Source: Ideonella paludis
GTDB taxonomy: Bacteria; Pseudomonadota; Gammaproteobacteria; Burkholderiales; Burkholderiaceae_C
DNA: 64,000 nt
NCBI RefSeq assembly: GCF_018069865.1
Contig: NZ_JAGQDG010000004.1
Span: 496,001 to 560,000, forward strand
Direction of reading: 5' to 3'
In this document: positions 1-64,000 of the stretch, piece by piece
Numbering within the stretch: position 1 is the first letter of the stretch
How the letters are laid out: each line of letters opens with the position of its first letter
The notes under the pieces: generated by a model
What the model was told of the DNA's origin: nothing
Database searches by the model: none
Seen by the model: only the letters and a program-made list of their open reading frames with translations
Program-made: the position numbers and the translations under genes

Positions 1-112
1 GTATTCCAATCATGCTTCAAACCCTATACACAATCACCCCGACTGGGTTTACCGTCTGGGTTCTGCACCACGCTGCTCACCCCTTCCCTTCAGCCTTTTC
101 CCCTCGACCACC

Positions 113-1699
113 ATGGCCCCACACGACACCCCGCGCCCTTTGCGATTCGTCTTCCGAGGCCAGGTGGTGGAGATCCCCCGAGGAAACCCGCAGCAAACCG
201 TGTTGCAGTGGTTGCGCGAAGACCAGCACGCCTGTGGCACCAAAGAAGGCTGCGCCGAGGGCGACTGTGGCGCTTGCACCGTGATCGTGGCGGAATTGGC
301 CGACGATGCAGAAGGCTCTGCGGCCGTGCACGCCGATGGCCTGGCCCTGCGCACCGTGAACGCCTGCATCCGCTTTTTGCCCACCTTGGACGGCAAAGCC
401 TTGCTGACCGTGGAAGACCTTTCCCCGCCCGATGGGCCGCTGCACCCCGCACAAGAGGCTCTGGTGCGCTGCCACGGCAGCCAATGCGGCTTTTGTACCC
501 CCGGCTTCACCATGACCCTAGCGGCCTTGCACGAGCATCATGCCCGCGCGGGCACCCAGCCCAGCCGTGCTGCAGTGAGTGAGGCGCTCTCTGGCAACCT
601 CTGCCGCTGCACCGGCTACAGGCCCATCGTCGACGCCGGCCTGCAGATGTTGCCGGCGGGCGGCAGCGCCCCGGCCTTGCCCTTGCAGGGCGTGCGCGAA
701 CAATTGCAGAGCCTGCACAAGCTGCACAGTGGCCACACCCTGCACTGGCCGCACAGCGACACCCCGTTTTGGGCCCCGCGCAGCGAAGACGACTTGGCCG
801 CACTGCGCCTGGCCCACCCCGACGCCCGCCTGGTGGCCGGCGCCACCGATGTGGGCCTGTGGGTGACCAAACAGATGCGCACCCTGCCCGGCATGATCTG
901 GCTGGGCGATGTGGCCAGCCTGCGCCAGATGCAGGAGCGCGAAGGCAGCTTGCTGATCGGCGCTGGCGTGCCCTTGGAAGACGCTTGGCAAGCCCTGGCC
1001 CGCCATTGGCCCACGCTGGCAGAGATGGGCCAGCGTTTTGCCGGGCCGCCTGTGCGGCATGCCGGCACCCTGGTGGGTAACCTGGCCAATGGCTCGCCCA
1101 TTGGGGACGCTGCGCCGGTCTTGATCGCCCTGGGCGCTCGCCTGCATTTGCGGCGCGGCGAAGAGCAGCGCAGCCTGCTGCTGCAAGACTTCTACCTCGA
1201 CTACATGAAGAACCAGTTGCAGCGCGGCGAGTTCATCACCGGCGTCAGCGTGCCGCTGGACACCCGCGCCAGCGCCCCGCCCGGACAGCCAGGCTGGCAG
1301 GTGCAGGCACACAAGCTCTCCAAGCGCTGGGACTGCGACATCAGCGCGGTGAGCGCGAGCTTTGCACTGCGGCTGGACGGCAGCGGCGACGAGGCCCGCA
1401 TTGCCGACGTGCGCTTGGCTTTTGGCGGCATGGCCGGCGTCGTCAAGCGCGCGGCGCACACCGAGGCCGCGCTGCGCGGCCAAGCCTGGACCGAGGCCAC
1501 GCTGAAGGCCGCCCAAGCCGCCCTGACCCAAGACTTCAGCCCCCTGACCGACCTGCGCGCCAGCCGCGACTACCGCCAGCAAGGCTGCGCCGCGCTGCTG
1601 CAACGCCTGTGGCTGGCAACCCGGCCGACGAACCCGCTGCCTGCGTCCGCGTGGCGCATCAACGCCGTGACAGCCCATCGCACCGAGGAGGCCCTGTGA
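113..1699 (+). CDS. xdhA: Xanthine dehydrogenase small (Fe-S/FAD) subunit XdhA
   Basis: A 528-residue protein that carries the iron-sulfur and FAD half of xanthine dehydrogenase, oxidising hypoxanthine and xanthine to urate in purine breakdown. The N-terminus is a plant-type [2Fe-2S] ferredoxin domain (Cys47, Cys52, Cys55, Cys85). The second [2Fe-2S] domain follows with CGFC near 125-128 and CRC at 164-166. From about residue 230 comes the FAD-binding domain (VAGATD, then GNLANGSPIGD) and a CO-dehydrogenase-type C-terminal domain. The ATG has no obvious Shine-Dalgarno. Its stop overlaps the xdhB start, so the two subunits are probably translationally coupled. The order xdhA-xdhB-xdhC is the usual proteobacterial one. 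Confidence 0.95.
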   Translation: MAPHDTPRPLRFVFRGQVVEIPRGNPQQTVLQWLREDQHACGTKEGCAEGDCGACTVIVAELADDAEGSAAVHADGLALRTVNACIRFLPTLDGKALLTVEDLSPPDGPLHPAQEALVRCHGSQCGFCTPGFTMTLAALHEHHARAGTQPSRAAVSEALSGNLCRCTGYRPIVDAGLQMLPAGGSAPALPLQGVREQLQSLHKLHSGHTLHWPHSDTPFWAPRSEDDLAALRLAHPDARLVAGATDVGLWVTKQMRTLPGMIWLGDVASLRQMQEREGSLLIGAGVPLEDAWQALARHWPTLAEMGQRFAGPPVRHAGTLVGNLANGSPIGDAAPVLIALGARLHLRRGEEQRSLLLQDFYLDYMKNQLQRGEFITGVSVPLDTRASAPPGQPGWQVQAHKLSKRWDCDISAVSASFALRLDGSGDEARIADVRLAFGGMAGVVKRAAHTEAALRGQAWTEATLKAAQAALTQDFSPLTDLRASRDYRQQGCAALLQRLWLATRPTNPLPASAWRINAVTAHRTEEAL

Positions 1700-4032
1700 T
1701 GGGCGCGGTTCACACCACAGGCCCGGTGGGCCAGTCCCTGCCGCACGAATCGGCCCTGGGCCATGTCACCGGGCGCTCGGCCTATGTCGATGACTTGCCC
1801 GAGCTGCAAGGCACGCTGCATGCCGCCTTAGGCCTCTCGCCCGTGGCGCATGGCCGCTTGCTGGGCATTGATGTGGCCGCGCTCAAAGCCCAGCCGGGCG
1901 TGGTGGCGGTGTTCACCGCTGAGGACATCCCCGGCCCCAACGACTGTGGCCCCATCGTGCATGACGACCCCATCTTGGCCCAGGGCGAGCTGCGCTACCT
2001 GGGCCAGCCGGTGTTTGCGGTGGTGGCGCAGACGCGCGACGCTGCCCGCCGCGCGGCGGCCCTCGCCGCCAAAGTCATCCAGCACGAGCCCTTGCCTGCG
2101 CGCTTCTCACTGCGCGAGGCCCATGCATCCGGCGAGCATGTGGTGCCGCCCATGCGCTTGGCCCGCAGTGCGTCGGGCGCCGGTGTGGCCAGCGCGATGG
2201 CGCAGGCGCCGCACCGGCTCAGCGGCCAGTTCAGCCTGGGCGGGCAAGAGCAGTTTTATCTGGAAGGGCAGATCTCCTATGCCGCACCGCAAGACGACGG
2301 CGGCCTGAAGATTTGGTGCTCCACCCAGCACCCCAGCGAGATGCAGGCCCTGGTGGCCCATGCCCTGGCCTGGCCGCAGCACCAAGTGCAGGTGGAGTGC
2401 CGCCGCATGGGCGGTGGCTTTGGCGGCAAAGAGTCTCAGTCGGCCTTGTTTGCCTGCGTGGCCGGCCTGGCCGCTGCGCGGCTGCGCCGGCCGGTGAAGC
2501 TGCGCCCAGACCGCGATGACGACATGCTCATCACCGGCCGCCGCCACGGCTTTGAGTTTGATTGGGCCGTGGGCTTTGACGACGCAGGCCGCCTCTTGGC
2601 CCTGGACGTGACCCTGCTGGGCCATGCCGGGCATTCGGCCGACCTCTCGCCGCCCGTGATGACCCGCGCGCTGTGCCACATCGACAACGCGTACTGGCTG
2701 CCCGAGGTCTCGCTGCTGGGCGCCCTGCCCCGCACCCACACCCAAAGCAACACGGCCTTCCGCGGCTTTGGTGGGCCGCAAGGCGCGCTGATCACCGAAG
2801 TCATCATCGACCACATCGCCCGCCACTTGCAGATAGACCCGCTGGCCGTGCGCCAAGCCAATTGGTATGGCCAAGATGGCGACGGCGAGCGCAACACCAC
2901 GCCCTATGGCCAGAAGGTGGTGGACAACGTCATGCCGGCCCTGGCGGCGGAGCTGGTGGAGCAGGCCCGCTATACCCAGCGCCGCGCTGACATCGCCACC
3001 TTCAATGCGCACAGCCCGGTGCTCAAGAAAGGCCTGGCGCTGACCCCGGTGAAGTTCGGCATCTCGTTCAACGTCAACCACTTCAACCAAGCGGGCGCGC
3101 TGGTGCATGTCTACACCGACGGCACGGTGCTGGTGAACCACGGCGGCTGCGAAATGGGCCAAGGCCTGCACACCAAGGTGGCGCAGGTGGTGGCGCATGA
3201 GCTGGGGCTGGAGCTGACCCAGGTGCGCATCACCGCCACTGACACCAGCAAAGTGGCCAACACCTCGGCCACCGCTGCCTCCACAGGGGCCGACCTGAAC
3301 GGCAAGGCGGCTCAAGACGCAGCGCGCAAGATCCGTGAGCGACTGGCCGCTTTGGTGGCCACCGGCTGGGGCTGTGCGGCGGCTGATATTGCCTTTAGAC
3401 AAGGCCAGCTCCACGGCCCCCGGGGCCAAAGCCTGAGCTTCAAAGACGCCGTGGGCCAGGCCTATCTGGCGCGCGTGCAGTTGTGGGCCGATGGCTTCTA
3501 CGCCACGCCCGGCCTGCACTGGGACCGCCAAACCTTGAACGGCCGGCCCTTCTATTACTTTGCCTATGGCGCAGCGGTCAGCGAAGTGCTGCTCGACACC
3601 CTGACCGGCGAGTGGAAGCTGCTGCGTGCCGACCTGCTGCACGATGTGGGCCAGTCGCTCAACCCGGCTTTGGACATCGGGCAAATTGAGGGCGCCTTTG
3701 TGCAAGGCATGGGCTGGCTGACCACGGAAGAGCTGGTCTGGCACCCGCAGACGGGCAAGCTGCTGACGCATGCGCCCTCAACCTACAAAATCCCCACAGC
3801 CAATGATGTGCCCGAGGCCTTGCACACCCGCTTGTTTGCCAACCGCAATGTGGAGGACACCATCCACCGCAGCAAAGCCGTGGGTGAACCCCCGCTGCTC
3901 TTGGCCTTCAGCGTGTTCTTGGCCCTACGCGACGCCGTGGCGGCCTGTGGTGCGCCCGGCTGCCAGCCACCGCTCTCGGCCCCGGCCACGCCCGAGGCCT
4001 TGCTGCGGGCGATCCATGCCGTCCAAGCCTGA
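1699..4032 (+). CDS. xdhB: Xanthine dehydrogenase molybdopterin subunit XdhB
   Basis: The large molybdenum-cofactor subunit that holds the purine oxidation site. I chose the ATG that shares its A with the xdhA stop (TGATG), preceded by GAGGAG, giving 777 residues, normal for XdhB; an open frame continues further upstream inside xdhA but has no support. Family motifs are GGGFGGKE at 238-245, RGFGGPQG at about 355-362, and the C-terminal GEPP loop, whose Glu730 matches the catalytic glutamate of the xanthine oxidase family. With XdhA it forms the cytoplasmic heterotetramer, and XdhC just downstream supplies the sulfurated cofactor. Confidence 0.95.
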   Translation: MGAVHTTGPVGQSLPHESALGHVTGRSAYVDDLPELQGTLHAALGLSPVAHGRLLGIDVAALKAQPGVVAVFTAEDIPGPNDCGPIVHDDPILAQGELRYLGQPVFAVVAQTRDAARRAAALAAKVIQHEPLPARFSLREAHASGEHVVPPMRLARSASGAGVASAMAQAPHRLSGQFSLGGQEQFYLEGQISYAAPQDDGGLKIWCSTQHPSEMQALVAHALAWPQHQVQVECRRMGGGFGGKESQSALFACVAGLAAARLRRPVKLRPDRDDDMLITGRRHGFEFDWAVGFDDAGRLLALDVTLLGHAGHSADLSPPVMTRALCHIDNAYWLPEVSLLGALPRTHTQSNTAFRGFGGPQGALITEVIIDHIARHLQIDPLAVRQANWYGQDGDGERNTTPYGQKVVDNVMPALAAELVEQARYTQRRADIATFNAHSPVLKKGLALTPVKFGISFNVNHFNQAGALVHVYTDGTVLVNHGGCEMGQGLHTKVAQVVAHELGLELTQVRITATDTSKVANTSATAASTGADLNGKAAQDAARKIRERLAALVATGWGCAAADIAFRQGQLHGPRGQSLSFKDAVGQAYLARVQLWADGFYATPGLHWDRQTLNGRPFYYFAYGAAVSEVLLDTLTGEWKLLRADLLHDVGQSLNPALDIGQIEGAFVQGMGWLTTEELVWHPQTGKLLTHAPSTYKIPTANDVPEALHTRLFANRNVEDTIHRSKAVGEPPLLLAFSVFLALRDAVAACGAPGCQPPLSAPATPEALLRAIHAVQA

Positions 4033-4049
4033 AGGGCACGTTCAACGCC

Positions 4050-4859
4050 ATGATTGCGGCTCCTGAGCTGTCCCTGGCCACCGCCGAAGCCTGGTTAGCC
4101 CGTGGGGAGGCCGCCCTGCTGCTGCGGGTGGGCGCGACCCGAGGCTCAGTGCCGCGCGAACAAGGCACCACCATGCTGGTGAGCGCCAGCGAGGTGGCCG
4201 GGACCATTGGCGGCGGCCACCTGGAATGGCAGGCGATTGCCCGCGCCCGCGAGGCATTGGCCCAAGGGCGGGCCGAGCCCGAGGTCTGGAGCGTCAGCTT
4301 AGGGCCCAGCTTGGGCCAATGCTGTGGCGGCGCCTTGAGCCTGCACTTTGAGCCCCTCAGCACCCAGAGCCTGGCGGCCTGGGCCAGCCCACCGCCGCGC
4401 TTCAGGCTGCAGCTCTATGGCGCGGGCCATGTGGGCCGGGCCATTGTGCAGGCCTGCGCCACCCTGCCCTGCACAGTGCGCTGGCTGGATGAGCGCGACG
4501 CTGAGTTCCCAGCCGCCCCCCTGCCCGCCCACATCCACACCGTGGCCGCCCAGCCTCTAGAGGACGAAGTGGCCGATGCGCAGCCCGGCGACTTCCACCT
4601 CATCCTGACCCACAGCCATGCCTTAGATTTGGCGTTAGCCCATGCGGTGCTGCAACGCGGTGACGCCGGCTGGCTGGGCCTGATTGGCTCTGCCACCAAG
4701 CGCGCGCGCTTCGAGCACCGCCTGGCCGAGCGGGGGCACAGCCCTGAGGCACTGGCCCAGATGGTGTGCCCCATTGGCCTGCCCGGCATCAGCGGCAAAG
4801 AGCCGGGCGTGATTGCGGCCTCAGTGGTGGCGCAGATGCTCCTGCACCGCGGCACCTAA
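4050..4859 (+). CDS. xdhC: Xanthine dehydrogenase accessory protein XdhC
   Basis: A 269-residue chaperone that in this family binds molybdenum cofactor, promotes its sulfuration and inserts it into XdhB. The N-terminal XdhC/CoxI domain shows RGSVPRE and GGGHLEW, followed by a GQCCGG motif. A Rossmann-like half begins with GAGHVGRA near residue 123 and includes the late LIGSATKRARF motif. It starts 17 bases after xdhB on the same strand, completing an xdhABC operon. No purine regulator or guanine deaminase gene lies in the window. Confidence 0.93.
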   Translation: MIAAPELSLATAEAWLARGEAALLLRVGATRGSVPREQGTTMLVSASEVAGTIGGGHLEWQAIARAREALAQGRAEPEVWSVSLGPSLGQCCGGALSLHFEPLSTQSLAAWASPPPRFRLQLYGAGHVGRAIVQACATLPCTVRWLDERDAEFPAAPLPAHIHTVAAQPLEDEVADAQPGDFHLILTHSHALDLALAHAVLQRGDAGWLGLIGSATKRARFEHRLAERGHSPEALAQMVCPIGLPGISGKEPGVIAASVVAQMLLHRGT

Positions 4860-4884
4860 GCCCGCGCGTACAGCCCGCTCTGTA

Positions 4885-5421
4885 TCAAAAGCCCGAGCCC
4901 GGCAGCGCCAGAAACGCCTCCTCTTCAGGCATAGAGGGCCGCCCCAAGATCGCGTTGCGGTGCGGATAGCGGCCAAAGCGGTCGACGATGGCTTTGTGGC
5001 GCAGCTCAAATTCATGGCTAGACGCGGAGGCATGCGCCTTGAACAAAGGCTCGGCCACCGCATGAACAGCGGCTGATTCGCTGTGCATATAGGGCAGCAG
5101 CAAGAAGTTGCGCTGACGCTCTTCCAGCGCTTGCAGCGCACCGGCAGCCACGGCCTCTTGGGCCAGGGCCAGCGCCATCGCATCTTGCGCAAAGGCCTGC
5201 GGGGTTTGGCGATAGACATTGCGCGAGAACTGGTCGAGCACAATGATCTCGGCCAAGCGCCCCTGCGCCGTGGCCCGCCAGGCCCACAGCTCGCCCGCCG
5301 CAGCCTGCTTCATCACGCCCTCAAAGCGCTGACGGATCAGCGCATCAAAAGCGCTGTCGGTGGCAAACCAAAGGCGGGGCTCAATCTCTTCAAACCAAAA
5401 CGAAAGAACGGTGGTGTGCAT
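4885..5421 (-). CDS. DUF924 family protein
   Basis: A 178-residue cytoplasmic protein of the DUF924 family, whose structure is TPR-like and whose function is not established. Diagnostic stretches are the N-terminal LSFWFEE, the LDQFSRNVYR motif and the C-terminal RYPHRNAILGR motif with FLALPGSGF at the end. The length is typical. It converges with xdhC, with only about 25 bases between the stops and no clear terminator hairpin. Confidence 0.85.
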   Translation of the reverse strand: MHTTVLSFWFEEIEPRLWFATDSAFDALIRQRFEGVMKQAAAGELWAWRATAQGRLAEIIVLDQFSRNVYRQTPQAFAQDAMALALAQEAVAAGALQALEERQRNFLLLPYMHSESAAVHAVAEPLFKAHASASSHEFELRHKAIVDRFGRYPHRNAILGRPSMPEEEAFLALPGSGF

Positions 5422-5613
5422 GGGCTTCCCAAAAACAGGTGTGGCTGCATTTCACCTCTTTGGTGCACTGAACTGTGGCCGCGAGCCTTGAAAAGACCCC
5501 TCAAGCGTGGGGGATCCAGCCCCCTGGCGCGCGGAAAGCCCGCCTTGCCCCCGCAGTGGCAGACAGAATGCGCCCTGTTTGGCCTCTCCGGGGCTGAGTA
5601 GAGGAAGGCGAAC

Positions 5614-6402
5614 GTGGCACTGGATTGGATGAACTCCCTGGCAGGCTTGCTGGTGGGCTTGGTGGTGGGTGTGACCGGCGTGGGCGGCGGCGCCCTGATG
5701 ACGCCGATCTTGGTGCTGGTGTTTGGCGTGTCGCCGCAGACGGCTGTCGGCACTGACCTGCTTTATGCCTCGATCACCAAAATGTTTGGGGTGGGCGTGC
5801 ACCACAACCATGGCACCGTGGACTGGGAGGTGGTCAAGCGCCTGGCTTGGGGCAGCCTGCCTGCGGCCGCACTGACCTTGGCCTGGATGAGCTTCTCGGG
5901 GGCCAACCGCGTCAAGAGCGGCCTCATCATCGACATGGTGGGCGTGATGCTCATCGTCACCGCCCTGGGCATTGTGTTCAAAGACCAGTTGCAGGGCCTG
6001 GGGCGCAAGATACGCGTCACCAACTCCGAGCAGTTCAAGCATGTGCAGCCGGTGCTGACGGTCTTGGGCGGTGTGGTGCTGGGCGTGCTGGTCACCCTGA
6101 CCTCGATTGGGGCCGGCGCCCTGGGCACGGTGATGCTGGTCTACCTCTACCCGCTGCGCCTGACCCCCTCCAAGCTGGTGGGCACCGACCTGGCCCACGC
6201 CATCCCCCTGGCCATGATCGCGGGCCTGGGCCATCTGACCATGGGCAATGTGGACTACGCCCTCTTGCTCAGCCTGCTGGTCGGCTCCATCCCCGGCGTG
6301 CTGATCGGCGCGCTCATCAGCACCCGCGCCCCCTTGGCGCTGATCCGCTATGCGATCGCCATCGTGCTGGGGGCGGTGGCGGTGAAGATGCTGATGCTGT
6401 GA
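5614..6402 (+). CDS. TauE/SafE family sulfite/anion exporter
   Basis: A 262-residue inner-membrane protein of the TauE/SafE (TSUP) family, which exports sulfite, sulfoacetate or related organosulfur anions. Two similar halves each carry a glycine-rich motif (GVTGVGGGALMTPIL near the N-terminus, TSIGAGALGTVMLVYLYP in the second half), with about eight hydrophobic helices. Translation most likely begins at GTG, since GAGGAAGG lies five bases upstream and the next ATG would remove part of helix 1. The substrate cannot be deduced because no sulfonate genes are adjacent. Confidence 0.88.
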   Translation: MALDWMNSLAGLLVGLVVGVTGVGGGALMTPILVLVFGVSPQTAVGTDLLYASITKMFGVGVHHNHGTVDWEVVKRLAWGSLPAAALTLAWMSFSGANRVKSGLIIDMVGVMLIVTALGIVFKDQLQGLGRKIRVTNSEQFKHVQPVLTVLGGVVLGVLVTLTSIGAGALGTVMLVYLYPLRLTPSKLVGTDLAHAIPLAMIAGLGHLTMGNVDYALLLSLLVGSIPGVLIGALISTRAPLALIRYAIAIVLGAVAVKMLML

Positions 6403-6409
6403 GGCTCAG

Positions 6410-6775
6410 GTGGAGCTGCTGCTGTCGGGCTTGACCCTTTATCTGCCCGTTCTGCTCGCAACGGGCTTGGCCTTCAGACCTGGGCATCGACTTGAGCGAC
6501 CCTGGACCTTCGTGCTGGTCGCCCCTGCGATTGGCTATGGCCTGGCGGTGATGACCGTACTGGGTGTGGAGGCGCCCTTGAGCGTGCTCCACATGCTGCT
6601 GATCCCGACCTTGGAAACACAGGGACTGGACTTGGCTTGGTGGAACCACAGCGTGCGGTGGTTCAATGACCACACGGTCCTCTTGCACGTCATTGGCGGA
6701 GTGGGCTTGAGCGTGGGCTCCACCGTGCTACTCCTTCGACGCTGGCCTCAGATACTCAAGGCCGTTGGACCCTGA
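6410..6775 (+). CDS. Small membrane protein of unknown function
   Basis: A 121-residue protein starting at GTG seven bases after the TauE-like gene. It has three hydrophobic spans (about residues 5-20, 33-55 and 92-110) and a central segment rich in Trp and His (WWNHSVRWFNDH). I recognise no family. Close same-strand spacing suggests co-transcription with the exporter. The GTG start is uncertain; an ATG exists only well inside the frame. Third-position GC resembles the neighbours, so it is probably a real gene. Confidence 0.55.
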   Translation: MELLLSGLTLYLPVLLATGLAFRPGHRLERPWTFVLVAPAIGYGLAVMTVLGVEAPLSVLHMLLIPTLETQGLDLAWWNHSVRWFNDHTVLLHVIGGVGLSVGSTVLLLRRWPQILKAVGP

Positions 6776-6851
6776 GCTAGGTTCATGATCCCGAATCTCA
6801 GGCACCAAGTGCGCGGCTCTATCTACCGCAGACCCGCTGCCATCATCTGCA

Positions 6852-6887
6852 GCTGAGCTGCGTACTCGAAGAGATGCGCAGCTCAGC
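6852..6887. terminator. Strong inverted repeat between convergent genes
   Basis: An 11-bp perfect inverted repeat (GCTGAGCTGCG at 6852-6862, CGCAGCTCAGC at 6877-6887) encloses a small CTC-GAA-GAG hairpin. It lies between the convergent membrane protein and quinone oxidoreductase genes. There is no T tract on either side, so it may stop or stabilise both transcripts rather than act as a textbook intrinsic terminator. Confidence 0.5.
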
Positions 6888-6907
6888 GACGCGTCCACAA
6901 ATCACCT

Positions 6908-7900
6908 TCACACCGTCAAGATGGTGCACCCCGTGGTCTTGCGGGCTTCCAGGTCGCGGTGGGCTTGGGCCACGTCTTCGAGTTTGTAGCGTTGGTCGAT
7001 GCGGATCTTGACTTGGCCGCTGGTGACCATGGCGAACAAATCGTCGGCCATGGCTTGGGTGCGTTCGCGGGTGGCGATGTGGGTGAAGAGGGTTGGGCGG
7101 GTCACATAGAGCGAGCCCTTGGCGGCCAGCACGCCGATGTCCAGCGGTGGCACTTTGCCCGAGGCATTGCCGTAGGTGGCCAAGAGGCCAAAGGGCTGGA
7201 GGCAATCCAGGCTCTTCATAAAGGTGTCGGCGCCCACCGAGTCGTAAACCGCCTTCACGCCCTGGCCGCCGGTGATGGCTTTGACCCGCGCGACAAAATC
7301 TTCGCTGCGGTAGTTGATGGTGTGGCTGGCACCCAGCTCACGCGCCAGCGCGCATTTGTCGTCGCTGCCGGCCGTGCCAATCATCTGCAGGCCCATGGCT
7401 TTGGCCCATTGGCAGGCGATCAGGCCCACACCGCCCGCAGCGGCGTGGAAGAGGATGAAGTCACCCGCCTTGAGGCCGCCTTGGGGTTGGGTTTGGCGCA
7501 GCAGGTATTGGGTGGTCAGGCCCTTGAGCATCATGGCCGCGCCTTCGTCAAAGCTGATGGCGTCGGGCAGCTTGCAGACGCATTTGGCAGGCATCACGCG
7601 GCGCTCGCAATAGCTGCCGGGGGGCTGGCTGGCATAGGCGGCGCGGTCGCCCACCTGCAGGTGGCTCACGCCCTCGCCCACGGCTTCGACCACGCCTGCG
7701 CCCTCCATGCCCAGGGCCAGCGGCAGCGGGTTGCCGTAAAGGCCGGTGCGCTGATACACATCGATGTAGTTCAGGCCCACCGCGTGGTGGCGGATGCGGA
7801 TCTCGCCGGGGCCGGGCTCGCCCACCTCGGTGTGCACCAGTTCAAGCTGTTCGGGGCCACCATAGGCTTGGATGCGGATGGCGCGGCTGGAGTGGGTCAT
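6908..7900 (-). CDS. qor: NADPH:quinone oxidoreductase (zinc-less MDR family)
   Basis: A 330-residue cytoplasmic reductase related to E. coli QorA, using NADPH to reduce quinones. The N-terminal GroES-like half shows GLNYIDVYQRTGLY and GMEGAGVVEAVG. The Rossmann half carries HAAAGGVGLIACQWAK and the NADPH-binding segment GTAGSDDKCALA. The start is the ATG at 7898-7900 with AGGAG immediately upstream. The frame stays open to 8002, but that extension runs through the palindromic element at 7919-8031 and is not family sequence. Confidence 0.92.
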   Translation of the reverse strand: MTHSSRAIRIQAYGGPEQLELVHTEVGEPGPGEIRIRHHAVGLNYIDVYQRTGLYGNPLPLALGMEGAGVVEAVGEGVSHLQVGDRAAYASQPPGSYCERRVMPAKCVCKLPDAISFDEGAAMMLKGLTTQYLLRQTQPQGGLKAGDFILFHAAAGGVGLIACQWAKAMGLQMIGTAGSDDKCALARELGASHTINYRSEDFVARVKAITGGQGVKAVYDSVGADTFMKSLDCLQPFGLLATYGNASGKVPPLDIGVLAAKGSLYVTRPTLFTHIATRERTQAMADDLFAMVTSGQVKIRIDQRYKLEDVAQAHRDLEARKTTGCTILTV

Positions 7901-7918
7901 GGGGATCTCCTGATGTCT

Positions 7919-8031
7919 GATCGGCTCACAAAACTCAGCGCAGCGGTTCTGGCTAGGCGGATCCGGCGCAGACAGTACACGGAGTACGGCAAGCCGGGCC
8001 AACGACGCCAGAAGAGTTTTGTGAGCCGATC
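7919..8031. repeat. 113-bp palindromic element bounded by an 18-bp perfect inverted repeat
   Basis: GATCGGCTCACAAAACTC at 7919-7936 is repeated exactly in inverted orientation at 8014-8031. Inside it, TTCTGGC (7947-7953) pairs with GCCAGAA (8007-8013), CCGGC (7963-7967) pairs with GCCGG (7993-7997), and GTAC is repeated at 7975-7978 and 7984-7987. The whole unit can fold into a long imperfect hairpin. It fills the gap between qor and the metallo-hydrolase and ends one base before the latter's stop codon. The shape resembles dispersed intergenic repeats or short non-autonomous elements; I saw no second copy in this window. Confidence 0.75.
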
Positions 8032-9108
8032 TTATCGTGTGGGCCAGGTGCGGGTTTCGCCGAGGCGCAGGGTGGTAAAGGCATTGTCAGGCACACCAAA
8101 GGCTTGGCGGGCCTGGGCCAGGTCTTTGGGGGCTTGGTCTAGCGGCTCGTCGCACAGGCCCTCAAAGGTGCCCCAGTGCACGCCGACACTTTGCTTGGCG
8201 CCCAGGTCGAGATGGATCTGCGCCGCTTCAGCCGGGTTGATGTGCTGGTTCTTCATGAACCAGCGTGGCTCATAGCAGCCGATAGGCACCAGGGCCAGAT
8301 CGAACCCTCCTTGCGCTTGCTCAGGCTTGAAGTGCGCGCGGATGTCGGCAAAGTCGGGGCTGTAGGCGGTGTCGCCGGTGTAGATCAGATGAAAGTCGGG
8401 CGCCAGGGCTGCAAAGCCGCCCCACAGCGTGGCGCGGCGGTCAAAAGGCGTGCGGCTGGACCAATGCTGGGCGGGGGTGAGGACAAACTCCACCGCGCCC
8501 ACGCGGTGGCGGTCCCACCAGTCCAGCTCCACCACATTCTGAATGCCTTGGTCTTCAAACCACGCCTTCACGCCCAACGGCACGATGAACAGCGGCGCGC
8601 CACCGGCCTGGGCCGCCAGGGCCTGCACAGAGGCCACATCCAGGTGGTCATAGTGGTTGTGGGAGATCAGCACCACGTCGAGCTTGGGCAAGGCCGCCAC
8701 GTCAACCGGCAGTGGCGCCACGCGACGCGGCCCGGCCCACTGCACCGGTGAGGCGCGCTCGGAGAACTGCGGGTCGGTGATGAAGCGCAGGCCGCCCATC
8801 TGCACCAGCATGGTGGAGTGGCCAAGCCAGGTGGTGCTGGGGCCGGGGGCGTTGAAGTCGGGCGTGGCGGTGGGCAGGGGCGGGTCGGGCAGCGGCGGGT
8901 TGCTGCGAGTCGCCTGCCACTTGATGACCTCCCACTGGCTCTTCATCTCATTGCCGCCGTAGCGGTTCTGAAAGCCGGTGGGGGTGTGGTGGGACTTGGC
9001 CGGGTTGTAGGCGGCGTTGTCGGCGGGTTGCGCGGCGGCCCACAAACCGCCACCGGCCAACGCCAAGACCAGCAGCGCCCAGCGCCATTGATTGAATTTC
9101 AAAGCCAT
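8032..9108 (-). CDS. MBL-fold metallo-hydrolase, NAPE-PLD/UlaG-like
   Basis: A 358-residue metallo-beta-lactamase-fold hydrolase. The zinc-binding signature HNHYDH is at residues 150-155, followed by YTGDTAYS and a late VGVHWGTF histidine. The N-terminal 25 residues form a hydrophobic signal or anchor (ALLVLALAGGGLWAA), placing the enzyme in the periplasm or on the inner membrane. TTWLGHST before the HxHxDH motif is characteristic of the group that includes N-acyl-phosphatidylethanolamine phospholipase D and related outer-membrane-associated hydrolases. The real substrate is unknown. Confidence 0.85.
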   Translation of the reverse strand: MALKFNQWRWALLVLALAGGGLWAAAQPADNAAYNPAKSHHTPTGFQNRYGGNEMKSQWEVIKWQATRSNPPLPDPPLPTATPDFNAPGPSTTWLGHSTMLVQMGGLRFITDPQFSERASPVQWAGPRRVAPLPVDVAALPKLDVVLISHNHYDHLDVASVQALAAQAGGAPLFIVPLGVKAWFEDQGIQNVVELDWWDRHRVGAVEFVLTPAQHWSSRTPFDRRATLWGGFAALAPDFHLIYTGDTAYSPDFADIRAHFKPEQAQGGFDLALVPIGCYEPRWFMKNQHINPAEAAQIHLDLGAKQSVGVHWGTFEGLCDEPLDQAPKDLAQARQAFGVPDNAFTTLRLGETRTWPTR

Positions 9109-9146
9109 GGCGGGACTGTAGCGGCTGGCCGCTATGCTTGCAGCCC

Positions 9147-10061
9147 ATGACGAACAAGCCCCTCAGCCCTCGCATTGCCCTGCTCCTGACCCTGGCCCCG
9201 CTGATGTGGGCGGCCAACGCGGTGGTGGGCCGCATGGCGGTGGGCAGCATTCCGCCGGTGGCCATGAACTTGGCGCGCTGGGTCATTGCCTTTGTGCTGC
9301 TGCTGCCGCTGGCCGGGGCCGTGCTGCGCCAGCGCGAGGCCATTGCCCAGCGCTGGCGCTATCTCTCGATGCTGGGCCTGCTGGGCATGGGCTGCTACAA
9401 CGCGCTGCAGTACATGGCCCTGCACACCAGCACGCCCTTGAACGTGACGCTGATTGCGGCCAGCTCGCCGATCTGGATGCTCTCCATTGGGGCGGTCTTT
9501 TATGGTGTGCGGCCGCGCGCGGCGGACCTGATTGGCGCGGCGCTGTCGATGTTAGGCGTGGTCCTGGTGATTGCCCGTGGCAAGCCCAGCAACCTGCTGA
9601 GCCTGCAGTTTGTGCCGGGCGACTTGCTGATGCTGCTGGCCATCTTCACCTGGTGCCTCTACAGCTGGCAATTGGCGCGGCCACCGGCGCATATGCAAGG
9701 TGAGCAGCGCCCGGCCTGGGACTGGGCCGCGTTTTTGATGGTGCAAATGGTGTTTGGCCTATGCTGGAGCGCCTTGGCCACGGGCATTGAAGCCAGCGTC
9801 AGCCCCGAGCAGTGGCGCTGGAGCTGGCAGGTCGGCGCCATCTTGCTGTTCGTGGCGGTGGGGCCCAGCCTGATCGCCTATCGCAGTTGGGGCATCGGCG
9901 TGGGTGCCGTGGGGCCAGCCATTGCGGGCTTCTTTGGCAACCTCACGCCGGTGTTTGCGGGGATTTTTTCAGCCGCGCTGCTGGGCCAGTGGCCGCAGTG
10001 GTTTCACCTGGCGGCTTTCGGCTTGATTGTGCTGGGCATTGTGGTGTCGGCCAAGCGATAA
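9147..10061 (+). CDS. EamA/DMT-family transporter
   Basis: A 304-residue inner-membrane protein with ten predicted helices in two EamA repeats. Typical features are the N-terminal LTLAPLMWAANAVVGR, the conserved ARWVIAFVLLLPL helix, and the second repeat with WGIGVGAVGPAIAGFFGNLTPVF. Members export amino acids, nucleosides or other metabolites; the substrate cannot be read from sequence. I used the ATG; a TTG nine bases upstream is the alternative. It is divergent from the metallo-hydrolase gene, with a short shared promoter region. Confidence 0.85.
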   Translation: MTNKPLSPRIALLLTLAPLMWAANAVVGRMAVGSIPPVAMNLARWVIAFVLLLPLAGAVLRQREAIAQRWRYLSMLGLLGMGCYNALQYMALHTSTPLNVTLIAASSPIWMLSIGAVFYGVRPRAADLIGAALSMLGVVLVIARGKPSNLLSLQFVPGDLLMLLAIFTWCLYSWQLARPPAHMQGEQRPAWDWAAFLMVQMVFGLCWSALATGIEASVSPEQWRWSWQVGAILLFVAVGPSLIAYRSWGIGVGAVGPAIAGFFGNLTPVFAGIFSAALLGQWPQWFHLAAFGLIVLGIVVSAKR

Positions 10062-10100
10062 GCTCCACATGCGGGCCCCCCGCCTGCACGTTCAGCCAAG

Positions 10101-11051
10101 TCACTTCAAGTGGCTGCGGAAGAAGTCGGTAAAGCCCTTGTAGTCTTCAGATTTGGGGATGTTGTCGATGGCCTGGCAGAGGGAGCCGATACGGGCCTTT
10201 TGATAGGCTTCGCAGATCTTCAGGCCCGCATCGGGGTGATGTGTTTTGGCTTCGCCACGAGTCACCAAGCGCCTGAAAAATGGGGCCTCGAACTTCAGCA
10301 TGATCGGTGGCGACAGGCGATGCACGCTGCTGGCGGCCGAGCCGAAGTTGGCGTATTGGGGGTGGTCCTTTCGGAAGTCCTTGATGTAGGCCTTGCGGTC
10401 TTCGGGCACCAGGAACCACTTGGCGTTCTCGGTCTCCCTGTAGGTGGCCTGCGCGTTATAGGCATACACCGCGTTGACCAGCGAACTCTGGCCCGCTGCC
10501 CCTTGGGCGCCCTCCACTTTCAGGTCGGTTTGCTGAGCCTGCCAGACATTCAGCGTGCCTTGCGAGCCCCCGATCAAAAAGATGTTGTTCGGGTCAATGC
10601 CCAACTCATCAGCCATGTTGCGCAGGCTTTGGACAGCCAGCCCGATGTCCCAGTGTGGCGGCGGGACGATGTAGTCGTTATGAACCGGGTGGCGATACTC
10701 GATGGACGCCACCGCAAAGCCCGCCGCCTTGGCGGGCAGAATGATTTTGTCGTAGAGCGTCGGGTTGTTGGGGTCGCTTTGGACGGGAATGTGTTTCACA
10801 CCACCGCCCGGATGCGTCCAGATGACCAAAGGCTGCTTGGTGGCGCCGCGGCTGACCGGCCAGAAGTCGAAGTCTTGTTTAAAGGTGTCCGGATAGGTCG
10901 GGTCGAACCAAGATTCAGTGCCCCAGTCGATGCGCCGATAGCACCCGCAATCTGGGCGCCAATGATCTTCAATGTTTTGCGTTTGTTGGGCCTGTGCGGC
11001 GGGCGCTTGCAGGCACAAGGCCGCCAGAAAGCTCGTCCATAAAGTCTTCAT
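10101..11051 (-). CDS. Secreted alpha/beta hydrolase
   Basis: A 316-residue esterase/lipase-like protein with a signal peptide ending near AAQAQ (about residue 21). The oxyanion-hole motif HPGGG is followed by GGSQG, the nucleophile elbow with the catalytic Ser, so the fold is alpha/beta hydrolase (BD-FAE or dienelactone-hydrolase-like). A late Asp-containing HPDAG or the nearby acidic residues and a His complete the expected triad, though I cannot assign them. CGCYRRIDWGTESWFDP after the signal peptide suggests a periplasmic disulfide. Substrate unknown. Confidence 0.75.
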   Translation of the reverse strand: MKTLWTSFLAALCLQAPAAQAQQTQNIEDHWRPDCGCYRRIDWGTESWFDPTYPDTFKQDFDFWPVSRGATKQPLVIWTHPGGGVKHIPVQSDPNNPTLYDKIILPAKAAGFAVASIEYRHPVHNDYIVPPPHWDIGLAVQSLRNMADELGIDPNNIFLIGGSQGTLNVWQAQQTDLKVEGAQGAAGQSSLVNAVYAYNAQATYRETENAKWFLVPEDRKAYIKDFRKDHPQYANFGSAASSVHRLSPPIMLKFEAPFFRRLVTRGEAKTHHPDAGLKICEAYQKARIGSLCQAIDNIPKSEDYKGFTDFFRSHLK

Positions 11052-11286
11052 CTTCTACCTCCCTGAGTTCCACTTGAGTGCCGCCCGGTGCTTTGCTTTG
11101 GTGAGCGGCTTGACTGAGGCTTTCGCCCTTCATGCTTTGGAGCGCAGCTCTGAGTCAATGCGCCAGCAGCTCTACAGCCCCCTGCTGGGCTGGCACATCA
11201 AGTAGACGATTTTTGCGCACGAAAGGTGACATGCGCCTCCCTCTTGCTGGGGAACTAACCAAAAATCTACACAGATTGTTGGCGTC

Positions 11287-12195
11287 TCAGCGCCATTTGG
11301 CCAACAGCCATACGCCAGTGAGCACCAAGCTGGTTCCCACCAGCACCAGGGGGGTGAAGGGCTCACCCAAGATCCAGACCCCCAGCAGAATCGTGGCCAT
11401 GGGACCGACCATGCCAGCCTGCGAGGCCAAGGGCGCGCCCAAGCGCTCGATGGCCATCATCACCATCAGCACCGGCGCCACAGTGCACAAGGTGGCATTG
11501 AGCACCGACAGCCACACCACTGGCATGGGCACCAGGGCCGCTGACAGTGGCTTGACCCACAAAAAGTGAGCGATGCAAAACACTGAGGCTGCGCTGGACG
11601 CCAAGCCCACCAGGCGCAGCGAGCCCAAGCGCGCCACCATGGCGCCGCTGGCCACCATGTAGATGGCATAGCTGACGGCACTGCCAAACACCAAGGCCGC
11701 GCCCAACAGCACATGCGAGCCCTGCAAGTGCAGCTCTTGCCCAAACACCAGCACCGTGCCGCCATAGCTGATGGCCAGCGCTAAGCCATGACGCCAAGTG
11801 ACTTTGTAGCCCTGAAACACCACGGACAAGGCCAACACGATGGTGGGACCTAAATACAAGATGAGCCGCTCAAGGGAGGCCGTGATGTAGGCCAAACCCA
11901 TAAAGTCCAACAAACTGGCGAGGTAATAGCCGCTGAAGCCCAAACCCCAAATGGCCAGCTTGTCTCGCCGGGTCAGCGGCGGCTTGCCGCGCCCAGCATG
12001 CCAAGCCAGCAGCAAGAACAGCGGCAGCGCCAGCATCATGCGCCAGAGGATGAGCACCACGGCGTCCACGCCAGGGTAGCGGTAGGCCAGCTTGATGATG
12101 ATGGCTTTGCCTGAAAAGCCGAGCGCACCACCAAAGGCCAGCAGCAGGCCAGGGCCTATAGCGCGAAAGGTCTTGCTGACCTGATCGACGCGCAT
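11287..12195 (-). CDS. EamA/DMT-family transporter
   Basis: A 302-residue transporter with two EamA repeats and about ten helices (GALGFSGKAIIIKLAYR in the first, ASSAASVFCIAHFL and GAPLASQAGMVGPMATILLGV in the second). Its ATG shares one base with the stop of the gamma-glutamyltransferase gene, so the two are translationally coupled. The pairing suggests export or exchange of glutathione-derived or gamma-glutamyl amino acids, but that is inference. It is not closely similar to the EamA protein at about 9.1-10.1 kb. Confidence 0.85.
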   Translation of the reverse strand: MRVDQVSKTFRAIGPGLLLAFGGALGFSGKAIIIKLAYRYPGVDAVVLILWRMMLALPLFLLLAWHAGRGKPPLTRRDKLAIWGLGFSGYYLASLLDFMGLAYITASLERLILYLGPTIVLALSVVFQGYKVTWRHGLALAISYGGTVLVFGQELHLQGSHVLLGAALVFGSAVSYAIYMVASGAMVARLGSLRLVGLASSAASVFCIAHFLWVKPLSAALVPMPVVWLSVLNATLCTVAPVLMVMMAIERLGAPLASQAGMVGPMATILLGVWILGEPFTPLVLVGTSLVLTGVWLLAKWR

Positions 12196-13811
12196 CAGAA
12201 CCCCAGGGCAGCACCGTCACGGCGCGGGTCGCTGGCGGCGATGTAGCCACCATGCGCGTCATCACGCCAAATGAATTGCCCGGCGCCAAACTGGCCGGGG
12301 TCGGTGATGTCGGTGAGCTGGTGGCCCAGCGCCGCCAAGCCTGCGCGCAAAGCCTCAGGCGCGCCCTGCTCCAGCGAGAGGCTCAGGCCTTGCTCAAAGC
12401 GCCAGCGCGGCGCGTCGCAGGCCACTTGCGGGTTTTGGCGGTGGCAGAGCATGCGCACCAAGGTTTGCACATGGCCTTGCGGCTGCATGTGCCCGCCCAT
12501 CACGCCAAAGCTCATTTGCGGCTGGCCATTGCGGCTCAAAAAGCCGGGGATGATGGTGTGGAAAGGCCGCTTGCCCGGCGCCACCACATTCGGATGCGCC
12601 GCATCCAAGCTGAAACCATGGCCGCGGTTCTGCAGCGATAAGCCCCAGTCGGGCAAGACCACGCCCGAGCCAAAGCCCATGTAGTTGCTCTGGATGAAGC
12701 TCACCATCATGCCGCTGGCATCGGCCGTACTCAGATAGATGGTGCCGCCCTTGGGCGGCGTGCCGGGGCCGAAGTGCTGGGCGCGGTGGGGGTCGATGAG
12801 GCGTGCGCGCTGCGCCAAGTAGTCGCGGTCCAGCAGGCTGCTGACGGGCAGGTGCATGTGCCGGGCCTCGGCGACATGCGCATGCAGGTCGGCGAAGGCC
12901 AGCTTGATGGCCTCAATCTGCAGGTGTTGGCAGGCGGCACTGTCAATGGGCAGGGCGGCCAGGTCAAACTGCTGCAACATGCCCAGCGCCATTTGCGCCG
13001 CAATGCCTTGGCCGTTGGGCGGGATCTCATGCAGGGTATGGCCTTCAAAGCCCTGCGCCAAGGGCGTGACCCACTCCGCTTGATAGGCGGCCAGGTCGGC
13101 TTCGGTCAAGGCACCGCCTTGCTCTTTGGCCGCCCGGGCCATTGCACTGGCAATCTCGCCCCGGTAGAACGCTTCACCGCGGCTGCTGGCCACTGCCCGC
13201 AGCAAGCGGGCTGCGCCCTGGGCGCGAAAGCGCTCACCCACCTCAGGCGGCCGCCCACGGGGCAAGAACATCTCGGTGAAGCCCGGCTGGCGGGTCAGCT
13301 CAGTGACTTGCGCGGCCCGGGCCCAGGCACGCTGCACCAGCACCGGCACGGCCTCGCCGCGTTCCGCCATCTCGATGGCCGGCGCCAACACATCGGCAAA
13401 GGGCAGTCGGCCCAAGCGCTCGTGCAGTGCGACCCAGCCGCCCACCGCGCCTGGCACGGTCACGGCGTCCCAACCCCGCATCGGCGGGCTGGTGGCCTCG
13501 GCACCGTAGCGTTGCTTGAAGTACTCGGGCGTCCACGCCTGCGGTGCGGCACCCGAGGCATTCAGGCCGTGCAGGCGCTGGCCATCCCAGACGATGGCGA
13601 AGGCATCGGAGCCCAGGCCATTGGCACAGGGCTCCAGAAAGGTCATGGCCGCTGCTGTGGCAATGGCCGCATCCACCGCATTGCCGCCCTGCCCCAGGAT
13701 GCGCAAACCGGCCTGCGCCGCCAGAGGGTGGGAGGTGGCCACGACATTGCGGGCCAACAGCGGCTGGCGATGACTGGGGTAGCCGGGGTGTTGGTGATCA
13801 AAGACGAGCAT
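12195..13811 (-). CDS. ggt: Gamma-glutamyltransferase family protein
   Basis: A 538-residue Ntn-hydrolase of the gamma-glutamyltransferase family, which cleaves glutathione and transfers gamma-glutamyl groups. The alpha part begins with VVATSHPLAAQAGLRIL and GGNAVDAAIATA. The autoprocessing site is the GGT motif, with Thr357 as predicted nucleophile and new N-terminus of the beta chain, followed by YLSTADASG and SLQNRG. No signal peptide is visible, unlike periplasmic E. coli Ggt, so it is more like the cytoplasmic YwrD-type branch. The downstream EamA transporter gene overlaps by one base. Confidence 0.88.
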   Translation of the reverse strand: MLVFDHQHPGYPSHRQPLLARNVVATSHPLAAQAGLRILGQGGNAVDAAIATAAAMTFLEPCANGLGSDAFAIVWDGQRLHGLNASGAAPQAWTPEYFKQRYGAEATSPPMRGWDAVTVPGAVGGWVALHERLGRLPFADVLAPAIEMAERGEAVPVLVQRAWARAAQVTELTRQPGFTEMFLPRGRPPEVGERFRAQGAARLLRAVASSRGEAFYRGEIASAMARAAKEQGGALTEADLAAYQAEWVTPLAQGFEGHTLHEIPPNGQGIAAQMALGMLQQFDLAALPIDSAACQHLQIEAIKLAFADLHAHVAEARHMHLPVSSLLDRDYLAQRARLIDPHRAQHFGPGTPPKGGTIYLSTADASGMMVSFIQSNYMGFGSGVVLPDWGLSLQNRGHGFSLDAAHPNVVAPGKRPFHTIIPGFLSRNGQPQMSFGVMGGHMQPQGHVQTLVRMLCHRQNPQVACDAPRWRFEQGLSLSLEQGAPEALRAGLAALGHQLTDITDPGQFGAGQFIWRDDAHGGYIAASDPRRDGAALGF

Positions 13812-13950
13812 GGGCCCAAGTGTCGCCCATGTCGGTCAGGTCGGTGGGCACAGGCCTGCAATGGCCCGCATCCAGCCCAGCCCAAGGTGAGAGGCGCGCT
13901 CTTTTCTCAGGCCCCTCGCCAACCGCCGACCTAAGTGGCCCTTGGCGCGC

Positions 13951-15423
13951 TCACAGGGCCATGCGCGTGGTGCCGCCTTCAGGCGTTGTCATGTCCACCG
14001 TCGCTTGCCGAGCCTGCAGGTCCACGTGCAAGTGGACCCATTGATCCTTGTTCACCCACCGCAAGCTCAAGGCGTCCTCAGCGCTGTCCGCGCATTCAAA
14101 CTGGCCGCCAAATGCAGGGTGTTGATTGCGCAGGCGAATCAGTTCGCACAGTCGCTCAACCACGGGTTGCTTCAATTGGGCGTGAACTTCGCCCTCGGTG
14201 TAGTGGTGGCGGTTGATGTCGCGCCCAACCCGGGTGCGCTCGAGCAGGCTCATGTCATTGCGCCCCGCCAACAAGCCCACATAGTAGACCTGAGGGACGC
14301 CGGGCATGAAGAACTGGATCGCGCGAGCTGCCAAGTAGGCCGAGTCATCGGCGCCCAAGGCGTCGAAGAAGGTGCAGTTGACTTGGTAGAGGTCCAGGTT
14401 GGAAGCGGCAGCACCCGTGGCTTGGCGGCTTTGACCCCCACTGTTGGCATGGATGCGCTCGACCAAAGCATCGAGCTCTTCAGGCGGCACCAGCCCCGGC
14501 GAGCCTTGGCGGTCCGCGGCGTCAGCACCAATGTCGATGATGCCAATACCGTCATGGGTGTCCAGCACCGTCAAAGCGTTGTTGGGGCGAATCGCGATCC
14601 AGCGCTTGAGCGGGCCGCTCTGCCCGAAAAACAGGGCGTGCAGCACCAGGGGCGGCAGGGCGAAGTCATACACCCAATCCACCTTGGCTGCGATCTCGAT
14701 CTGCCGCTGATAGTAGGCATGCACCTCGACCAGCACTTCGATCTTTCTCGCCCGAGCCTGCTGTGCAAACTCGGCAATGAAGTCAAAGGTCTCGGGCATC
14801 ATGAAGCAGTTGGCACCCGCCTTTTTGATGGCGTAGCCCACGGCGTCCAGGCGCACCATGCCAATGCCGTTGGCCGCAAAGGTGTCGAGGATGCTGTGCA
14901 GATACGCCTGCCCTTGGGGGTGGCTCACATCGATGTCCAACTGCTGTGGCGTGAAGGTCGTCCACAGCAATTCCTTCTCACCCGTGGCCAGCGTGGTCAC
15001 CGTGAAAGGCAGGCCTGGGCGTGGCCTGTAGATGCTCAACAAGTCTTGCTGCGTGGCCCCCTGCGGGAACACCGAGGCATGTGTCAAGAACAGGCCCGCA
15101 TAGGCCGAGGCCGCGCCCTTGGCGGCATAGTCCTTGAACTGCGGAGACTCCGAGGACACATGGTTGACGATCACGTCCCCCATGATGTCCACCGTCTCGG
15201 ACAAGGCGCGCACATCAGACCAATCACCCAGGCGCGGGTCGACCTGCGTGTGATCGATCGGGTCAAAGCCGGCGTCTGAGCCGTCAATGGGATAGAAGAA
15301 AGGCAGCAGGTGCGCCCCACCAAACAAGCCCTTCAGCGGCCCTTCCAGCAAGGCCTTGAGTTCGCGCATGCCACCACCACTCAAGCGGTCGACATAGGTA
15401 ATGAGTTGAACTTGGTTCTTCAT
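13951..15423 (-). CDS. Sucrose phosphorylase (GH13 subfamily 18)
   Basis: A 490-residue glycoside phosphorylase converting sucrose plus phosphate to glucose-1-phosphate and fructose. It is strikingly like the Bifidobacterium enzyme from the first residues (MKNQVQLITYVDRLSGGG) through RPGLPFT. The catalytic nucleophile is Asp193 in RLDAVGY, the acid/base Glu233 in VEVHAYY, and the transition-state stabiliser Asp291 in LDTHDG. ATGAAAAACC is chosen as start because the family begins here; the frame is open for 18 more codons into the permease. It begins seven bases after the MFS permease stop, so it shares that transcript. Cytoplasmic phosphorolysis saves one ATP compared with hydrolysis. Confidence 0.93.
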   Translation of the reverse strand: MKNQVQLITYVDRLSGGGMRELKALLEGPLKGLFGGAHLLPFFYPIDGSDAGFDPIDHTQVDPRLGDWSDVRALSETVDIMGDVIVNHVSSESPQFKDYAAKGAASAYAGLFLTHASVFPQGATQQDLLSIYRPRPGLPFTVTTLATGEKELLWTTFTPQQLDIDVSHPQGQAYLHSILDTFAANGIGMVRLDAVGYAIKKAGANCFMMPETFDFIAEFAQQARARKIEVLVEVHAYYQRQIEIAAKVDWVYDFALPPLVLHALFFGQSGPLKRWIAIRPNNALTVLDTHDGIGIIDIGADAADRQGSPGLVPPEELDALVERIHANSGGQSRQATGAAASNLDLYQVNCTFFDALGADDSAYLAARAIQFFMPGVPQVYYVGLLAGRNDMSLLERTRVGRDINRHHYTEGEVHAQLKQPVVERLCELIRLRNQHPAFGGQFECADSAEDALSLRWVNKDQWVHLHVDLQARQATVDMTTPEGGTTRMAL

Positions 15424-15430
15424 CAAAGTG

Positions 15431-16738
15431 TCACTTGGAAGCAGCCGTTGGGACGCGCAGCACTGCCACTGCCGCACAGGCCAGCAGCACGCCGGCCAGG
15501 CGAATCACGTTGTCAGGCTGGCCACCGAGCACGCTGTGATAGATCAGCGGCAAGGTGACCATCTGGATCAGCATGGGAATCACGATGAACATATTGAAGA
15601 TGCCCATGTAGACCCCGGCCCGCTCTGGGGGAATGCTGCCGGCCAGCAGCACATAGGGGTTGCCCATGATGGAAGCCCAAGCCAAACCGATGCCGATCAT
15701 GGGCAAGAACAGCAAGGCTTTGTCTTGGATGGTGGGCAGCATCCACATGCCCAAGGCAGCGGCCAGCAGGCAGGTGGCGTGCACGGCCTTCGGGCCCCAG
15801 CGCCGCACAAAGGGCAGCATCGCAAAGGCCGCCAAGAAGGCCACGAAGTTGTAGAAGCCGCCGATCTGGCCGTTGAGCAAACTGGCGTCTCTGAAGCCCG
15901 CAGACTGAGCGTCTGTGGTGGCAAACATGGTCTTGGCCAAGGCCGGGACGATGTAGATCCAGTAGCACATCATGCCGTACCACTGGAACAGCTTCATCCA
16001 CCACAGCTTACGCATGGTGGGCGGCATGTGCTTGATCGCATCGACGATCTCCGCCAGAGTGGCGCCAACGCCTTTCGGGGCTGCAGCAATGCGCTGTCGC
16101 TCCTCATCGGTCAGCGGCAGCTCGGGCACCTTTTTGACGGACCACCACACCGTGGTGAAGGACAGCAAGGCGCCAATCAAAAAGGCGGTCAGCGTGGCTT
16201 GGGGGATGTGGTTATCGCCGACCGCATCTTTGTTCATGCCCATCCACACCAAGAGACTGGGCGTGAGGTAGGCCAGCGTTTGCGCCAAGCCGGTGAAGGC
16301 GCTTTGGGTCAAGAAGCCGCGGGCATGCTGGTCTTGATTGAGCCGATCGGACACATAGGCCCGGTAGGGCTCCATGGTGACGTTGTTGGCGGCATCCAAG
16401 ATCCATAGCAGACCTGCTGCAAACCACAGCGTCGGGCTGTAGGGCATGGCCAAGAGGCCCAGGCTGCACAGAATGGCACCAATCAAAAAGTAGGGCGTTC
16501 GACGGCCCCAGCGGCTCTGGGTTCGGTCGCTCATGGCGCCCACAATCGGCTGCACCAACAGGCCCGTGACCGGCCCCGCCAACCACAGCAGCGGCAGCTT
16601 GGATTCGTCAGCACCGAGGTACTGATAAATGGGACTCATATTGGCCTGTTGCAGACCAAAGCTGAACTGAATGCCGAAGAATCCGACATTCATATTGATG
16701 ATCTGCGACAGCGAGAGGTGGGGCTTGAGTGCGCTCAT
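15431..16738 (-). CDS. MFS sugar permease, SLC45/sucrose-proton symporter-like
   Basis: A 435-residue, twelve-helix major facilitator of the glycoside-pentoside-hexuronide/SLC45-like type. The N-terminus ALKPHLSLSQIINMNVGFFGIQFSFGL and WLAGPVTGLLVQPIVG, then DRTQSRWGRRTPYFLIGA (the MFS loop 2-3 motif), match bacterial relatives of plant sucrose transporters and Caulobacter/Xanthomonas SuxC. It lies between a TonB-dependent receptor and sucrose phosphorylase on one strand, so inner-membrane sucrose uptake is the natural reading. Alternatives are maltose or other alpha-glucosides. Confidence 0.88.
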   Translation of the reverse strand: MSALKPHLSLSQIINMNVGFFGIQFSFGLQQANMSPIYQYLGADESKLPLLWLAGPVTGLLVQPIVGAMSDRTQSRWGRRTPYFLIGAILCSLGLLAMPYSPTLWFAAGLLWILDAANNVTMEPYRAYVSDRLNQDQHARGFLTQSAFTGLAQTLAYLTPSLLVWMGMNKDAVGDNHIPQATLTAFLIGALLSFTTVWWSVKKVPELPLTDEERQRIAAAPKGVGATLAEIVDAIKHMPPTMRKLWWMKLFQWYGMMCYWIYIVPALAKTMFATTDAQSAGFRDASLLNGQIGGFYNFVAFLAAFAMLPFVRRWGPKAVHATCLLAAALGMWMLPTIQDKALLFLPMIGIGLAWASIMGNPYVLLAGSIPPERAGVYMGIFNMFIVIPMLIQMVTLPLIYHSVLGGQPDNVIRLAGVLLACAAVAVLRVPTAASK

Positions 16739-16759
16739 GATCTGGCGATGCCTGGAGTG

Positions 16760-16788
16760 AAAAGGGCGCCACCGTCGGCGGCGCCCTT
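16760..16788 (-). terminator. Intercistronic stem-loop between TonB receptor and permease genes
   Basis: AAGGGCGCC (16762-16770) and GGCGCCCTT (16780-16788) form a 9-bp stem, extendable by three pairs on the leftward transcript with a three-base loop, and are followed by four U (16760-16763, partly inside the stem). It sits between the receptor stop and the permease start. It probably terminates part of the transcripts, giving more receptor than permease mRNA. Confidence 0.65.
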
Positions 16789-16835
16789 CTTGACCTGTGA
16801 AGAGCGAGCAGGGCAGGCCTGCTCTGGCAAGGCGC

Positions 16836-19154
16836 TTAGAAGCTGTACTTCAAGGACACGCGTGCGCTGCGACCGTTGATGGCGCGGGCAATGTACAGCG
16901 GGTTGTTGGTCAAGTTGCCTTGGCCTTCGGCTTCGGTGTAGCCCAAGGTGTTGAACAGGTTGTTCACACCCAGGGAAGCGGTCAGGTTGCGGGCCACCTC
17001 GTAGTTGGCGAACAGATTGACCGTGGCATAGCCAGGCAAGACCACCACGTTGTCATCCTGGGCGTAGGACTTGGTGGTGCCGATCAAGCTGCCACCGACT
17101 TCCACCGGGCCAAAGACATAGCTGGGCGAGACTTGGTAGACCAAGTTGGCTTGGCGACGCGGGGTCTTGCCGGTGTTGGCACCCGAGGTGATTTCAGCAT
17201 TGGTCAGCGTGAAGCCGCCGGTCAGGCGCAGGTCGCCAAAGCTGGCTGCCAATTCAGCTTCAATGCCTTGCGACTTGTAGGCGTTTTCTTTGACGGTCTG
17301 GGTGGTCAACTCAAAGCCTGCACCTTCCTTGGTCTTGGCCAAGAAGGCCGTGACAAAGGCGCTGTAGCCCTGGGTGCGGTACTTCACACCGGCTTCAAAC
17401 TGGTCAATCTTGCTGACGGGATAGGGCGCACGGCCGCTGTCCACATCGGCATCCCACACCACGCGGTCCGGTGACTTCCAGGTCACACCGTGGCTGAAGC
17501 GGGCAAAGGTGGCCATGCCCTTGTTCAGCTCATAGTTGCCGCCCAAGGAATAAGAGGTGCCGCTGGTGCTCCAGCCAATGGTGTTGGTCTTGGCGGGGTT
17601 CCAGGTGTTGCCGCTGGCCGCATCACCAAACTTCTGGGTGCCGGTGCCGCGCTGCTTGTCAAAGCGGATGCTGCCGTCCACGCTCAATGGGCCGTTGTCA
17701 TAAGTCACCGCTGCATAGGGCGCCATCGCCGTCACGCGCACATCGAGGTTGCGGAAGCAGCAGCCGCCCCAGGTGGTGGTGGCATCACCCACGGGCTGGG
17801 TGGTGACCTTGCCGGTGTTGTCGTAGAGAGCCGCACCGTCGCCGGTCAGGCCAATGTTGTAGCGGTTCCAGTACCAGGTCTGGCCGATGTTCTGGATGCC
17901 CGAGAACAAGCCACCGGTAGCGGTCAGCTTGGCGTTGCCATCGAGCTTGAATTCCTTTTGCAGGCGGGCGTCATTGAAAACGTTGCCCATGTCGTCCAAC
18001 GAGGTGTTGAAGATGTGGGCCGAGAACACCGGCGTTGTGCCGGTGTATTGGTTGGCGCCGTTGGCGGCATCCGTGGCCGCGCCGCCAGCCGGGAAGACAC
18101 CGATGAAGCGGCCCGTGATGTCGCTCTTGCGGAAGCGGTTGCTGAAGCTCAGACCGTTGCCCAGGTTGAATTGGCCTTCGATGCCAATCGAGTTGACCTG
18201 CACTGCCAAACCATCTTGTGGGTTGGTGTTGACGGTGTTGCCGTTTTTGTCGACCACGGTGTCGTTGGCGAACCGCGAATTCACGAAGAAGGCCGTGCGC
18301 GGATCAATGCCTTGGATGGTGTTGATCTTGCTGCCCGAGGTGGTGACGGGCACTGGCAAGTAGGTGGGTGTGCGGTCATTCAGGCTCTTGAGGTTCAGGC
18401 GCAGATAGCTGCCCTGCCCCAGATCCTTGGTCAAAGCGGCGCGGAACTGACCGCCGTTCTCGACCGTCGCGTCGGTGTTGCGTGTGCCTTCGCCGATGCG
18501 ATAGAAGCCACCAAACTGCAGGTTCAGGCCATCAGCCACCTTGGTGCCGTAGGCGAAATCCAAGCGCTGCTGACGATGATCCAAGCCGAGGCCGAGGCCC
18601 ACAGCGCCGCCGTTGGTCTTGCCGGTCTTGCTGCGGAAGTTGACGATGGCGCCAGTGCCGTTGGTGGTCATGGTGGCCGAGGAGCCGCCACGAATGGCTT
18701 CAACGGTGTCGGTCATGTAGTCGGCGCGGACAAACTGGTCGGCCGTGGCGAAGGAGATGTCACCGAACAAGATCACGGGCAGGCCGTCTTCTTGCAACTG
18801 GACATAGCGACCGCCGCCATCGGACATGGGCAGGCCACGCACGCCCAAGTTGGCATTGCCTTCGCCGCCACTGGCCTCAGCACGCACGCCAGGGACATTA
18901 CGCAGCACATCAGCGGCACTGGAGGCCACCGCGTTTTGCAACTGCTCCGCATCCAAGGTCGAGACCGACACCGACTGCTTCATCTTCGAGCGGGCGGTGG
19001 ACGTACCCGTCACCACCACACGTTCAAGTTGCAAGGTGTCAGCTTTGGCCTCTGCCTTGTCATCAGCAGCGGCGGTCTGGGCATGTGCGCCCGTGGCCGC
19101 AAAGCCCATCAGGATGGCCAGGGACACTGGGGTCAAGGTTGCAAACGTCTTCAT
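16836..19154 (-). CDS. TonB-dependent outer-membrane receptor, probable sucrose transporter
   Basis: A 772-residue outer-membrane receptor. It has a signal peptide ending at AHAQ (about residue 26), a TonB-box-like VVVTGT near residue 50, a plug domain (SAADVLRNVPGVRAE, LGVRGLPMSD, VEAIRGGSSATMTTNGTGAIVNFRS) and a 22-strand barrel ending in VSLKYSF with a terminal aromatic, as needed for BAM insertion. GGAGAC precedes the ATG. Its place at the head of a unit with permease and sucrose phosphorylase parallels SuxA of Xanthomonas, where a TonB-dependent protein imports sucrose. Ligand assignment is by context only. Confidence 0.88.
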   Translation of the reverse strand: MKTFATLTPVSLAILMGFAATGAHAQTAAADDKAEAKADTLQLERVVVTGTSTARSKMKQSVSVSTLDAEQLQNAVASSAADVLRNVPGVRAEASGGEGNANLGVRGLPMSDGGGRYVQLQEDGLPVILFGDISFATADQFVRADYMTDTVEAIRGGSSATMTTNGTGAIVNFRSKTGKTNGGAVGLGLGLDHRQQRLDFAYGTKVADGLNLQFGGFYRIGEGTRNTDATVENGGQFRAALTKDLGQGSYLRLNLKSLNDRTPTYLPVPVTTSGSKINTIQGIDPRTAFFVNSRFANDTVVDKNGNTVNTNPQDGLAVQVNSIGIEGQFNLGNGLSFSNRFRKSDITGRFIGVFPAGGAATDAANGANQYTGTTPVFSAHIFNTSLDDMGNVFNDARLQKEFKLDGNAKLTATGGLFSGIQNIGQTWYWNRYNIGLTGDGAALYDNTGKVTTQPVGDATTTWGGCCFRNLDVRVTAMAPYAAVTYDNGPLSVDGSIRFDKQRGTGTQKFGDAASGNTWNPAKTNTIGWSTSGTSYSLGGNYELNKGMATFARFSHGVTWKSPDRVVWDADVDSGRAPYPVSKIDQFEAGVKYRTQGYSAFVTAFLAKTKEGAGFELTTQTVKENAYKSQGIEAELAASFGDLRLTGGFTLTNAEITSGANTGKTPRRQANLVYQVSPSYVFGPVEVGGSLIGTTKSYAQDDNVVVLPGYATVNLFANYEVARNLTASLGVNNLFNTLGYTEAEGQGNLTNNPLYIARAINGRSARVSLKYSF

Positions 19155-19279
19155 GAAATGCGTCTCCGAGGGTGGAAAAGAGTGCCGAGCGCAGCGGTCT
19201 TGGGTGTTTTTGGGGGAAATTCTTCGATGGCAACCACACGTAGCGCACGGAAGCCCTTGAAGACGTTGTGATGTTCCCA

Positions 19280-19308
19280 GCTTATTGCAATCGGTTGCAT
19301 TAGTGCAA
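19280..19308 (-). promoter_or_regulatory. Candidate promoter with LacI-type operator for the sucrose unit
   Basis: On the leftward strand TTGCAC (19303-19308) resembles a -35 box and ATAAGC (19280-19285) a poor -10, with a 17-base spacer. The spacer contains TGCAATCGGTTGCA on the plus strand (19286-19299), a near-perfect palindrome with central CG, which is the standard form of LacI-family operators. A repressor bound there would block polymerase. It lies 132 bases upstream of the receptor ATG. No lacI-type gene is present in the window. Confidence 0.6.
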
Positions 19309-19380
19309 ACCCCGAATGACTCAGCGGCGCCACAGCCCCCCGCATCGAAGCCAAAAGACCGCCGACACGGGGGTGAAGTG

Positions 19381-19402
19381 GGGGTGGAGCGCGTGCCACC
19401 CC
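19381..19402 (-). other. Stem-loop downstream of prfH
   Basis: GGGGTGG (19381-19387) pairs with CCACCCC (19396-19402) around an 8-base loop, 30 bases beyond the prfH stop on the leftward transcript. There is no U tract, so it is only a possible end-of-transcript structure. Confidence 0.35.
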
Positions 19403-19431
19403 GGCCAAGAAGTCAGCGGAGCAAGCGGCGC

Positions 19432-20067
19432 TCAGCACGCCTCCACAAACCCCGGGCCCTTGAACACCCGGATCGCATTGCCGCGTTCCACCCCGTGGTG
19501 CTGGATCCAGCGCTGCTGACGCGCGGCTCGATCTGCGGCACTGGCCCTGTCGGCCAGCTTGTGGCTCAACAAGGCGCGGGCCAAGCGTTTGTTGGCATGC
19601 TGGCTGCGCTCGGTTTGGACCTTGACGCTCAGACCCGTCGGCAGATGGGTCAGGCGCACCGCCGAATCGGTTTTGTTGACATGCTGACCGCCAGGGCCAC
19701 TCGCGCGCAAGGTTTCAAAGCACAAGTCTTGTTCACGCAGCGCCTGATCCTGGCCATCGGTGGCTTCGTCCTCAAAGGCCTCAGCGCCAATGAACCAGTT
19801 CTTCCGCTTGTGCGCTGGCCGGTAAGGGCTCACGTTGATCCATTGAAGACTGCCGCTCCACTGCGCTGCCAGCGTGCGCGCCTGCGCGCCTTCCAGCGCC
19901 ACGAGCACCGAGCGAAGGTTGCCCTCCATTGCGCTGGCTACTTGCTCTAGCAGCTCGGTGCGAACGCCTTGTTGATGCGCCTCTTCAAGCAAGCGAGCCA
20001 GTGCTTTGCGAACGCCCAAGCAGCATTCCTCTGGGCCTGTGTTGGCCGTCAGTTGCAGCATGATCAT
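19432..20067 (-). CDS. prfH: Peptide chain release factor homolog PrfH
   Basis: A 211-residue class-I release factor relative that keeps the peptidyl-tRNA hydrolysis domain but lacks the full codon-recognition domain. The catalytic GGQ is at residues 126-128 within [16 protein letters not shown]. The N-terminus ([18 protein letters not shown]) is the PrfH-specific segment. I selected the ATG that overlaps the rtcB stop as ATGA, with GGGGAG eight bases upstream; a GTG nine bases earlier is possible. The family is almost always found beside rtcB and, from published work on E. coli RtcB2-PrfH, rescues ribosomes whose 16S rRNA is cut at the decoding centre so that RtcB can reseal it. Confidence 0.92.
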
Positions 20068-21212
20068 TCGCAGCACTCCCCGCGGGTCTTGTAGGTCAGC
20101 ACGGGCTTAAGCCGTGCGAGCAGCTCAATCAGGCCCGCCCCCACCAAGGCCTGCACCACGCTGTCGATGCCTTTGTAGGCCTGCGGTGCTTCCTCATAGA
20201 TGAGTTGGCGGTCGTTGCAGATCACGCGGCTGCCCAGCGCCGTCCGGCCCATTTGGCTGGGGGTCGTCAGCTTGAACAAGCGGTCTTTGCAGGCCGAGCG
20301 AATCCACTTGCGACCTGCCCCATGCGCCAACGACAACAGGGTGTCGTGGCACAGGCGACGTGGCCTGACCAAGTAGCTGTAGTCCCCGCGGGAGCCAGGG
20401 ATCATCACTGGCCCTTGGTCGGAAGGCGTCGCACCTTTGCGATGCAACCAACCCTGCTGTCCGCCCACACTCGCAGCGGCCACAAAGTTGTGGTGCACAT
20501 CGAGCACGCACTCGCCTTGTGCACGCACATTGTTCAGCAGCCGCTGTGCGACCAAGCCACGGTTGCAGCGCGCAAACAGTAGGGCGGCATCATGCTCTCG
20601 GAGATAGGCCACGGCCGCGTCTTCCCCGGCCTTCAGGCCCCGATGACCGAAGGCCTCGACATGCCGGCGCAGGATGCGCTCGCCCAAACCGCGCGAGCCA
20701 CTGTGCACCAGCAAGAGCAGATGGCGCGGGCTCAGACCGAGATCGGACACCGCCTGTTCAACATAGACCGTGTCCACCTGCTGAAACTCAGCAAAGTGAT
20801 TGCCGCCGCCGATGGTTCCCAGTGATGCCAGGTGCTCGCCAGGCGCCAGACCCTGCGCCTGCGCGGCTTGATCGCGCAGTTCAAGATCCTCCAGCGGGCC
20901 ATCAATATTGCCAACGCGTTTGTCCAACTTGTCGAGGCGCACGGCGCTGGCCAACAGGTCGGTTTGCCACAGCGCCATGCCGCAGCCAATATCGTTCCCC
21001 ACCAGCGTGGGGTAGATGATGTCCTTTGAGAAAAAGGCCGCACCCACAGGGTTGCCGCGACCAGGATGAAGATCCGGCATGCCCGCCACGCGTTGCATGC
21101 CCTCTAATTGCGCGGTGGTCAGCAGCTGTGCAATCGCTGCATCTTCCATCCACGTCGAGTCCGTCGCGACCACGCAGGCGCGGTCCGACAAGACCTTGAC
21201 AAAATTGCCCAT
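20064..21212 (-). CDS. rtcB: RNA ligase RtcB (PrfH-associated, RtcB2-type)
   Basis: A 382-residue RNA ligase joining 2',3'-cyclic-phosphate (or 3'-phosphate) and 5'-OH ends with GTP and Mn2+. Metal-binding Cys77 lies in NDIGCGM, with [17 protein letters not shown] and HNFVA following. The guanylylated histidine is His297 in AHGAGRKW. It is shorter than canonical RtcB (about 400 residues), as expected for PrfH-linked copies. The ATG has only a weak GGA upstream. It is the first long gene of the rtcB-prfH pair, with no rtcA or rtcR nearby, so regulation must differ from the sigma-54-driven rtcBA operon. Confidence 0.93.
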
Positions 21213-21264
21213 AAAAATCCAGATTCAAAGTGATGAAACCGGACTGGGACAGACGCGCGCAAGC

Positions 21265-21315
21265 CACCGCACCGCGCAAAGCGGTGCTCAGTGGGGCGCG
21301 AAAAGAAGTGCGGTG
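21265..21315 (-). promoter_or_regulatory. Mutually exclusive RNA helices in the rtcB leader
   Basis: On the leftward RNA, CACCGCAC (21315-21308) can pair perfectly with GTGCGGTG (21272-21265). Alternatively GCACCGC (21287-21281) pairs with GCGGTGC (21275-21269) around a TTTGC loop. The two share bases 21269-21272, so they cannot form together. The first arm begins 8 bases after the stop of the 19-codon leader ORF and would be covered by a ribosome paused there. This is the arrangement of an attenuator, but there is no U tract and the rtcB start is about 50 bases further on. Confidence 0.45.
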
Positions 21316-21322
21316 AGGCTGC

Positions 21323-21382
21323 TCAGTGCAACAACTCAGCCACCGTCGACCCAGCCCACAGGGAGGTCGTGTTCTTTTGCAT
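21323..21382 (-). CDS. 19-codon leader ORF upstream of rtcB
   Basis: ATG to TGA encoding MQKNTTSLWAGSTVAELLH. It is preceded by AAGGAG with ideal spacing (ACAAT before ATG), by far the best ribosome binding site in this region. It ends 110 bases before the rtcB ATG and is out of frame with rtcB. No hydrophobic toxin-like stretch is present and I recognise no family. It may be a leader peptide whose translation state controls rtcB-prfH, or a small protein in its own right. The rest of 21213-21587 holds only the folded leader, a weak promoter candidate and the tctA terminator. Confidence 0.55.
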   Translation of the reverse strand: MQKNTTSLWAGSTVAELLH

Positions 21383-21465
21383 ATTGTTCTCCTTGTGAAG
21401 TCGATGGATGGGGGTGCGCCGCCCTTGCGGGGGCCGTGCAAGCCGTGGCGCGCGAAGAGGGCCGC

Positions 21466-21495
21466 ACTGTAGGGGCAAGTGGGTGTTCAGGTCCA
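21466..21495 (-). promoter_or_regulatory. Weak candidate promoter for the rtcB-prfH leader
   Basis: TACAGT (21466-21471, leftward strand) with TGGACC (21490-21495) 18 bases upstream gives a sub-optimal sigma-70 match. It lies between the tctA terminator and the leader ORF, giving an untranslated stretch of about 75 bases before that ORF. There is no stronger match in the gap, but the call is weak. Confidence 0.3.
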
Positions 21496-21538
21496 GCCTG
21501 GCCTGTGCGGTGCGACGTGTTTATGCGACAGCACCATG

Positions 21539-21565
21539 AAAAAGGGCTGACCAAAGTCAGCCCTT
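21539..21565 (-). terminator. Intrinsic terminator of tctBA
   Basis: A 10-bp perfect stem (AAGGGCTGAC at 21542-21551 with GTCAGCCCTT at 21556-21565, loop of four) is followed on the leftward transcript by five U. It starts 23 bases after the tctA stop and separates tctBA from the rtcB leader. Confidence 0.9.
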
Positions 21566-21587
21566 GCGAGGTGTCAGGCGCCAGGCG

Positions 21588-23099
21588 TCAATCGTCTTGG
21601 AACGCCTCTTCCCGCTTGGAGCGGATCGAGGGCAGCAGCACCACCACGATCATGGCCAGGGACGCCAGCAGCAAGCCTGCGGACAGTGGCCGGGTGGCAA
21701 AGGTACTCCAGTCACCACGCGAGAGCAGCAGAGCGCGGCGCAGGTTTTCTTCCATCATGGGGCCCAAGATGAAGCCCAGCAGCAATGGCGCAGGCTCGCA
21801 GCTCAGCTTGTAGAAGACATAGCCCACAAAGCCGAACAGCACCGCCATGTAGATGTCGAAGTTGTTGTTGTTCAGCGTGTACAGGCCGATGCAGCAGAAG
21901 GTGAGGATGGCCGGGTAGAGCACGCGGTAAGGCACGGTCAGCAGCTTGATCCAGATGCCGATCAAGGGCAGGTTCAAGATCACCAGCAGCAGGTTGCCGA
22001 TCCACATCGAGGCGATCAGGCCCCAGAACAGCTCGGGGTTGGCCGTCATCACTTGAGGACCGGGCTGGATGCCCTTGATGGTCATCGCGCCCACCATCAG
22101 CGCCATCACCGGGTTGGGCGGAATGCCCAAGGTCAGCATGGGGATGAAGCTGGTTTGTGCGCCGGCATTGTTGGCCGACTCGGGGCCCGCCACGCCGCGG
22201 ATATTGCCCTGGCCGAAAGGCACCTCGTTGGCACCCATGCGCATCTTCTTCTCGACCGTGTAGGCCGCGAAGGACGCCAGCAAGGCACCGCCGCCGGGCA
22301 GCACGCCCAGGATGGAGCCCAGGGCCGTGCCCCGCAGCACGGCCGGGAAGCCCTCTTTGAAGTCTTGGGCCGTGGGCCACAAGCCCTTCACGTCTTTGGT
22401 GAAGACCTCGCGGTGTTCGGCGGGACGGCCGAGGTTGGCAATGATTTCGCCAAAGCCGAACACGCCCATGGCGATGGTCACAAAGCCGATGCCGTCGGTC
22501 AGCTCAGGGATGTCAAAGCTGTAGCGTGGCACACCCGAAATAACGTCGGTGTTGATCTGCCCCAGCAGCAGGCCCAGCACAATCATGCCGATGGCCTTGA
22601 CCAAGGAGCCTGAGGCCAGCACCACGGCGCCGATCAAGCCCAGGGTCATCAGGCTGAAGTATTCGGCCGGGCCGAACTTGAAGGCCAGCTCGGTCAGCGG
22701 CGGCGCGAAGGCCGCGATGATCAAAGTGCCCACGCAGCCAGCGAAGAAGGAGCCCAAACCGGCCGCCGCGAGCGCAGCACCAGCGCGGCCGCGACGGGCC
22801 ATGGCATAGCCGTCGATGGCGGTGACCACCGAGCTGGATTCACCGGGGACGTTGATCAAAATGGCGGTGGTCGATCCACCATACTGAGCGCCGTAGTAAA
22901 TGCCGGCCAGCATGATCAGCGCAGGCGTCGCGTCCAGGGCATAGATGGACGGCAGCAGCATGGCGATGGTGGCCACCGGCCCCAAGCCCGGCAGCACACC
23001 GATCAGGGTGCCCAGAATGGCACCGCCCAAAGCGTAGAGAAGGTTGGTGACGGTGAAGGCCGTCTGCAGGCCCAGGCCCAGATTGGATAAGAGATCCAT
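21588..23099 (-). CDS. tctA: Tripartite tricarboxylate transporter large permease TctA
   Basis: A 503-residue inner-membrane permease with about twelve helices, the large subunit of a tripartite tricarboxylate transporter. Signature stretches are GVLPGLGPVATIAMLLP near the N-terminus, YGGSTTAILINVPGE, and the matching second-half GLLPGGGALLASFAAY and GIPPNPVMALMVGAM-type loops. It starts 13 bases after tctB. The periplasmic binding protein TctC that normally defines the substrate is not adjacent, so one of the often numerous Bug-type proteins elsewhere in the genome must serve it. Its transcript ends at a clear terminator. Confidence 0.93.
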   Translation of the reverse strand: MDLLSNLGLGLQTAFTVTNLLYALGGAILGTLIGVLPGLGPVATIAMLLPSIYALDATPALIMLAGIYYGAQYGGSTTAILINVPGESSSVVTAIDGYAMARRGRAGAALAAAGLGSFFAGCVGTLIIAAFAPPLTELAFKFGPAEYFSLMTLGLIGAVVLASGSLVKAIGMIVLGLLLGQINTDVISGVPRYSFDIPELTDGIGFVTIAMGVFGFGEIIANLGRPAEHREVFTKDVKGLWPTAQDFKEGFPAVLRGTALGSILGVLPGGGALLASFAAYTVEKKMRMGANEVPFGQGNIRGVAGPESANNAGAQTSFIPMLTLGIPPNPVMALMVGAMTIKGIQPGPQVMTANPELFWGLIASMWIGNLLLVILNLPLIGIWIKLLTVPYRVLYPAILTFCCIGLYTLNNNNFDIYMAVLFGFVGYVFYKLSCEPAPLLLGFILGPMMEENLRRALLLSRGDWSTFATRPLSAGLLLASLAMIVVVLLPSIRSKREEAFQDD

Positions 23100-23112
23100 G
23101 GTCAGCTACTCC

Positions 23113-23577
23113 TTAGGCACCGAACATGGTGGGCCACAACGGAATGGTGAGCTTCAAGCCCGCCACAAACACGGCATACGACAAAGCGATCAGCACGGCA
23201 GCATTGATGAGCGACGCCTTCCAAGTGAACTCGTCACTGGCCACGCTGGAGGCAATGACCAGCAGAGGCAGGCAGATCACCATGCCCAAACGCGGCAGCA
23301 AGAAACCGAACAAGGCCACCGAGGCCAAGATGATCAACAGGGGCCGCCACGCAAAGGCACCGACCGGGTCGCCATCGGCGGTCTCAATGGTCAGCGCCGT
23401 GAAGATCACCAGCGCGCCCAGGACCGCCAAGATCAGCCCCAGGCCGAAGGGGAAGTAGCCGGGGCCTGGGTTGGCCGAGCTGCCAAAGCTGTAGTTGGTG
23501 GCACCCCAGGCGAACGACAGTCCGATGGCAATGAACATCAGGCCGGACCAGAAGTTCCTTTGACTTTTAATTTTCAA
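23113..23577 (-). CDS. tctB: Tripartite tricarboxylate transporter small permease TctB
   Basis: A 154-residue, four-helix small membrane subunit. The N-terminal SGLMFIAIGLSFAWGATNYSFG, then GPGYFPFGLGLILAVLGALVI, is the usual TctB pattern, including the conserved PGYFP. It precedes tctA with 13 bases between them. The 170 bases upstream hold no recognisable gene and I could not identify a convincing promoter there. Confidence 0.92.
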   Translation of the reverse strand: MKIKSQRNFWSGLMFIAIGLSFAWGATNYSFGSSANPGPGYFPFGLGLILAVLGALVIFTALTIETADGDPVGAFAWRPLLIILASVALFGFLLPRLGMVICLPLLVIASSVASDEFTWKASLINAAVLIALSYAVFVAGLKLTIPLWPTMFGA

Positions 23578-23749
23578 CGCAGTCTCCTCACGGTTGCAGT
23601 GACTGCGTGAATTCTATGAACGGCTCACCCTGCCGGCGCTGTGGAATACACGTAAGGCGATGCAGGGGCGGACTGCCGGGTAATCCCTATCAGCAGCCCC
23701 CAATAATCGACATGCAAAGCGCGGCTGCGAGCGCCGCCTGCGCGCGACC

Positions 23750-25558
23750 TCAGGCCTTGCCCGCTTCCCAGCGCGGTGTGCCACGCAGCACTTCATCCAG
23801 CGTGGTCACGCCTTCAGCCACCTTGGCCAGGCCGGCAATGCGCAGCGGCATCAGCCCTTCAGACACCGCATGCTTGCGCAGCGCGGCCATGTCGAGTTCG
23901 GGATGCAGTGCATCGCGGCAAGCATCGTCGATCTGCATCAGCTCATAGAGCGCCGCACGGCCACGGTAGCCAGTGTTGCGGCAGGCCTCACAGCCCACCG
24001 CCTTGTAGGCGCGCACCGCACCGCCCAAGGCCCAGGGCTTGGCCAGAGCATTCAAGGACTCTCGGGTCACCGTCGGGTCCGGCTTCTTGCACGAGGGGCA
24101 CAGTGAGCGGGCCAAGCGTTGAGCCAACACGCCAATCACCGTGGCGGAAATCAGGTAAGGCGGCACGCCCAGGTCGATCAGGCGGGTGATGGCCGAAGGC
24201 GAGTCATTGGTGTGCAGGGTGCTGAACACCAGGTGGCCGGTCAGCGCGGCTTGGATGGCCATCTCCGCGGTTTCAAGGTCGCGGATTTCGCCGACCATGA
24301 TGATGTCCGGATCCTGCCGCATCAGGGCGCGCAGGCCCTCGGCAAAACCCAGCTCAACGGCCGGCTGCACCTGGGTTTGGTTGAAGGCCGGCTCGATCAT
24401 TTCGATCGGGTCTTCCACCGTGCAGACGTTGACCTCTTCGGTGGCCAGCTTCTTGAGCGTGGAGTAGAGCGTGGTGGTCTTGCCCGAGCCCGTGGGGCCG
24501 GTGACCAAGATGATGCCGTGGGGCCGGGTGATCAGCTCACCCCAGCGTTTGGCTTCATCGGGGGAAAAGCCCAGGGCGTCGAAGTTTTTGTCAGCCGCAC
24601 CGGGGTCGAAGATCCGCATCACCAGCTTTTCGCCAAAGGCGGTGGGCAAGGAGGACAGCCGCATTTCGACCTCAGCCCCCCCATTGGGGCCGCCATCAGG
24701 GCGGCGTGTTTTGATGCGGCCGTCTTGCGGCCTGCGGCGCTCGATCACGTCCATGCGGCCCAGCAGCTTGATTCGCGCCGTCATGGCCAGCATCACGGCC
24801 TGTGGCACCTGGTGCACGGTGTGCAAGACACCATCAATGCGAAAGCGCACCGCGCCCATGTCGCGGCGAGGCTCCAGGTGGATATCGCTGGCGCGCTGGT
24901 CAAAGGCGTACTGCCACAGCCAATCCACCAGTTGCACCACACCCTGGTCGTTGGCGTCCAGGTTGTCGCGGCTTTTCAGGTCCACCAGTTGTTCAAAGCT
25001 GGCGGCCGCCGAGGCGCTCTCGTTGCTCTTGCGTGCCACGCGGACATTGGTGGCCAACTGGTAGAACTCTGCGGTGTAACGCGCAATGTCATCGGGCGCC
25101 ACCACCACCAGCTTCACCGGCCGCTTGGCATGAGCCTCAATCTCGTGCACCCAGTCGGTGTCAAACGGCTCGCACGTACCGATGGTGACGTGCTTGGGCG
25201 TGAGCTGCAGAGGCAACGAGCGGCGGCTCTCGGCATAAGCCTGGGACATGACCTCGGTGACCCGGCTCGCGTCCACCCGCAGCGGGTCGATCTTCATCAG
25301 CGGCAGGTTGAAGCGGTCTGCCAACCAGGCGGTGAGGCTGGTGGTGCTCAAGGCCTGGCCGTTGCGCGCGTCGCTCAAGCCGGCGCCGCCCAGGCGCATC
25401 AGCGGATGCAGGCTGGAGCCGGTTTGGGCATAGCGCTTGGCCAAGCGCTCGGCCTCGGGGCCAGGCAGCACGCCGTCTTCCTTCATCCAGGCCAGGAGCT
25501 GACGCAGCTCCAAACGGCCTTTGGGCAGAGAGCGGGTCGGGGCAGTCTTGGTGTTCAT
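23750..25558 (-). CDS. GspE/PulE/PilB-family secretion ATPase
   Basis: A 602-residue hexameric ATPase of the type II secretion/type IV pilus family. An MshEN-like N-terminal domain (about 10-190) precedes the catalytic core with Walker A GPTGSGKTT (Lys360), the Asp box LMRQDPDIIMVGEIRD, the His box HLVFSTLHTND, and the zinc-binding CPSC...CEAC tetracysteine. The start is the ATG at 25556-25558, since the 23 preceding codons overlap the upstream gene. There are no other gsp or pil genes nearby; the ATPase stands with a spermidine-synthase-like gene, a pairing I remember from other Burkholderiales. Confidence 0.88.
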   Translation of the reverse strand: MNTKTAPTRSLPKGRLELRQLLAWMKEDGVLPGPEAERLAKRYAQTGSSLHPLMRLGGAGLSDARNGQALSTTSLTAWLADRFNLPLMKIDPLRVDASRVTEVMSQAYAESRRSLPLQLTPKHVTIGTCEPFDTDWVHEIEAHAKRPVKLVVVAPDDIARYTAEFYQLATNVRVARKSNESASAAASFEQLVDLKSRDNLDANDQGVVQLVDWLWQYAFDQRASDIHLEPRRDMGAVRFRIDGVLHTVHQVPQAVMLAMTARIKLLGRMDVIERRRPQDGRIKTRRPDGGPNGGAEVEMRLSSLPTAFGEKLVMRIFDPGAADKNFDALGFSPDEAKRWGELITRPHGIILVTGPTGSGKTTTLYSTLKKLATEEVNVCTVEDPIEMIEPAFNQTQVQPAVELGFAEGLRALMRQDPDIIMVGEIRDLETAEMAIQAALTGHLVFSTLHTNDSPSAITRLIDLGVPPYLISATVIGVLAQRLARSLCPSCKKPDPTVTRESLNALAKPWALGGAVRAYKAVGCEACRNTGYRGRAALYELMQIDDACRDALHPELDMAALRKHAVSEGLMPLRIAGLAKVAEGVTTLDEVLRGTPRWEAGKA

Positions 25559-25581
25559 GGCGCCAGGGTCAACAAAGAAGG

Positions 25582-26349
25582 TCAGGCCAGCACCGCAGGG
25601 TCCAGCGGGCGCACCATGCGCAGCCACTTGCGGGCAGGCAACTCGTAACGGGCTTCAATATGCTCAGCCCGAGCGGTCAAGGTGGCCCGGTCAGGCACCT
25701 GCACACCGCGCGCCGCCACGATGACGGTATTGCCCTCTTTGGTGGGCCGCAGGCTCCAGACTTGGTCGAGGCCAAACACCCGCGCAATGCGCCCCGCACT
25801 GCGGGCAAAGCTGGCGTCGCGGCCGAAGAGGTTGACGGTCATCAGGCCGCCTTCGTCCAGCGCGTCTCGGCAAGCCGCATAAAAGTCTTCGTCGTCCAAC
25901 ACCGGGCCTGCGGCCTCGTGGTCGTAGAGGTCCACATTCAAGACCTGGGCTTCATGTCGGTTGGCGGGGTCGCGCACCCAGCGCGCAGCATCGGTGTTGA
26001 CGACGCTGAGCTTGGCGTCGTCATCGCCCAGGCGAAACCACAGCTTGCAGGCGCTGATGACGGTGGGATTGATCTCCACCACCGTGGTGCGCATGCGCAG
26101 CACCTTGTGGCTGAAGCGGGTGATGGCCGCCGCCCCCAAGCCCAGCTGCACACTGTGGCCGGTGGTCAGCTCCTCGGTGGGGCGCCAGAGCATCCAGGCC
26201 ATCATGCGTTGGATGTATTCCAGCTCCAGCGCGTTGGGCTTGGCAATGCGCATCGCGCCTTGGATCCAGATGGAGTCCAGGTGCAGGTAGCGCACACCAT
26301 TGTGTTCAGAGAGGGTGGCACCCACCAGGTCTTGGGCGGAGGACTTCAT
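25582..26349 (-). CDS. Spermidine synthase-like methyltransferase-fold protein
   Basis: A 255-residue protein with the spermidine-synthase/SAM-methyltransferase fold. QLGLGAAAITRF near residue 75 is the nucleotide-binding loop, followed by VVEINPTVI (acidic ribose-binding residue) and VLNVDLYDHEA, where polyamine synthases have the D-x-x-D catalytic motif. The N-terminal tetramerisation hairpin of SpeE is reduced, so aminopropyl transfer is not certain. It ends 23 bases before the ATPase start and is probably co-transcribed with it. Substrate and link to secretion are unknown. Confidence 0.75.
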   Translation of the reverse strand: MKSSAQDLVGATLSEHNGVRYLHLDSIWIQGAMRIAKPNALELEYIQRMMAWMLWRPTEELTTGHSVQLGLGAAAITRFSHKVLRMRTTVVEINPTVISACKLWFRLGDDDAKLSVVNTDAARWVRDPANRHEAQVLNVDLYDHEAAGPVLDDEDFYAACRDALDEGGLMTVNLFGRDASFARSAGRIARVFGLDQVWSLRPTKEGNTVIVAARGVQVPDRATLTARAEHIEARYELPARKWLRMVRPLDPAVLA

Positions 26350-26413
26350 CGCGTCTGGGCAAAGCGTATGGGCAAAGGCGCACGATACCGCAGTGCGACG
26401 CTCAGGGCAGACC

Positions 26414-27142
26414 TTAACCCGCGTTAGACAGCAACTTGGACGCGGCTTGTTCTTGCTTTTCAGAGGTTTGCATCAGCTTCATCTGCTGTTCAAACTGACG
26501 CGCGGCGGTGATCATGGCGACCATGGTCTCCACAGGGCTGACATTCGATCCCTCCAACACCCCGTCTTGAATACGGGCGGTGGCATCGGCGTCCAAATCG
26601 CCATCGGGCCCACGGAAGAGGCCATCGTTACCCCGGGTCAATGGCTGCTCGGGCGTCACCAGCTTGAGCCGTCCAATGGTCTGAGGCCTGGCCCCCGCCA
26701 CGGTCGCACTGACCGTGCCATCCGAGGCAATCTGCACTTCGGCATTCGGCGGCACGGTGATGGGCCCGCCATCGCCCACCACTTGCAGGCCGCTGCGCGT
26801 CACCAGCAGACCTTCGGCGTTCATGTCCAGGCCCCCAGCGCGGGTATAGGCCTCGGTGCCGTCCAGGGCTTGCACGGCCAGCCAGGCATTGCCCTTCATG
26901 GCCACATCGAGGTTGCGGCCTGTGTGCTGCACCGCACCGGGCTCGGGGTTGTAGCCCACCGTCGTCTCCAGGGCAAAGACACGGGTGGACGCGCCATCGC
27001 CCCGCACCGGCACCGCCCGAAAGGCCGCCATCTCTTCGCGAAAGCCGTTGGTCGACACATTGGCCAGGTTGTGCGAGAGCACCTCTTGGCGGTGCATCGC
27101 GGCCTTGGCGCCGGTCATCGACAGATAGATCATGCGGTCCAT
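26414..27142 (-). CDS. flgF: Flagellar proximal-rod protein FlgF
   Basis: A 242-residue rod protein that forms part of the drive shaft through the periplasm. The N-terminal MDRMIYLSMTGAK and HNLANVSTNGF, and the C-terminal SNVSPVETMVAMITAARQFEQQMK, are the coiled-coil ends shared by axial proteins. The Met-Asp-Arg start and 242-residue length fit FlgF rather than FlgG (about 260). It is the last flagellar gene of this leftward operon; flgG, which normally follows, is absent. Confidence 0.93.
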   Translation of the reverse strand: MDRMIYLSMTGAKAAMHRQEVLSHNLANVSTNGFREEMAAFRAVPVRGDGASTRVFALETTVGYNPEPGAVQHTGRNLDVAMKGNAWLAVQALDGTEAYTRAGGLDMNAEGLLVTRSGLQVVGDGGPITVPPNAEVQIASDGTVSATVAGARPQTIGRLKLVTPEQPLTRGNDGLFRGPDGDLDADATARIQDGVLEGSNVSPVETMVAMITAARQFEQQMKLMQTSEKQEQAASKLLSNAG

Positions 27143-27179
27143 GGCAGGCTCCGGCGGGTGAACAACAACTCAGTCACGA

Positions 27180-28442
27180 TCAGCGCAGATTGACCAAGGT
27201 TTGCATGACCTGGTCCATGGTCTTGATGGTCTGCGCATTGGCTTGGTAGTTGCGCTGGGCGGTGATCATATTGACCAACTCACCCGTCAAGTCCGTTCTG
27301 GAATCTTCCAGTGCGCCGGCTTGCAGCACGCCCATATTGCCCACACCGGGTGTGCCCACAATCGGGTCACCCGACGTGAAAGTGCGCTGCCAGCCATTGC
27401 CACCAATCGGCTGCAGGCCTTGCAAATTGCGGAAGGTGGCCAACTCCACCTGCCCCGCCGGCTTGGACTGGCCATTCGAGTAACGCGCCATCACGACGCC
27501 GGAAGACTCCACCACGATGCTGGCCAATTTGCCCGGCGCATAGCCGTTTTGAGCCAGGTTGGTGACGCCAAACTCGGCACCAAACTGGGTGCTGCCGCGG
27601 AAGCTCAGGTCCACTGCGGGGATGGCCAGGGTTTCAGCGCCAGCGGCATTGGTGGAGGACGGAATGTCCAGGGTGATGTTGACCGGTGTGGGATTGGCGC
27701 CGCCGGGCTCAAAAGCCAAGGTGGTCAATGGCTGGGGGTCCGCCGCACTGCCGCCCAAGGTGGTGCCGTTGGCCGTGATGTAGACGTTCCATTGGTCGGT
27801 CGCCGCCTTTTGGAAGTAATAGGTCAAGGCCACCGGCTGGCCTTTGGTGTCATAGACCGTCAGGGAGGTGGCTTTGTTGTAGGTGGTGGCGTCGGAGAAG
27901 TCCACCCGCGGTATCACGGCCGGACCCGGGTCGGTCACGCCCAAGCGGGAGTCCAGGTTGAACTCCATGTCAATTTCATCGGTACGCGCGGGCGCAATGC
28001 CGGCGGTCGGCAACTGCAGCGGCACAGCCAACCCCGGCTGGATCACGCCTTCCAGGTCGGCGGTATAGCCCACCAGCTTCAGGCCCCCGTTGTTGGTGAT
28101 GAAGCCATCTTTGTCAACCTTGAACTGCCCATTGCGCGAGTAGGTCATGGGGTTAAAGCCATCGGTCAGCTGGAAGAAGCCCCCGCCATTGATGGCCATG
28201 TCCATGGGGTTGTCGGTCGACGTGATGTTGCCTTGCAAGAACTGCTGGGACACCGCCGCCACTGTCACGCCAATACCCACGCTTTGCCCGCCGTTGCCGC
28301 TCAAGGCATTGGCATACATGTCGGCAAACTCGGCGCGCGAGGCCTTGAAGCCGAAGGTGTTGGCATTGGCAATGTTGTTGCCAATGACTTCGAGGTTCTT
28401 GGACATGGCATTGAGTCCAGACAAACCTTGTTGAAAGCTCAT
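27180..28442 (-). CDS. flgE: Flagellar hook protein FlgE
   Basis: A 420-residue hook subunit. SFQQGLSGLNAMSKNLEVIGNNIANANTFGFK at the N-terminus (only partly quoted motifs: LEVIGNNIANANT) and ELVNMITAQRNYQANAQTIKT near the C-terminus are the conserved axial ends, with a FlgE D2-type beta domain between. AGGAG lies six bases before the ATG. Polymerises under the FlgD cap to make the universal joint between basal body and filament. Length is ordinary for betaproteobacteria. Confidence 0.95.
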   Translation of the reverse strand: MSFQQGLSGLNAMSKNLEVIGNNIANANTFGFKASRAEFADMYANALSGNGGQSVGIGVTVAAVSQQFLQGNITSTDNPMDMAINGGGFFQLTDGFNPMTYSRNGQFKVDKDGFITNNGGLKLVGYTADLEGVIQPGLAVPLQLPTAGIAPARTDEIDMEFNLDSRLGVTDPGPAVIPRVDFSDATTYNKATSLTVYDTKGQPVALTYYFQKAATDQWNVYITANGTTLGGSAADPQPLTTLAFEPGGANPTPVNITLDIPSSTNAAGAETLAIPAVDLSFRGSTQFGAEFGVTNLAQNGYAPGKLASIVVESSGVVMARYSNGQSKPAGQVELATFRNLQGLQPIGGNGWQRTFTSGDPIVGTPGVGNMGVLQAGALEDSRTDLTGELVNMITAQRNYQANAQTIKTMDQVMQTLVNLR

Positions 28443-28496
28443 GGGGTGCTCCTGACTGAAAGCGTTACTGCGGGGAAAGCGAAGAGAGGGCGGGGA

Positions 28497-29147
28497 TCAG
28501 AGATAGGTCCAAACAGCGTCATGGGCCAGGCGCTCGCCATTGGCCAACTCAAACGCCACCGTGCCTGCAAAGTTGCTGACAGCGGTGACCCGTTGATGCT
28601 CCAGCGCCAAGGACTCCACCGGCTTGCCATTGGCGGTGGCGGTGACCTTGAAGTTCAGGGCCGTGCCCGTCCACGCGGAAGGCACCTCCCAGTTGATGTC
28701 GTGGCGGCCCGCATCCAGCGCGCTCATCTCGATGCGGTCGACGGTTGTGCCGCCTGGCGTGGTGATGTCAATCACAACCTTGTCGGCCTTGCTCTTCAGC
28801 TCAAAGCCGGCGTCGGCCTTGGTGCCCTGCACGCGCAGGGAGTTGCCTTCAAAGGCCACGTCATGCCCCACCAAAGCTGCTGCCTGCAGGGCCTGAAGCT
28901 GGCCGAACTGAGTGGACAGGCCGCCCAAGCTGGTGTTGAGGTTCTCTAGGCCACTGACGGTGCTGATCTGCGCCATCTGGCTGGTGACTTGGGCGTTGTC
29001 CAAGGGGTTGAGCGGGTCTTGGTTCTGCATTTGCGTGACCAAGAGCTTCAAGAAGCGGTCAGACTGCTCCGTCGCACTGGGGCTGCCGCCCGCGAGGGCG
29101 TTGGTCTGAGTGCTGCTGGTGCCTGTGGTGGAGGTGACGGAGGTCAT
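28497..29147 (-). CDS. flgD: Flagellar hook capping protein FlgD
   Basis: A 216-residue scaffold protein that caps the growing hook. The N-terminal part carries FLKLLVTQMQNQDPLNPLDNAQ-type sequence (LLVTQMQNQDPLNP) and SQMAQISTVSGLENLN, both diagnostic. The C-terminal half is a FlgD Ig-like/Tudor domain (DINWEVPSAWTGTALNFKVTA region). It lies between flgE and flgC in the standard order, 50 bases from each neighbour. Confidence 0.95.
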   Translation of the reverse strand: MTSVTSTTGTSSTQTNALAGGSPSATEQSDRFLKLLVTQMQNQDPLNPLDNAQVTSQMAQISTVSGLENLNTSLGGLSTQFGQLQALQAAALVGHDVAFEGNSLRVQGTKADAGFELKSKADKVVIDITTPGGTTVDRIEMSALDAGRHDINWEVPSAWTGTALNFKVTATANGKPVESLALEHQRVTAVSNFAGTVAFELANGERLAHDAVWTYL

Positions 29148-29198
29148 GGGGAGCCCTGATGGAGAGGTGAAGCGGAGTGGCTAGGCGGCGCTGACGCG

Positions 29199-29645
29199 TC
29201 AGCCTTGGCCCATTTGCAAGGTCTTGAGCAACAGGCTCTTGGCCGTGTTCATGACTTCAATGTTGTTCTGGTAGGAGCGCGAGGCGGAGATCATGTTGAC
29301 CATCTCCTCCACGGCGTTGACGTTGCTGAAGGTCACATAACCCTCCGCATCTGCGGCTGGGTGCGAAGGGTCGCGCACCTTGCGGCCCGGCGTGGCGTCT
29401 TCGGTGACGTTGGACACCCGCACGCCCGCCGACGCGGTGACAGGGCTCTCGGCCTGACCTTTGGCGGCTGCGCCCGAGGCGTTCATCAGCACGGTTTGGA
29501 ACACGACTTGCCGCGCCTTGTAGGCTTGGCCGTCCGGACCGGCCACGGTGTCCACATTGGCCAAGTTGGAGGCCACCACATTGAGCCGCTGGCTTTGCGC
29601 ACTGACGGCGCTGCCAGAGATATCAAAGACCTTGAACATGCTCAT
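29199..29645 (-). CDS. flgC: Flagellar proximal-rod protein FlgC
   Basis: A 148-residue rod subunit. [21 protein letters not shown], then [10 protein letters not shown], and the C-terminal [28 protein letters not shown] are FlgC hallmarks (quoted in parts). AGGAG is six bases before the ATG. The gap to flgB is 15 bases, so the two rod genes are co-translated in the usual order. Confidence 0.95.
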
Positions 29646-29660
29646 GATCGACTCCTGTCA

Positions 29661-30074
29661 TCAGCCCTGGCTCGGGCTCTTCATGGCATCGAGCATGGTG
29701 CGCACGCTGCCGTTGATGAAGCGCAAGGTGGCTTCGTACTTCACCGAGTTCTCGGCAAAGGTGGCGCGCTCGCGGTCCATGTCCACCGAGTTGTTGTCGA
29801 GGTTGGTTTGGCTGCCTGCGGCATAGCGCAGGCCCGACTCGCTGCGCGCCCCAATCTGCAATTGCATGTGGCCGCGGCTGGTGGCTGCCAACTGGCTGGG
29901 CGGCGGCAGGCCTTGAGTGGCTTCACGCAAGGCTTGCGCAAAGTCCATGTCGCGGGCCACATAGCCGGGCGTGTCCGCATTGGCGATATTGCTGGAGATC
30001 AGGCGCTGGCGCTCCGCGCGCAATGACAGGGCCGTGGCCTGGAAGTCCAGCGCTTGGGTCAGTCGATTGAGCAT
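29661..30074 (-). CDS. flgB: Flagellar proximal-rod protein FlgB
   Basis: A 137-residue rod subunit and first gene of the leftward operon. The start is MLNRLTQALDFQATAL, where AGGAG stands six bases upstream; an ATG five codons earlier lacks a binding site. ISSNIANADTPGYVARDMDF is the FlgB signature and NSVDMDRERATFAENSVKYEAT the C-terminal helix (quoted in part). About 200 bases separate it from divergent flgA; that gap must contain both promoters but I see no good sigma-54 or sigma-28 match for flgB. Confidence 0.93.
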   Translation of the reverse strand: MLNRLTQALDFQATALSLRAERQRLISSNIANADTPGYVARDMDFAQALREATQGLPPPSQLAATSRGHMQLQIGARSESGLRYAAGSQTNLDNNSVDMDRERATFAENSVKYEATLRFINGSVRTMLDAMKSPSQG

Positions 30075-30277
30075 GGAGGGCTCCTGCAAAAGGGCTCAAG
30101 AAAGAGATGCAAAGGGCCGACATTCGAAACAAGAGTCCCGGCCTTGCGCCGATTGTGAGAAGCCATGGCGCACGCTGTAGATCCGAAAAGCGCCCGACTC
30201 GCCATGCATTTCCCGGCTCAGCCATTCGGCGCAGCCTGTCACCATGGGGGCCTCTGAATAGCCTCTAAGCTGCCCCT

Positions 30278-31051
30278 ATGCCGACACCCTTTGCCCTGCC
30301 CTGGACCACGCTTTGCCGAGGCCTTGCCTGCGGCATGGTGGCGGCTGGCGCGGTGGCGGTGCAAGCGCAGGCAGTGGTGCCCGCTCCAACCAGCCCCGCC
30401 CCCGCCAAGCCGGGCGATGCGCTGGTGACGCTGATGGCCCCCCAACTGGAAAAGTTGGCGCGCGAGGGCGCGGCACAAGTCTTGAGCCAGCCGGCCCGCA
30501 TTGAAGTGCAAGTCGGGCAGTTGGACCCGCGCTTGAAGCTCGCGCCTTGCGACAAGATCGAGCCCTACCTGCCCGCTCATCAAGCGGCCTGGGGGCGCAC
30601 GCGCATCGGCCTGCGCTGTGTTCAGGGCACTCGTCTTTGGAACGTCAGCTTGCCCATGACGGTGCAAGTCTGGATGAAAGCCGTGGTCACCACCGCAGCC
30701 CTGCCCATGGGCACCACCTTAGAGGCCAGACACCTGACCTTGGCGGAGGTGGACATCGCGGCCGAGCCCGGCGTGGCGTTGTTGAAACCCAGCCAGGCAT
30801 TGGGCCGTAGCTTGGCAAGGGCCCTTCCGGCAGGGGATACTCTGCGTCAATCTGACTTCAAAGCCCGCCAGTGGTTTGCGGCGGGCGAGAACGTCAAGGT
30901 CATTGCCAGCGGCCCAGGCTGGCGCGTCGTCACAGAAGGCCAAGCGCTTTCAGCGGGCATTGAAGGGATGCCCGTGAAGGTCAAAGTCGAGAGTGGCCGT
31001 TTGTTGCAAGGCCGGGCTGTCGCCGACCGCGAGGTCGAGGTGATGTTGTGA
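30278..31051 (+). CDS. flgA: Flagellar P-ring assembly chaperone FlgA
   Basis: A 257-residue periplasmic protein needed to assemble the FlgI P-ring. The N-terminal signal peptide ends near AVQAQA (about residue 32). The C-terminal SAF domain begins with VVTTAALPMGTTLEARHL and ends in GRAVADREVEVML. Transcribed away from flgB, the standard arrangement in proteobacteria. Two internal Cys (APCDK, LRCVQ) may form a disulfide. Confidence 0.9.
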   Translation: MPTPFALPWTTLCRGLACGMVAAGAVAVQAQAVVPAPTSPAPAKPGDALVTLMAPQLEKLAREGAAQVLSQPARIEVQVGQLDPRLKLAPCDKIEPYLPAHQAAWGRTRIGLRCVQGTRLWNVSLPMTVQVWMKAVVTTAALPMGTTLEARHLTLAEVDIAAEPGVALLKPSQALGRSLARALPAGDTLRQSDFKARQWFAAGENVKVIASGPGWRVVTEGQALSAGIEGMPVKVKVESGRLLQGRAVADREVEVML

Positions 31052-31091
31052 TTCTTCTGCGAAACTTTGGGGCACCCCCCATAAATGAATC

Positions 31092-31118
31092 TAAAGTTCC
31101 GCCCGGAGGCTCCGAAAG
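31092..31118 (+). promoter_or_regulatory. Sigma-28 (FliA) promoter of flgM
   Basis: TAAAGTTC (31092-31099) and TCCGAAAG (31111-31118) are separated by exactly 11 bases, matching the flagellar sigma-28 consensus TAAAGTTT-N11-GCCGATAA at 12 of 16 positions. It lies about 50 bases before the flgM ATG. FliA-dependent expression of its own anti-sigma factor is the known late-class arrangement. Confidence 0.85.
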
Positions 31119-31169
31119 CCAAGACATGTCGATCGGGCCGACGCTTTCCAAGGCCCGTTGGAGCAAACC

Positions 31170-31463
31170 ATGAAAATCGGATCTGTTGAAAACAAGGCCT
31201 CTCTCACCCCTGTGCAAACCGAGCGCAAGCCCGGTAGCGACAAAGGTGTGAGCCGAGCGGAGGGAGAGCCGAGCGCCAAGGTGGCCATCTCCTCAGCGGC
31301 CAGCCTCTTGAGCCAAGCGGCTGACGACCCCAGCTTTGACGCCGCCAAGGTCGAGCGCATTGCCCAAGCCATCAAGGACGGCAAGTTCGAGATCAACGCG
31401 GACAAGATTGCCGACAAGTTGATTGCCAACGCCCGCGAGTTGTTGGAGCGGCCGCGCAACTGA
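31170..31463 (+). CDS. flgM: Anti-sigma-28 factor FlgM
   Basis: A 97-residue inhibitor of FliA, exported through the completed hook so that late genes switch on. The N-terminus MKIGSVENKA and polar, disordered first half, then the C-terminal helices (AKVERIAQAIKDGKFEINADKIADKLIAN, quoted in part: VERIAQAIKDGKF) are typical. The ATG at 31170 with GGAG upstream is preferred over a TTG twelve bases earlier. It follows flgA by 118 bases with its own sigma-28 promoter. Confidence 0.93.
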   Translation: MKIGSVENKASLTPVQTERKPGSDKGVSRAEGEPSAKVAISSAASLLSQAADDPSFDAAKVERIAQAIKDGKFEINADKIADKLIANARELLERPRN

Positions 31464-31525
31464 ACCCCTGGGGGCTCACACCCCTGATGTGATGTCCCTG
31501 CCCGCCACCCGCCCGAGCCACTGCC

Positions 31526-31936
31526 ATGCCTCAGCCTTCTGTGGACCCTTCCGTGCAGCACGATGCCGACCAGCTTGAAGCCAGTTTGGGCCATGTCGAG
31601 GCGCATCTGGGTGCTTTGGGCGATGCGCTCAAGCTGCAAGACGCCGTGGCCACCGAGGCCGCAGCCAGCAATCTGCACCGCGCTCTGGGCCATGCCATGG
31701 AGTGCTTTGCGCGGGCCGCACGCCGCGGCGCCGTCCCCCCTGCCCTGCGTCGCCGCTTGGCCGTGACCGGCGGTCAAGTCGCTGCCCAACGCGAGGCCGT
31801 GGCGCGTGCCACGTCGGCGCTGGACCGCGCCATCGACATCCTCATCCCCGACATGGCCGCAGCCCGCCAAGGGCCGATGTACAGCGCTCAAGGCCTGTCA
31901 ATGCGGGCCAATTCCGGCGGTTTGGCCCAGGCCTGA
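31526..31936 (+). CDS. flgN: Flagellar export chaperone FlgN
   Basis: A 136-residue, largely helical protein in the flgN position after flgM, the expected chaperone for hook-filament junction proteins FlgK and FlgL. Sequence is low-complexity and Ala/Arg-rich (LEASLGHVEAHLGALGDAL and similar helices), so the call rests mainly on position and length. Ends just before a strong terminator. Confidence 0.8.
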   Translation: MPQPSVDPSVQHDADQLEASLGHVEAHLGALGDALKLQDAVATEAAASNLHRALGHAMECFARAARRGAVPPALRRRLAVTGGQVAAQREAVARATSALDRAIDILIPDMAAARQGPMYSAQGLSMRANSGGLAQA

Positions 31937-31956
31937 GCCGTCTTCTCCCCTGCCGC

Positions 31957-31981
31957 AACGCCCACTTCGGTGGGCGTTTTT
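31957..31981 (+). terminator. Intrinsic terminator after flgMN
   Basis: AACGCCCAC (31957-31965) and GTGGGCGTT (31970-31978) form a 9-bp stem with a TTCG loop and end in a run of five T. It lies 20 bases after the flgN stop and ten bases before the end of the convergent glutamine-synthetase-like gene. Confidence 0.92.
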
Positions 31982-31990
31982 GCGTCTGGC

Positions 31991-33400
31991 TCAAGCCAAT
32001 TCGATCAAATGGCGCAAATCCCACTCTTGACGCGGGTTGGCGGTGGCGCTGCGCTCGGCGTGTTCATGACGCTTCAAGGCCAGAAACAGCGCCCAGAGCG
32101 GGTCACCCAACAGCTCGCGCAGCGCTTGGCTGCGCGTCAAGGCGTCTAAGGCCTCGGGCAAGCTGCGCGGCAGCGCCAGGGACTCGGCCGCGCCACTCTG
32201 TGGAGGCTGGGCCTGCGTCAGACCCCGCAGCCCCAAGCTCAGCGTGGCAGCCAAGGTCAGATAGGGGTTGGCATCGCCGCCGGGCAGGCGGTTTTCAACA
32301 CGGCGGCTGCTGGCGCCCGAGGCAGGAATGCGGAATGCCAAAGAGCGCGCATCGTGGCCCCAACTGGCGTGAGACGGCGAGGCGTCGCTGAGGCGAATGC
32401 GGTCAAAAGACATGTCGTAAGGCGCAAACAAGGCCATGGCCGCAGCCGCCTCGCACTGCAAGCCCCCGATGAAGTGCAGCAAGGCTGCGCTGTCCTCGCC
32501 CTCGGGCGTGGCGAACACATGCGGCCAGCCCCTGCGGTCACGCCGCTGCAGGCTCACATGCCAGTGCGTGCCCACGCCCGGCTGGTCCAAAAAGGGCTTG
32601 GCAGCAAAGCAGGCCAGAAAGCCGTGGCGCGCCGCGACCTCACGCGCCAAGCGCTTGAAGCGGAACACCGCATCGGCCTGCGACAGCGGCTCACCGGGGT
32701 GGAAGTTGACCTCGAACTGCGACAGCGCCGACTCGTGCGCATGGCCGCTCCAAGGAATCTCCAGCGCCTGGCACTGTGTGCGCAGCTCATCAAAGTAAGG
32801 CTCGAAATGGCTCAGGCGCTCCAGTGAATAGGCTTCACAGGCTCGCTCTTGCACTGGCGCGTGCGGCGAGGGGAGCGCCGCCTCAAGACCCGGCGCTTGT
32901 GCACTGCGGCTCAATAAGAACAGCTCCAACTCCGGGGCCACCAAGGCTGCCATCCCCGCGCGCTCATAGCCCGCAATCACCCGCCGCAGCGCGGCGCGCG
33001 GCGACAGCGCACTGGCATCAAACTCGCCCCCGGCATGGCGCAGCCGGCCCGTGGGCTCGCAGATGACGGTGCACTCCTGCGCTCGGCCCGGCCGCTTGGC
33101 CAACGTGGTGAGGTCGGGCACCAGATGCACATCGTCGTAGGTTTTGGGCAGCAAGGGGCCAAACACCTCGGCGGACTCACCGGCCGACACGGTCAGCCCC
33201 CAGACCACCGAGGGCAGGCGACAGCCCGCTGCCGACACAAAGTCATCCGCATGGACCTGCTTGCCGCGGGCCACTGAGCCGAGGTCTGAGGTGGCGCATT
33301 CCACCCAGGTGCTGCCGGCATGGGCCAGGGCGTGGATCAGGTCTTGGCGGGAAGGGGGGGCAAGAGGCAACAACATGAGTCTGGTGGGGAAATGGGCCAT
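31991..33400 (-). CDS. Glutamine synthetase family protein (PuuA-like gamma-glutamyl ligase)
   Basis: A 469-residue ATP-dependent ligase of the glutamine synthetase fold. The beta-Grasp N-terminus contains VECATSDLGSVARGKQV, and the catalytic part has PELELFLLSR, HESALSQFEVNFHPGE, GTHWHVSLQ and the late RIPASGASSRRVENRLPGGDANPYLTLAA (quoted in parts). Substitutions relative to GlnA (no adenylylation Tyr loop) fit the gamma-glutamylputrescine/ethanolamine ligase branch. No other puu genes are beside it, so the amine substrate is open. Confidence 0.85.
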   Translation of the reverse strand: MAHFPTRLMLLPLAPPSRQDLIHALAHAGSTWVECATSDLGSVARGKQVHADDFVSAAGCRLPSVVWGLTVSAGESAEVFGPLLPKTYDDVHLVPDLTTLAKRPGRAQECTVICEPTGRLRHAGGEFDASALSPRAALRRVIAGYERAGMAALVAPELELFLLSRSAQAPGLEAALPSPHAPVQERACEAYSLERLSHFEPYFDELRTQCQALEIPWSGHAHESALSQFEVNFHPGEPLSQADAVFRFKRLAREVAARHGFLACFAAKPFLDQPGVGTHWHVSLQRRDRRGWPHVFATPEGEDSAALLHFIGGLQCEAAAAMALFAPYDMSFDRIRLSDASPSHASWGHDARSLAFRIPASGASSRRVENRLPGGDANPYLTLAATLSLGLRGLTQAQPPQSGAAESLALPRSLPEALDALTRSQALRELLGDPLWALFLALKRHEHAERSATANPRQEWDLRHLIELA

Positions 33401-33473
33401 AGCCGCACCACAGCGGCGAAGTTCTTGGCACTATAGGCGCCTTCGCTCGTGACTCTCCTCGCACACCATCACC

Positions 33474-34634
33474 ATGACCACTCTTGTCTCCAAACGCCAG
33501 CTCCTCATAGTGTGTGCAGCTCTGGCCGCCCTGCCCGGCTGCGGCGGCACCGCGCCCTCCAGCCCTGCGCCCGAGCCGCCAGCCGCCGGCTTGCGCGTGA
33601 CCTCGCTGAACACCTCCTTGACCCAACCGTGGTCCTTGGCGCACCTGCCCGGTGGCGGGATGCTGGTGACGGAGAAGGCCGGCACTTTGCGCCGTCTCAG
33701 TGCCGATGGGCGCCAAGCGCTGGCCAATATCAGTGGCGTGCCCATGGTTCATGCCCAAGGTCAAGGAGGCCTGCTGGATGTGCTGCTGGCCCCCGACTTT
33801 GCCAGCTCAGGATGGCTGTACCTGAGCTACTCCGAACCCGGCGCAGGCAGCGAAGCCGGCTTGAGCGGCACGGCGATCTTCAGGGCTCGGCTGCAGGGCG
33901 ACGCGCTGGTGGAGGGCCAGGTGATCTATCGCCAGAGCCCCAAGGTCTCGGGCAACGGCCACTACGGCTCGCGCATGCTGTTTGGCCCGGACGGGCAGCT
34001 GTGGGTCTCCTTGGGGGAGCGGCAAAAGGAAGCACCCGCCCAGGACTTGACGGGCACGCTGGGCAAGATCATCCGCCTGCGGCCTGACGGCCAGCCTGCC
34101 AGTGACAACCCCGCGTGGCCCAGTGGCAGCCGCCCTGAGATTTGGAGCCTGGGCCACCGCAATCCGCAGGGCTTGGCCTTCCACCCCAGCACCGGTGAGC
34201 TGTGGGCCACCGAACACGGCCCGCAAGGCGGTGATGAGCTGAACCGAATTCGCAAGGGGGCCAACTATGGCTGGCCCACGCGCAGCTATGGCTGCCCTTA
34301 TGGCTCGCCCGTCGGCGAGGCCTGCCGCATCGGCGGCGGCAAGCATGCGCCCGAGTTCGTCGAGCCCATCTCCACCTGGGTGCCCACCTCCATTGCCCCC
34401 AGCGGCCTGCTGTTCTACAGCGGCGAGCGCTTTGCCGAGTGGAAGGGCCAGGCCTTTGTGCCGGGCTTGGCCGGCAGCAGCGTCTGGCGCATCGTGTTGC
34501 AGGGCGACACCGAAGTCAGCCGCGACGAGCCCTTTGGCCGCCTGGGCGAACGCATTCGCCACATCAGCCAGGGGCCAGATGGCTGGATCTACTTGTTGAG
34601 CGACAGCGGCAAGTTGCTGCGGGTGGAGCGCTAA
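33474..34634 (+). CDS. PQQ-dependent soluble aldose sugar dehydrogenase, lipoprotein
   Basis: A 386-residue beta-propeller dehydrogenase related to E. coli YliI/Asd, oxidising aldose sugars in the periplasm with PQQ. The N-terminus is a lipoprotein signal (LAALPGC, Cys23). Conserved blocks include LTQPWSLAHLPGGGMLVTEK, LGHRNPQGLAFHP and ATEHGPQGGDELNRI with ANYGWP. These contain the His and Arg residues that bind PQQ and calcium in the family. No pqq biosynthesis genes are in the window. Confidence 0.9.
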   Translation: MTTLVSKRQLLIVCAALAALPGCGGTAPSSPAPEPPAAGLRVTSLNTSLTQPWSLAHLPGGGMLVTEKAGTLRRLSADGRQALANISGVPMVHAQGQGGLLDVLLAPDFASSGWLYLSYSEPGAGSEAGLSGTAIFRARLQGDALVEGQVIYRQSPKVSGNGHYGSRMLFGPDGQLWVSLGERQKEAPAQDLTGTLGKIIRLRPDGQPASDNPAWPSGSRPEIWSLGHRNPQGLAFHPSTGELWATEHGPQGGDELNRIRKGANYGWPTRSYGCPYGSPVGEACRIGGGKHAPEFVEPISTWVPTSIAPSGLLFYSGERFAEWKGQAFVPGLAGSSVWRIVLQGDTEVSRDEPFGRLGERIRHISQGPDGWIYLLSDSGKLLRVER

Positions 34635-34657
34635 GCGGCAGAAATCCTGGCTCCAAA

Positions 34658-34685
34658 GCAAAGCGCCTCCGAAGAGGCGCTTTGC
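34658..34685. terminator. Bidirectional terminator hairpin
   Basis: A 12-bp perfect stem (GCAAAGCGCCTC at 34658-34669 with GAGGCGCTTTGC at 34674-34685) with a CGAA loop lies between the convergent sugar dehydrogenase and patatin genes. The A/T-rich stem ends give short T runs on both strands, so it can serve either gene. Confidence 0.85.
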
Positions 34686-34709
34686 AGGCTGGGCACTTAA
34701 CGCTCAGCG

Positions 34710-35666
34710 TCAGGCCTTACGGCTGCGCTGCTCCACACGCCGCATCAAGTCGGGCATTTGGCGCTGCATGGCCTCATAGCCGGCTTGGATCATTTCCTTG
34801 CGGACATTGAAGTCGCTGCTGGCGTATTGGCCGGTGTCGGGGCGCACGATCACATCGGCACCCGCGCCTTCTTGGTCAGCCAGCGCACGGCCCATGATCT
34901 CGAAGGACTGCAGAATCACTTCGTACAGGCCCGAAAAATCGGAGCGGCGCGGCCGCGTGGCCACATCCACTGCCAGCACCAGGTCGCAGCCCATTTGGCG
35001 CGTCACCTTCACCGGCAGGGGCGAAACCAAACCGCCATCCACCAGCTCACGCCCACCCATCTCACGCGGCACAAACACACCCGGGATGCTGCAGGAGGCC
35101 CGCACCGCATCCGCCACCGGGCCTTGCCGCAGCACTTGCAGCTCGCCGGTTTTGAGGTCGGTGGTGACCGCGGCATAGCGGGTCTTGAAGCTTTCGATGC
35201 GCGCGCCCTTGAGGTAGTCGTTCACGACCCGCCACAGCGCATCGCCTGCCAACATGCCGCGCTTGCTGGCACTGGAGAAATCCGCCACATCCACTTCGCG
35301 GATGCGCAGGGCGACTTCTTCAATCTGCCAGGGCGTGAAGCCTGCGGCATAGAAAGCGCCGACCAAAGAGCCGGCACTGGTGCCGACCACGACCTCAGGC
35401 TTCAAGCCTGCTTGATCCAGTGCCTTGAGCACACCAATGTGGGCAAAGCCCCGCGCCGAGCCACCGCCCAGCGCCACGCCGATCCGCGGCTTGCTGCCAT
35501 CTGCGTTGGCCGCACCAGCGGCTGCGGGCGCGGGCTTGCGGCTTTGGGCCACCGCTGCTTGTGCTGCGGCCAGCATGGCCCCACCCGCCACACTGCCTTG
35601 CAGTGCGTGGGCCAGCCATCGGCGGCGCTCCATAGGCTGGCCGCTGGACTGCTCGTCGCGGCTCAT
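34710..35666 (-). CDS. Patatin-like phospholipase (RssA type)
   Basis: A 318-residue serine acyl hydrolase. The N-terminus has an ERRRWLAHALQ twin-arginine-like start followed by a hydrophobic stretch ending AVAQ, so it is probably exported, perhaps by Tat. The oxyanion loop GGGSARGFAHIGVL, the nucleophile elbow GTSAGS and the DGG dyad motif (DGGLVSPLP) are all present. Its ATG overlaps the stop of the upstream OmpA-like lipoprotein gene by four bases (ATGA), so the two are coupled and may act together on the envelope. Confidence 0.9.
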   Translation of the reverse strand: MSRDEQSSGQPMERRRWLAHALQGSVAGGAMLAAAQAAVAQSRKPAPAAAGAANADGSKPRIGVALGGGSARGFAHIGVLKALDQAGLKPEVVVGTSAGSLVGAFYAAGFTPWQIEEVALRIREVDVADFSSASKRGMLAGDALWRVVNDYLKGARIESFKTRYAAVTTDLKTGELQVLRQGPVADAVRASCSIPGVFVPREMGGRELVDGGLVSPLPVKVTRQMGCDLVLAVDVATRPRRSDFSGLYEVILQSFEIMGRALADQEGAGADVIVRPDTGQYASSDFNVRKEMIQAGYEAMQRQMPDLMRRVEQRSRKA

Positions 35667-36277
35667 CGAGCGCCACCTTCAACCGGCTTGACCAGGCCCT
35701 TGTCGATCAGGTCCTTGAGCTTGCTCCAGGCTGCTTCGAAGGAGCCTGGATGCTCGCCCTCGGTCAGCTTCTCCACCTTTTCGTCCAGGATGATCAGCTC
35801 CACACGACGATTCAGGCGCTTGCCTTCCTCGGTGCTATTGGCCGCCGCCGGGCGGTTGAAGGAGTAACCCAGCGCGTCCATGCGCGCGGCCTCCACGCCA
35901 CGAGCTGCCAGCGCATCGCTCACGGCCTTGGCGCGGGCCTTGGAAAGCGCATCATTCAGGGCTGCAGAGCCGTCCGCATCGGTGTGGCCTTCCACGGAGA
36001 CACGCTTGTCGGTCTTGGTGGTCAGCAACTTGGCCACGCGGTCCAGGAAGGGACCGGCCTCAGCCGCGTTGAAGCTGGACTTGCCCACTTCGAACAAGAC
36101 GGTGCTCGGCAGCACGATCTGCACACCGCGTTCAATCTGGGCGATCTGCAGCACCGGCCCCTTGTAAGGTGGCGGCGGGGGCGGTGGGGGGGGAGGCTCT
36201 GGCGTGGCACAGGCAGCCAAGAGCGCGGGGATGGCGACGCACAGCAGGCGGCGCTTCAGATCAGTCATGCTTGTCAT
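35663..36277 (-). CDS. OmpA-family peptidoglycan-binding lipoprotein
   Basis: A 204-residue lipoprotein beginning MTSMTDLKRR with lipobox LLAAC (Cys23) and GAGGAGGA before the ATG. A run of ten prolines follows the Cys and probably spans the periplasm. The OmpA_C domain shows LFEVGKSSFNAAEAGPFLDRVA, VEGHTDADGS and LSKARAKAVSDAL with the NRRVEL end, which bind meso-diaminopimelate in the family. A short charged tail follows. It leads an operon with the patatin-like gene. A longer open frame upstream is not supported. Confidence 0.9.
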   Translation of the reverse strand: MTSMTDLKRRLLCVAIPALLAACATPEPPPPPPPPPPYKGPVLQIAQIERGVQIVLPSTVLFEVGKSSFNAAEAGPFLDRVAKLLTTKTDKRVSVEGHTDADGSAALNDALSKARAKAVSDALAARGVEAARMDALGYSFNRPAAANSTEEGKRLNRRVELIILDEKVEKLTEGEHPGSFEAAWSKLKDLIDKGLVKPVEGGAR

Positions 36278-36468
36278 TAGGTGTTCCTCCTCATCAGCCA
36301 AAACATCTGGCTGCAACGAGTGAAGCATATTGTCTCGCCGACAGCATGCCCATTGAAGAGCGGCGAAGCGGTGACTAAATTTGCACGCTGCACAAGTGGT
36401 GTGGTGAAAGCGATGTGGGATTGGGCACAGCGCCACACCAGAGAGGCACCTCTCTCTACAATGCTGCG

Positions 36469-37338
36469 GTGCACGATCTCAACGCAGACCTCCATTGCCA
36501 TTCCACTTTTTCAGACGGCAGCTTGCCGCCTGAAGTGCTGGCGCAGCGCGCTGCAGAACGCGGCGTTGAATTGTGGGCACTCACTGACCATGATGAAGTC
36601 AGCGGTATTTCCGCAGCCCGGGCGGCCTGCCAAGCTCATGGTGTGAGCTTCATCACGGGGGTCGAGGTCTCGGTCACCTTCGCCGGTGAGACCGTGCATA
36701 TTTTGGGTTTTGGTTTTGACGAGCACCACCCCGACCTGGTGGCGGGCCTGGCCCAAGTGCGCAGCGGCCGTCTGGCCCGCGCCCGCGCCATGGGCGACAG
36801 CCTGGCCCAAGTGGGCATCAAGGGGGCCTATGACGCGGCCTGCGCCCTGGCCCCCAACCCCGAGCTGGTGTCGCGCACCCACTTTGGCCGCTTCTTGGTA
36901 GAGCAAGGGCATTGCGCCGACATGGGCGAAGTCTTCAGGCGCTATCTCAAACCCGGCAAGCCCGGCTATGTGCCCCACCAATGGGCCGGCTTGGGCGAGG
37001 CGCTGCGCTGGCTGCATGGTGCGGGTGGCGTGACCGCCATTGCCCACCCGGCCCGCTACCCCTTCAACCCCACGGTCGAATACGCCCTGTTCTCGGAGTT
37101 CCAAGGCCACGGCGGCCAAGGCGTGGAGGTGGTGTGCGGCAGCCACACGGCAGCCGATGTAGAGCGCATCAGCGGCCTAGCTCTGGAGTTTGGCCTGCTG
37201 GCCACGCGGGGCAGTGATTTCCACTCCCCCACCGAAAGCCGGGTCGATCTCGGTGAGTTACCTCTCTTGCCGGGCCGCCTCACGCCCATCTGGACGCTTT
37301 GGCCCGCACTGGCCCAGGCCGCCGCGCGCGCACAATGA
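36469..37338 (+). CDS. PHP-domain phosphoesterase, RNase AM/YciV-like
   Basis: A 289-residue PHP-fold hydrolase. Metal-binding motifs HCHSTFSDG, TDHDEVSG, AIAHPARYP and the final GSDFHSPTE are intact. The E. coli homologue removes 5' nucleotides from short RNAs and dephosphorylates 3',5'-bisphosphonucleotides. The neighbour downstream is a yciO homologue, the same order as E. coli yciV-yciO. The start is unsure: GTG at 36469 sits seven bases after a TACAAT box, hinting at a leaderless mRNA, while another in-frame GTG lies at 36415. Confidence 0.88.
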   Translation: MHDLNADLHCHSTFSDGSLPPEVLAQRAAERGVELWALTDHDEVSGISAARAACQAHGVSFITGVEVSVTFAGETVHILGFGFDEHHPDLVAGLAQVRSGRLARARAMGDSLAQVGIKGAYDAACALAPNPELVSRTHFGRFLVEQGHCADMGEVFRRYLKPGKPGYVPHQWAGLGEALRWLHGAGGVTAIAHPARYPFNPTVEYALFSEFQGHGGQGVEVVCGSHTAADVERISGLALEFGLLATRGSDFHSPTESRVDLGELPLLPGRLTPIWTLWPALAQAAARAQ

Positions 37339-37342
37339 CACC

Positions 37343-37969
37343 ATGTCCCAGTACTTTGAACTCCACCCCGACAACCCGCAGGTGCGCCTGCTGAAGCAAG
37401 CCGCGCAAATCTTGCACAGCGGCGGCATTGCGGCCGTGCCCACCGACTCCAGCTACGCGCTGGTCTGCCACTTGGACGACAAAACCGCCGCCGAGCGCCT
37501 GCGCAAGATCCGCCAGGTGGACGACAAGCACCACCTGACCTTGCTGTGCCGCGATCTCTCAGAACTGGCCAACTACGCCAAGGTCGACAACCGCCAGTTC
37601 CGCCTGCTGAAGGCCGCGACGCCTGGCCCCTTCACTTTCATTCTGGAAGCCACCAAGGAAGTGCCGCGCCGGCTGTCTCACCCCTCACGCCGCACCATCG
37701 GCCTGCGGGTGCCTGAGCACAAGGTCTTGGAGGCGCTGCTGGCCGAGTTTGGCCAGCCGCTCCTGGCCACCACCTTGATTCCGCCCGGCGAAGACCTGCC
37801 CTTGAACGACGCCCAAGAGATCCGCGAACGCTTTGAAAAGCAGCTTCAGTTGGTGATCGATGCCGGGGCTTGCGCGATGGAGCCCACCACCGTCATTGAC
37901 CTCAGCGGCGACGAGCCGGAGGTGGTGCGGCGCGGACAGGGAGATCCGGCGAAGCTGGGCTTGGAATGA
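37343..37969 (+). CDS. YciO/Sua5 family threonylcarbamoyl-AMP synthase-like protein
   Basis: A 208-residue protein of the Sua5/YciO/YrdC family, which makes the threonylcarbamoyl-AMP used for t6A37 in ANN-decoding tRNAs; YciO members may have a different or weaker role. The core motifs GGIAAVPTDSSYAL, KHHLTLLCRDLSE, TPGPFTFILEAT and RTIGLRVP are present, with the KxR-type residues replaced in part as in YciO. The ATG lies five bases after the PHP gene stop, inside the same transcript. Confidence 0.9.
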   Translation: MSQYFELHPDNPQVRLLKQAAQILHSGGIAAVPTDSSYALVCHLDDKTAAERLRKIRQVDDKHHLTLLCRDLSELANYAKVDNRQFRLLKAATPGPFTFILEATKEVPRRLSHPSRRTIGLRVPEHKVLEALLAEFGQPLLATTLIPPGEDLPLNDAQEIRERFEKQLQLVIDAGACAMEPTTVIDLSGDEPEVVRRGQGDPAKLGLE

Positions 37970-37991
37970 GGGCTCGGCCCTTGGGTTTGAA

Positions 37992-38405
37992 CTATGGTGG
38001 ACCGCGCCTGAGGTAAACCCTCTCGATACCAAACTGCAGGTCCGCACTCACAAACTGATCCGCACTCAGTTTGACCAGGCGCCTGAGCTCACTCCGAATA
38101 GAAGCCTCAGTGGCGCCCGGCTTCTGGACTTGAGTCTTCATCTCCAACGCACCACCGATCACCGACCAAGTTCCTCGCTCAGGTACGTGTTCAACCGTCC
38201 CTAGCGAGGTCTGCGTCCAGCCAGTCCGCACGAAGCGGCCATCCTCAGACAGAACGAGCTGGCTGGTCTTGCGCTCGCCCATCACCGCCACGCTGTGCTC
38301 CCAATGGCCAACGAGCAGTTGGCGAGGGTCGGTGGCTTGGGGAGAGGCACATCCGGACAGCCCCGCTACAAGGGCCAAAACCATCCAGAAGAGGGCGTGG
38401 CGCAC
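37992..38405 (-). CDS. Hypothetical lipoprotein
   Basis: A 137-residue protein with a lipoprotein signal (GLSGC, Cys19). The mature part looks like a small lipocalin/META-type beta domain (VGHWEHSVAVMGERKTSQLVLSEDGRFVRTG, partial), with alternating polar and hydrophobic residues. I do not recognise the family. It is followed by yciO on the other strand and lies 14 bases downstream of ridA on its own strand, so it may belong to the plsY-ridA transcript. Confidence 0.65.
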   Translation of the reverse strand: MRHALFWMVLALVAGLSGCASPQATDPRQLLVGHWEHSVAVMGERKTSQLVLSEDGRFVRTGWTQTSLGTVEHVPERGTWSVIGGALEMKTQVQKPGATEASIRSELRRLVKLSADQFVSADLQFGIERVYLRRGPP

Positions 38406-38419
38406 GGGTGATAGGTAGC

Positions 38420-38776
38420 TTAGGCCGCCGCCGTCACCACTACTTCAATCTTCCACTCGGGCCGCGCCAGGGCGGCTTGCACGGTGGCGCGCGGCGGGGT
38501 GTGGCCGGGCACGACCCACTGTTCCCACACGGCGTTCATGGCGGCGAAGTCAGCCAGGTCGACCAGGAAGATTTGCGCGCGCAGGATCTTGCTCTTGTCG
38601 CTGCCAGCGCGGGCCAGCAGGGCATCCACGGCAGCCAGCACTTGCTGGGTTTGGCCGGTGATGTCTTGCGAGCCGTCTTCGGCCACTTGGCCGGCCAGAT
38701 AAACCACGCCGTTGTGGACGGCCATCTCCGACATGCGGGGGCCGACGTCGAAGCGTTGGATGGAGGCAGCAGTCAT
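38420..38776 (-). CDS. RidA/YjgF family protein
   Basis: A 118-residue Rid-family protein, trimeric enamine/imine deaminase or related binding protein. The Arg of PPRATVQAAL corresponds to the substrate-carboxylate-binding arginine of RidA, and the C-terminal WKIEVVVTAAA contains the conserved Glu. MSEMAVHNGVVYLAGQV is the usual N-terminal strand. It begins directly after the plsY stop. Confidence 0.88.
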   Translation of the reverse strand: MTAASIQRFDVGPRMSEMAVHNGVVYLAGQVAEDGSQDITGQTQQVLAAVDALLARAGSDKSKILRAQIFLVDLADFAAMNAVWEQWVVPGHTPPRATVQAALARPEWKIEVVVTAAA

Positions 38777-39469
38777 TCAGTGTTTTCCTTTGCGCTTGGC
38801 ATGATGATGAGAATGGGAATGTGAAGAGGCCTGGGCCGCTGGGGCCGGTGCTGCGCCGGCCGCCTTTTGGCCGATGCGGCTTTCAGTGCCGGCCATCAGC
38901 TTGCGGATATTGGCCTCGTGGCGCCACACCAGCAGCAAGCTCATGATGGCGATGGGCAGCACCATCAAGGAAGGGCCCCAGATCAGCAGTTGATAAAACG
39001 GCGCGAACAGTGCCGCGACGATGGCCGCCAGCGACGAGTAACGGGTGAAGAAAGCCACGATCAGCCAGGTACCCAAAGTGGCTGCGCCCAGGATAGGGTT
39101 GATGGCCAGCAACACACCGGCCGCGGTGGCCACGCCTTTGCCGCCTTGGAAGCTGAAAAACACCGGCCAGAGGTGGCCCAAGAACGCGGCCAAACCGACA
39201 AAGGCCACGGTGCTCTCGCCCCAGCCAAAACGTGGCATCAGCCACAGCGCGGCCAGCACCGGCACATAGCCCTTGAGGGCATCGAACACCAGGGTCAGGA
39301 TGGCGGCTTTGCGGTTGCCCGAGCGCAGCACATTGGTGGCGCCGGGGTTGCCCGAGCCATAGGAGCGCGGGTCATTCAAGCCCATGAGCCGCGAGACGAT
39401 CACGGCAAAAGAGAGCGACCCGATGGCATAGCCCACCAGCACCGCGACCAAAGAATTCACAACATCCAT
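38777..39469 (-). CDS. plsY: Acyl-phosphate:glycerol-3-phosphate acyltransferase PlsY
   Basis: A 230-residue membrane enzyme catalysing the first acylation of glycerol-3-phosphate in phospholipid synthesis. Three conserved loops are present: [12 protein letters not shown] with [13 protein letters not shown], the [17 protein letters not shown] motif, and the C-terminal HEANIRKL. Five hydrophobic helices fit PlsY topology. Unusually, the last 30 residues form an Ala/Pro linker and a His-rich basic tail ([16 protein letters not shown]). A GTG three codons upstream is an alternative start. Confidence 0.92.
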
Positions 39470-39526
39470 GCTGAGCACCCAGGGGCACGTGGAGGCCCCG
39501 AAAAACGGTCGTCAGTGTAAGGGAGG

Positions 39527-40831
39527 TCAGTAACGCCCCGACAAGCCCGCCATGCGCAGGTACCAGTGGGCCAACCAGGCCACCAGTGCACGGCCCAACA
39601 CGGCCGCCGGGCCGGGGGCATAGCTGCCGGGCAAGACCTGGCGCGAGGCGGCACGCGCTTGCGCCAGCTCAGTGCACACCTCCCGCGCAAACGCAGCGTC
39701 TTGCACCACCACATTGGCCTCCAGGTTCAGCAGCAGAGACAAGGGGTCGATGTTGGAGCTGCCCACCGTGGCCCAGTTGTCGTCCACCACTGCCACCTTG
39801 GCATGCAAGAAGGCAGGCATGTATTCGTAGATCTCCACCCCCTCGGCCAGCAGCTCGTTGTAGAGCACGCGGGCGGCCATGCCGGCGATGCGGTAGTCCA
39901 CCTTGCCCTGCAAAATCAGCCGCACCTGCGCGCCGCGCCGCGCCGCTGCAATCAGCGCACGCCGAAAGTTCTGCCCGGGGTAGAAGTAGGGCGTGACCAA
40001 GTCCACCCGGCTGCGCGCGCCTTGAATCGCTTCGATGTAAGCCCGCTCAATGCTGCGGCGTTGGCGCAGGTTGTCGCGCACCACCAGGGCGGCCCGCATG
40101 GGCTGCTCAGCCTCTGCGGCCAGGGGCGCTGGGCGTTGGCGGCTGCTGCGCCGCCATTCCCGCCACAGCTCGCGCGCGGCCTTCACGGGCTCTGCCCCCC
40201 GCCACACCGCCTGCACCTCTTGCCGCCATTGTTGGCCCATGGCCGCACGTGTCCAGACACTGCGGGTGGCCTGGCTGATGTCGGCCACCAAGGGCCCGCG
40301 CACCGCCACGGCAAAGTCCAAGCGCGGCTCCTCGGTGGGGCCGTGGTTCATGTCCAGGCGGTCACCAATGACATTGATGCCGCCCACAAAGCCCAGCACG
40401 TCATCCACCACACACAGCTTTTGGTGCAGCCGGCGCAACTGCCCAGGCTGCAGCCAGTTCCACCACCGCGTCAACGGGCGAAACACCGTCAAGCTCACGC
40501 CGGCCGGCAACAACCACGTCTGCACCTGCTCCAGCGAGCGGTTGGAGCCAAAGCCATCCACCACCACCTTCACGGCCACGCCGCGCTGGGCTGCTGCGGC
40601 CAAGGCCTGCGCCAGCGCTTCCGCCTGAGGGTCATCGTGAAAGATATAGGTGGCCAGCCACACGCTGTCGCGCGCCTGGGCGATGGCCTCGATCATGGCG
40701 GGGAACAAGGCGTCTCCACCGCGCAGCAAACGCACTTGGTTGCCGCCCAGCCAGCGCAGGGGCTCACCGCTGCGCCAGGCCTTGAGCTTGGCCGCGGTGC
40801 CAGCAAACGCCAAGGGCGGCGGCGCAGCCAT
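39527..40831 (-). CDS. clsB: Cardiolipin synthase B-like phospholipase D protein
   Basis: A 434-residue PLD-superfamily enzyme with two HKD motifs: HQKLCVVDD with GFVGGIN in the first half, and HAKVAVVDDNWATVGSSNID in the second. It lacks N-terminal transmembrane helices, as ClsB does, and the RLILQGKVDYRIAGMAARVLYNELLAEG region is typical. ClsB makes cardiolipin from phosphatidylglycerol or phosphatidylethanolamine. The ATG directly abuts the stop of the endonuclease/phosphatase-family gene; in several bacteria the ClsB and EEP (YbhP) genes are neighbours. Confidence 0.9.
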   Translation of the reverse strand: MAAPPPLAFAGTAAKLKAWRSGEPLRWLGGNQVRLLRGGDALFPAMIEAIAQARDSVWLATYIFHDDPQAEALAQALAAAAQRGVAVKVVVDGFGSNRSLEQVQTWLLPAGVSLTVFRPLTRWWNWLQPGQLRRLHQKLCVVDDVLGFVGGINVIGDRLDMNHGPTEEPRLDFAVAVRGPLVADISQATRSVWTRAAMGQQWRQEVQAVWRGAEPVKAARELWREWRRSSRQRPAPLAAEAEQPMRAALVVRDNLRQRRSIERAYIEAIQGARSRVDLVTPYFYPGQNFRRALIAAARRGAQVRLILQGKVDYRIAGMAARVLYNELLAEGVEIYEYMPAFLHAKVAVVDDNWATVGSSNIDPLSLLLNLEANVVVQDAAFAREVCTELAQARAASRQVLPGSYAPGPAAVLGRALVAWLAHWYLRMAGLSGRY

Positions 40832-41641
40832 TCAGCTCAGCTCCAGCTCAACAATCAAGGGCAGGTGGTCCGACATGCGCGCCCAGGCGCTGCCTCGGGG
40901 CACCTGCGTGCTGAGGCAGCGAAAGCCGCGCATATAGACCCGATCCAGCGCGAATACTGGCACCAAGGACGGAAACGTCACCCGCTGATTGGGCCGCCCG
41001 GCCGGTGCCACCGCGCGGGTCAGACCCAGCGCCTCCATGGGACCGCCAAGCCGCTCACTCCAGTCGTTAAAGTCTCCCGCCACCAGCAGGGGTGCTCCGG
41101 GCGGTACCTCGCGCTGCAAGAATTCTTGCAAGCGCTGCACCTGGCGCACCCGGCTGGCATGGATCAGGCCAAAGTGAGCCACCACCACATGCACCTCGGT
41201 GCCTTGCCAGCGCACAGGCACATGCAGCAAGCCGCGCTGTTCAAAACGGTGGTCAGAGACATCGTGGTGCCCCACCTCGCCCAAAGGCCAGCGCGAGAGC
41301 AAGGCATTACCATGCTCGCCGTGCCGCGTCACCGCATTGGTGCGGTAGGCCGAGGCATAGCCCTCCGGCGCCAAGAAATCAGCCTGACCTTCTTCGGGCC
41401 AGCCAAACCAGGTGCGGTCGAAGTGCTTGGCTTCGCGGGCATGGAAGAGCCGCACTTCTTGCAGGCAAATGATGTCGGCGTCCAAGGCCTCGACGCCCAA
41501 GCCCAGGTTATGGATCTCTAAGCGCTTGCGCGGGCCAATGCCGCGCACGCCTTTGTGGATGTTGTAGGTGGCGACCCGCAAGACTTGGCTGGTGAACAGC
41601 GTGCTGGGGGCGTGGGTGGTCGAGCGAAACACACGCGGCAT
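40832..41641 (-). CDS. Endonuclease/exonuclease/phosphatase family protein (YbhP-like)
   Basis: A 269-residue EEP-fold hydrolase. The N-terminal LRVATYNIHKGVRG, DIICLQEVRLF, VVAHFGLIHASR, VAGDFNDW and the C-terminal SDHLPLIVEL motif hold the metal and catalytic residues. No signal peptide. Its stop is contiguous with the clsB start, matching ybhP-ybhO(clsB) of E. coli; a phospholipid-related phosphodiesterase role is likely but not proven. Confidence 0.88.
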   Translation of the reverse strand: MPRVFRSTTHAPSTLFTSQVLRVATYNIHKGVRGIGPRKRLEIHNLGLGVEALDADIICLQEVRLFHAREAKHFDRTWFGWPEEGQADFLAPEGYASAYRTNAVTRHGEHGNALLSRWPLGEVGHHDVSDHRFEQRGLLHVPVRWQGTEVHVVVAHFGLIHASRVRQVQRLQEFLQREVPPGAPLLVAGDFNDWSERLGGPMEALGLTRAVAPAGRPNQRVTFPSLVPVFALDRVYMRGFRCLSTQVPRGSAWARMSDHLPLIVELELS

Positions 41642-41647
41642 GATTCA

Positions 41648-42157
41648 TCAGCCCTCGGTGGCCGCCGCCGCCCAGCGCTGCAGGTGCAGCACGGCTTCTG
41701 CATTGGAGGGCGAGAAGCAGCGGTCCGCGGCCTCGCGCCAAGGCAGCCACTGGTAGGCGGTGTGCTCGCGCGGCGCCAAGCGCACGGGCGTGCCACTCGG
41801 CACGCACAGGCCAAACACGCGTTCGGTGTTGTGCGTCACCCCCGGCGCATAGCGGTGGCGCCAACGCGGGTAGATCTCATAGACATTGGCCAGCGCCCAG
41901 TCCTGCAAGGCCGACAGCGGCACCTCGGGGCTGCCCACCACGATGCCGGTTTCTTCCTGCACCTCGCGCACGCAGGTGTCCCGCCAATCTTCGTCCAAGC
42001 GGTCTTTGGAGCCGGTGACGCTTTGCCAAAAGCCCGGCGCATCAGCCCGCTCGATGAGCAACACCTCCAAGTCAGGCGTGTGGATCACCACCAGCACGGA
42101 CTCGGGGATCTTGGGTGGGCGCGGAGGCTCAGGCGGCGTTGCAGCAGGGGTCAGCAT
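41648..42157 (-). CDS. nudB: Dihydroneopterin triphosphate diphosphatase NudB
   Basis: A 169-residue Nudix hydrolase that releases pyrophosphate from dihydroneopterin triphosphate in folate synthesis. The Nudix box reads GSKDRLDEDWRDTCVREVQEETGI (partly quoted: REVQEETG), with the spacing of the NudB group. PESVLVVIHTPDLEVLLIER and RYAPGVTHNTERVFGL are NudB-specific. It is six bases upstream of the EEP gene in a compact leftward block. Confidence 0.9.
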   Translation of the reverse strand: MLTPAATPPEPPRPPKIPESVLVVIHTPDLEVLLIERADAPGFWQSVTGSKDRLDEDWRDTCVREVQEETGIVVGSPEVPLSALQDWALANVYEIYPRWRHRYAPGVTHNTERVFGLCVPSGTPVRLAPREHTAYQWLPWREAADRCFSPSNAEAVLHLQRWAAAATEG

Positions 42158-42187
42158 GTCGCCATGCTATCTCGGCCAGCCCGTCCC

Positions 42188-43117
42188 TCAACGCAATCGG
42201 GCAATGGCCACAAAGGCGGTGGTCATCAATGCGCCGTGCAGCACGGCCGCCGCCACTGTGCATTGCAAGGCCCATCGCAGCCGCTGAGGTTGACGGCGGT
42301 GGCGCCATAACTGCGCAGCCGCCCATAGAGACAGTGGCGCAGAGCCCAGCGCCCACCAAGCCGTACTGGGCAGCCAATCCACCCACCACCAAGCAGCCAC
42401 CCACAGATGGGCGCTGAAGACGCCCCCCGTGTAGACCACAGCGCCCACCTCAGGCCCCCAACGCACCACCAGGGTGTGCTTGCCGACTTGGGCATCAGCT
42501 TCAGCGTCCGGGAACTCGGCCACCCACAGCACCGCCGCCACCAAGAGCCCGATGCTGACGCCCGAGATCGCCGCCAGGGCGCTGAACTGATGCCGCTGCA
42601 CCAAGTCGGCCCCCCAGACCACAGCCCACCACGCCAGGGCCACGGAGAGCTCGCCCCATCCCCGGTTCATCAGGCCTACTTTGGGGCTGGAGTAGGCCCA
42701 CCCCAAGGCCAAACCAGCCAAGCCCAGGAACAGGAGTGCGGGCCCCACCCGCGCCGCTAACAAGATGCCGCCCACCACCACCACACCGGCCAGCACCTTG
42801 ACGGCATCTTGCACTTCAGAGAGGCTGAAAACGCCGTCTTGAATGGCCCGCGAGCCACCGGTGAACGGGCCGATACGGCCATGGTTGACGGCGTCGGAGC
42901 CGCCCAGGGCATCGCCCACATCGTTGTGCAGATTGATGGCCGCATGGGCCAGCAGCGCCAGCAGCACGGTGACCACGGCGGCGGCCGGGTCCCAGCCGCA
43001 GCCGCAGGCTTGTGACTGGGCGATGCCGGTGGTAGCGGCAAACAATGTCACCAGTAAAAAGCCGGGGCGGCTGGCGCGCCACCAAGCAAAAGCGCGTGAA
43101 GTTGAGTGAGCAGACAT
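42188..43117 (-). CDS. UbiA-superfamily prenyltransferase, MenA-like
   Basis: A 309-residue membrane prenyltransferase with about nine helices. Both Mg2+-binding motifs are intact: NLHNDVGDALGGSD (NDxxD) near residue 70, and the second EFPDAEAD (DxxxD). This looks like 1,4-dihydroxy-2-naphthoate prenyltransferases (MenA) more than ubiquinone UbiA. The first 16 codons of the longer frame are not conserved in style, so I start at MSAHSTSRAF. Other menaquinone genes are not visible; the substrate may be something else. It follows aspS on the same strand, but a terminator intervenes. Confidence 0.82.
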   Translation of the reverse strand: MSAHSTSRAFAWWRASRPGFLLVTLFAATTGIAQSQACGCGWDPAAAVVTVLLALLAHAAINLHNDVGDALGGSDAVNHGRIGPFTGGSRAIQDGVFSLSEVQDAVKVLAGVVVVGGILLAARVGPALLFLGLAGLALGWAYSSPKVGLMNRGWGELSVALAWWAVVWGADLVQRHQFSALAAISGVSIGLLVAAVLWVAEFPDAEADAQVGKHTLVVRWGPEVGAVVYTGGVFSAHLWVAAWWWVDWLPSTAWWALGSAPLSLWAAAQLWRHRRQPQRLRWALQCTVAAAVLHGALMTTAFVAIARLR

Positions 43118-43170
43118 TCGCTGAGCATGGCCGATCTGGGCGCACTGCGCAGTGACCTGCATCACACAAG

Positions 43171-43196
43171 AAAAAGGGGCTCCGAAGAGCCCCTTT
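43171..43196 (-). terminator. Intrinsic terminator of the fmdB-DUF502-aspS operon
   Basis: A 10-bp perfect stem (AAAGGGGCTC at 43173-43182 and GAGCCCCTTT at 43187-43196) with a CGAA loop is followed by five U on the leftward transcript. It lies about 25 bases after the aspS stop. Confidence 0.92.
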
Positions 43197-43219
43197 GACG
43201 GTCAGCCTAGTACCGCAGA

Positions 43220-45010
43220 TCAGGCGGCGGGCTGAGCGTTGCGCAGGCGGATGTGCAGCTCGCGCAGTTGCTTCTCGTCGACCATGGACGGGGCGCCCGT
43301 CAGCAAGCACTGGGCGCGCTGGGTCTTGGGGAAGGCGATCACGTCGCGGATGGACTCGGCCTTGGTCATCAAGGTGATCAAGCGGTCCAGGCCAAAGGCC
43401 AGGCCACCGTGCGGGGGCGCGCCGTACTGCAGTGCATCCAACAGGAAGCCGAACTTGACCTTGGCGTCCTCCGGCGTGATCTTGAGCGCGCTGAAGACCT
43501 TGCTCTGTACGTCGGCACGATGGATACGGATGGAGCCGCCACCCAGCTCCCAGCCGTTCAGCACCATGTCATAGGCCTTGGCGATGCAGGCACCGGGGTC
43601 GGTGTCCATCAGGTTCTCGTGGCCGTCCTTGGGCGCGGTGAAGGGGTGGTGCACGGCCGCCCAGCGGTCGTTCTCTTCGTCGTGCTCGAACATGGGGAAG
43701 TCCACCACCCACAGCGGGGCCCACACGTCGTCGAACAAGCCCTTGGACTTGCCGAACTCGGAGTGGCCGACCTTGATGCGCAGCGCGCCAATGGCGTCGT
43801 TGACGATCTTGGCCTTGTCGGCGCCGAAGAACAGCAGGTCGCCGTCTTGCGCCCCCGTGCGCTTGAGGATCTCGGCAATCGCGGCATCGTGCAGGTTCTT
43901 GACCACCGGCGACTGCAGGCCTTCACGGCCCTTGGCCATGTCGTTGACCTTGATCCAGGCCAGGCCCTTGGCGCCGTAGATCTTGACGAACTCGGTGTAG
44001 CCGTCGATCTCGCCACGGCTCATCTCCGCACCACCGGGGATGCGCAGGGCGACCACGCGGCCACCGGGGGTGGTGGCCGGGCCGGAGAAGACCTTGAAGT
44101 CCACGTCCTTCATCACCTCGGTCAGCTCGGTGAACTCCAGCTTGACGCGCAGGTCCGGCTTGTCCGAGCCGTACTTGAACATGGCGTCGGCGTAGCTCAT
44201 CACCGGGTAGGCCGGCAGGTCGACGTTGATCGCGTTCTTGAAGACGGTGCGGATCATGCCCTCGAACATCGCACGGATCTCTTCTTCGGTGAGGAAGGAG
44301 GTCTCGATATCGATCTGGGTGAATTCGGGCTGGCGGTCCGCACGCAGGTCTTCGTCGCGGAAGCACTTGGTGATTTGGTAGTAACGGTCAAAGCCCGACA
44401 CCATCAGCAGCTGCTTGAACAACTGGGGCGACTGCGGCAGCGCGAAGAACTGGCCGTCGTGCACGCGGCTGGGCACCAGGTAGTCGCGCGCGCCTTCGGG
44501 CGTGCTCTTGGTGAGCATCGGGGTTTCGATGTCCACAAAGCCTTGGGCGTCCAAGAACTTGCGCACTTCCATCGCCACTCGGTAGCGCAGCATCAGGTTC
44601 TTCTGCATTTGCGGGCGGCGCAGGTCCAGCACGCGGTGCGTCAGGCGCACCGTTTCACTGAGGTTGTCGTCGTCCAACTGGAAGGGGGGCGTCACCGAGG
44701 GGTTCAGCACTTCCAGCTCGTGGCACAGCACTTCGATCTTGCCCGACACCAGGTTGGCGTTTTCAGTGCCGGCCGGCCGCGCGCGGACCTTGCCGATGAC
44801 CTTCAGGCAGAACTCATTGCGCACGCCTTCGGCGGTCTTGAACATGTCGGCGCGGTCGGGGTCGCAGACGATCTGAACCAGGCCTTCGCGGTCCCGCAGG
44901 TCGATGAAGATCACACCGCCGTGGTCACGGCGGCGATGGGCCCAGCCCATCAAGGTCACGGTTTGGTCCATCAGCGCTTCGCTGACCAGGCCGCAGTAGG
45001 TTGTTCTCAT
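43220..45010 (-). CDS. aspS: Aspartyl-tRNA synthetase
   Basis: A 596-residue class-II synthetase that charges tRNA-Asp. The N-terminal OB-fold ([40 protein letters not shown]) is followed by motif 2 ([20 protein letters not shown]), the bacterial GAD insertion, and motif 3 (GLAFGLDRL). Start is the ATG with AGGAG eight bases upstream; six preceding in-frame codons are dropped. In betaproteobacteria the enzyme is commonly nondiscriminating (also Asn), which sequence alone does not settle. Confidence 0.97.
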
Positions 45011-45135
45011 GGGGGCACTCCTGTGCATTGAATTCGGTGAAGTGCGCGGCTCAAGGGCCGGGCACGAAGTGAGTCGTCGTCAGGCGGGTGGTGCGCGTGG
45101 TGTGCACTCAGGGCTGAGGGCCTGCCGGGCAGCCT

Positions 45136-45780
45136 TCAGCCCCGTCGATTGGGGTCGGCCTCCTCCGGCTGCGCCACCGCGCTCGCCGGGGGCGCCACCA
45201 CGCCCATAGAGATGATGTACTTGAGCGCTTCATCGACGCTCATGGCCAGCGGCTTGATGCTGCTCTTGGGCATCATCAAAAAAAATCCAGAGGTGGGGTT
45301 GGGCGTGGTCGGCACATACAGGCTGACATGCTCACCCACCAAATGCGCGGCCACCTCGCCGCTCGGGCGGCCCGTGACAAAGGCAATGGTCCAGGAGCCT
45401 TCACGCGGGTACTGCACCAAGACCGCCTCGCGAAAGGCATTGCCGCTGCTGGAAAACAGCGTGTCAGAAACCTGCTTGACCGAGCTGTAAATGGACTTGA
45501 CGATAGGGATGCGGTTGAGCAGCCGGTCCCACTGCTGCACCCACCATTGACCAAAGATATTGGTCACGAACACGCCGGTGAGCAGCATCAACGCCAGCGT
45601 CACCAAGACCCCCAGGCCGGGAATGTCTTTGAGCTTGACCAGGCCCGGCACCAGCGTGTCGAACAGACCGAGCACCCCGTTGAACATGCCGTCCATGAGG
45701 CCGACCACCCACAGCATCACCCAGATGGTGATGGCCAAGGGCATCCAAGTCAGCAGGCCAGCAATGAGGTACTTTTTCAC
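45136..45780 (-). CDS. DUF502 family inner-membrane protein
   Basis: A 214-residue protein with two N-terminal helices (ITIWVMLWVVGLMDG and LVTLALMLLTGVFV) and a soluble domain containing IYSSVKQVSDTLFSS and VYVPTTPNPTSGFFLMMP-like motifs (VPTTPNPTSG) that define DUF502. Function not established. It lies between fmdB and aspS in the order commonly seen in Burkholderiales. Confidence 0.9.
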   Translation of the reverse strand: MKKYLIAGLLTWMPLAITIWVMLWVVGLMDGMFNGVLGLFDTLVPGLVKLKDIPGLGVLVTLALMLLTGVFVTNIFGQWWVQQWDRLLNRIPIVKSIYSSVKQVSDTLFSSSGNAFREAVLVQYPREGSWTIAFVTGRPSGEVAAHLVGEHVSLYVPTTPNPTSGFFLMMPKSSIKPLAMSVDEALKYIISMGVVAPPASAVAQPEEADPNRRG

Positions 45781-45860
45781 AGAGGGTCAAACTCGCGGCA
45801 AGAGGGCAAGGGCATCAGGGACAGGCCAGGGAACACAGAGCGCGGCCCTGAGCCCCGCAC

Positions 45861-46184
45861 TCAATGGCAGGCGCAGGAGCCACCGCAGGGCGTGCCACCC
45901 GAGGGCGCCGCCGCAGCAGAGGACTCCGACGCGGAGCTGGCAGCAGCGGCACCAGCGGCCGCGGTGCTCGCAGCGGCCGTGGCCGGCGCGGACGTGCCGC
46001 CACCGCCCTTGAAGTCGGTGGCATACCAGCCCGAGCCTTTGAGCTGGAAGCCCGCAGCGGTCAACTGCTTTTGGAATTGCTCAGCACCGCAATGGGGACA
46101 CACGGTCAGCGGTGCATCGGACATCTTCTGCAGCACATCCTGCTGATGGCCACAGGCTCCGCACTTGTAGGCGTAAATTGGCAT
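45861..46184 (-). CDS. FmdB-type zinc ribbon regulatory protein
   Basis: A 107-residue protein with an N-terminal zinc ribbon: MPIYAYKCGACG and CPHCG supply the CxxC pairs. The second half is Ala/Ser/Gly-rich (low complexity) ending in GGSCACH. The family is named for FmdB of Methylophilus, though the gene's role next to aspS is unknown. First gene of the operon with DUF502 and aspS, driven by a good promoter. Confidence 0.9.
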   Translation of the reverse strand: MPIYAYKCGACGHQQDVLQKMSDAPLTVCPHCGAEQFQKQLTAAGFQLKGSGWYATDFKGGGGTSAPATAAASTAAAGAAAASSASESSAAAAPSGGTPCGGSCACH

Positions 46185-46215
46185 GGCAGTCTTGATAGTT
46201 CAAAAGGCCGAGAAA

Positions 46216-46251
46216 ACCCTCGATTATAGAGGGTGGCCCTTTTTCAGTCAG
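46216..46251 (-). promoter_or_regulatory. Sigma-70 promoter of fmdB-DUF502-aspS
   Basis: On the leftward strand CTGACT (46246-46251) and a perfect TATAAT (46223-46228) are separated by 17 bases, 39 bases before the fmdB ATG. The -10 lies in the loop of a 6-bp hairpin (46216-46221 with 46229-46234) followed by TTTT, which could also end transcription from the symporter gene. Terminator and promoter appear to overlap. Confidence 0.8.
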
Positions 46252-46255
46252 GCGC

Positions 46256-47731
46256 TCAGTGTTTGGCCGCCGCCGCCTTGGCCATGTGCAGGGCCGTTTC
46301 AATGGAGTGGCCCTTGTGCTTCACCAGCTCCGGCGTCAGGCTGCCCAGCACCATACCCAGTGCCGACGCGGCCAAGCCCAACAAGTTAGAAGGGATCATG
46401 GTGGAGGCCCCCATCCAGTCCAGGCTGAGCCAGGTGCCAATGCCCAAAATCACCGACAGCAAGGCGCCCTGGGTGTTGGCGCGCTTCCAGAAGGCCCCCG
46501 CCACCAGCGGCACAAAAGCGCCGGTCAAGGTGACGTTGTAGGCGCTTTGCACCATCTCATACATGGTGCTCTGGCTGTTCAAGGCAAACAGCAGCGCAAA
46601 GGAGGTGAAGGTCACCAAGATGATGCGCAAGGTCAGCAGGAACTGGCGGTCACCCATGTTCGGCACAAAAGGCCGCAGGATGTTCTCGGTGAAAGTGGCC
46701 GTCGGTGCCAGCAATGCGCCACTGGCCGTGGACAAGATGGCCGACAGCAAAGCCCCAAAGAACATCACCTGTGCCCAAATCGGCATCTTGCCCAGCACCA
46801 GGTCGGGCAGGATGCGTTGAATCTCGCGGGCGTCTTCAGAGCCGAACAGTGCCTTCAACTCGGGGTGAGCGACCAAGGCAGCATAGGCGATATAGATGGG
46901 CACAAAGGCCATGAAGAAGTAGAAGACACCGCCCAGGATGGTGCCGCGCACAGCAGTCTTCTCGTCTTTGGCGCTGGTCATGCGCTGGAACACGTCCTGC
47001 TGCGGAATCGACCCAAAAGCAAATGCGAAGAACGCCCCCGCCATGGCCCACCACCCCGCCGCATCCATGTCCGAGGGGAACATCACGAACTTGCCATCTG
47101 CCACGGCCTGCGAGATGACTTTGTCCATCCCGCCGGCCTGGCCGCCCACCAAACCGGCCACCAAGAGCAAGCCCAAGACGATGATCACCGTCTGGAACAA
47201 GTCGGTGAAGGCCACTGACCACATGCCGCCGAACACGGTGTACACCAACACGACCACCGCGCCCAGCATGATGGCGTGATTGAGTTCAATGGCACCACTC
47301 GACAACACGTGAATGACCAAACCCAAGGCCGTCAATTGGGCCGAGGTCCAGCCCAGATAAGACAGCACGATGGCGATGCTGGTCAACACCTCCACGCTCT
47401 TGCCGTAGCGGACCTTGTAGAAGTCGCCGATGGTCAACAGATTCAGGCGGTAGAACAGGCGGGCGAACAGCAATGCCGCCAGCACCAGGCACACGGTGGC
47501 ACCAAATGGATCGCCGGGAATACCGTGCAAACCATCTCTGGCAAAAGTGGCCGACACCGACAGTACGGTCTCCGCCCCAAACCAGGTGGCAAACACCGTG
47601 GCCACATTCATGTAGAGAGGCAGGCTGCGACCAGCCACCAAAAAGTCTGTACTGCCGTGCACCCGCCGAGCGGCCAACAGACCAATGCCAATGGTGACGG
47701 CGAGATAAACAGCGACAAAGGTGATCAACAC
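46256..47731 (-). CDS. Sodium:solute symporter family protein
   Basis: A 491-residue, about thirteen-helix SSS-family transporter. Motifs include GIGLLAARRVHGSTDFLVAGRSLP, ATWFGAETVLSVSATFARDGLHGIPGDPFGA, and FSLDLFQT-like GMWSVAFTDLFQTVIIVLGL (partial quotes). The substrate within the Na+/proline/pantothenate/sugar family cannot be fixed from sequence. A single gene; the 106 bases upstream of it, before ubiB, hold nothing I recognise. Confidence 0.88.
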   Translation of the reverse strand: MLITFVAVYLAVTIGIGLLAARRVHGSTDFLVAGRSLPLYMNVATVFATWFGAETVLSVSATFARDGLHGIPGDPFGATVCLVLAALLFARLFYRLNLLTIGDFYKVRYGKSVEVLTSIAIVLSYLGWTSAQLTALGLVIHVLSSGAIELNHAIMLGAVVVLVYTVFGGMWSVAFTDLFQTVIIVLGLLLVAGLVGGQAGGMDKVISQAVADGKFVMFPSDMDAAGWWAMAGAFFAFAFGSIPQQDVFQRMTSAKDEKTAVRGTILGGVFYFFMAFVPIYIAYAALVAHPELKALFGSEDAREIQRILPDLVLGKMPIWAQVMFFGALLSAILSTASGALLAPTATFTENILRPFVPNMGDRQFLLTLRIILVTFTSFALLFALNSQSTMYEMVQSAYNVTLTGAFVPLVAGAFWKRANTQGALLSVILGIGTWLSLDWMGASTMIPSNLLGLAASALGMVLGSLTPELVKHKGHSIETALHMAKAAAAKH

Positions 47732-47837
47732 AACACGACTCCTCGTCCAACGATGCTCATTGATGGTGTGAAAACAAACCCGCAGTGTAGCCAGAGGCCT
47801 GCACGGCCAAGGCTCCTGCCTGGCGCAGCAGGCTCCG

Positions 47838-49388
47838 TCAGTGCATCAGCGCCAACCACCAGCGCGCAGCCAAGGCACCGGCGACAAAGCCCAGCACGCC
47901 GATGATGACTCCGCGTATCAGGCGATTGGTGCGGCGCTGCTCTTGCAGCAGGTCTTGTAGCAACACGGTGTGGTCAGGCGCCCGCGCCTGGAGATTGGCA
48001 TGCAGCAGCCGAGGCAATTCGGGCAGCAATTGGGCATAGCGTGGGGCTTCGGCCTGCAGTTGGCGCAGCAGTGCGCGCCAGCCCACTTGCTCGTTCATCC
48101 AGCGCTCTAGAAATGGCTTGGCCGTGGCCCAGAGATCAAGCTCGGGGTCCAACTCGCGGCCCAGGCCTTCGACGTTCAACAAGGTCTTTTGCAGCAACAC
48201 CAGTTGCGGCTGGATCTCGACATTGAAGCGGCGCGAGGTTTGGAACAAGCGCATCAGCACCTGGCCCAGCGAAATCTCTTTGAGCGGCCTATCGAAATGC
48301 GGCTCACAAACGGCGCGCACGGCTTGCTCGAGCGCGTCCACCCGGGTGTCAGGCGGCACCCAGCCGCTTTCCACATGCAGCTCTGCCACGCGCTTGTAAT
48401 CGCGGCGGAAGAAGGCGATGAAGTTCTGCGCCAGGTACTGCTTGTCGTTCTCGGTCAGCGTGCCGATGATGCCGAAATCCAGCGCGATGTAGCGGCCGAA
48501 GGTCTCGGGCGCCACGCTGACCTGGATGTTGCCCGGGTGCATGTCGGCATGGAAAAACCCATCGCGGAACACCTGGGTGAAAAAGATGGTGACGCCATCG
48601 CGCGCCAGCTTGGGGATGTCCACCCCGGCATCACGCAGGCGCTGCACCTGGCTGATGGGCACGCCGTGCATGCGCTGCATCACCATCACCGTCTCGGTGC
48701 ACAGGTTCCAGTGCATCTCGGGCACCATGATCAGCGGCAGGTCCGCCATATTGCGGCGCAACTGGGCTGCGTTAGAGGCCTCGCGCACCAGGTCCAGCTC
48801 GTCATGCAGATAGCCATCAAACTCGGCCACCACCTCGCGCGGGCGCAGCCGCCGGCCATCGGCACTCAGGCGCTCGACCCAGCGCGCCAGGATGTGCAGC
48901 AGCGACAGGTCGTCGTCAATCACCGACAACATGCCCGGCCGCAGCACCTTAACGGCCACCTCGCGGCCATCGTGCAAGGTGGCAAAGTGAACCTGGGCGA
49001 TGGAGGCACTGGCCACCGGCTCGGGCTCGATGTGGGCAAACACCTCGTCCAGTGGGCGGCCCAAGCCCTGGCGGATCAGCGCCAGCGCCTGCTCAGAGGC
49101 AATCGGCGGCACCTTGTCTTGCAGGCGCGCCAGCTCGTCGGCAATGTCCAGCGGCACCAGGTCGCGCCTCGTAGAGAGCACCTGCCCGAACTTGATGAAG
49201 ATCGGCCCCAAGGCCTCCAAGGCCAGGCGCAGGCGCTCACCGCGCGGGGCCTCAAAGCGGCGGCCCCGGGTGACACACCAGCGCACGGCTTTGAGCCAAG
49301 GCTGGGGCGCATTGGCCAGGACGAGGTCGTCCACGCCGTAGCGCATCAGGGTGATGATGATGCGGCCCAGCCGCGCCCAGGATCTCAT
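47838..49388 (-). CDS. ubiB: Ubiquinone biosynthesis kinase-like protein UbiB
   Basis: A 516-residue ABC1/ADCK-family protein required for ubiquinone synthesis. The family KxGQ motif is [15 protein letters not shown], followed by [17 protein letters not shown] and the DFG-like LDFGIIG. Two hydrophobic helices at the C-terminus ([18 protein letters not shown]) anchor it in the inner membrane. I chose [10 protein letters not shown] as start since the preceding 25 codons overlap ubiJ. It is seven bases after ubiJ, as in the standard ubiE-ubiJ-ubiB set. Confidence 0.93.
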
Positions 49389-49395
49389 CGGGGGC

Positions 49396-49929
49396 TCAGG
49401 GCTTGCGGCCCAGGCCAGCCACCACGCTGGCGACACCTTGGGCCAGCGACTGCGCCACCCCACCCAGTTGCGCCGCCACGCGGCTCGCGCCTTCGGCCAC
49501 CACGGGGCCGGCCACGCGCTCTAAATCGGCCGCAATGTCCCAGCGCACATTGGCCAAGACCCAGTTGATGTCCGCCGCCAAGGCCACATCGCCTTCGATG
49601 CGGACATTGGGAATCTGCCCTGATGCCAGTTGCTTGGCCGCGGCCAGCGGGTCAGATGCATCCACCGTCAAGCGCAGGTCCACGGCCTCGGGCACCGCCT
49701 CCCCAGGCTCAGGCGCCTCAAACAAACCAGCCGGGGTCAGGCGCAGGCTCAAAGGGGGCGGCGGCGGCAAGGGCAGGCGCCAACCTTCCACCTCCACCCG
49801 CAGCCAGCGGCCGCTGTGCGCCTTGAGCCGCGCCATGGCCGGCGGTGCTGCCATCAACACATGATTGGCCAGCAAAACAAAGCGTGCGGTGGCCGCGGGC
49901 GCCAGGGTGTCGATGAGCAGATTGGGCAT
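49396..49929 (-). CDS. ubiJ: Ubiquinone biosynthesis accessory factor UbiJ (SCP2 domain)
   Basis: A 177-residue protein with an SCP2 lipid-binding domain ([47 protein letters not shown], partial) followed by an amphipathic helix. UbiJ gathers the late ubiquinone enzymes and hydrophobic intermediates in a soluble complex with UbiK. Its place directly before ubiB supports the call; ubiE, usually just before it, is about 1.7 kb upstream with galE and a hypothetical gene between. Confidence 0.88.
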
Positions 49930-49972
49930 GGTGGTGAGGAGGTGGAGCGGGCGTCAAGCCCACCCGAAAAAT

Positions 49973-50407
49973 CTAGAACTTGGGCTTATCAACCTTGGCG
50001 CATTGCAGATCACGGTACTGAAACTTGGACCGATCATCTTTGGAGCTGATGGCGCCTGTGCCCGACAGCGTTCCAGCCACCCGATCCAGCAACCAAGACT
50101 CCGAGTTACCCGTACTGCTGCTGCCATAGGTGGCTCGAATGGTGCGATCCGACCACACGGCTTTGAACCCATCGTTGTCCGTGCAGAAGTTGCTCTCAAA
50201 CTGAAAGCCGCCAGGCGTGGTGCCAGAAATCACAATGCACTGCCTGCTCGCCGAGATCGACCTCAGTTGAACCGACACGGTGGAAGACGCATTCTTGAGT
50301 GCGGATGATCGGTCGTAATCGGTGCAGACCAAGTCAATGGGATCTGTCCGGCCCTGAGCTTGAGCCAGGCCGCCCACCAACGCCCACATCACCATCAGTC
50401 CTCGCAT
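49973..50407 (-). CDS. Secreted hypothetical protein
   Basis: A 144-residue protein with a signal peptide (VMWALVGGLAQAQ) and four Cys in the mature part (LVCTD, RQCIV, NFCTD, LQCAK), so probably two disulfides and a small beta-rich periplasmic fold. ATG at 50407 is chosen since GGAG lies six bases before it; another in-frame ATG two codons upstream abuts the GGAG. Not recognised. It sits between galE and ubiJ, splitting the normal ubi order. Confidence 0.6.
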   Translation of the reverse strand: MRGLMVMWALVGGLAQAQGRTDPIDLVCTDYDRSSALKNASSTVSVQLRSISASRQCIVISGTTPGGFQFESNFCTDNDGFKAVWSDRTIRATYGSSSTGNSESWLLDRVAGTLSGTGAISSKDDRSKFQYRDLQCAKVDKPKF

Positions 50408-50530
50408 CTTCATCTCCAAGCCCCTTTCGTACACACCGCATTGGCAGCAGACCACCGCCCCGCGACCGCGCGGTCAGTTGGACGGCAAGCCGACATCGTT
50501 GGGCTAGGCATTTTAGGAGCCGCGTAGGCC

Positions 50531-50564
50531 GGGCTGAGTGGATGTCGGCCCACCGCCTCAGCCC
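50531..50564 (-). other. Stem-loop spanning the galE stop codon
   Basis: GGGCTGAG (50531-50538) and CTCAGCCC (50557-50564) form an 8-bp stem with three further inner pairs. It overlaps the end of galE on the leftward transcript and has no U tract, so a role in termination or mRNA stability is only possible. Confidence 0.35.
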
Positions 50565-51574
50565 TCAAAGCCTTGCGGATTGGCCTGTTGCCAGCGCCAA
50601 CTGTCGGCGCACATTTGGTCGAGGCTGCGGCTGGCCTGCCAGCCCAAGCGCTCGCGAGCCAGGGTGGCGTCGGCCCAGAAGGCGGGCAGGTCGCCGGGGC
50701 GGCGGGGGGCGATGTCGTAGGGGATGGGGCGGCCGGAAGCCCGCTCGAAGGCCTTGACCAGATCCAGCACGCTGATGCCTTGGCCGGTGCCCAGGTTGAC
50801 GGTGAGCGACTGCTGCTCGCGCAGCAGGTAGGACACGGCGGCCACATGGCCTTCGGCCAGGTCCATCACGTGCAGATAGTCGCGCACGCCGGTGCCGTCA
50901 TGGGTGTCGTAATCGCCGCCGAACACGCCCAGGCGCTCGCGGCGGCCCACCGCGACTTGGGTGACGTAGGGCATGAGGTTGTTGGGCACGCCGCGCGGGT
51001 CTTCGCCGATGCGGCCGCTCTCATGCGCGCCCACGGGGTTGAAGTAGCGCAGGTAGGCCACCTTCAGCGCGGGGTCGGCGGCTTCAGCGTCACGCAGAAT
51101 TTGCTCGCCCATCAGCTTGGTGCGGCCATAGACGTTCATCGCGGCCAGCGGGTGGGCCTCGGTGTAGGGCAGGAACTGCGGCTCGCCATACACGGTGGCG
51201 CTGGAGCTGAACACAAAGTGCTTGACCCCAGCCCGGGCCATGGCCTGGTGCACGGTGACCAAGCCGCCAATATTGTTGGCGTAGTACTTGAGCGGCTGGG
51301 CGGTGGATTCACCCACCGCCTTGAAGGCGGCAAAGTGCACCACCGCGTCGATGGCGTGGGCCGCAAACAGCGCGTCCAGGGCCGCGCCGTCGTTGACATC
51401 GCCTTGCACAAAGACAGGGGTCTCCCCCATCAACTCGGCCAGCCGGCCCAGCACTTGGGGCGAGCTGTTGGAGAAATCGTCCAGGCCCACGACCTCAAAA
51501 CCTGCGGCCTTGAGCGCCACCCAGGTGTGGGAGCCGATATAGCCAGTCGCCCCGGTCAACAACACACGCTTCAC
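50558..51574 (-). CDS. galE: UDP-glucose 4-epimerase GalE
   Basis: A 338-residue SDR enzyme interconverting UDP-glucose and UDP-galactose. GATGYIGSH is the NAD+ loop at the N-terminus; SSSATVYG and YGRTKLMGE supply the catalytic Ser/Thr and YxxxK pair, and RYFNPVGAHESG with IGEDP is typical of GalE. Start is GTG at 51574 with GGAGG about nine bases upstream; an in-frame ATG five codons earlier overlaps that binding site. It lies within the ubi block on the same strand with no sugar genes nearby, suggesting a housekeeping role in cell-surface glycan precursors. Confidence 0.93.
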   Translation of the reverse strand: MKRVLLTGATGYIGSHTWVALKAAGFEVVGLDDFSNSSPQVLGRLAELMGETPVFVQGDVNDGAALDALFAAHAIDAVVHFAAFKAVGESTAQPLKYYANNIGGLVTVHQAMARAGVKHFVFSSSATVYGEPQFLPYTEAHPLAAMNVYGRTKLMGEQILRDAEAADPALKVAYLRYFNPVGAHESGRIGEDPRGVPNNLMPYVTQVAVGRRERLGVFGGDYDTHDGTGVRDYLHVMDLAEGHVAAVSYLLREQQSLTVNLGTGQGISVLDLVKAFERASGRPIPYDIAPRRPGDLPAFWADATLARERLGWQASRSLDQMCADSWRWQQANPQGFEG

Positions 51575-51660
51575 AGCTCTTTCCTCCATCTTGTCTTCGT
51601 TTGTCTTTGCGCTGTGGCGCTCTGGGCCGCAGCGCCTGTCAGGCGGCGCTCAAGCCCAGC

Positions 51661-52392
51661 TCAGCACTTGATACCCACGTGCAGCGCGACCACTCCGCCG
51701 GTCAGGTTGTGTACGTCCACATGGCCAAAGCCGGCTGTCTTCATCATGGCTTTGAGCGTGGCCTGGTCGGGGTGCATGCGGATGGACTCGGCCAAGTAAC
51801 GGTAGCTTTCAGCATCGCCGGCCACCATCTGGCCCAAGCGCGGCAGCACCTTGAAGGAGTACCAGTCATAAGGCTTTTGCAGCGCAGGCGCCACCTTGGA
51901 GAACTCCAACACCAGCAGCCGGCCGCCTGGTTTGAGCACGCGGCACATCTCGGCCAGGGCCACGTCTTTGTGGGTCATGTTGCGCAGGCCGAAGGCCACG
52001 CTCACCAAGTCAAACGTGGCTTCTGGGTAAGGCAGCTTTTCGGCGTCGCACAGATTGGTGGGCAAGGCCAGGCCTTTGTCCAGCAGCCGGTCGCGGCCGG
52101 TGCGCAGCATGGCCTCGTTGATGTCGGTGTGCACCACCATGCCCGTGGGGCCGACCTTTTTGGCAAAAGCCATGGACAGATCCCCAGTACCGCCCGCAAT
52201 GTCCAGCGCCTTTTGCCCAGGCTGCAGGTTGGCCACGGCCACGGTGTAGACCTTCCAGGCGCGGTGCATACCCATGGACATCAGGTCGTTCATCACGTCG
52301 TACTTGGACGCGACGGAGTCGAACACCCCTTTGACCTTGCTGGCCTTGACGGCCTCGTCCACGGTCTCAAAACCGAAATGCGTTTGCGACAT
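51661..52392 (-). CDS. ubiE: Ubiquinone/menaquinone methyltransferase UbiE
   Basis: A 243-residue SAM-dependent C-methyltransferase acting on the ubiquinone (and, where present, menaquinone) ring. [22 protein letters not shown] is the N-terminal signature, [10 protein letters not shown] the SAM loop, and [17 protein letters not shown] with [13 protein letters not shown] the core, ending with GGVVALHVG. Start is the ATG with AAGGAG upstream; a longer frame runs into DUF971. It sits at the head of a run with galE, a hypothetical, ubiJ and ubiB. Confidence 0.95.
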
Positions 52393-52409
52393 GCGGCGCT
52401 CCTTGGTTC

Positions 52410-52811
52410 TCAGTGCGACGCGCAGCCGGACGCAGCCTTGGGCGCCATGGGCGCGTCGCGGTCCACGCCGGCAGCCTGCAAGCGCTCTTCGTACTGGGCC
52501 CACAGCGCCTCTTGCTGGCTGCCCAGCTTGTAAAGCGTCTCCCAGGTGAAGATGCCCGACTCATGGCCGTCGTCAAAGGTGGGCTGGATGCCGTAATTGC
52601 CGACCGGCGCTACACCGCTGATGCCGACATGGCGCTTACCCGTCTGCAGCACTTCCTGGCCGGGGCCGTGGCCTTGCACCTCGGCCGACGGGCTGTAGAC
52701 GCGCATCAGCTCAAAGGGGATCTTGAACGAACGGCCATCGGAGAAAGCGATCTCCAGCACGCGGGTGGCTTGGTGCACGGTCAGCGCGGTGGGATGGGGG
52801 GCGTTGCTCAT
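52410..52811 (-). CDS. DUF971 family protein
   Basis: A 133-residue protein containing a DUF971 (GBBH-like beta) domain with [48 protein letters not shown] and the conserved DG pairs. Related domains occur in gamma-butyrobetaine hydroxylases and Fe-S-linked proteins; the stand-alone function is unclear. Overlaps HIT by four bases and is followed by ubiE after 17, the usual Burkholderiales order. Confidence 0.9.
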
Positions 52812-53284
52812 GAGGCTTGTCCTGTGGTGAAGGCGGTCAGCGCAGTGTGCACCGCCTGTTGAACCTGTGTGTCAAGGGTAGGCCAATCGCAGGCTAGGCG
52901 CTCGGCCGCCGAAGGCTCAGGCGTGCGCTGGCGCGGGCCCCAGATGGGCTGAGGAAACTGGGCGTCCCAGTCAAAGCGGGCGATCACATGCCAGTGCAGA
53001 TGCGGCACCACATTGCCCAAGGCCGCGAGGTTGATCTTGGTGGGCTGCAAGGCTGCGCGCAACACCCGCTCGACGGCCACCACGGCCGCCATGCAGCGTG
53101 CGCGCTCGGCATCCGTCAGGTCACTCAGCTCGGCCACATGGTCGTTCCAGATCACGCGGTAGAAGGCGGGGAACTCGGGGGCGTCCAGCACGCGGATGAC
53201 GCGCAGGTCCGCCTCGCAGTGCACCAGCACCGAGGCGGTAGATTGAATGCCCTCGCAGAGTTCGCAGCCAGGATGCTTTGCCAT
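52808..53284 (-). CDS. HIT family protein
   Basis: A 158-residue histidine-triad protein, nucleotide phosphoramidase/hydrolase. The triad motif is HLHWHVIARF. A Cys pair near the N-terminus (CELCEG) could bind metal, as in HIT members of the Hint/FHIT-like group in betaproteobacteria. Its ATG overlaps the stop of the giant oxidoreductase by one base and its stop overlaps DUF971 by four, so all three are coupled. Confidence 0.9.
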   Translation of the reverse strand: MAKHPGCELCEGIQSTASVLVHCEADLRVIRVLDAPEFPAFYRVIWNDHVAELSDLTDAERARCMAAVVAVERVLRAALQPTKINLAALGNVVPHLHWHVIARFDWDAQFPQPIWGPRQRTPEPSAAERLACDWPTLDTQVQQAVHTALTAFTTGQAS

Positions 53285-56200
53285 CAGACGAGGACTCTTT
53301 CAATACCGCCGTTATTGGCGCGTTGCACATACTCAGGCATCCACTGCTCACCCAAGATCTGCTTGGCCATCTCGACGACGATGTAGTCGGCTTCCAGCAG
53401 GCCGTTCTGCAGGTCATCGCCATAGCGCGACAGGCCTTGCAGGCAGCTCGGGCAAGAGGTGAGGATCTTCACCGGGCCTTGCGCGGGCACGGCACCGGTG
53501 GCGCGCAGCTCGGCTTCGGCCTTGCGCATCTCCTCTTCTTTGCGGAAGCGGACTTGGGTGGAGATGTCGGGGCGGCTGACGCCCAGTGTGCCGGACTCCC
53601 CGCAGCAGCGTGCGGACTGCACCACCGCCTCGCCCACCAAGGCCTTGACCGTCTTCATGGGGTCTTGCTGCTTCATGGGGCTGTGGCAGGGGTCGTGATA
53701 GAGATAGCCGCCCGCGCCCGGCTGACTGGCCTGCGGCAAGGTGATGCCCTTCTCCAGCAGGAACTCGTGGATGTCGACGATGCGGCAGCCGGGGAAGATC
53801 TCCTCAAACTTGTAGCCCTGCAGTTGGTCAAAGCAGGTGCCGCATGAGACCACCACGGTCTTGATGTCCAGGTAGTTCAGGGTGTTGGCCACGCGGTGAA
53901 AGAGCACCCGGTTGTCGGTGATCATCTTCTCGGCTACATCAAATTGGCCCGAGCCGCGTTGTGGGTAGCCGCAGCAGAGGTAGCCCGGCGGCAGCACCGT
54001 CTGCACTCCGGCATGCCAGAGCATGGCCTGCGTGGCCAAACCCACCTGGCTGAACAAGCGCTCGGAGCCGCAGCCGGGGAAGTAGAACACCGCCTCCGAA
54101 TCCACCGTGGTGGCTGCGGGGTTGCGGATGATGGGCACGTAGTCTTTGTCTTCAATGTCCAACAAGGCGCGGGCAGTCTTCTTGGGCAGGCCGCCGGGCA
54201 TCTTTTTGTTGATGAAGTGAATGACCTGCTCTTTGATGGGCGCGGTGCCCACCGTGGCCGGCGGCGCACTGGTTTGCTTGCGCGCGGCCAGCTTGAGCAC
54301 ATCGTGCGCCAAACGCTGGGCCTTCATGCCCACGCCCACCATGGCCGCGCGGGCCATCTTGATGGTCTGCGGGTTGGTGGCGTTGAGCATCAGCATGGCC
54401 GCCGCATTGCCAGGGCGGAAGCTCTTTTGCCCCATCTTGCGCAGCAGGTTGCGCATGTTCATGGAGACATCGCCAAAGTCGATCTTCACCGGGCAGGGGT
54501 TGAAGCACTTGTGGCAGACCGTGCAGTGGTCGGCCACGTCTTCAAACTCTTCCCAGTGCTTGATGGACACGCCGCGGCGGGTTTGCTCCTCGTACAAAAA
54601 GGCTTCAACCAAGAGCGAAGTGGCCAGGATCTTGTTGCGCGGGCTGTAGAGCAGGTTGGCACGCGGCACATGGGTGGCGCAGACCGGCTTGCACTTGCCG
54701 CAGCGCAGGCAGTCTTTGACGGAGTTGGCAATGTCGCCAATGTCACTCTGCTGCATGATCAGCGACTCATGCCCCATCAGCCCAAAGCTGGGCGTGTAGG
54801 CATGGCTCAAGTCGGCCGCATGCACATCCGGCCCCAGGCCGGTGAGCGCTGCACCGCGCAGCAGCTTGCCCTTGTTGAAGCGGCCTTCCGGGTCGACCTT
54901 GGCCTTGTAGGCGGTGAAGTTGGCCAACTCCTCGTCGCTCAAAAACTCCAGCTTGGTGATGCCAATGCCATGCTCGCCCGAGATCACACCGTTCAAGCTG
55001 CGGGCCAACACCATGATGCGGCCCACCGCCTCATGGGCGGTTTGCAGCATCTCGTAGTTGTCGGAGTTGACGGGGATGTTGGTGTGCACATTGCCGTCAC
55101 CGGCATGCATGTGCAGCGCCACCCACACGCGGCCGCGCAACACCTCTTTGTGCAGGGCCTTGCAGGCCTCCAGCACGGGCGCAAACACCGCGCCGGCAAA
55201 CACGGTTTGCAGGGGCTTCAAGATCTGGCGCTTCCAAGAGGCGCGCAGGCTTTGGTCTTGGATTTGGTCAAAGAAGCTGCGGCCGGCTTGGCCGTCCACC
55301 CCGGGCTGCACCACGTCCAGCCCGTCCATCCACTGCTGCCACTGCTGGCGGGCTTCAGCAATGAGCGCCAGAGCGCGTTGGCAGCGCTCGTCCAGCACCT
55401 CGGCGCTGGGCACATCGCTGGGGTCATCAGTATTGCCCAGGGGCAAATGGCCGCTGCCAAAGAAGGCGCTGAGCTTGTCGGCCAGCGCGATCTTGTTGCG
55501 CAAGCTCAGCTCGATATTGATCCGCTCAATGCCCAGGGTGTATTCGCCCATGCGCTCCAGCGGGATCACCACGTCCTCATTCACCTTGAAGGCGTTGGTG
55601 TGCTTGGAGATGGCCGCCGTGCGCTTGCGGTCGAGCCAGAATTTTTTGCGGGCTTCGGCCGAGACGGCCACAAAGCCCTCGCCCGAGCGGCCATTGGCCA
55701 GGCGGATCACTTCGCTGGTGGCACGGGCCACGGCGTCTTCGTCGTCGCCCACGATGTCGCCGATCAGCACCATCTTGGGCAGCCCACCGCGCTTGCTCTT
55801 GGTGGCATAGCCCACGGCCTTGAGGTAGCGGTCGTCCAGATGCTCCAGGCCGGCGAGGATGGCCCCTGCTGGCCTTTTCATCTCCTCGAACATGAAGTTC
55901 TTGATCTCGACAATGGACGGCACGCATTCCTTGGGGTTGCCAAAGAACTCTAAACAGACCGTGCGGGTTTGCTTGGGCATGCGGTGCACCACCCAACGCG
56001 CGCTGGTGATCAGGCCGTCACAGCCTTCTTTCTGAATGCCGGGCAGGCCGGCCAAAAACTTGTCGGTGACGTCCTTGCCCAGGCCTTCTTTGCGGAAGAC
56101 GCGGCCCGGGATGTCCAGGCGCTCGGTGCGCTGCGGCACTTTGCCGCTGGCGTCATAGTGGCGCAGCTCAAAGCTGGCCACCGCTACATCGTGGATCTTG

Positions 56201-57228
56201 CCCAGGTTGTGGTCCAGGCGCACCACTTCCAGCCAAGTGGCTTGCGGGGTGACCATCTTCCACGAGGCCAGGTTGTCCAGCGCCGTGCCCCAAAGCACCG
56301 CCTTCTTGCCCCCGGCATTCATCGCGATATTGCCGCCCACGCAGGAGGCTTCGGCACTGGTCGGGTCCACCGCAAACACAAAACCGGCGCGCTCGGCGGC
56401 GTCCGACACCCGCTGGGTCACCACGCCGGCACCCGTCCAAATGGTGGGCACGGGCTGGGCCACACCGGGCAGCTCGATCAGCTCGACCTCGGTCATCTGC
56501 TCGAGCTTTTCGGTGTTGATGACCGCGCTCTTCCAGGTCAGCGGCACCGCGCCGCCGGTGTAGCCGGTGCCACCGCCGCGCGGGATGATGGTCAGGCCGA
56601 GCTCCACACAGGCCGCCACCAGATGGGCCATTTCGGCCTCGGTGTCGGGGGTCAGCACCACAAAGGGGTATTCGACGCGCCAGTCGGTGGCGTCGGTCAC
56701 GTGTGACACGCGCGACAGCCCATCGAACTTGATGTTGTCTTTGGCGGTGTGCCGGCCCAAGAGCTTGCGGCAGCGGCCGCGCAGCAGCAGTACATCGACA
56801 AAGCGGTCGGCAAAGCGCTGCACCGCGCCCTGGGCGAGCGCCAGCAACTCGCCCACATAGGCGTCACGCACGGCATCGGCCTCGGGCTTGCGGCGCTTTT
56901 GCACCTCGCCCAGACGGTGTTGCAGGGCCTCGATCAGCAGGTCGCGCCGCTTGGGGTTGTCCAGCAGGTCGTCTTCCAGATACGGGTTGCGCTGCACCAC
57001 CCAGATATCGCCCAAGACCTCGTAGAGCATGCGGGCCGAGCGGCCCGTGCGGCGCTCTTCGCGCAGCAGGTTCAGCAAGTCCCAGGCCCGAGAGCCCAAC
57101 AGCCGCAGCACGATCTCGCGATCGGACAGCGAGGTGTAGTTGTAGGGGATCTCGCGCAGGCGTGGCGCCTCGGCGTCATGGGCGCCAGCGGCGGCTTGGA
57201 GGGCGGTGAGGGACTGCGGTGCGTTCAT
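53284..57228 (-). CDS. Large FAD/iron-sulfur oxidoreductase, D-2-hydroxyacid dehydrogenase-like (DUF3683)
   Basis: A 1314-residue fusion enzyme. After a DUF3683-type N-terminal part (about 1-180) come an FAD_binding_4 domain ([16 protein letters not shown]), an FAD-oxidase C-terminal domain with [12 protein letters not shown], a ferredoxin-like domain with two clusters ([11 protein letters not shown] and [12 protein letters not shown]), and two CCG domains at the end ([19 protein letters not shown]). This is the D-lactate dehydrogenase/glycolate-oxidase layout joined in one chain, likely feeding electrons to the quinone pool. Start at 57228 is preferred because the 27 codons before it look unlike coding sequence. 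Substrate unproven. Confidence 0.9.
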
Positions 57229-57522
57229 GGCGGGCAGGCGGCCTGGCCTCCGCCACCCAGCGGGCTTGGGAGGGAGCCAACCTGTCAGAGAGCACGGGCT
57301 AAGGTGCAAAGGAGGAAGCGGCGAGGGTGAATCCTACCGCAGTGCAGCAAACCACCCTGTGGGCAAGGACACACCGGCCCCTCTTTTGGCGCCAGTGGTG
57401 TGGCCGGGAAATCCCTGGGCGGCTGGGGCCTCAAGTCATGCGACAACACCGTTCTGTCACCAACATTGGCGACACTGCCGCGGTCAACCGTCTTGGGCGG
57501 TGCTACTTTTTACGGAGATTCC

Positions 57523-58833
57523 ATGCAAAAACGTCTTCTCGCCCTGGCGGCCGTGGCCGCAGCCGGCTTGGCCCAGCCCGCCTTTGCCCAAGTGGAGGTG
57601 CAATGGTGGCACTCCATGGGCGGCGCCCTGGGGGAATGGGTGAACGACCTGGCCAAGGACTTCAATGCCAGCCAGAAGGACGTCAAGATCGTGCCGACCT
57701 TCAAAGGCAGCTATGACGAGTCCATGACCGCCGCGATTGCCGCTTTCCGCGCCGGCAATGCACCGCACATCCTGCAGGTGTTTGAGGTGGGCACCGCCAC
57801 CATGATGGCCTCCAAGGGCGCCATCAAGCCGGTGGCCGAGGTGATGAAGGAAGCCGGGCAGAAGTTTGACCCCGCTGCCTATGTGCCGGCCGTGGCGGGC
57901 TACTACACCGCTCCCAATGGGCAGATGCTGAGCTTCCCCTTCAACAGCTCCACCCCCGTCTTCCACTACAACAAAGACGCCTTCAAGGCCGCCGGCCTGA
58001 ACCCGAACAAGCCACCCACCACCTGGCCTGAGGTGGCCCTGGCCGCGGCCAAGCTCAAGGCCAGCGGCCACAAGTGCCCGTACACCACGTCCTGGATCAG
58101 CTGGACACAACTGGAGAGCTTCTCGGCGTGGCACAACACCCTGTTTGCCACCAAGAACAACGGCTTTGGCGGCTTGGACGCCCGGCTGGCCTTCAACACC
58201 CCGCTGCATGTGCGCCACATCGAGAACCTGGGCAATATGGCCAAGCAAGGCCTGTTCGTCTACAAAGGCCGGGGCAATGCCGCTGATGGCACTTTTGTCT
58301 CGGGCGAATGCGCCATGATGACGGGCTCCTCGGCGCTCTACGGCAATGTCAAGCGCAATGCCAAGTTTGCAGCCGGCATTGGCACCCTGCCCTACTACCC
58401 CGATGTGCCGGGCGCGCCCCAAAACACCGTGATCGGCGGCGCCAGCCTGTGGGTGATGAGCGGCAAGAAGGCCCCCGAGTACAAGGGCGTGGCCGCTTTC
58501 TTTGCTTATCTGTCGCAAACCGATGTGGCGGCCAAGAGCCACCAGCGCACCGGCTACCTGCCGGTGACCAAGGCCTCGTTTGAGATGACCGACAAGTCCG
58601 GCTTCTACAAAGAGAACCCCGGCACAGATGTCTCGGTGACGCAGATGATCCGCAAGACCACCGACAAGTCGCGCGGCGTGCGCTTGGGCAACTTTGTGCA
58701 GATCCGCACCCTCATCGACGAAGAGTTGGAAGGCGTGTGGGCCGGCAAGAAGGGCGCCAAAGAGGCCCTGGATGCCGCCATCACCCGCGGCAACGAGCAA
58801 CTTGAGCGGTTTGAGAAGACTGCAAAAATGTAA
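57523..58833 (+). CDS. ugpB: sn-Glycerol-3-phosphate ABC transporter binding protein UgpB
   Basis: A 436-residue periplasmic binding protein with a 22-residue signal peptide ending AFAQ. VEVQWWHSMGGALGEWV and QKDVKIVPTFKGSYDESM match UgpB, and the mature protein follows the cluster B sugar-binding fold. ACGGAG precedes the ATG. It starts the ugpBAECQ operon. The 294 bases upstream, shared with the oppositely oriented oxidoreductase, contain one CTGTCA PHO-like half site (57454-57459) but no full pho box that I can accept. Confidence 0.95.
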   Translation: MQKRLLALAAVAAAGLAQPAFAQVEVQWWHSMGGALGEWVNDLAKDFNASQKDVKIVPTFKGSYDESMTAAIAAFRAGNAPHILQVFEVGTATMMASKGAIKPVAEVMKEAGQKFDPAAYVPAVAGYYTAPNGQMLSFPFNSSTPVFHYNKDAFKAAGLNPNKPPTTWPEVALAAAKLKASGHKCPYTTSWISWTQLESFSAWHNTLFATKNNGFGGLDARLAFNTPLHVRHIENLGNMAKQGLFVYKGRGNAADGTFVSGECAMMTGSSALYGNVKRNAKFAAGIGTLPYYPDVPGAPQNTVIGGASLWVMSGKKAPEYKGVAAFFAYLSQTDVAAKSHQRTGYLPVTKASFEMTDKSGFYKENPGTDVSVTQMIRKTTDKSRGVRLGNFVQIRTLIDEELEGVWAGKKGAKEALDAAITRGNEQLERFEKTAKM

Positions 58834-58873
58834 GATTGCTCAAGGGGCTGACCAGTCTCTGAGGCCGTGACCC

Positions 58874-58901
58874 ACGGGGCGCCTAAGGAAAGGCGCCCCG
58901 T
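58874..58901 (+). other. Intercistronic stem-loop between ugpB and ugpA
   Basis: An 11-bp perfect stem (58874-58884 with 58891-58901, around ACGGGGCGCCT) has a six-base loop and no T tract. In ABC operons such hairpins protect the upstream binding-protein mRNA from 3' decay, so that more UgpB than permease is made. Confidence 0.8.
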
Positions 58902-58915
58902 TGACTTTGAAGCGT

Positions 58916-59797
58916 ATGGAAAAACGAGTCCTGTTCCGCTCGCGCTGGCTGCCCTGGGTGCTGATCGCGCCGCAGATGGCCATCGTGCTGGTGTTCTTCT
59001 TTTGGCCTGCGGGCCAGGCCTTGTGGCAAAGCGTGCTGCAGCAAGACGCCTTTGGCACCAGCACCGAGTTTGTCGGCCTAGAGAACTTCAAGCGCCTGTG
59101 GGCCGATGCCAGCTACTTGGCCTCCTTCAAAACCACCGCGGTGTTTTCGCTGCTGGTGGCGGTGTGTGGCTTGTCTCTCTCGCTGCTGCTGGCGGTGATG
59201 GCCGACCGCGTGGTCAAGGGCGCGCGGCTCTATAAGACCCTGCTGGTCTGGCCCTATGCCGTGGCCCCCGTGGTGGCCGGCGTGCTGTGGATGTTCATGT
59301 TTGCGCCAGGCATGGGCGTGGTCAGCCATGCCTTGGGCCTGATGGGCGTGGACTGGAACCACCTGCTCAATAGCGGGCAGGCCATGACGCTGATCGTGCT
59401 GGCCGCCGTGTGGAAGCAAATCTCCTACAACTTCCTCTTCTTTCTGGCCGGCTTGCAAGCCATTCCCAAATCGCTGATCGAGGCTGCCGCCATGGACGGC
59501 GCCGGGCCTTGGAAGCGCTTTTGGACGGTGCAGTTCCCGCTGCTCTCCCCCACCGCGTTCTTCCTGCTGGTGATCAACATCGTCTACGCGTTTTTCGACA
59601 CCTTTGCCATTGTGGATGCCGCCACGCAGGGCGGGCCGGGCAAGGACACGGCGATCTTGGTCTACAAGGTTTACTACGACGGCTTCAAGGCCCTAGACAT
59701 GGGCGGCTCGGCCGCGCAGTCGGTGGTGTTGATGGTCATCGTGGTGGCGCTGACGGTGGTGCAGTTCCGCTTTGTCGAGCGTAAGGTTCAGTATTGA
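58916..59797 (+). CDS. ugpA: sn-Glycerol-3-phosphate ABC permease UgpA
   Basis: A 293-residue inner-membrane permease with six helices. The EAA loop [24 protein letters not shown] (partial: EAAAMDGAG) contacts Ugp[20 protein letters not shown] is the family N-terminus. I start at ATG 58916; an in-frame TTG at 58901 lies inside the preceding hairpin. Followed by ugpE after nine bases. Confidence 0.95.
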
Positions 59798-59806
59798 AGG
59801 CTGCCC

Positions 59807-60661
59807 ATGATTGAACGTCGCCCCATCGCCACCTTGATGGCGCACCTCGTGCTCATCTTGGGGGTGCTCATCGTCGCCTTTCCCATCTACCTGACCTTTG
59901 TGGCCTCGACCCAAACCGCTGAGGTCATTGCGCAGAGCCGCCCGCTGTCACTGATCCCTGGTGGGCATGGGCTTGAGACCTACCAACGCGCGCTGTTTGG
60001 CGGCAAGAACGACTTTGGCAGCGAGCTGCCGGCGGCTGCGCCCATGATGCTCACCAGCCTGATCAGCGCCTTGGTCATTGCCGTCGGCAAGATCATCATC
60101 TCGCTGCTGTCGGCGTTTGCCATCGTCTACTTCCGCTTTCCGCTGCGCGGCCTGGTGTTCTGGATGATTTTTGTGACGCTGATGCTGCCGGTCGAGGTGC
60201 GCATTGGCCCGACCTACGAGGTGGTGTCGCAGTTGGGCATGCTCAACAGCTACGCGGGACTGACGGTGCCGCTCATCGCCTCGGCCACCGCCACCTTTCT
60301 CTTCCGGCAGTTCTTTTTGACCGTGCCTGATGAGTTGGTGGAGGCCGCGCGCATCGACGGCGCAGGCCCGCCGCGCTTTTTCAAAGACGTGCTGCTGCCG
60401 CTCTCCACCACCAGCATCGCCGCGCTCTTCGTGATCCAGTTCATTTACGGCTGGAACCAATACCTCTGGCCGCTGCTGGTGACCACCAACGAGGGCATGT
60501 ATCCCGTGGTGATGGGCATCAAGCGCCTGATCGCCGGTGAGTCCTACACCGAGTGGAATGTGGTGATGGCCACGGCCATGTTGGCCATGTTGCCGCCAGC
60601 GGCGGTGGTGATCCTGATGCAAAAGTGGTTCGTCAAGGGCCTGGTGGATACCGAGAAATAA
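59807..60661 (+). CDS. ugpE: sn-Glycerol-3-phosphate ABC permease UgpE
   Basis: A 284-residue partner permease. [10 protein letters not shown] and the EAA loop [23 protein letters not shown] are conserved, as is the C-terminal [15 protein letters not shown]. Six helices. It heterodimerises with UgpA. The stop is directly followed by the ugpC ATG. Confidence 0.95.
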
Positions 60662-60662
60662 G

Positions 60663-61762
<1,100 letters not shown>

Positions 61763-61766
<4 letters not shown>

Positions 61767-62524
61767 CGAGCTTTAAAGTTGCCCCGGCTGATTGGCCGCT
61801 GCCGCTGTGGATCGCCCACCGCGGTGCAGGCAAGCTGGCCCCCGAGAACACGCTGGCGGCCTTTCGCGAAGGCGCCCGATACGGCTACAGCGCCTTTGAG
61901 TGCGACGTCAAACTCTCGGCGGACGACGTGCCCTTTTTGCTGCACGACGCCACCTTGGACCGCACCACACCCCAGCGCGGCTTGGCCAAACAGCACGCCT
62001 GGCACCACTTGTCGCAGGTCGATGCCGGCGGCTGGCACAGCCGCGCCTATGCGGGCGAGCCCCTGCCCTCGCTGCAGGCGGTTGCTGCTTTCCTGCGCCG
62101 CAATGGCTTCGGGCTGGATTTGGAGATCAAGCCGACGCCGGGCGACGAGGCCCACACCGGCCGTCTTGTGGCGCAAGCAGTGGCTCAGCTCTGGGCAGGC
62201 GCCACACCCGCCCAAACACCGGTGCTCAGCTCATTCAGGCCCGAAGCCCTGCAGGCCGCTCAAGCCACCGCGCCCCACCTGCCCCGGGCCTTGCTGGTCG
62301 ACACCCTCTGGGACGGCTGGTGGCCCGCCGCCCAGGCGCTGGACTGCGCAGCCGTGATCACCAACTACGCCTTAATGGATCAGACGCTGATCAAGAAACT
62401 CCACACTGCCGGCATGCGAGCCCTGGTCTACACCGTCAACGATGAAGCTGAGGCACAGCGCCTGCTGAAGCTGGGCATTGACGGGATCATCACGGATGCG
62501 GTGGACAAGTTTTCGCCGGGATGA
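61763..62524 (+). CDS. ugpQ: Glycerophosphodiester phosphodiesterase UgpQ
   Basis: A 253-residue cytoplasmic phosphodiesterase that splits imported glycerophosphodiesters to glycerol-3-phosphate and an alcohol. [18 protein letters not shown] holds the catalytic His and Arg, [17 protein letters not shown] the metal ligands, and [10 protein letters not shown] the conserved Glu/Lys. No signal peptide. The four-base overlap with ugpC (ATGA) ties it to the transporter, as in E. coli ugpBAECQ. Confidence 0.94.
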
Positions 62525-62533
62525 GCAGCTCGC

Positions 62534-63886
62534 TCACGTCGTCGCCTCATCCACCACCTGCGTGCCCGGCACCGTGTCTTGCGGCTTGGGCAGCACTTTG
62601 ACGCCGCGGATCACCGGCCAGTGCCAGGCCACTGCGCACATCAGCAAGCAAGTGCAGCCGGCAAAGGCCAGTGAGGCGCGCAGGTCCACGTGCTCTCCCA
62701 ACCAGCCACCGATCAGGGCGCCCGGGCCAGCAGGCAACAGGATGAGCCAGCGCACGGTGCTGGTCATGCGGCCCAGCATGGGCTCGGGCGTCACGGCTTG
62801 GCGCAGTGAGATGAAGTTGATGAAGATCAGCACCGCGCCCACGCCGAAGAGCGAGAGCATCAGCCCGAACATCCACACGCCCAGGGTGCCTACTGGCGCC
62901 ACCGCCAGCAGCAGCCAGCCCAAAGCGGTGATGAACCAGCCCAGGATCAGGCAAGGCCCAGGCCCGATGCGCGCGCTGATGCGGTGGCCCAGCACACTGG
63001 CCGACACGGTGCCCACGCCCAAAGCGATGTAAGACAAGCCGATGGCTTGCTCGCTCATATTGAGCGTACGAGTCGCGAAGAGGATTTGCACCACCAGGGC
63101 CGCCTGATGGCACATCTGCCACACGCCCACGCAGGTGGCCATGGCGATCAGCAGCGGTTGTTGACGCACAAAGCGCAGGCCTTCCATCAGGTCAGCCCGA
63201 AAGCGCCGCCAGCCTTCGCCTTTTGGCACCTCTTTGCGCTGCTCGTGGACCTTCACGCCGCGCAAGATCCACGCCGAGATGGCCAGCATCACTGCGTCCA
63301 CCAGCAAGGCCACCGGGGCGCCGAGAAAGCGGATCAAAGCGCCGGCAACGCCCGGGCCCGCCACCTCGGCCCCCGAGCTGGCCAGTGCGTTCTTGGCATG
63401 AGCCTCGACCAGCCGCTCGCGGGGCACCACTTGTGTCAGCACGATTTGCGCGGCCGAGCCTGCGGTGGTGTGCACCGCGCCAATGGCGAAGCCAACGGCA
63501 TACAACCAGCCCATATTGAGCCAACCCAGCCACCACGCCAGCGGCACGGTGGCCAGGGCCACACCGAGCAAGGCTTCGCCAAAGATGTAGACGGGCAGCT
63601 TGAGCACACGGTCCAGCCACACCCCTGCGGGCAGAGAAAAAAGCACAAAGGGCAGCAGTTCAGCGGCCAGCAACCAGCCCATTTGGGTGGGCGTGGCCTG
63701 CAGCAGCACGGCCGCCGTCAGCGGCAGGGCCAGCATGCTGACTTGGCCGCCGAAGGAGCTGATGAGGATGGAAGTCCACAGGCGGCGATAGACCGCGTCT
63801 CGCAGTAAGTCGGTGGGCGACAGGGTCAGGGCGGCCCGGGCCTTGGCCCCGAGCGCGACGACGGCCCCATTCAAAACATTCAACAC
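62534..63886 (-). CDS. MFS exporter of the EntS/MFS_3 type
   Basis: A 450-residue, twelve-helix major facilitator related to EntS-like siderophore and drug exporters. DAVYRRLWTSILISSFGGQVSMLALP, LLPFVLFSLPAGVWLDR and the middle loop carrying the DLMEGLRFVRQQPLL segment are characteristic. I choose GTG at 63886, which has GGGAGA about six bases upstream; the frame is open further to 63961 without a site. It converges with ugpQ, with nine bases between the stops. No siderophore genes are visible up to the window end. Confidence 0.85.
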   Translation of the reverse strand: MLNVLNGAVVALGAKARAALTLSPTDLLRDAVYRRLWTSILISSFGGQVSMLALPLTAAVLLQATPTQMGWLLAAELLPFVLFSLPAGVWLDRVLKLPVYIFGEALLGVALATVPLAWWLGWLNMGWLYAVGFAIGAVHTTAGSAAQIVLTQVVPRERLVEAHAKNALASSGAEVAGPGVAGALIRFLGAPVALLVDAVMLAISAWILRGVKVHEQRKEVPKGEGWRRFRADLMEGLRFVRQQPLLIAMATCVGVWQMCHQAALVVQILFATRTLNMSEQAIGLSYIALGVGTVSASVLGHRISARIGPGPCLILGWFITALGWLLLAVAPVGTLGVWMFGLMLSLFGVGAVLIFINFISLRQAVTPEPMLGRMTSTVRWLILLPAGPGALIGGWLGEHVDLRASLAFAGCTCLLMCAVAWHWPVIRGVKVLPKPQDTVPGTQVVDEATT

Positions 63887-64000
63887 AAGGTTCTCCCTCA
63901 ACTCGAACTCAAGCCTTGTGGGCTTGGAAAGGGCATGGGCTCCGGTGCGGCGCCTCTGCAAGATGGGCCACGGGGTGAGCGCTGCGGAAGAAGGGGGCCT

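Follow-up and report, generated by a model that had tools for sequence, protein, structure and literature searches.

In the trp and his attenuators, the position of a ribosome on a leader ORF picks between helices; in the rtcBA operon, control by RtcR and sigma-54 involves a protein regulator. A leader in front of an RtcB-like gene is described in Pseudomonas aeruginosa, where PA5471.1 precedes armZ (RtcB-like) and PA5470 (prfH) and is presented, in the available excerpts of three publications, as a translation-sensing attenuator (PMC12057347, PMC3516279, PMC13041342), two of which tie ribosome disruption to armZ (PMC3516279, PMC13041342). According to the excerpts of one of these, an amber codon at codon 3 of PA5471.1 raises ArmZ, activation in a cca mutant is due in part to immature tRNAs for codons 3 and 4, and complete translation of the leader is thought to permit a terminator, i.e. 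to turn expression off (PMC13041342). A 2025 review, as far as its available text goes, states that control of an anti-repressor by a leader peptide seems to be found in MexXY alone, and that confirmation of the PA5471.1 attenuation mechanism is still needed (PMC12057347).

In the present study, a window of 64,000 nucleotides from Ideonella paludis was analysed, in which rtcB and then prfH form a leftward operon (Table 1). An earlier note on this DNA, made from the letters alone, was aware of no description of translation-sensing control for an operon of this kind, which overlooks the published PA5471.1 leader of armZ-prfH (PMC12057347, PMC3516279, PMC13041342, in the parts available). Both leaders are short ORFs led by a Shine-Dalgarno (SD) sequence, before an RtcB-family gene and then prfH, and the window leader is a divergent member of the kind already known from P. 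aeruginosa rather than a kind of its own. The P. aeruginosa PA7 leader (MIQFSTLCRLRLA) has 13 codons, with Gln3-Phe4, matching PA5471.1 as given in the excerpts of two reports (PMC3516279, PMC13041342). The window leader has 19 codons, peptide and RNA letters differ, and the distance from leader start to gene is 254 bases in PA7 but 170 in the window. The PA5471.1 leader is described as acting by transcription attenuation that feeds an efflux anti-repressor, whereas a helix over the rtcB ribosome-binding site (RBS) is proposed for the window, with no efflux link implied.

As in the trp and his attenuators, ribosome position in the leader ORF would choose between helices in the window, but the leader has no single-codon run, no canonical terminator was flagged, and the output is rRNA repair rather than biosynthesis. 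Regulation of rtcBA through RtcR and sigma-54 likewise concerns expression of an RtcB ligase, although it uses a protein regulator (PMC9650030) and is not known to involve a leader ORF switch. What is new here is how general the leader is, that its RNA and not its peptide is conserved, and that a helix is predicted over the rtcB RBS, the evidence for a switch being computational. Among the literature matches listed, in the portions available, no description of a general rtcB-prfH leader was found, which is not proof of absence.

Table 1. Positions in the window of the operon, the leader ORF and the proposed RNA elements.
Feature	Position	Strand	Basis
prfH (peptide chain release factor H, 214 aa)	19432-20076	-	NCBIfam TIGR03072, above cut-off
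rtcB (PrfH-associated RtcB, 382 aa)	20064-21212	-	NCBIfam NF007153 / TIGR03073, above cut-offs
P4 3' arm TTGAATCTGGA, over weak rtcB RBS GGA (21218-21220)	21218-21228	-	folding, alignment
P4 5' arm TCCGGTTTCAT; overlaps P1-extended 3' arm	21233-21243	-	folding, alignment
P1-extended 3' arm CTGTCCCAGTCCG (core 21244-21252)	21240-21252	-	alignment, pairing probability
P3 part: hairpin GCACCGC-TTTGC-GCGGTGC, named in the earlier note	21269-21287	-	probability 0.99
CACCGCAC, alternative arm of the earlier note	21308-21315	-	probability 0.00; not conserved
P2 hairpin around leader stop, GGTGGCTG...CAGCCTCACC, then T-rich stretch	21312-21344	-	fold
Leader ORF, ATG, 19 codons, MQKNTTSLWAGSTVAELLH	21323-21382	-	translation; length kept in relatives
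P1 core 5' arm, codons 10-13	21346-21354	-	
P1-extended 5' arm TGGGCTGGGTCGA, leader codons 9-13	21346-21358	-	alignment, pairing probability
P0 3' arm CTCCCTGTG, leader codons 6-9	21357-21365	-	folding, alignment
Leader Shine-Dalgarno AAGGAG	21389-21394	-	sequence; SD energy
P0 5' arm CACAAGGAG, includes leader SD	21389-21397	-	folding, alignment
Possible promoter TGGACC (21490-21495), 18 bases, TACAGT (21466-21471)	21466-21495	-	positional conservation

The leader ORF and its conservation

The genome from which the window is taken (4.8 Mb) contains one rtcB match, and a prfH match is present at all 111 rtcB loci. The leftward 19-codon ORF with its AAGGAG site, and the near-absence of a binding site at rtcB itself, were noticed earlier and are both verified here, the anti-SD binding energy being -8.5 kcal/mol for the leader and -3.1 kcal/mol for rtcB. 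The leader has the stronger SD of the two in 98 out of 98 loci. In the window, the leader stops 110 bases before rtcB.

Conservation was scored with fixed criteria (ATG, 11-25 codons, an SD 5-15 bases before, and at most 360 bases from rtcB) at 107 loci, each having at least 250 bases upstream and some being near-duplicates. An ORF of this kind, followed by the RtcB-family gene and then prfH, is present in the window and at 104 of the 107 loci; the chance rate in first-order-resampled upstream sequences is 0.012 per locus (~1.2 %). In one of the three that fail (L050), a 19-codon ORF with a weaker SD can be seen by eye. The other two (L130 and L131), from the phylum sample, are divergent rtcB-prfH loci without a leader by these criteria.

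The leader is found in Pseudomonas, Ralstonia, and E. coli, among others. It has a constant length of 19 codons in all 11 of the closest rtcB loci (L002-L012) and in all 16 Comamonadaceae-type sequences (14 distinct). The closest relative sharing the leader (L082) comes from genome G011, which is of the same genus as the window genome. With looser search criteria, a short ORF led by an SD was found at 68 of 69 loci (L013-L081), and 16 of 17 family loci (L094-L110) have the leader, L106 ending at a contig edge; L008 and L094, and likewise L010 and L097, are identical across the leader region. Ten genomes in a phylum sample of 398 carry rtcB of this kind, and six of eight newly fetched loci, some perhaps from species already included, have the leader. 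Comparison of the leader DNA with 299 family genomes gave four strong matches, all adjoining rtcB, and four short weak matches elsewhere (E 0.002-0.005) that were taken as chance. The alignment of relatives proposed in the earlier note as a check on the leader start and stop thus finds the ORF conserved, and, judged by sequence comparison, the leader ORF is real and old. In the closest relative of the window, Ideonella sp. MAG2 (L012, from 2491), the rtcB frame is broken soon after the start, with the leader and helices intact; either genuine decay or an error in the assembly might explain this.

It is the RNA, rather than the peptide, that is conserved across clades, because the motif TTTGC[AG], present in 63 of 98 leaders, is read in two frames: as ..LCR.. 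or similar in 55 leaders and as ..FAG../..FAV.. in eight. The remaining 35 leaders, including the window type, are without it. Leader peptides differ from clade to clade, and no run of regulatory codons, as would mark an amino-acid attenuator, was found in the leader peptide sequences. Within the window type (TSLWAGSAVAG), codons 6-14 are mostly invariant among the 14 Comamonadaceae-type leaders, which might be expected if the nascent peptide itself stalled the ribosome on a signal. However, the third positions of these codons are mostly invariant too, codons 18-19 vary freely, and, with the one RNA motif falling in two frames, no peptide is conserved throughout; arrest by the leader peptide is therefore considered highly improbable.

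Helices between the leader and rtcB

Helices P0 to P4 were derived by folding the 14 distinct Comamonadaceae-type sequences (alignment A1). In these, P0, P1, and P4 are paired in 96.0 % of 378 cells, compared with 23.5-65.6 % in slid controls. P1-extended adds four pairs, to make 12 (96.4 % of 168 cells paired), and takes bases belonging to both P0 and P4. Covariation is silent in this set because the helices hardly vary, there being one double-change pair, a number equalled by 277 out of 500 shuffles. P3 is variable, its hairpin GCACCGC/GCGGTGC pairing in 72.5 % of cells. As a whole, region 21180-21520 has a fold no more stable than its shuffles (z -1.0; 19 out of 100 shuffles equal it).

Leaders of the other types were aligned separately (A2), with 42 picked from 98 so as to drop near-duplicates and odd spacings. 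P1 is paired in 96.8 % of cells here, and five of its six pairs change on both sides. For P1, P1b, and P4 together, the covariation score is matched by none of 500 shuffles, the number of double-change pairs by 13, and the number of pair types by 432; three slid control versions equal the helices in double-change pairs (nine). P0 is paired in 90.8 % of cells, with no double changes. P1b is paired in 70-81 % of cells, one of its pairs failing in 35 of the 42 leaders, and P4 in 69 %; by eye, P4 takes different registers in some clades, for example Ralstonia.

The both-side changes in P1 bear on another explanation, that the leader merely stabilises the mRNA or delivers ribosomes to rtcB by coupling, with the helices incidental. 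A strong SD close to a gene with a weak one is also the look of translational coupling. However, the 110 bases between the leader stop and rtcB are far for re-initiation, and five of six P1 pairs change on both sides, so that little weight is given to this explanation.

A separate pairing was seen in A2, in which an upstream TTGCCC (columns 115-122) could pair with GGGCAA at the rtcB start (columns 192-198) in many gamma- and beta-proteobacterial loci. It is paired in 74.7 % of cells with three double-change pairs, fails in many of the 42 loci, and is only a lead.

The switch put forward in the earlier note was a different one, between GCACCGC/GCGGTGC (21281-21287/21269-21275) and a pairing of CACCGCAC with GTGCGGTG (21265-21272). 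The letters are present as stated: CACCGCAC starts eight bases past the leader stop and is the complement of GTGCGGTG, which overlaps the hairpin, so that the two exclude each other. Comparison with relatives, also proposed in the note, finds the pairing whole in the window only; L012 keeps seven of its eight pairs, and for four of the eight the letters are present in just two or three of 14 aligned relatives. Across ten ribosome states, its predicted probability is 0.00, against 0.99 throughout for the hairpin. These mutually exclusive helices are therefore rejected as the switch. The wider proposal, that the leader controls rtcB-prfH through alternative helices, retains the conserved ORF and SD and a modelled structure that responds to ribosome position, but loses the helices first proposed for it.

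A covariance model (R1) was built on the 42 other leaders, a set with no P. aeruginosa or Comamonadaceae-type sequences, and used to search the window plus 24 loci. In the window, the sole match up to E 10 is at exactly 21201-21404 (E 0.0074 in 182,506 bases), with the conserved SD and rtcB start contributing to the score. R1 also finds the PA7 leader (L068; E 1.7e-12), and the window and P. aeruginosa leaders thus match the same RNA architecture. Five other Comamonadaceae-type loci (L012, L009, L004, L007, and L002) are matched in the right place with E 0.0035 to 0.54, and the remnant in E. coli K-12, which is nearly a training sequence, with E 1.3e-16. In 276 class genomes, R1 has 16 places at E <=0.01 in 15 genomes, of which one adjoins rtcB (G415) and the remaining 15 score 19-25 bits. 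No Rfam family matches the window above its gathering score, the best sub-threshold match in 21150-21600 having E 0.13.

Whether such helices would act on transcription or on translation has to be considered, since PA5471.1 is modelled as a transcription attenuator. On that model, full translation of the leader would lead to a terminator before rtcB, and a stalled ribosome would prevent it. This has the published model behind it, together with drug-inducible armZ/PA5470 transcripts in P. aeruginosa, as given in the available excerpts (PMC12057347, PMC3516279, PMC13041342). In addition, by eye, a T-rich stretch follows P2 in ~12 of the 14 Comamonadaceae-type sequences, and several T follow P4 in most. 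No terminator-like site was flagged in 21150-21620 by a scan that is blind to long loops and to imperfect stems such as P2 and P4. In other clades, however, the 3' arm of P4 (e.g. GGATTGGACTATG) lacks a following T-run and still includes the RBS, and, since the 5' arm of P2 is part of the leader, a ribosome at the leader stop codon would be expected to prevent P2 rather than promote it. Attenuation of transcription is considered rather unlikely here. Control at the level of translation is favoured, because no canonical terminator is flagged in the window and because P4 covers the RBS wherever it can be traced.

Predicted effect of a ribosome on the leader

Using an equilibrium folding model, the free-energy cost of opening the rtcB RBS (-14 to +6) was calculated with a simulated ribosome covering -14 to +15 at different leader codons. 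In the main setting, 40 bases before the leader and 30 bases of rtcB were included, for 14 Comamonadaceae-type and 29 other loci. The mean opening cost in the 14 loci is 10.0 kcal/mol with no ribosome and 9.1, 8.7, 11.3, and 11.7 kcal/mol with the ribosome at codons 1, 3, 5, and 9, respectively; in the 29 others, it is 12.6 kcal/mol with none and 11.2, 11.4, 13.2, and 14.1 kcal/mol at the same codons. The mean difference between codon 9 and codon 1 is thus +2.6 kcal/mol (14 loci) and +2.9 kcal/mol (29 loci), and in 14 of 14 and 28 of 29 loci (42 out of 43) the cost at codon 9 is the higher by over 0.5 kcal/mol. For the window itself, P4 has a probability of 0.90 on a ribosome-free leader; this falls to 0.84, 0.67, and 0.39 with the ribosome at codons 1, 3, and 4, and is 0.96-0.98 from codon 5 onward. 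The model therefore predicts that P4 loosens when a ribosome is held within the first few codons and tightens when it is further along.

Control sequences largely lose this difference. Mononucleotide shuffling between the leader and rtcB shrinks the mean to 0.4 and 0.0 in the two groups, codon permutation gives 0.32 and 0.10, and random synonymous recoding gives 0.83 (up in seven of 14) and -0.35 (up in six of 29). Synonymous recoding of the leader thus abolishes most of the predicted switch, which also argues against peptide arrest.

The same 43 loci were run under five settings, combining flank lengths and RBS windows. A rise is predicted in 42, 38, 30, 35, and 39 loci and a fall in 0, 1, 4, 3, and 0, respectively, whereas the group means of recoded controls lie between -0.7 and +1.2 kcal/mol, with rises in 6-13 of the 43. 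The contrast is weaker in the first run, which covered 46 loci and took in 60 bases ahead of the leader and 45 bases of rtcB, with an RBS window of -14 to +3. Mean costs there are 9.4 without a ribosome, 8.7 with one at the start, and 10.3 with one at codon 9; the cost at codon 9 is above that at the start by more than 0.5 in 31 of the 46 loci and below it by more than 0.5 in three. With a shorter ribosome footprint (12/12), codon 9 is above codon 1 in 12 of 14 and 25 of 29 loci, and with a longer one (17/19) in 14 of 14 and 26 of 29. The footprint does move the 'on' codons: codon 5 becomes the lowest in the 14 loci with the short footprint, and codon 3 is no longer low in the 29 with the long one.

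Among 22 further loci outside the main 43, folded with the flanks and RBS window of the main setting, five of which (PA7 included) were in the first run, 17 rise, three fall (L068, L064, and L052), and two are between. Their mean difference is 2.17, against 0.72 after recoding, with recoded controls rising in 12 of the 22. In P. aeruginosa PA7 (L068), codon 9 minus codon 1 is -1.0, and the lowest state is at codon 3 (9.4, compared with 12.3 without a ribosome). The RBS is still predicted to be costly to open in the 'on' state (~5-11 kcal/mol by group and setting). As the loci are related and the tests non-independent, the p-values of the folding tests overstate the evidence.

The best explanation for these observations is probably a translation-sensing switch at the RBS of rtcB on the rtcB-prfH mRNA, working through P0, P1-extended, and P4. 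The leader would serve as a decoy ORF, its strong SD drawing ribosomes at the start of the mRNA. The leader SD can pair with codons 6-9 (P0), codons 9-13 with a block just upstream of rtcB (P1 and P1-extended), and the segment after the P1 block over the weak rtcB RBS (P4). A healthy ribosome would pass about codon 5 and melt P1, allowing P4 to close, with rtcB-prfH off. A ribosome that initiates and is then held up within the first few codons would leave P0 open, so that P1-extended could form, P4 would loosen, and rtcB-prfH would be translated. Such an early hold might be caused by a damaged decoding centre, by ribosome-targeting drugs, or by a missing charged tRNA, and the failure of elongation would then lead to production of a repair ligase and a rescue factor. 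A leader with no ribosome is predicted to be in an intermediate state. The rtcB RBS is the preferred level of control, to which Rho-linked loss of untranslated rtcB mRNA or termination at P4 may add.

That this operon carries a translation-sensing leader is well supported by the comparison of loci and moderately by the modelling. The predicted direction, on with an early stall and off with full translation, fits the P. aeruginosa genetics, early stalling on PA5471.1 being linked to expression in the excerpts available (PMC13041342). The published deletion of the PA5471.1 leader is given as 'on' in the available part of the review (PMC12057347); it is no clean test of the RBS model, because seven bases shift the frame.

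Damage to 16S rRNA may be the natural signal. The decoding centre is where colicin E3 makes its cut. The suggestion draws on this and on the protection that RtcB2-PrfH is reported, in the excerpts available, to give against colicin E3, a toxin cutting 16S rRNA (PMC9223846). It is tentatively suggested that one ancestral beta- and gamma-proteobacterial RNA switch senses ribosomes that are able to initiate but do not get beyond the first few codons, the behaviour expected if the decoding centre has been cut; damage would thus induce its own repair ligase and rescue factor, and in P. aeruginosa the induction of armZ-mexXY by antibiotics would have arisen through later co-option of this repair switch. 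If true, this would provide a concrete switch for how ribosome damage might turn on RtcB-PrfH. It would also join two literatures, as represented by the available excerpts, on the armZ/MexXY leader (PMC12057347) and on RtcB2-PrfH protection against colicin E3 (PMC9223846). No description of the induction of RtcB-PrfH by sensed ribosome damage was found in the parts of the literature examined.

The Escherichia coli leader and upstream elements

The E. coli rtcB2-prfH leader (MTNPLSMTLCRPFQD) is in the same place as that of the window, likewise with a strong SD, the P1 block, and a weak rtcB RBS, but it has 15 codons and the LCR-type motif. It is present in all five records read, K-12 among them, and annotated in none of the five. 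In K-12 MG1655 (L113, 939-986), the leader is intact before remnants of rtcB and prfH, downstream of yafO (mRNA interferase) and yafP. According to the available text of a review, ykfJ of E. coli K-12 is inducible by 4-azaleucine (PMC3516279), and a table seen in excerpt ranks the region before prfH/ykfJ low among RNA-switch candidates (PMC4448311). No expression work on the E. coli rtcB2-prfH leader was found among the literature matches listed, in the portions available. A query of rtcB2 with its upstream part matches 5,351 of 5,426 E. coli genomes, but in only 2,649 does any one match span 80 % or more of the query; of 5,407 matching places, 15 are on plasmids. A search of plasmids with window positions 21213-21500 gave nothing similar at E 0.001.

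Upstream of the leader in the window, the possible promoter (Table 1) was not flagged by a consensus promoter scan. At the candidate -10 place, TANAGT is found in 13 of the 14 Comamonadaceae-type loci and TAAAAT in the remaining one. A block, TGTCGC..AAA.GC.TCA (window 21512-21530, - strand), located ~40-60 bases before the likely -10, is largely kept in the 14 Comamonadaceae-type loci, 10 of which have the exact TGTCGC, and is possibly a binding site for a regulator.
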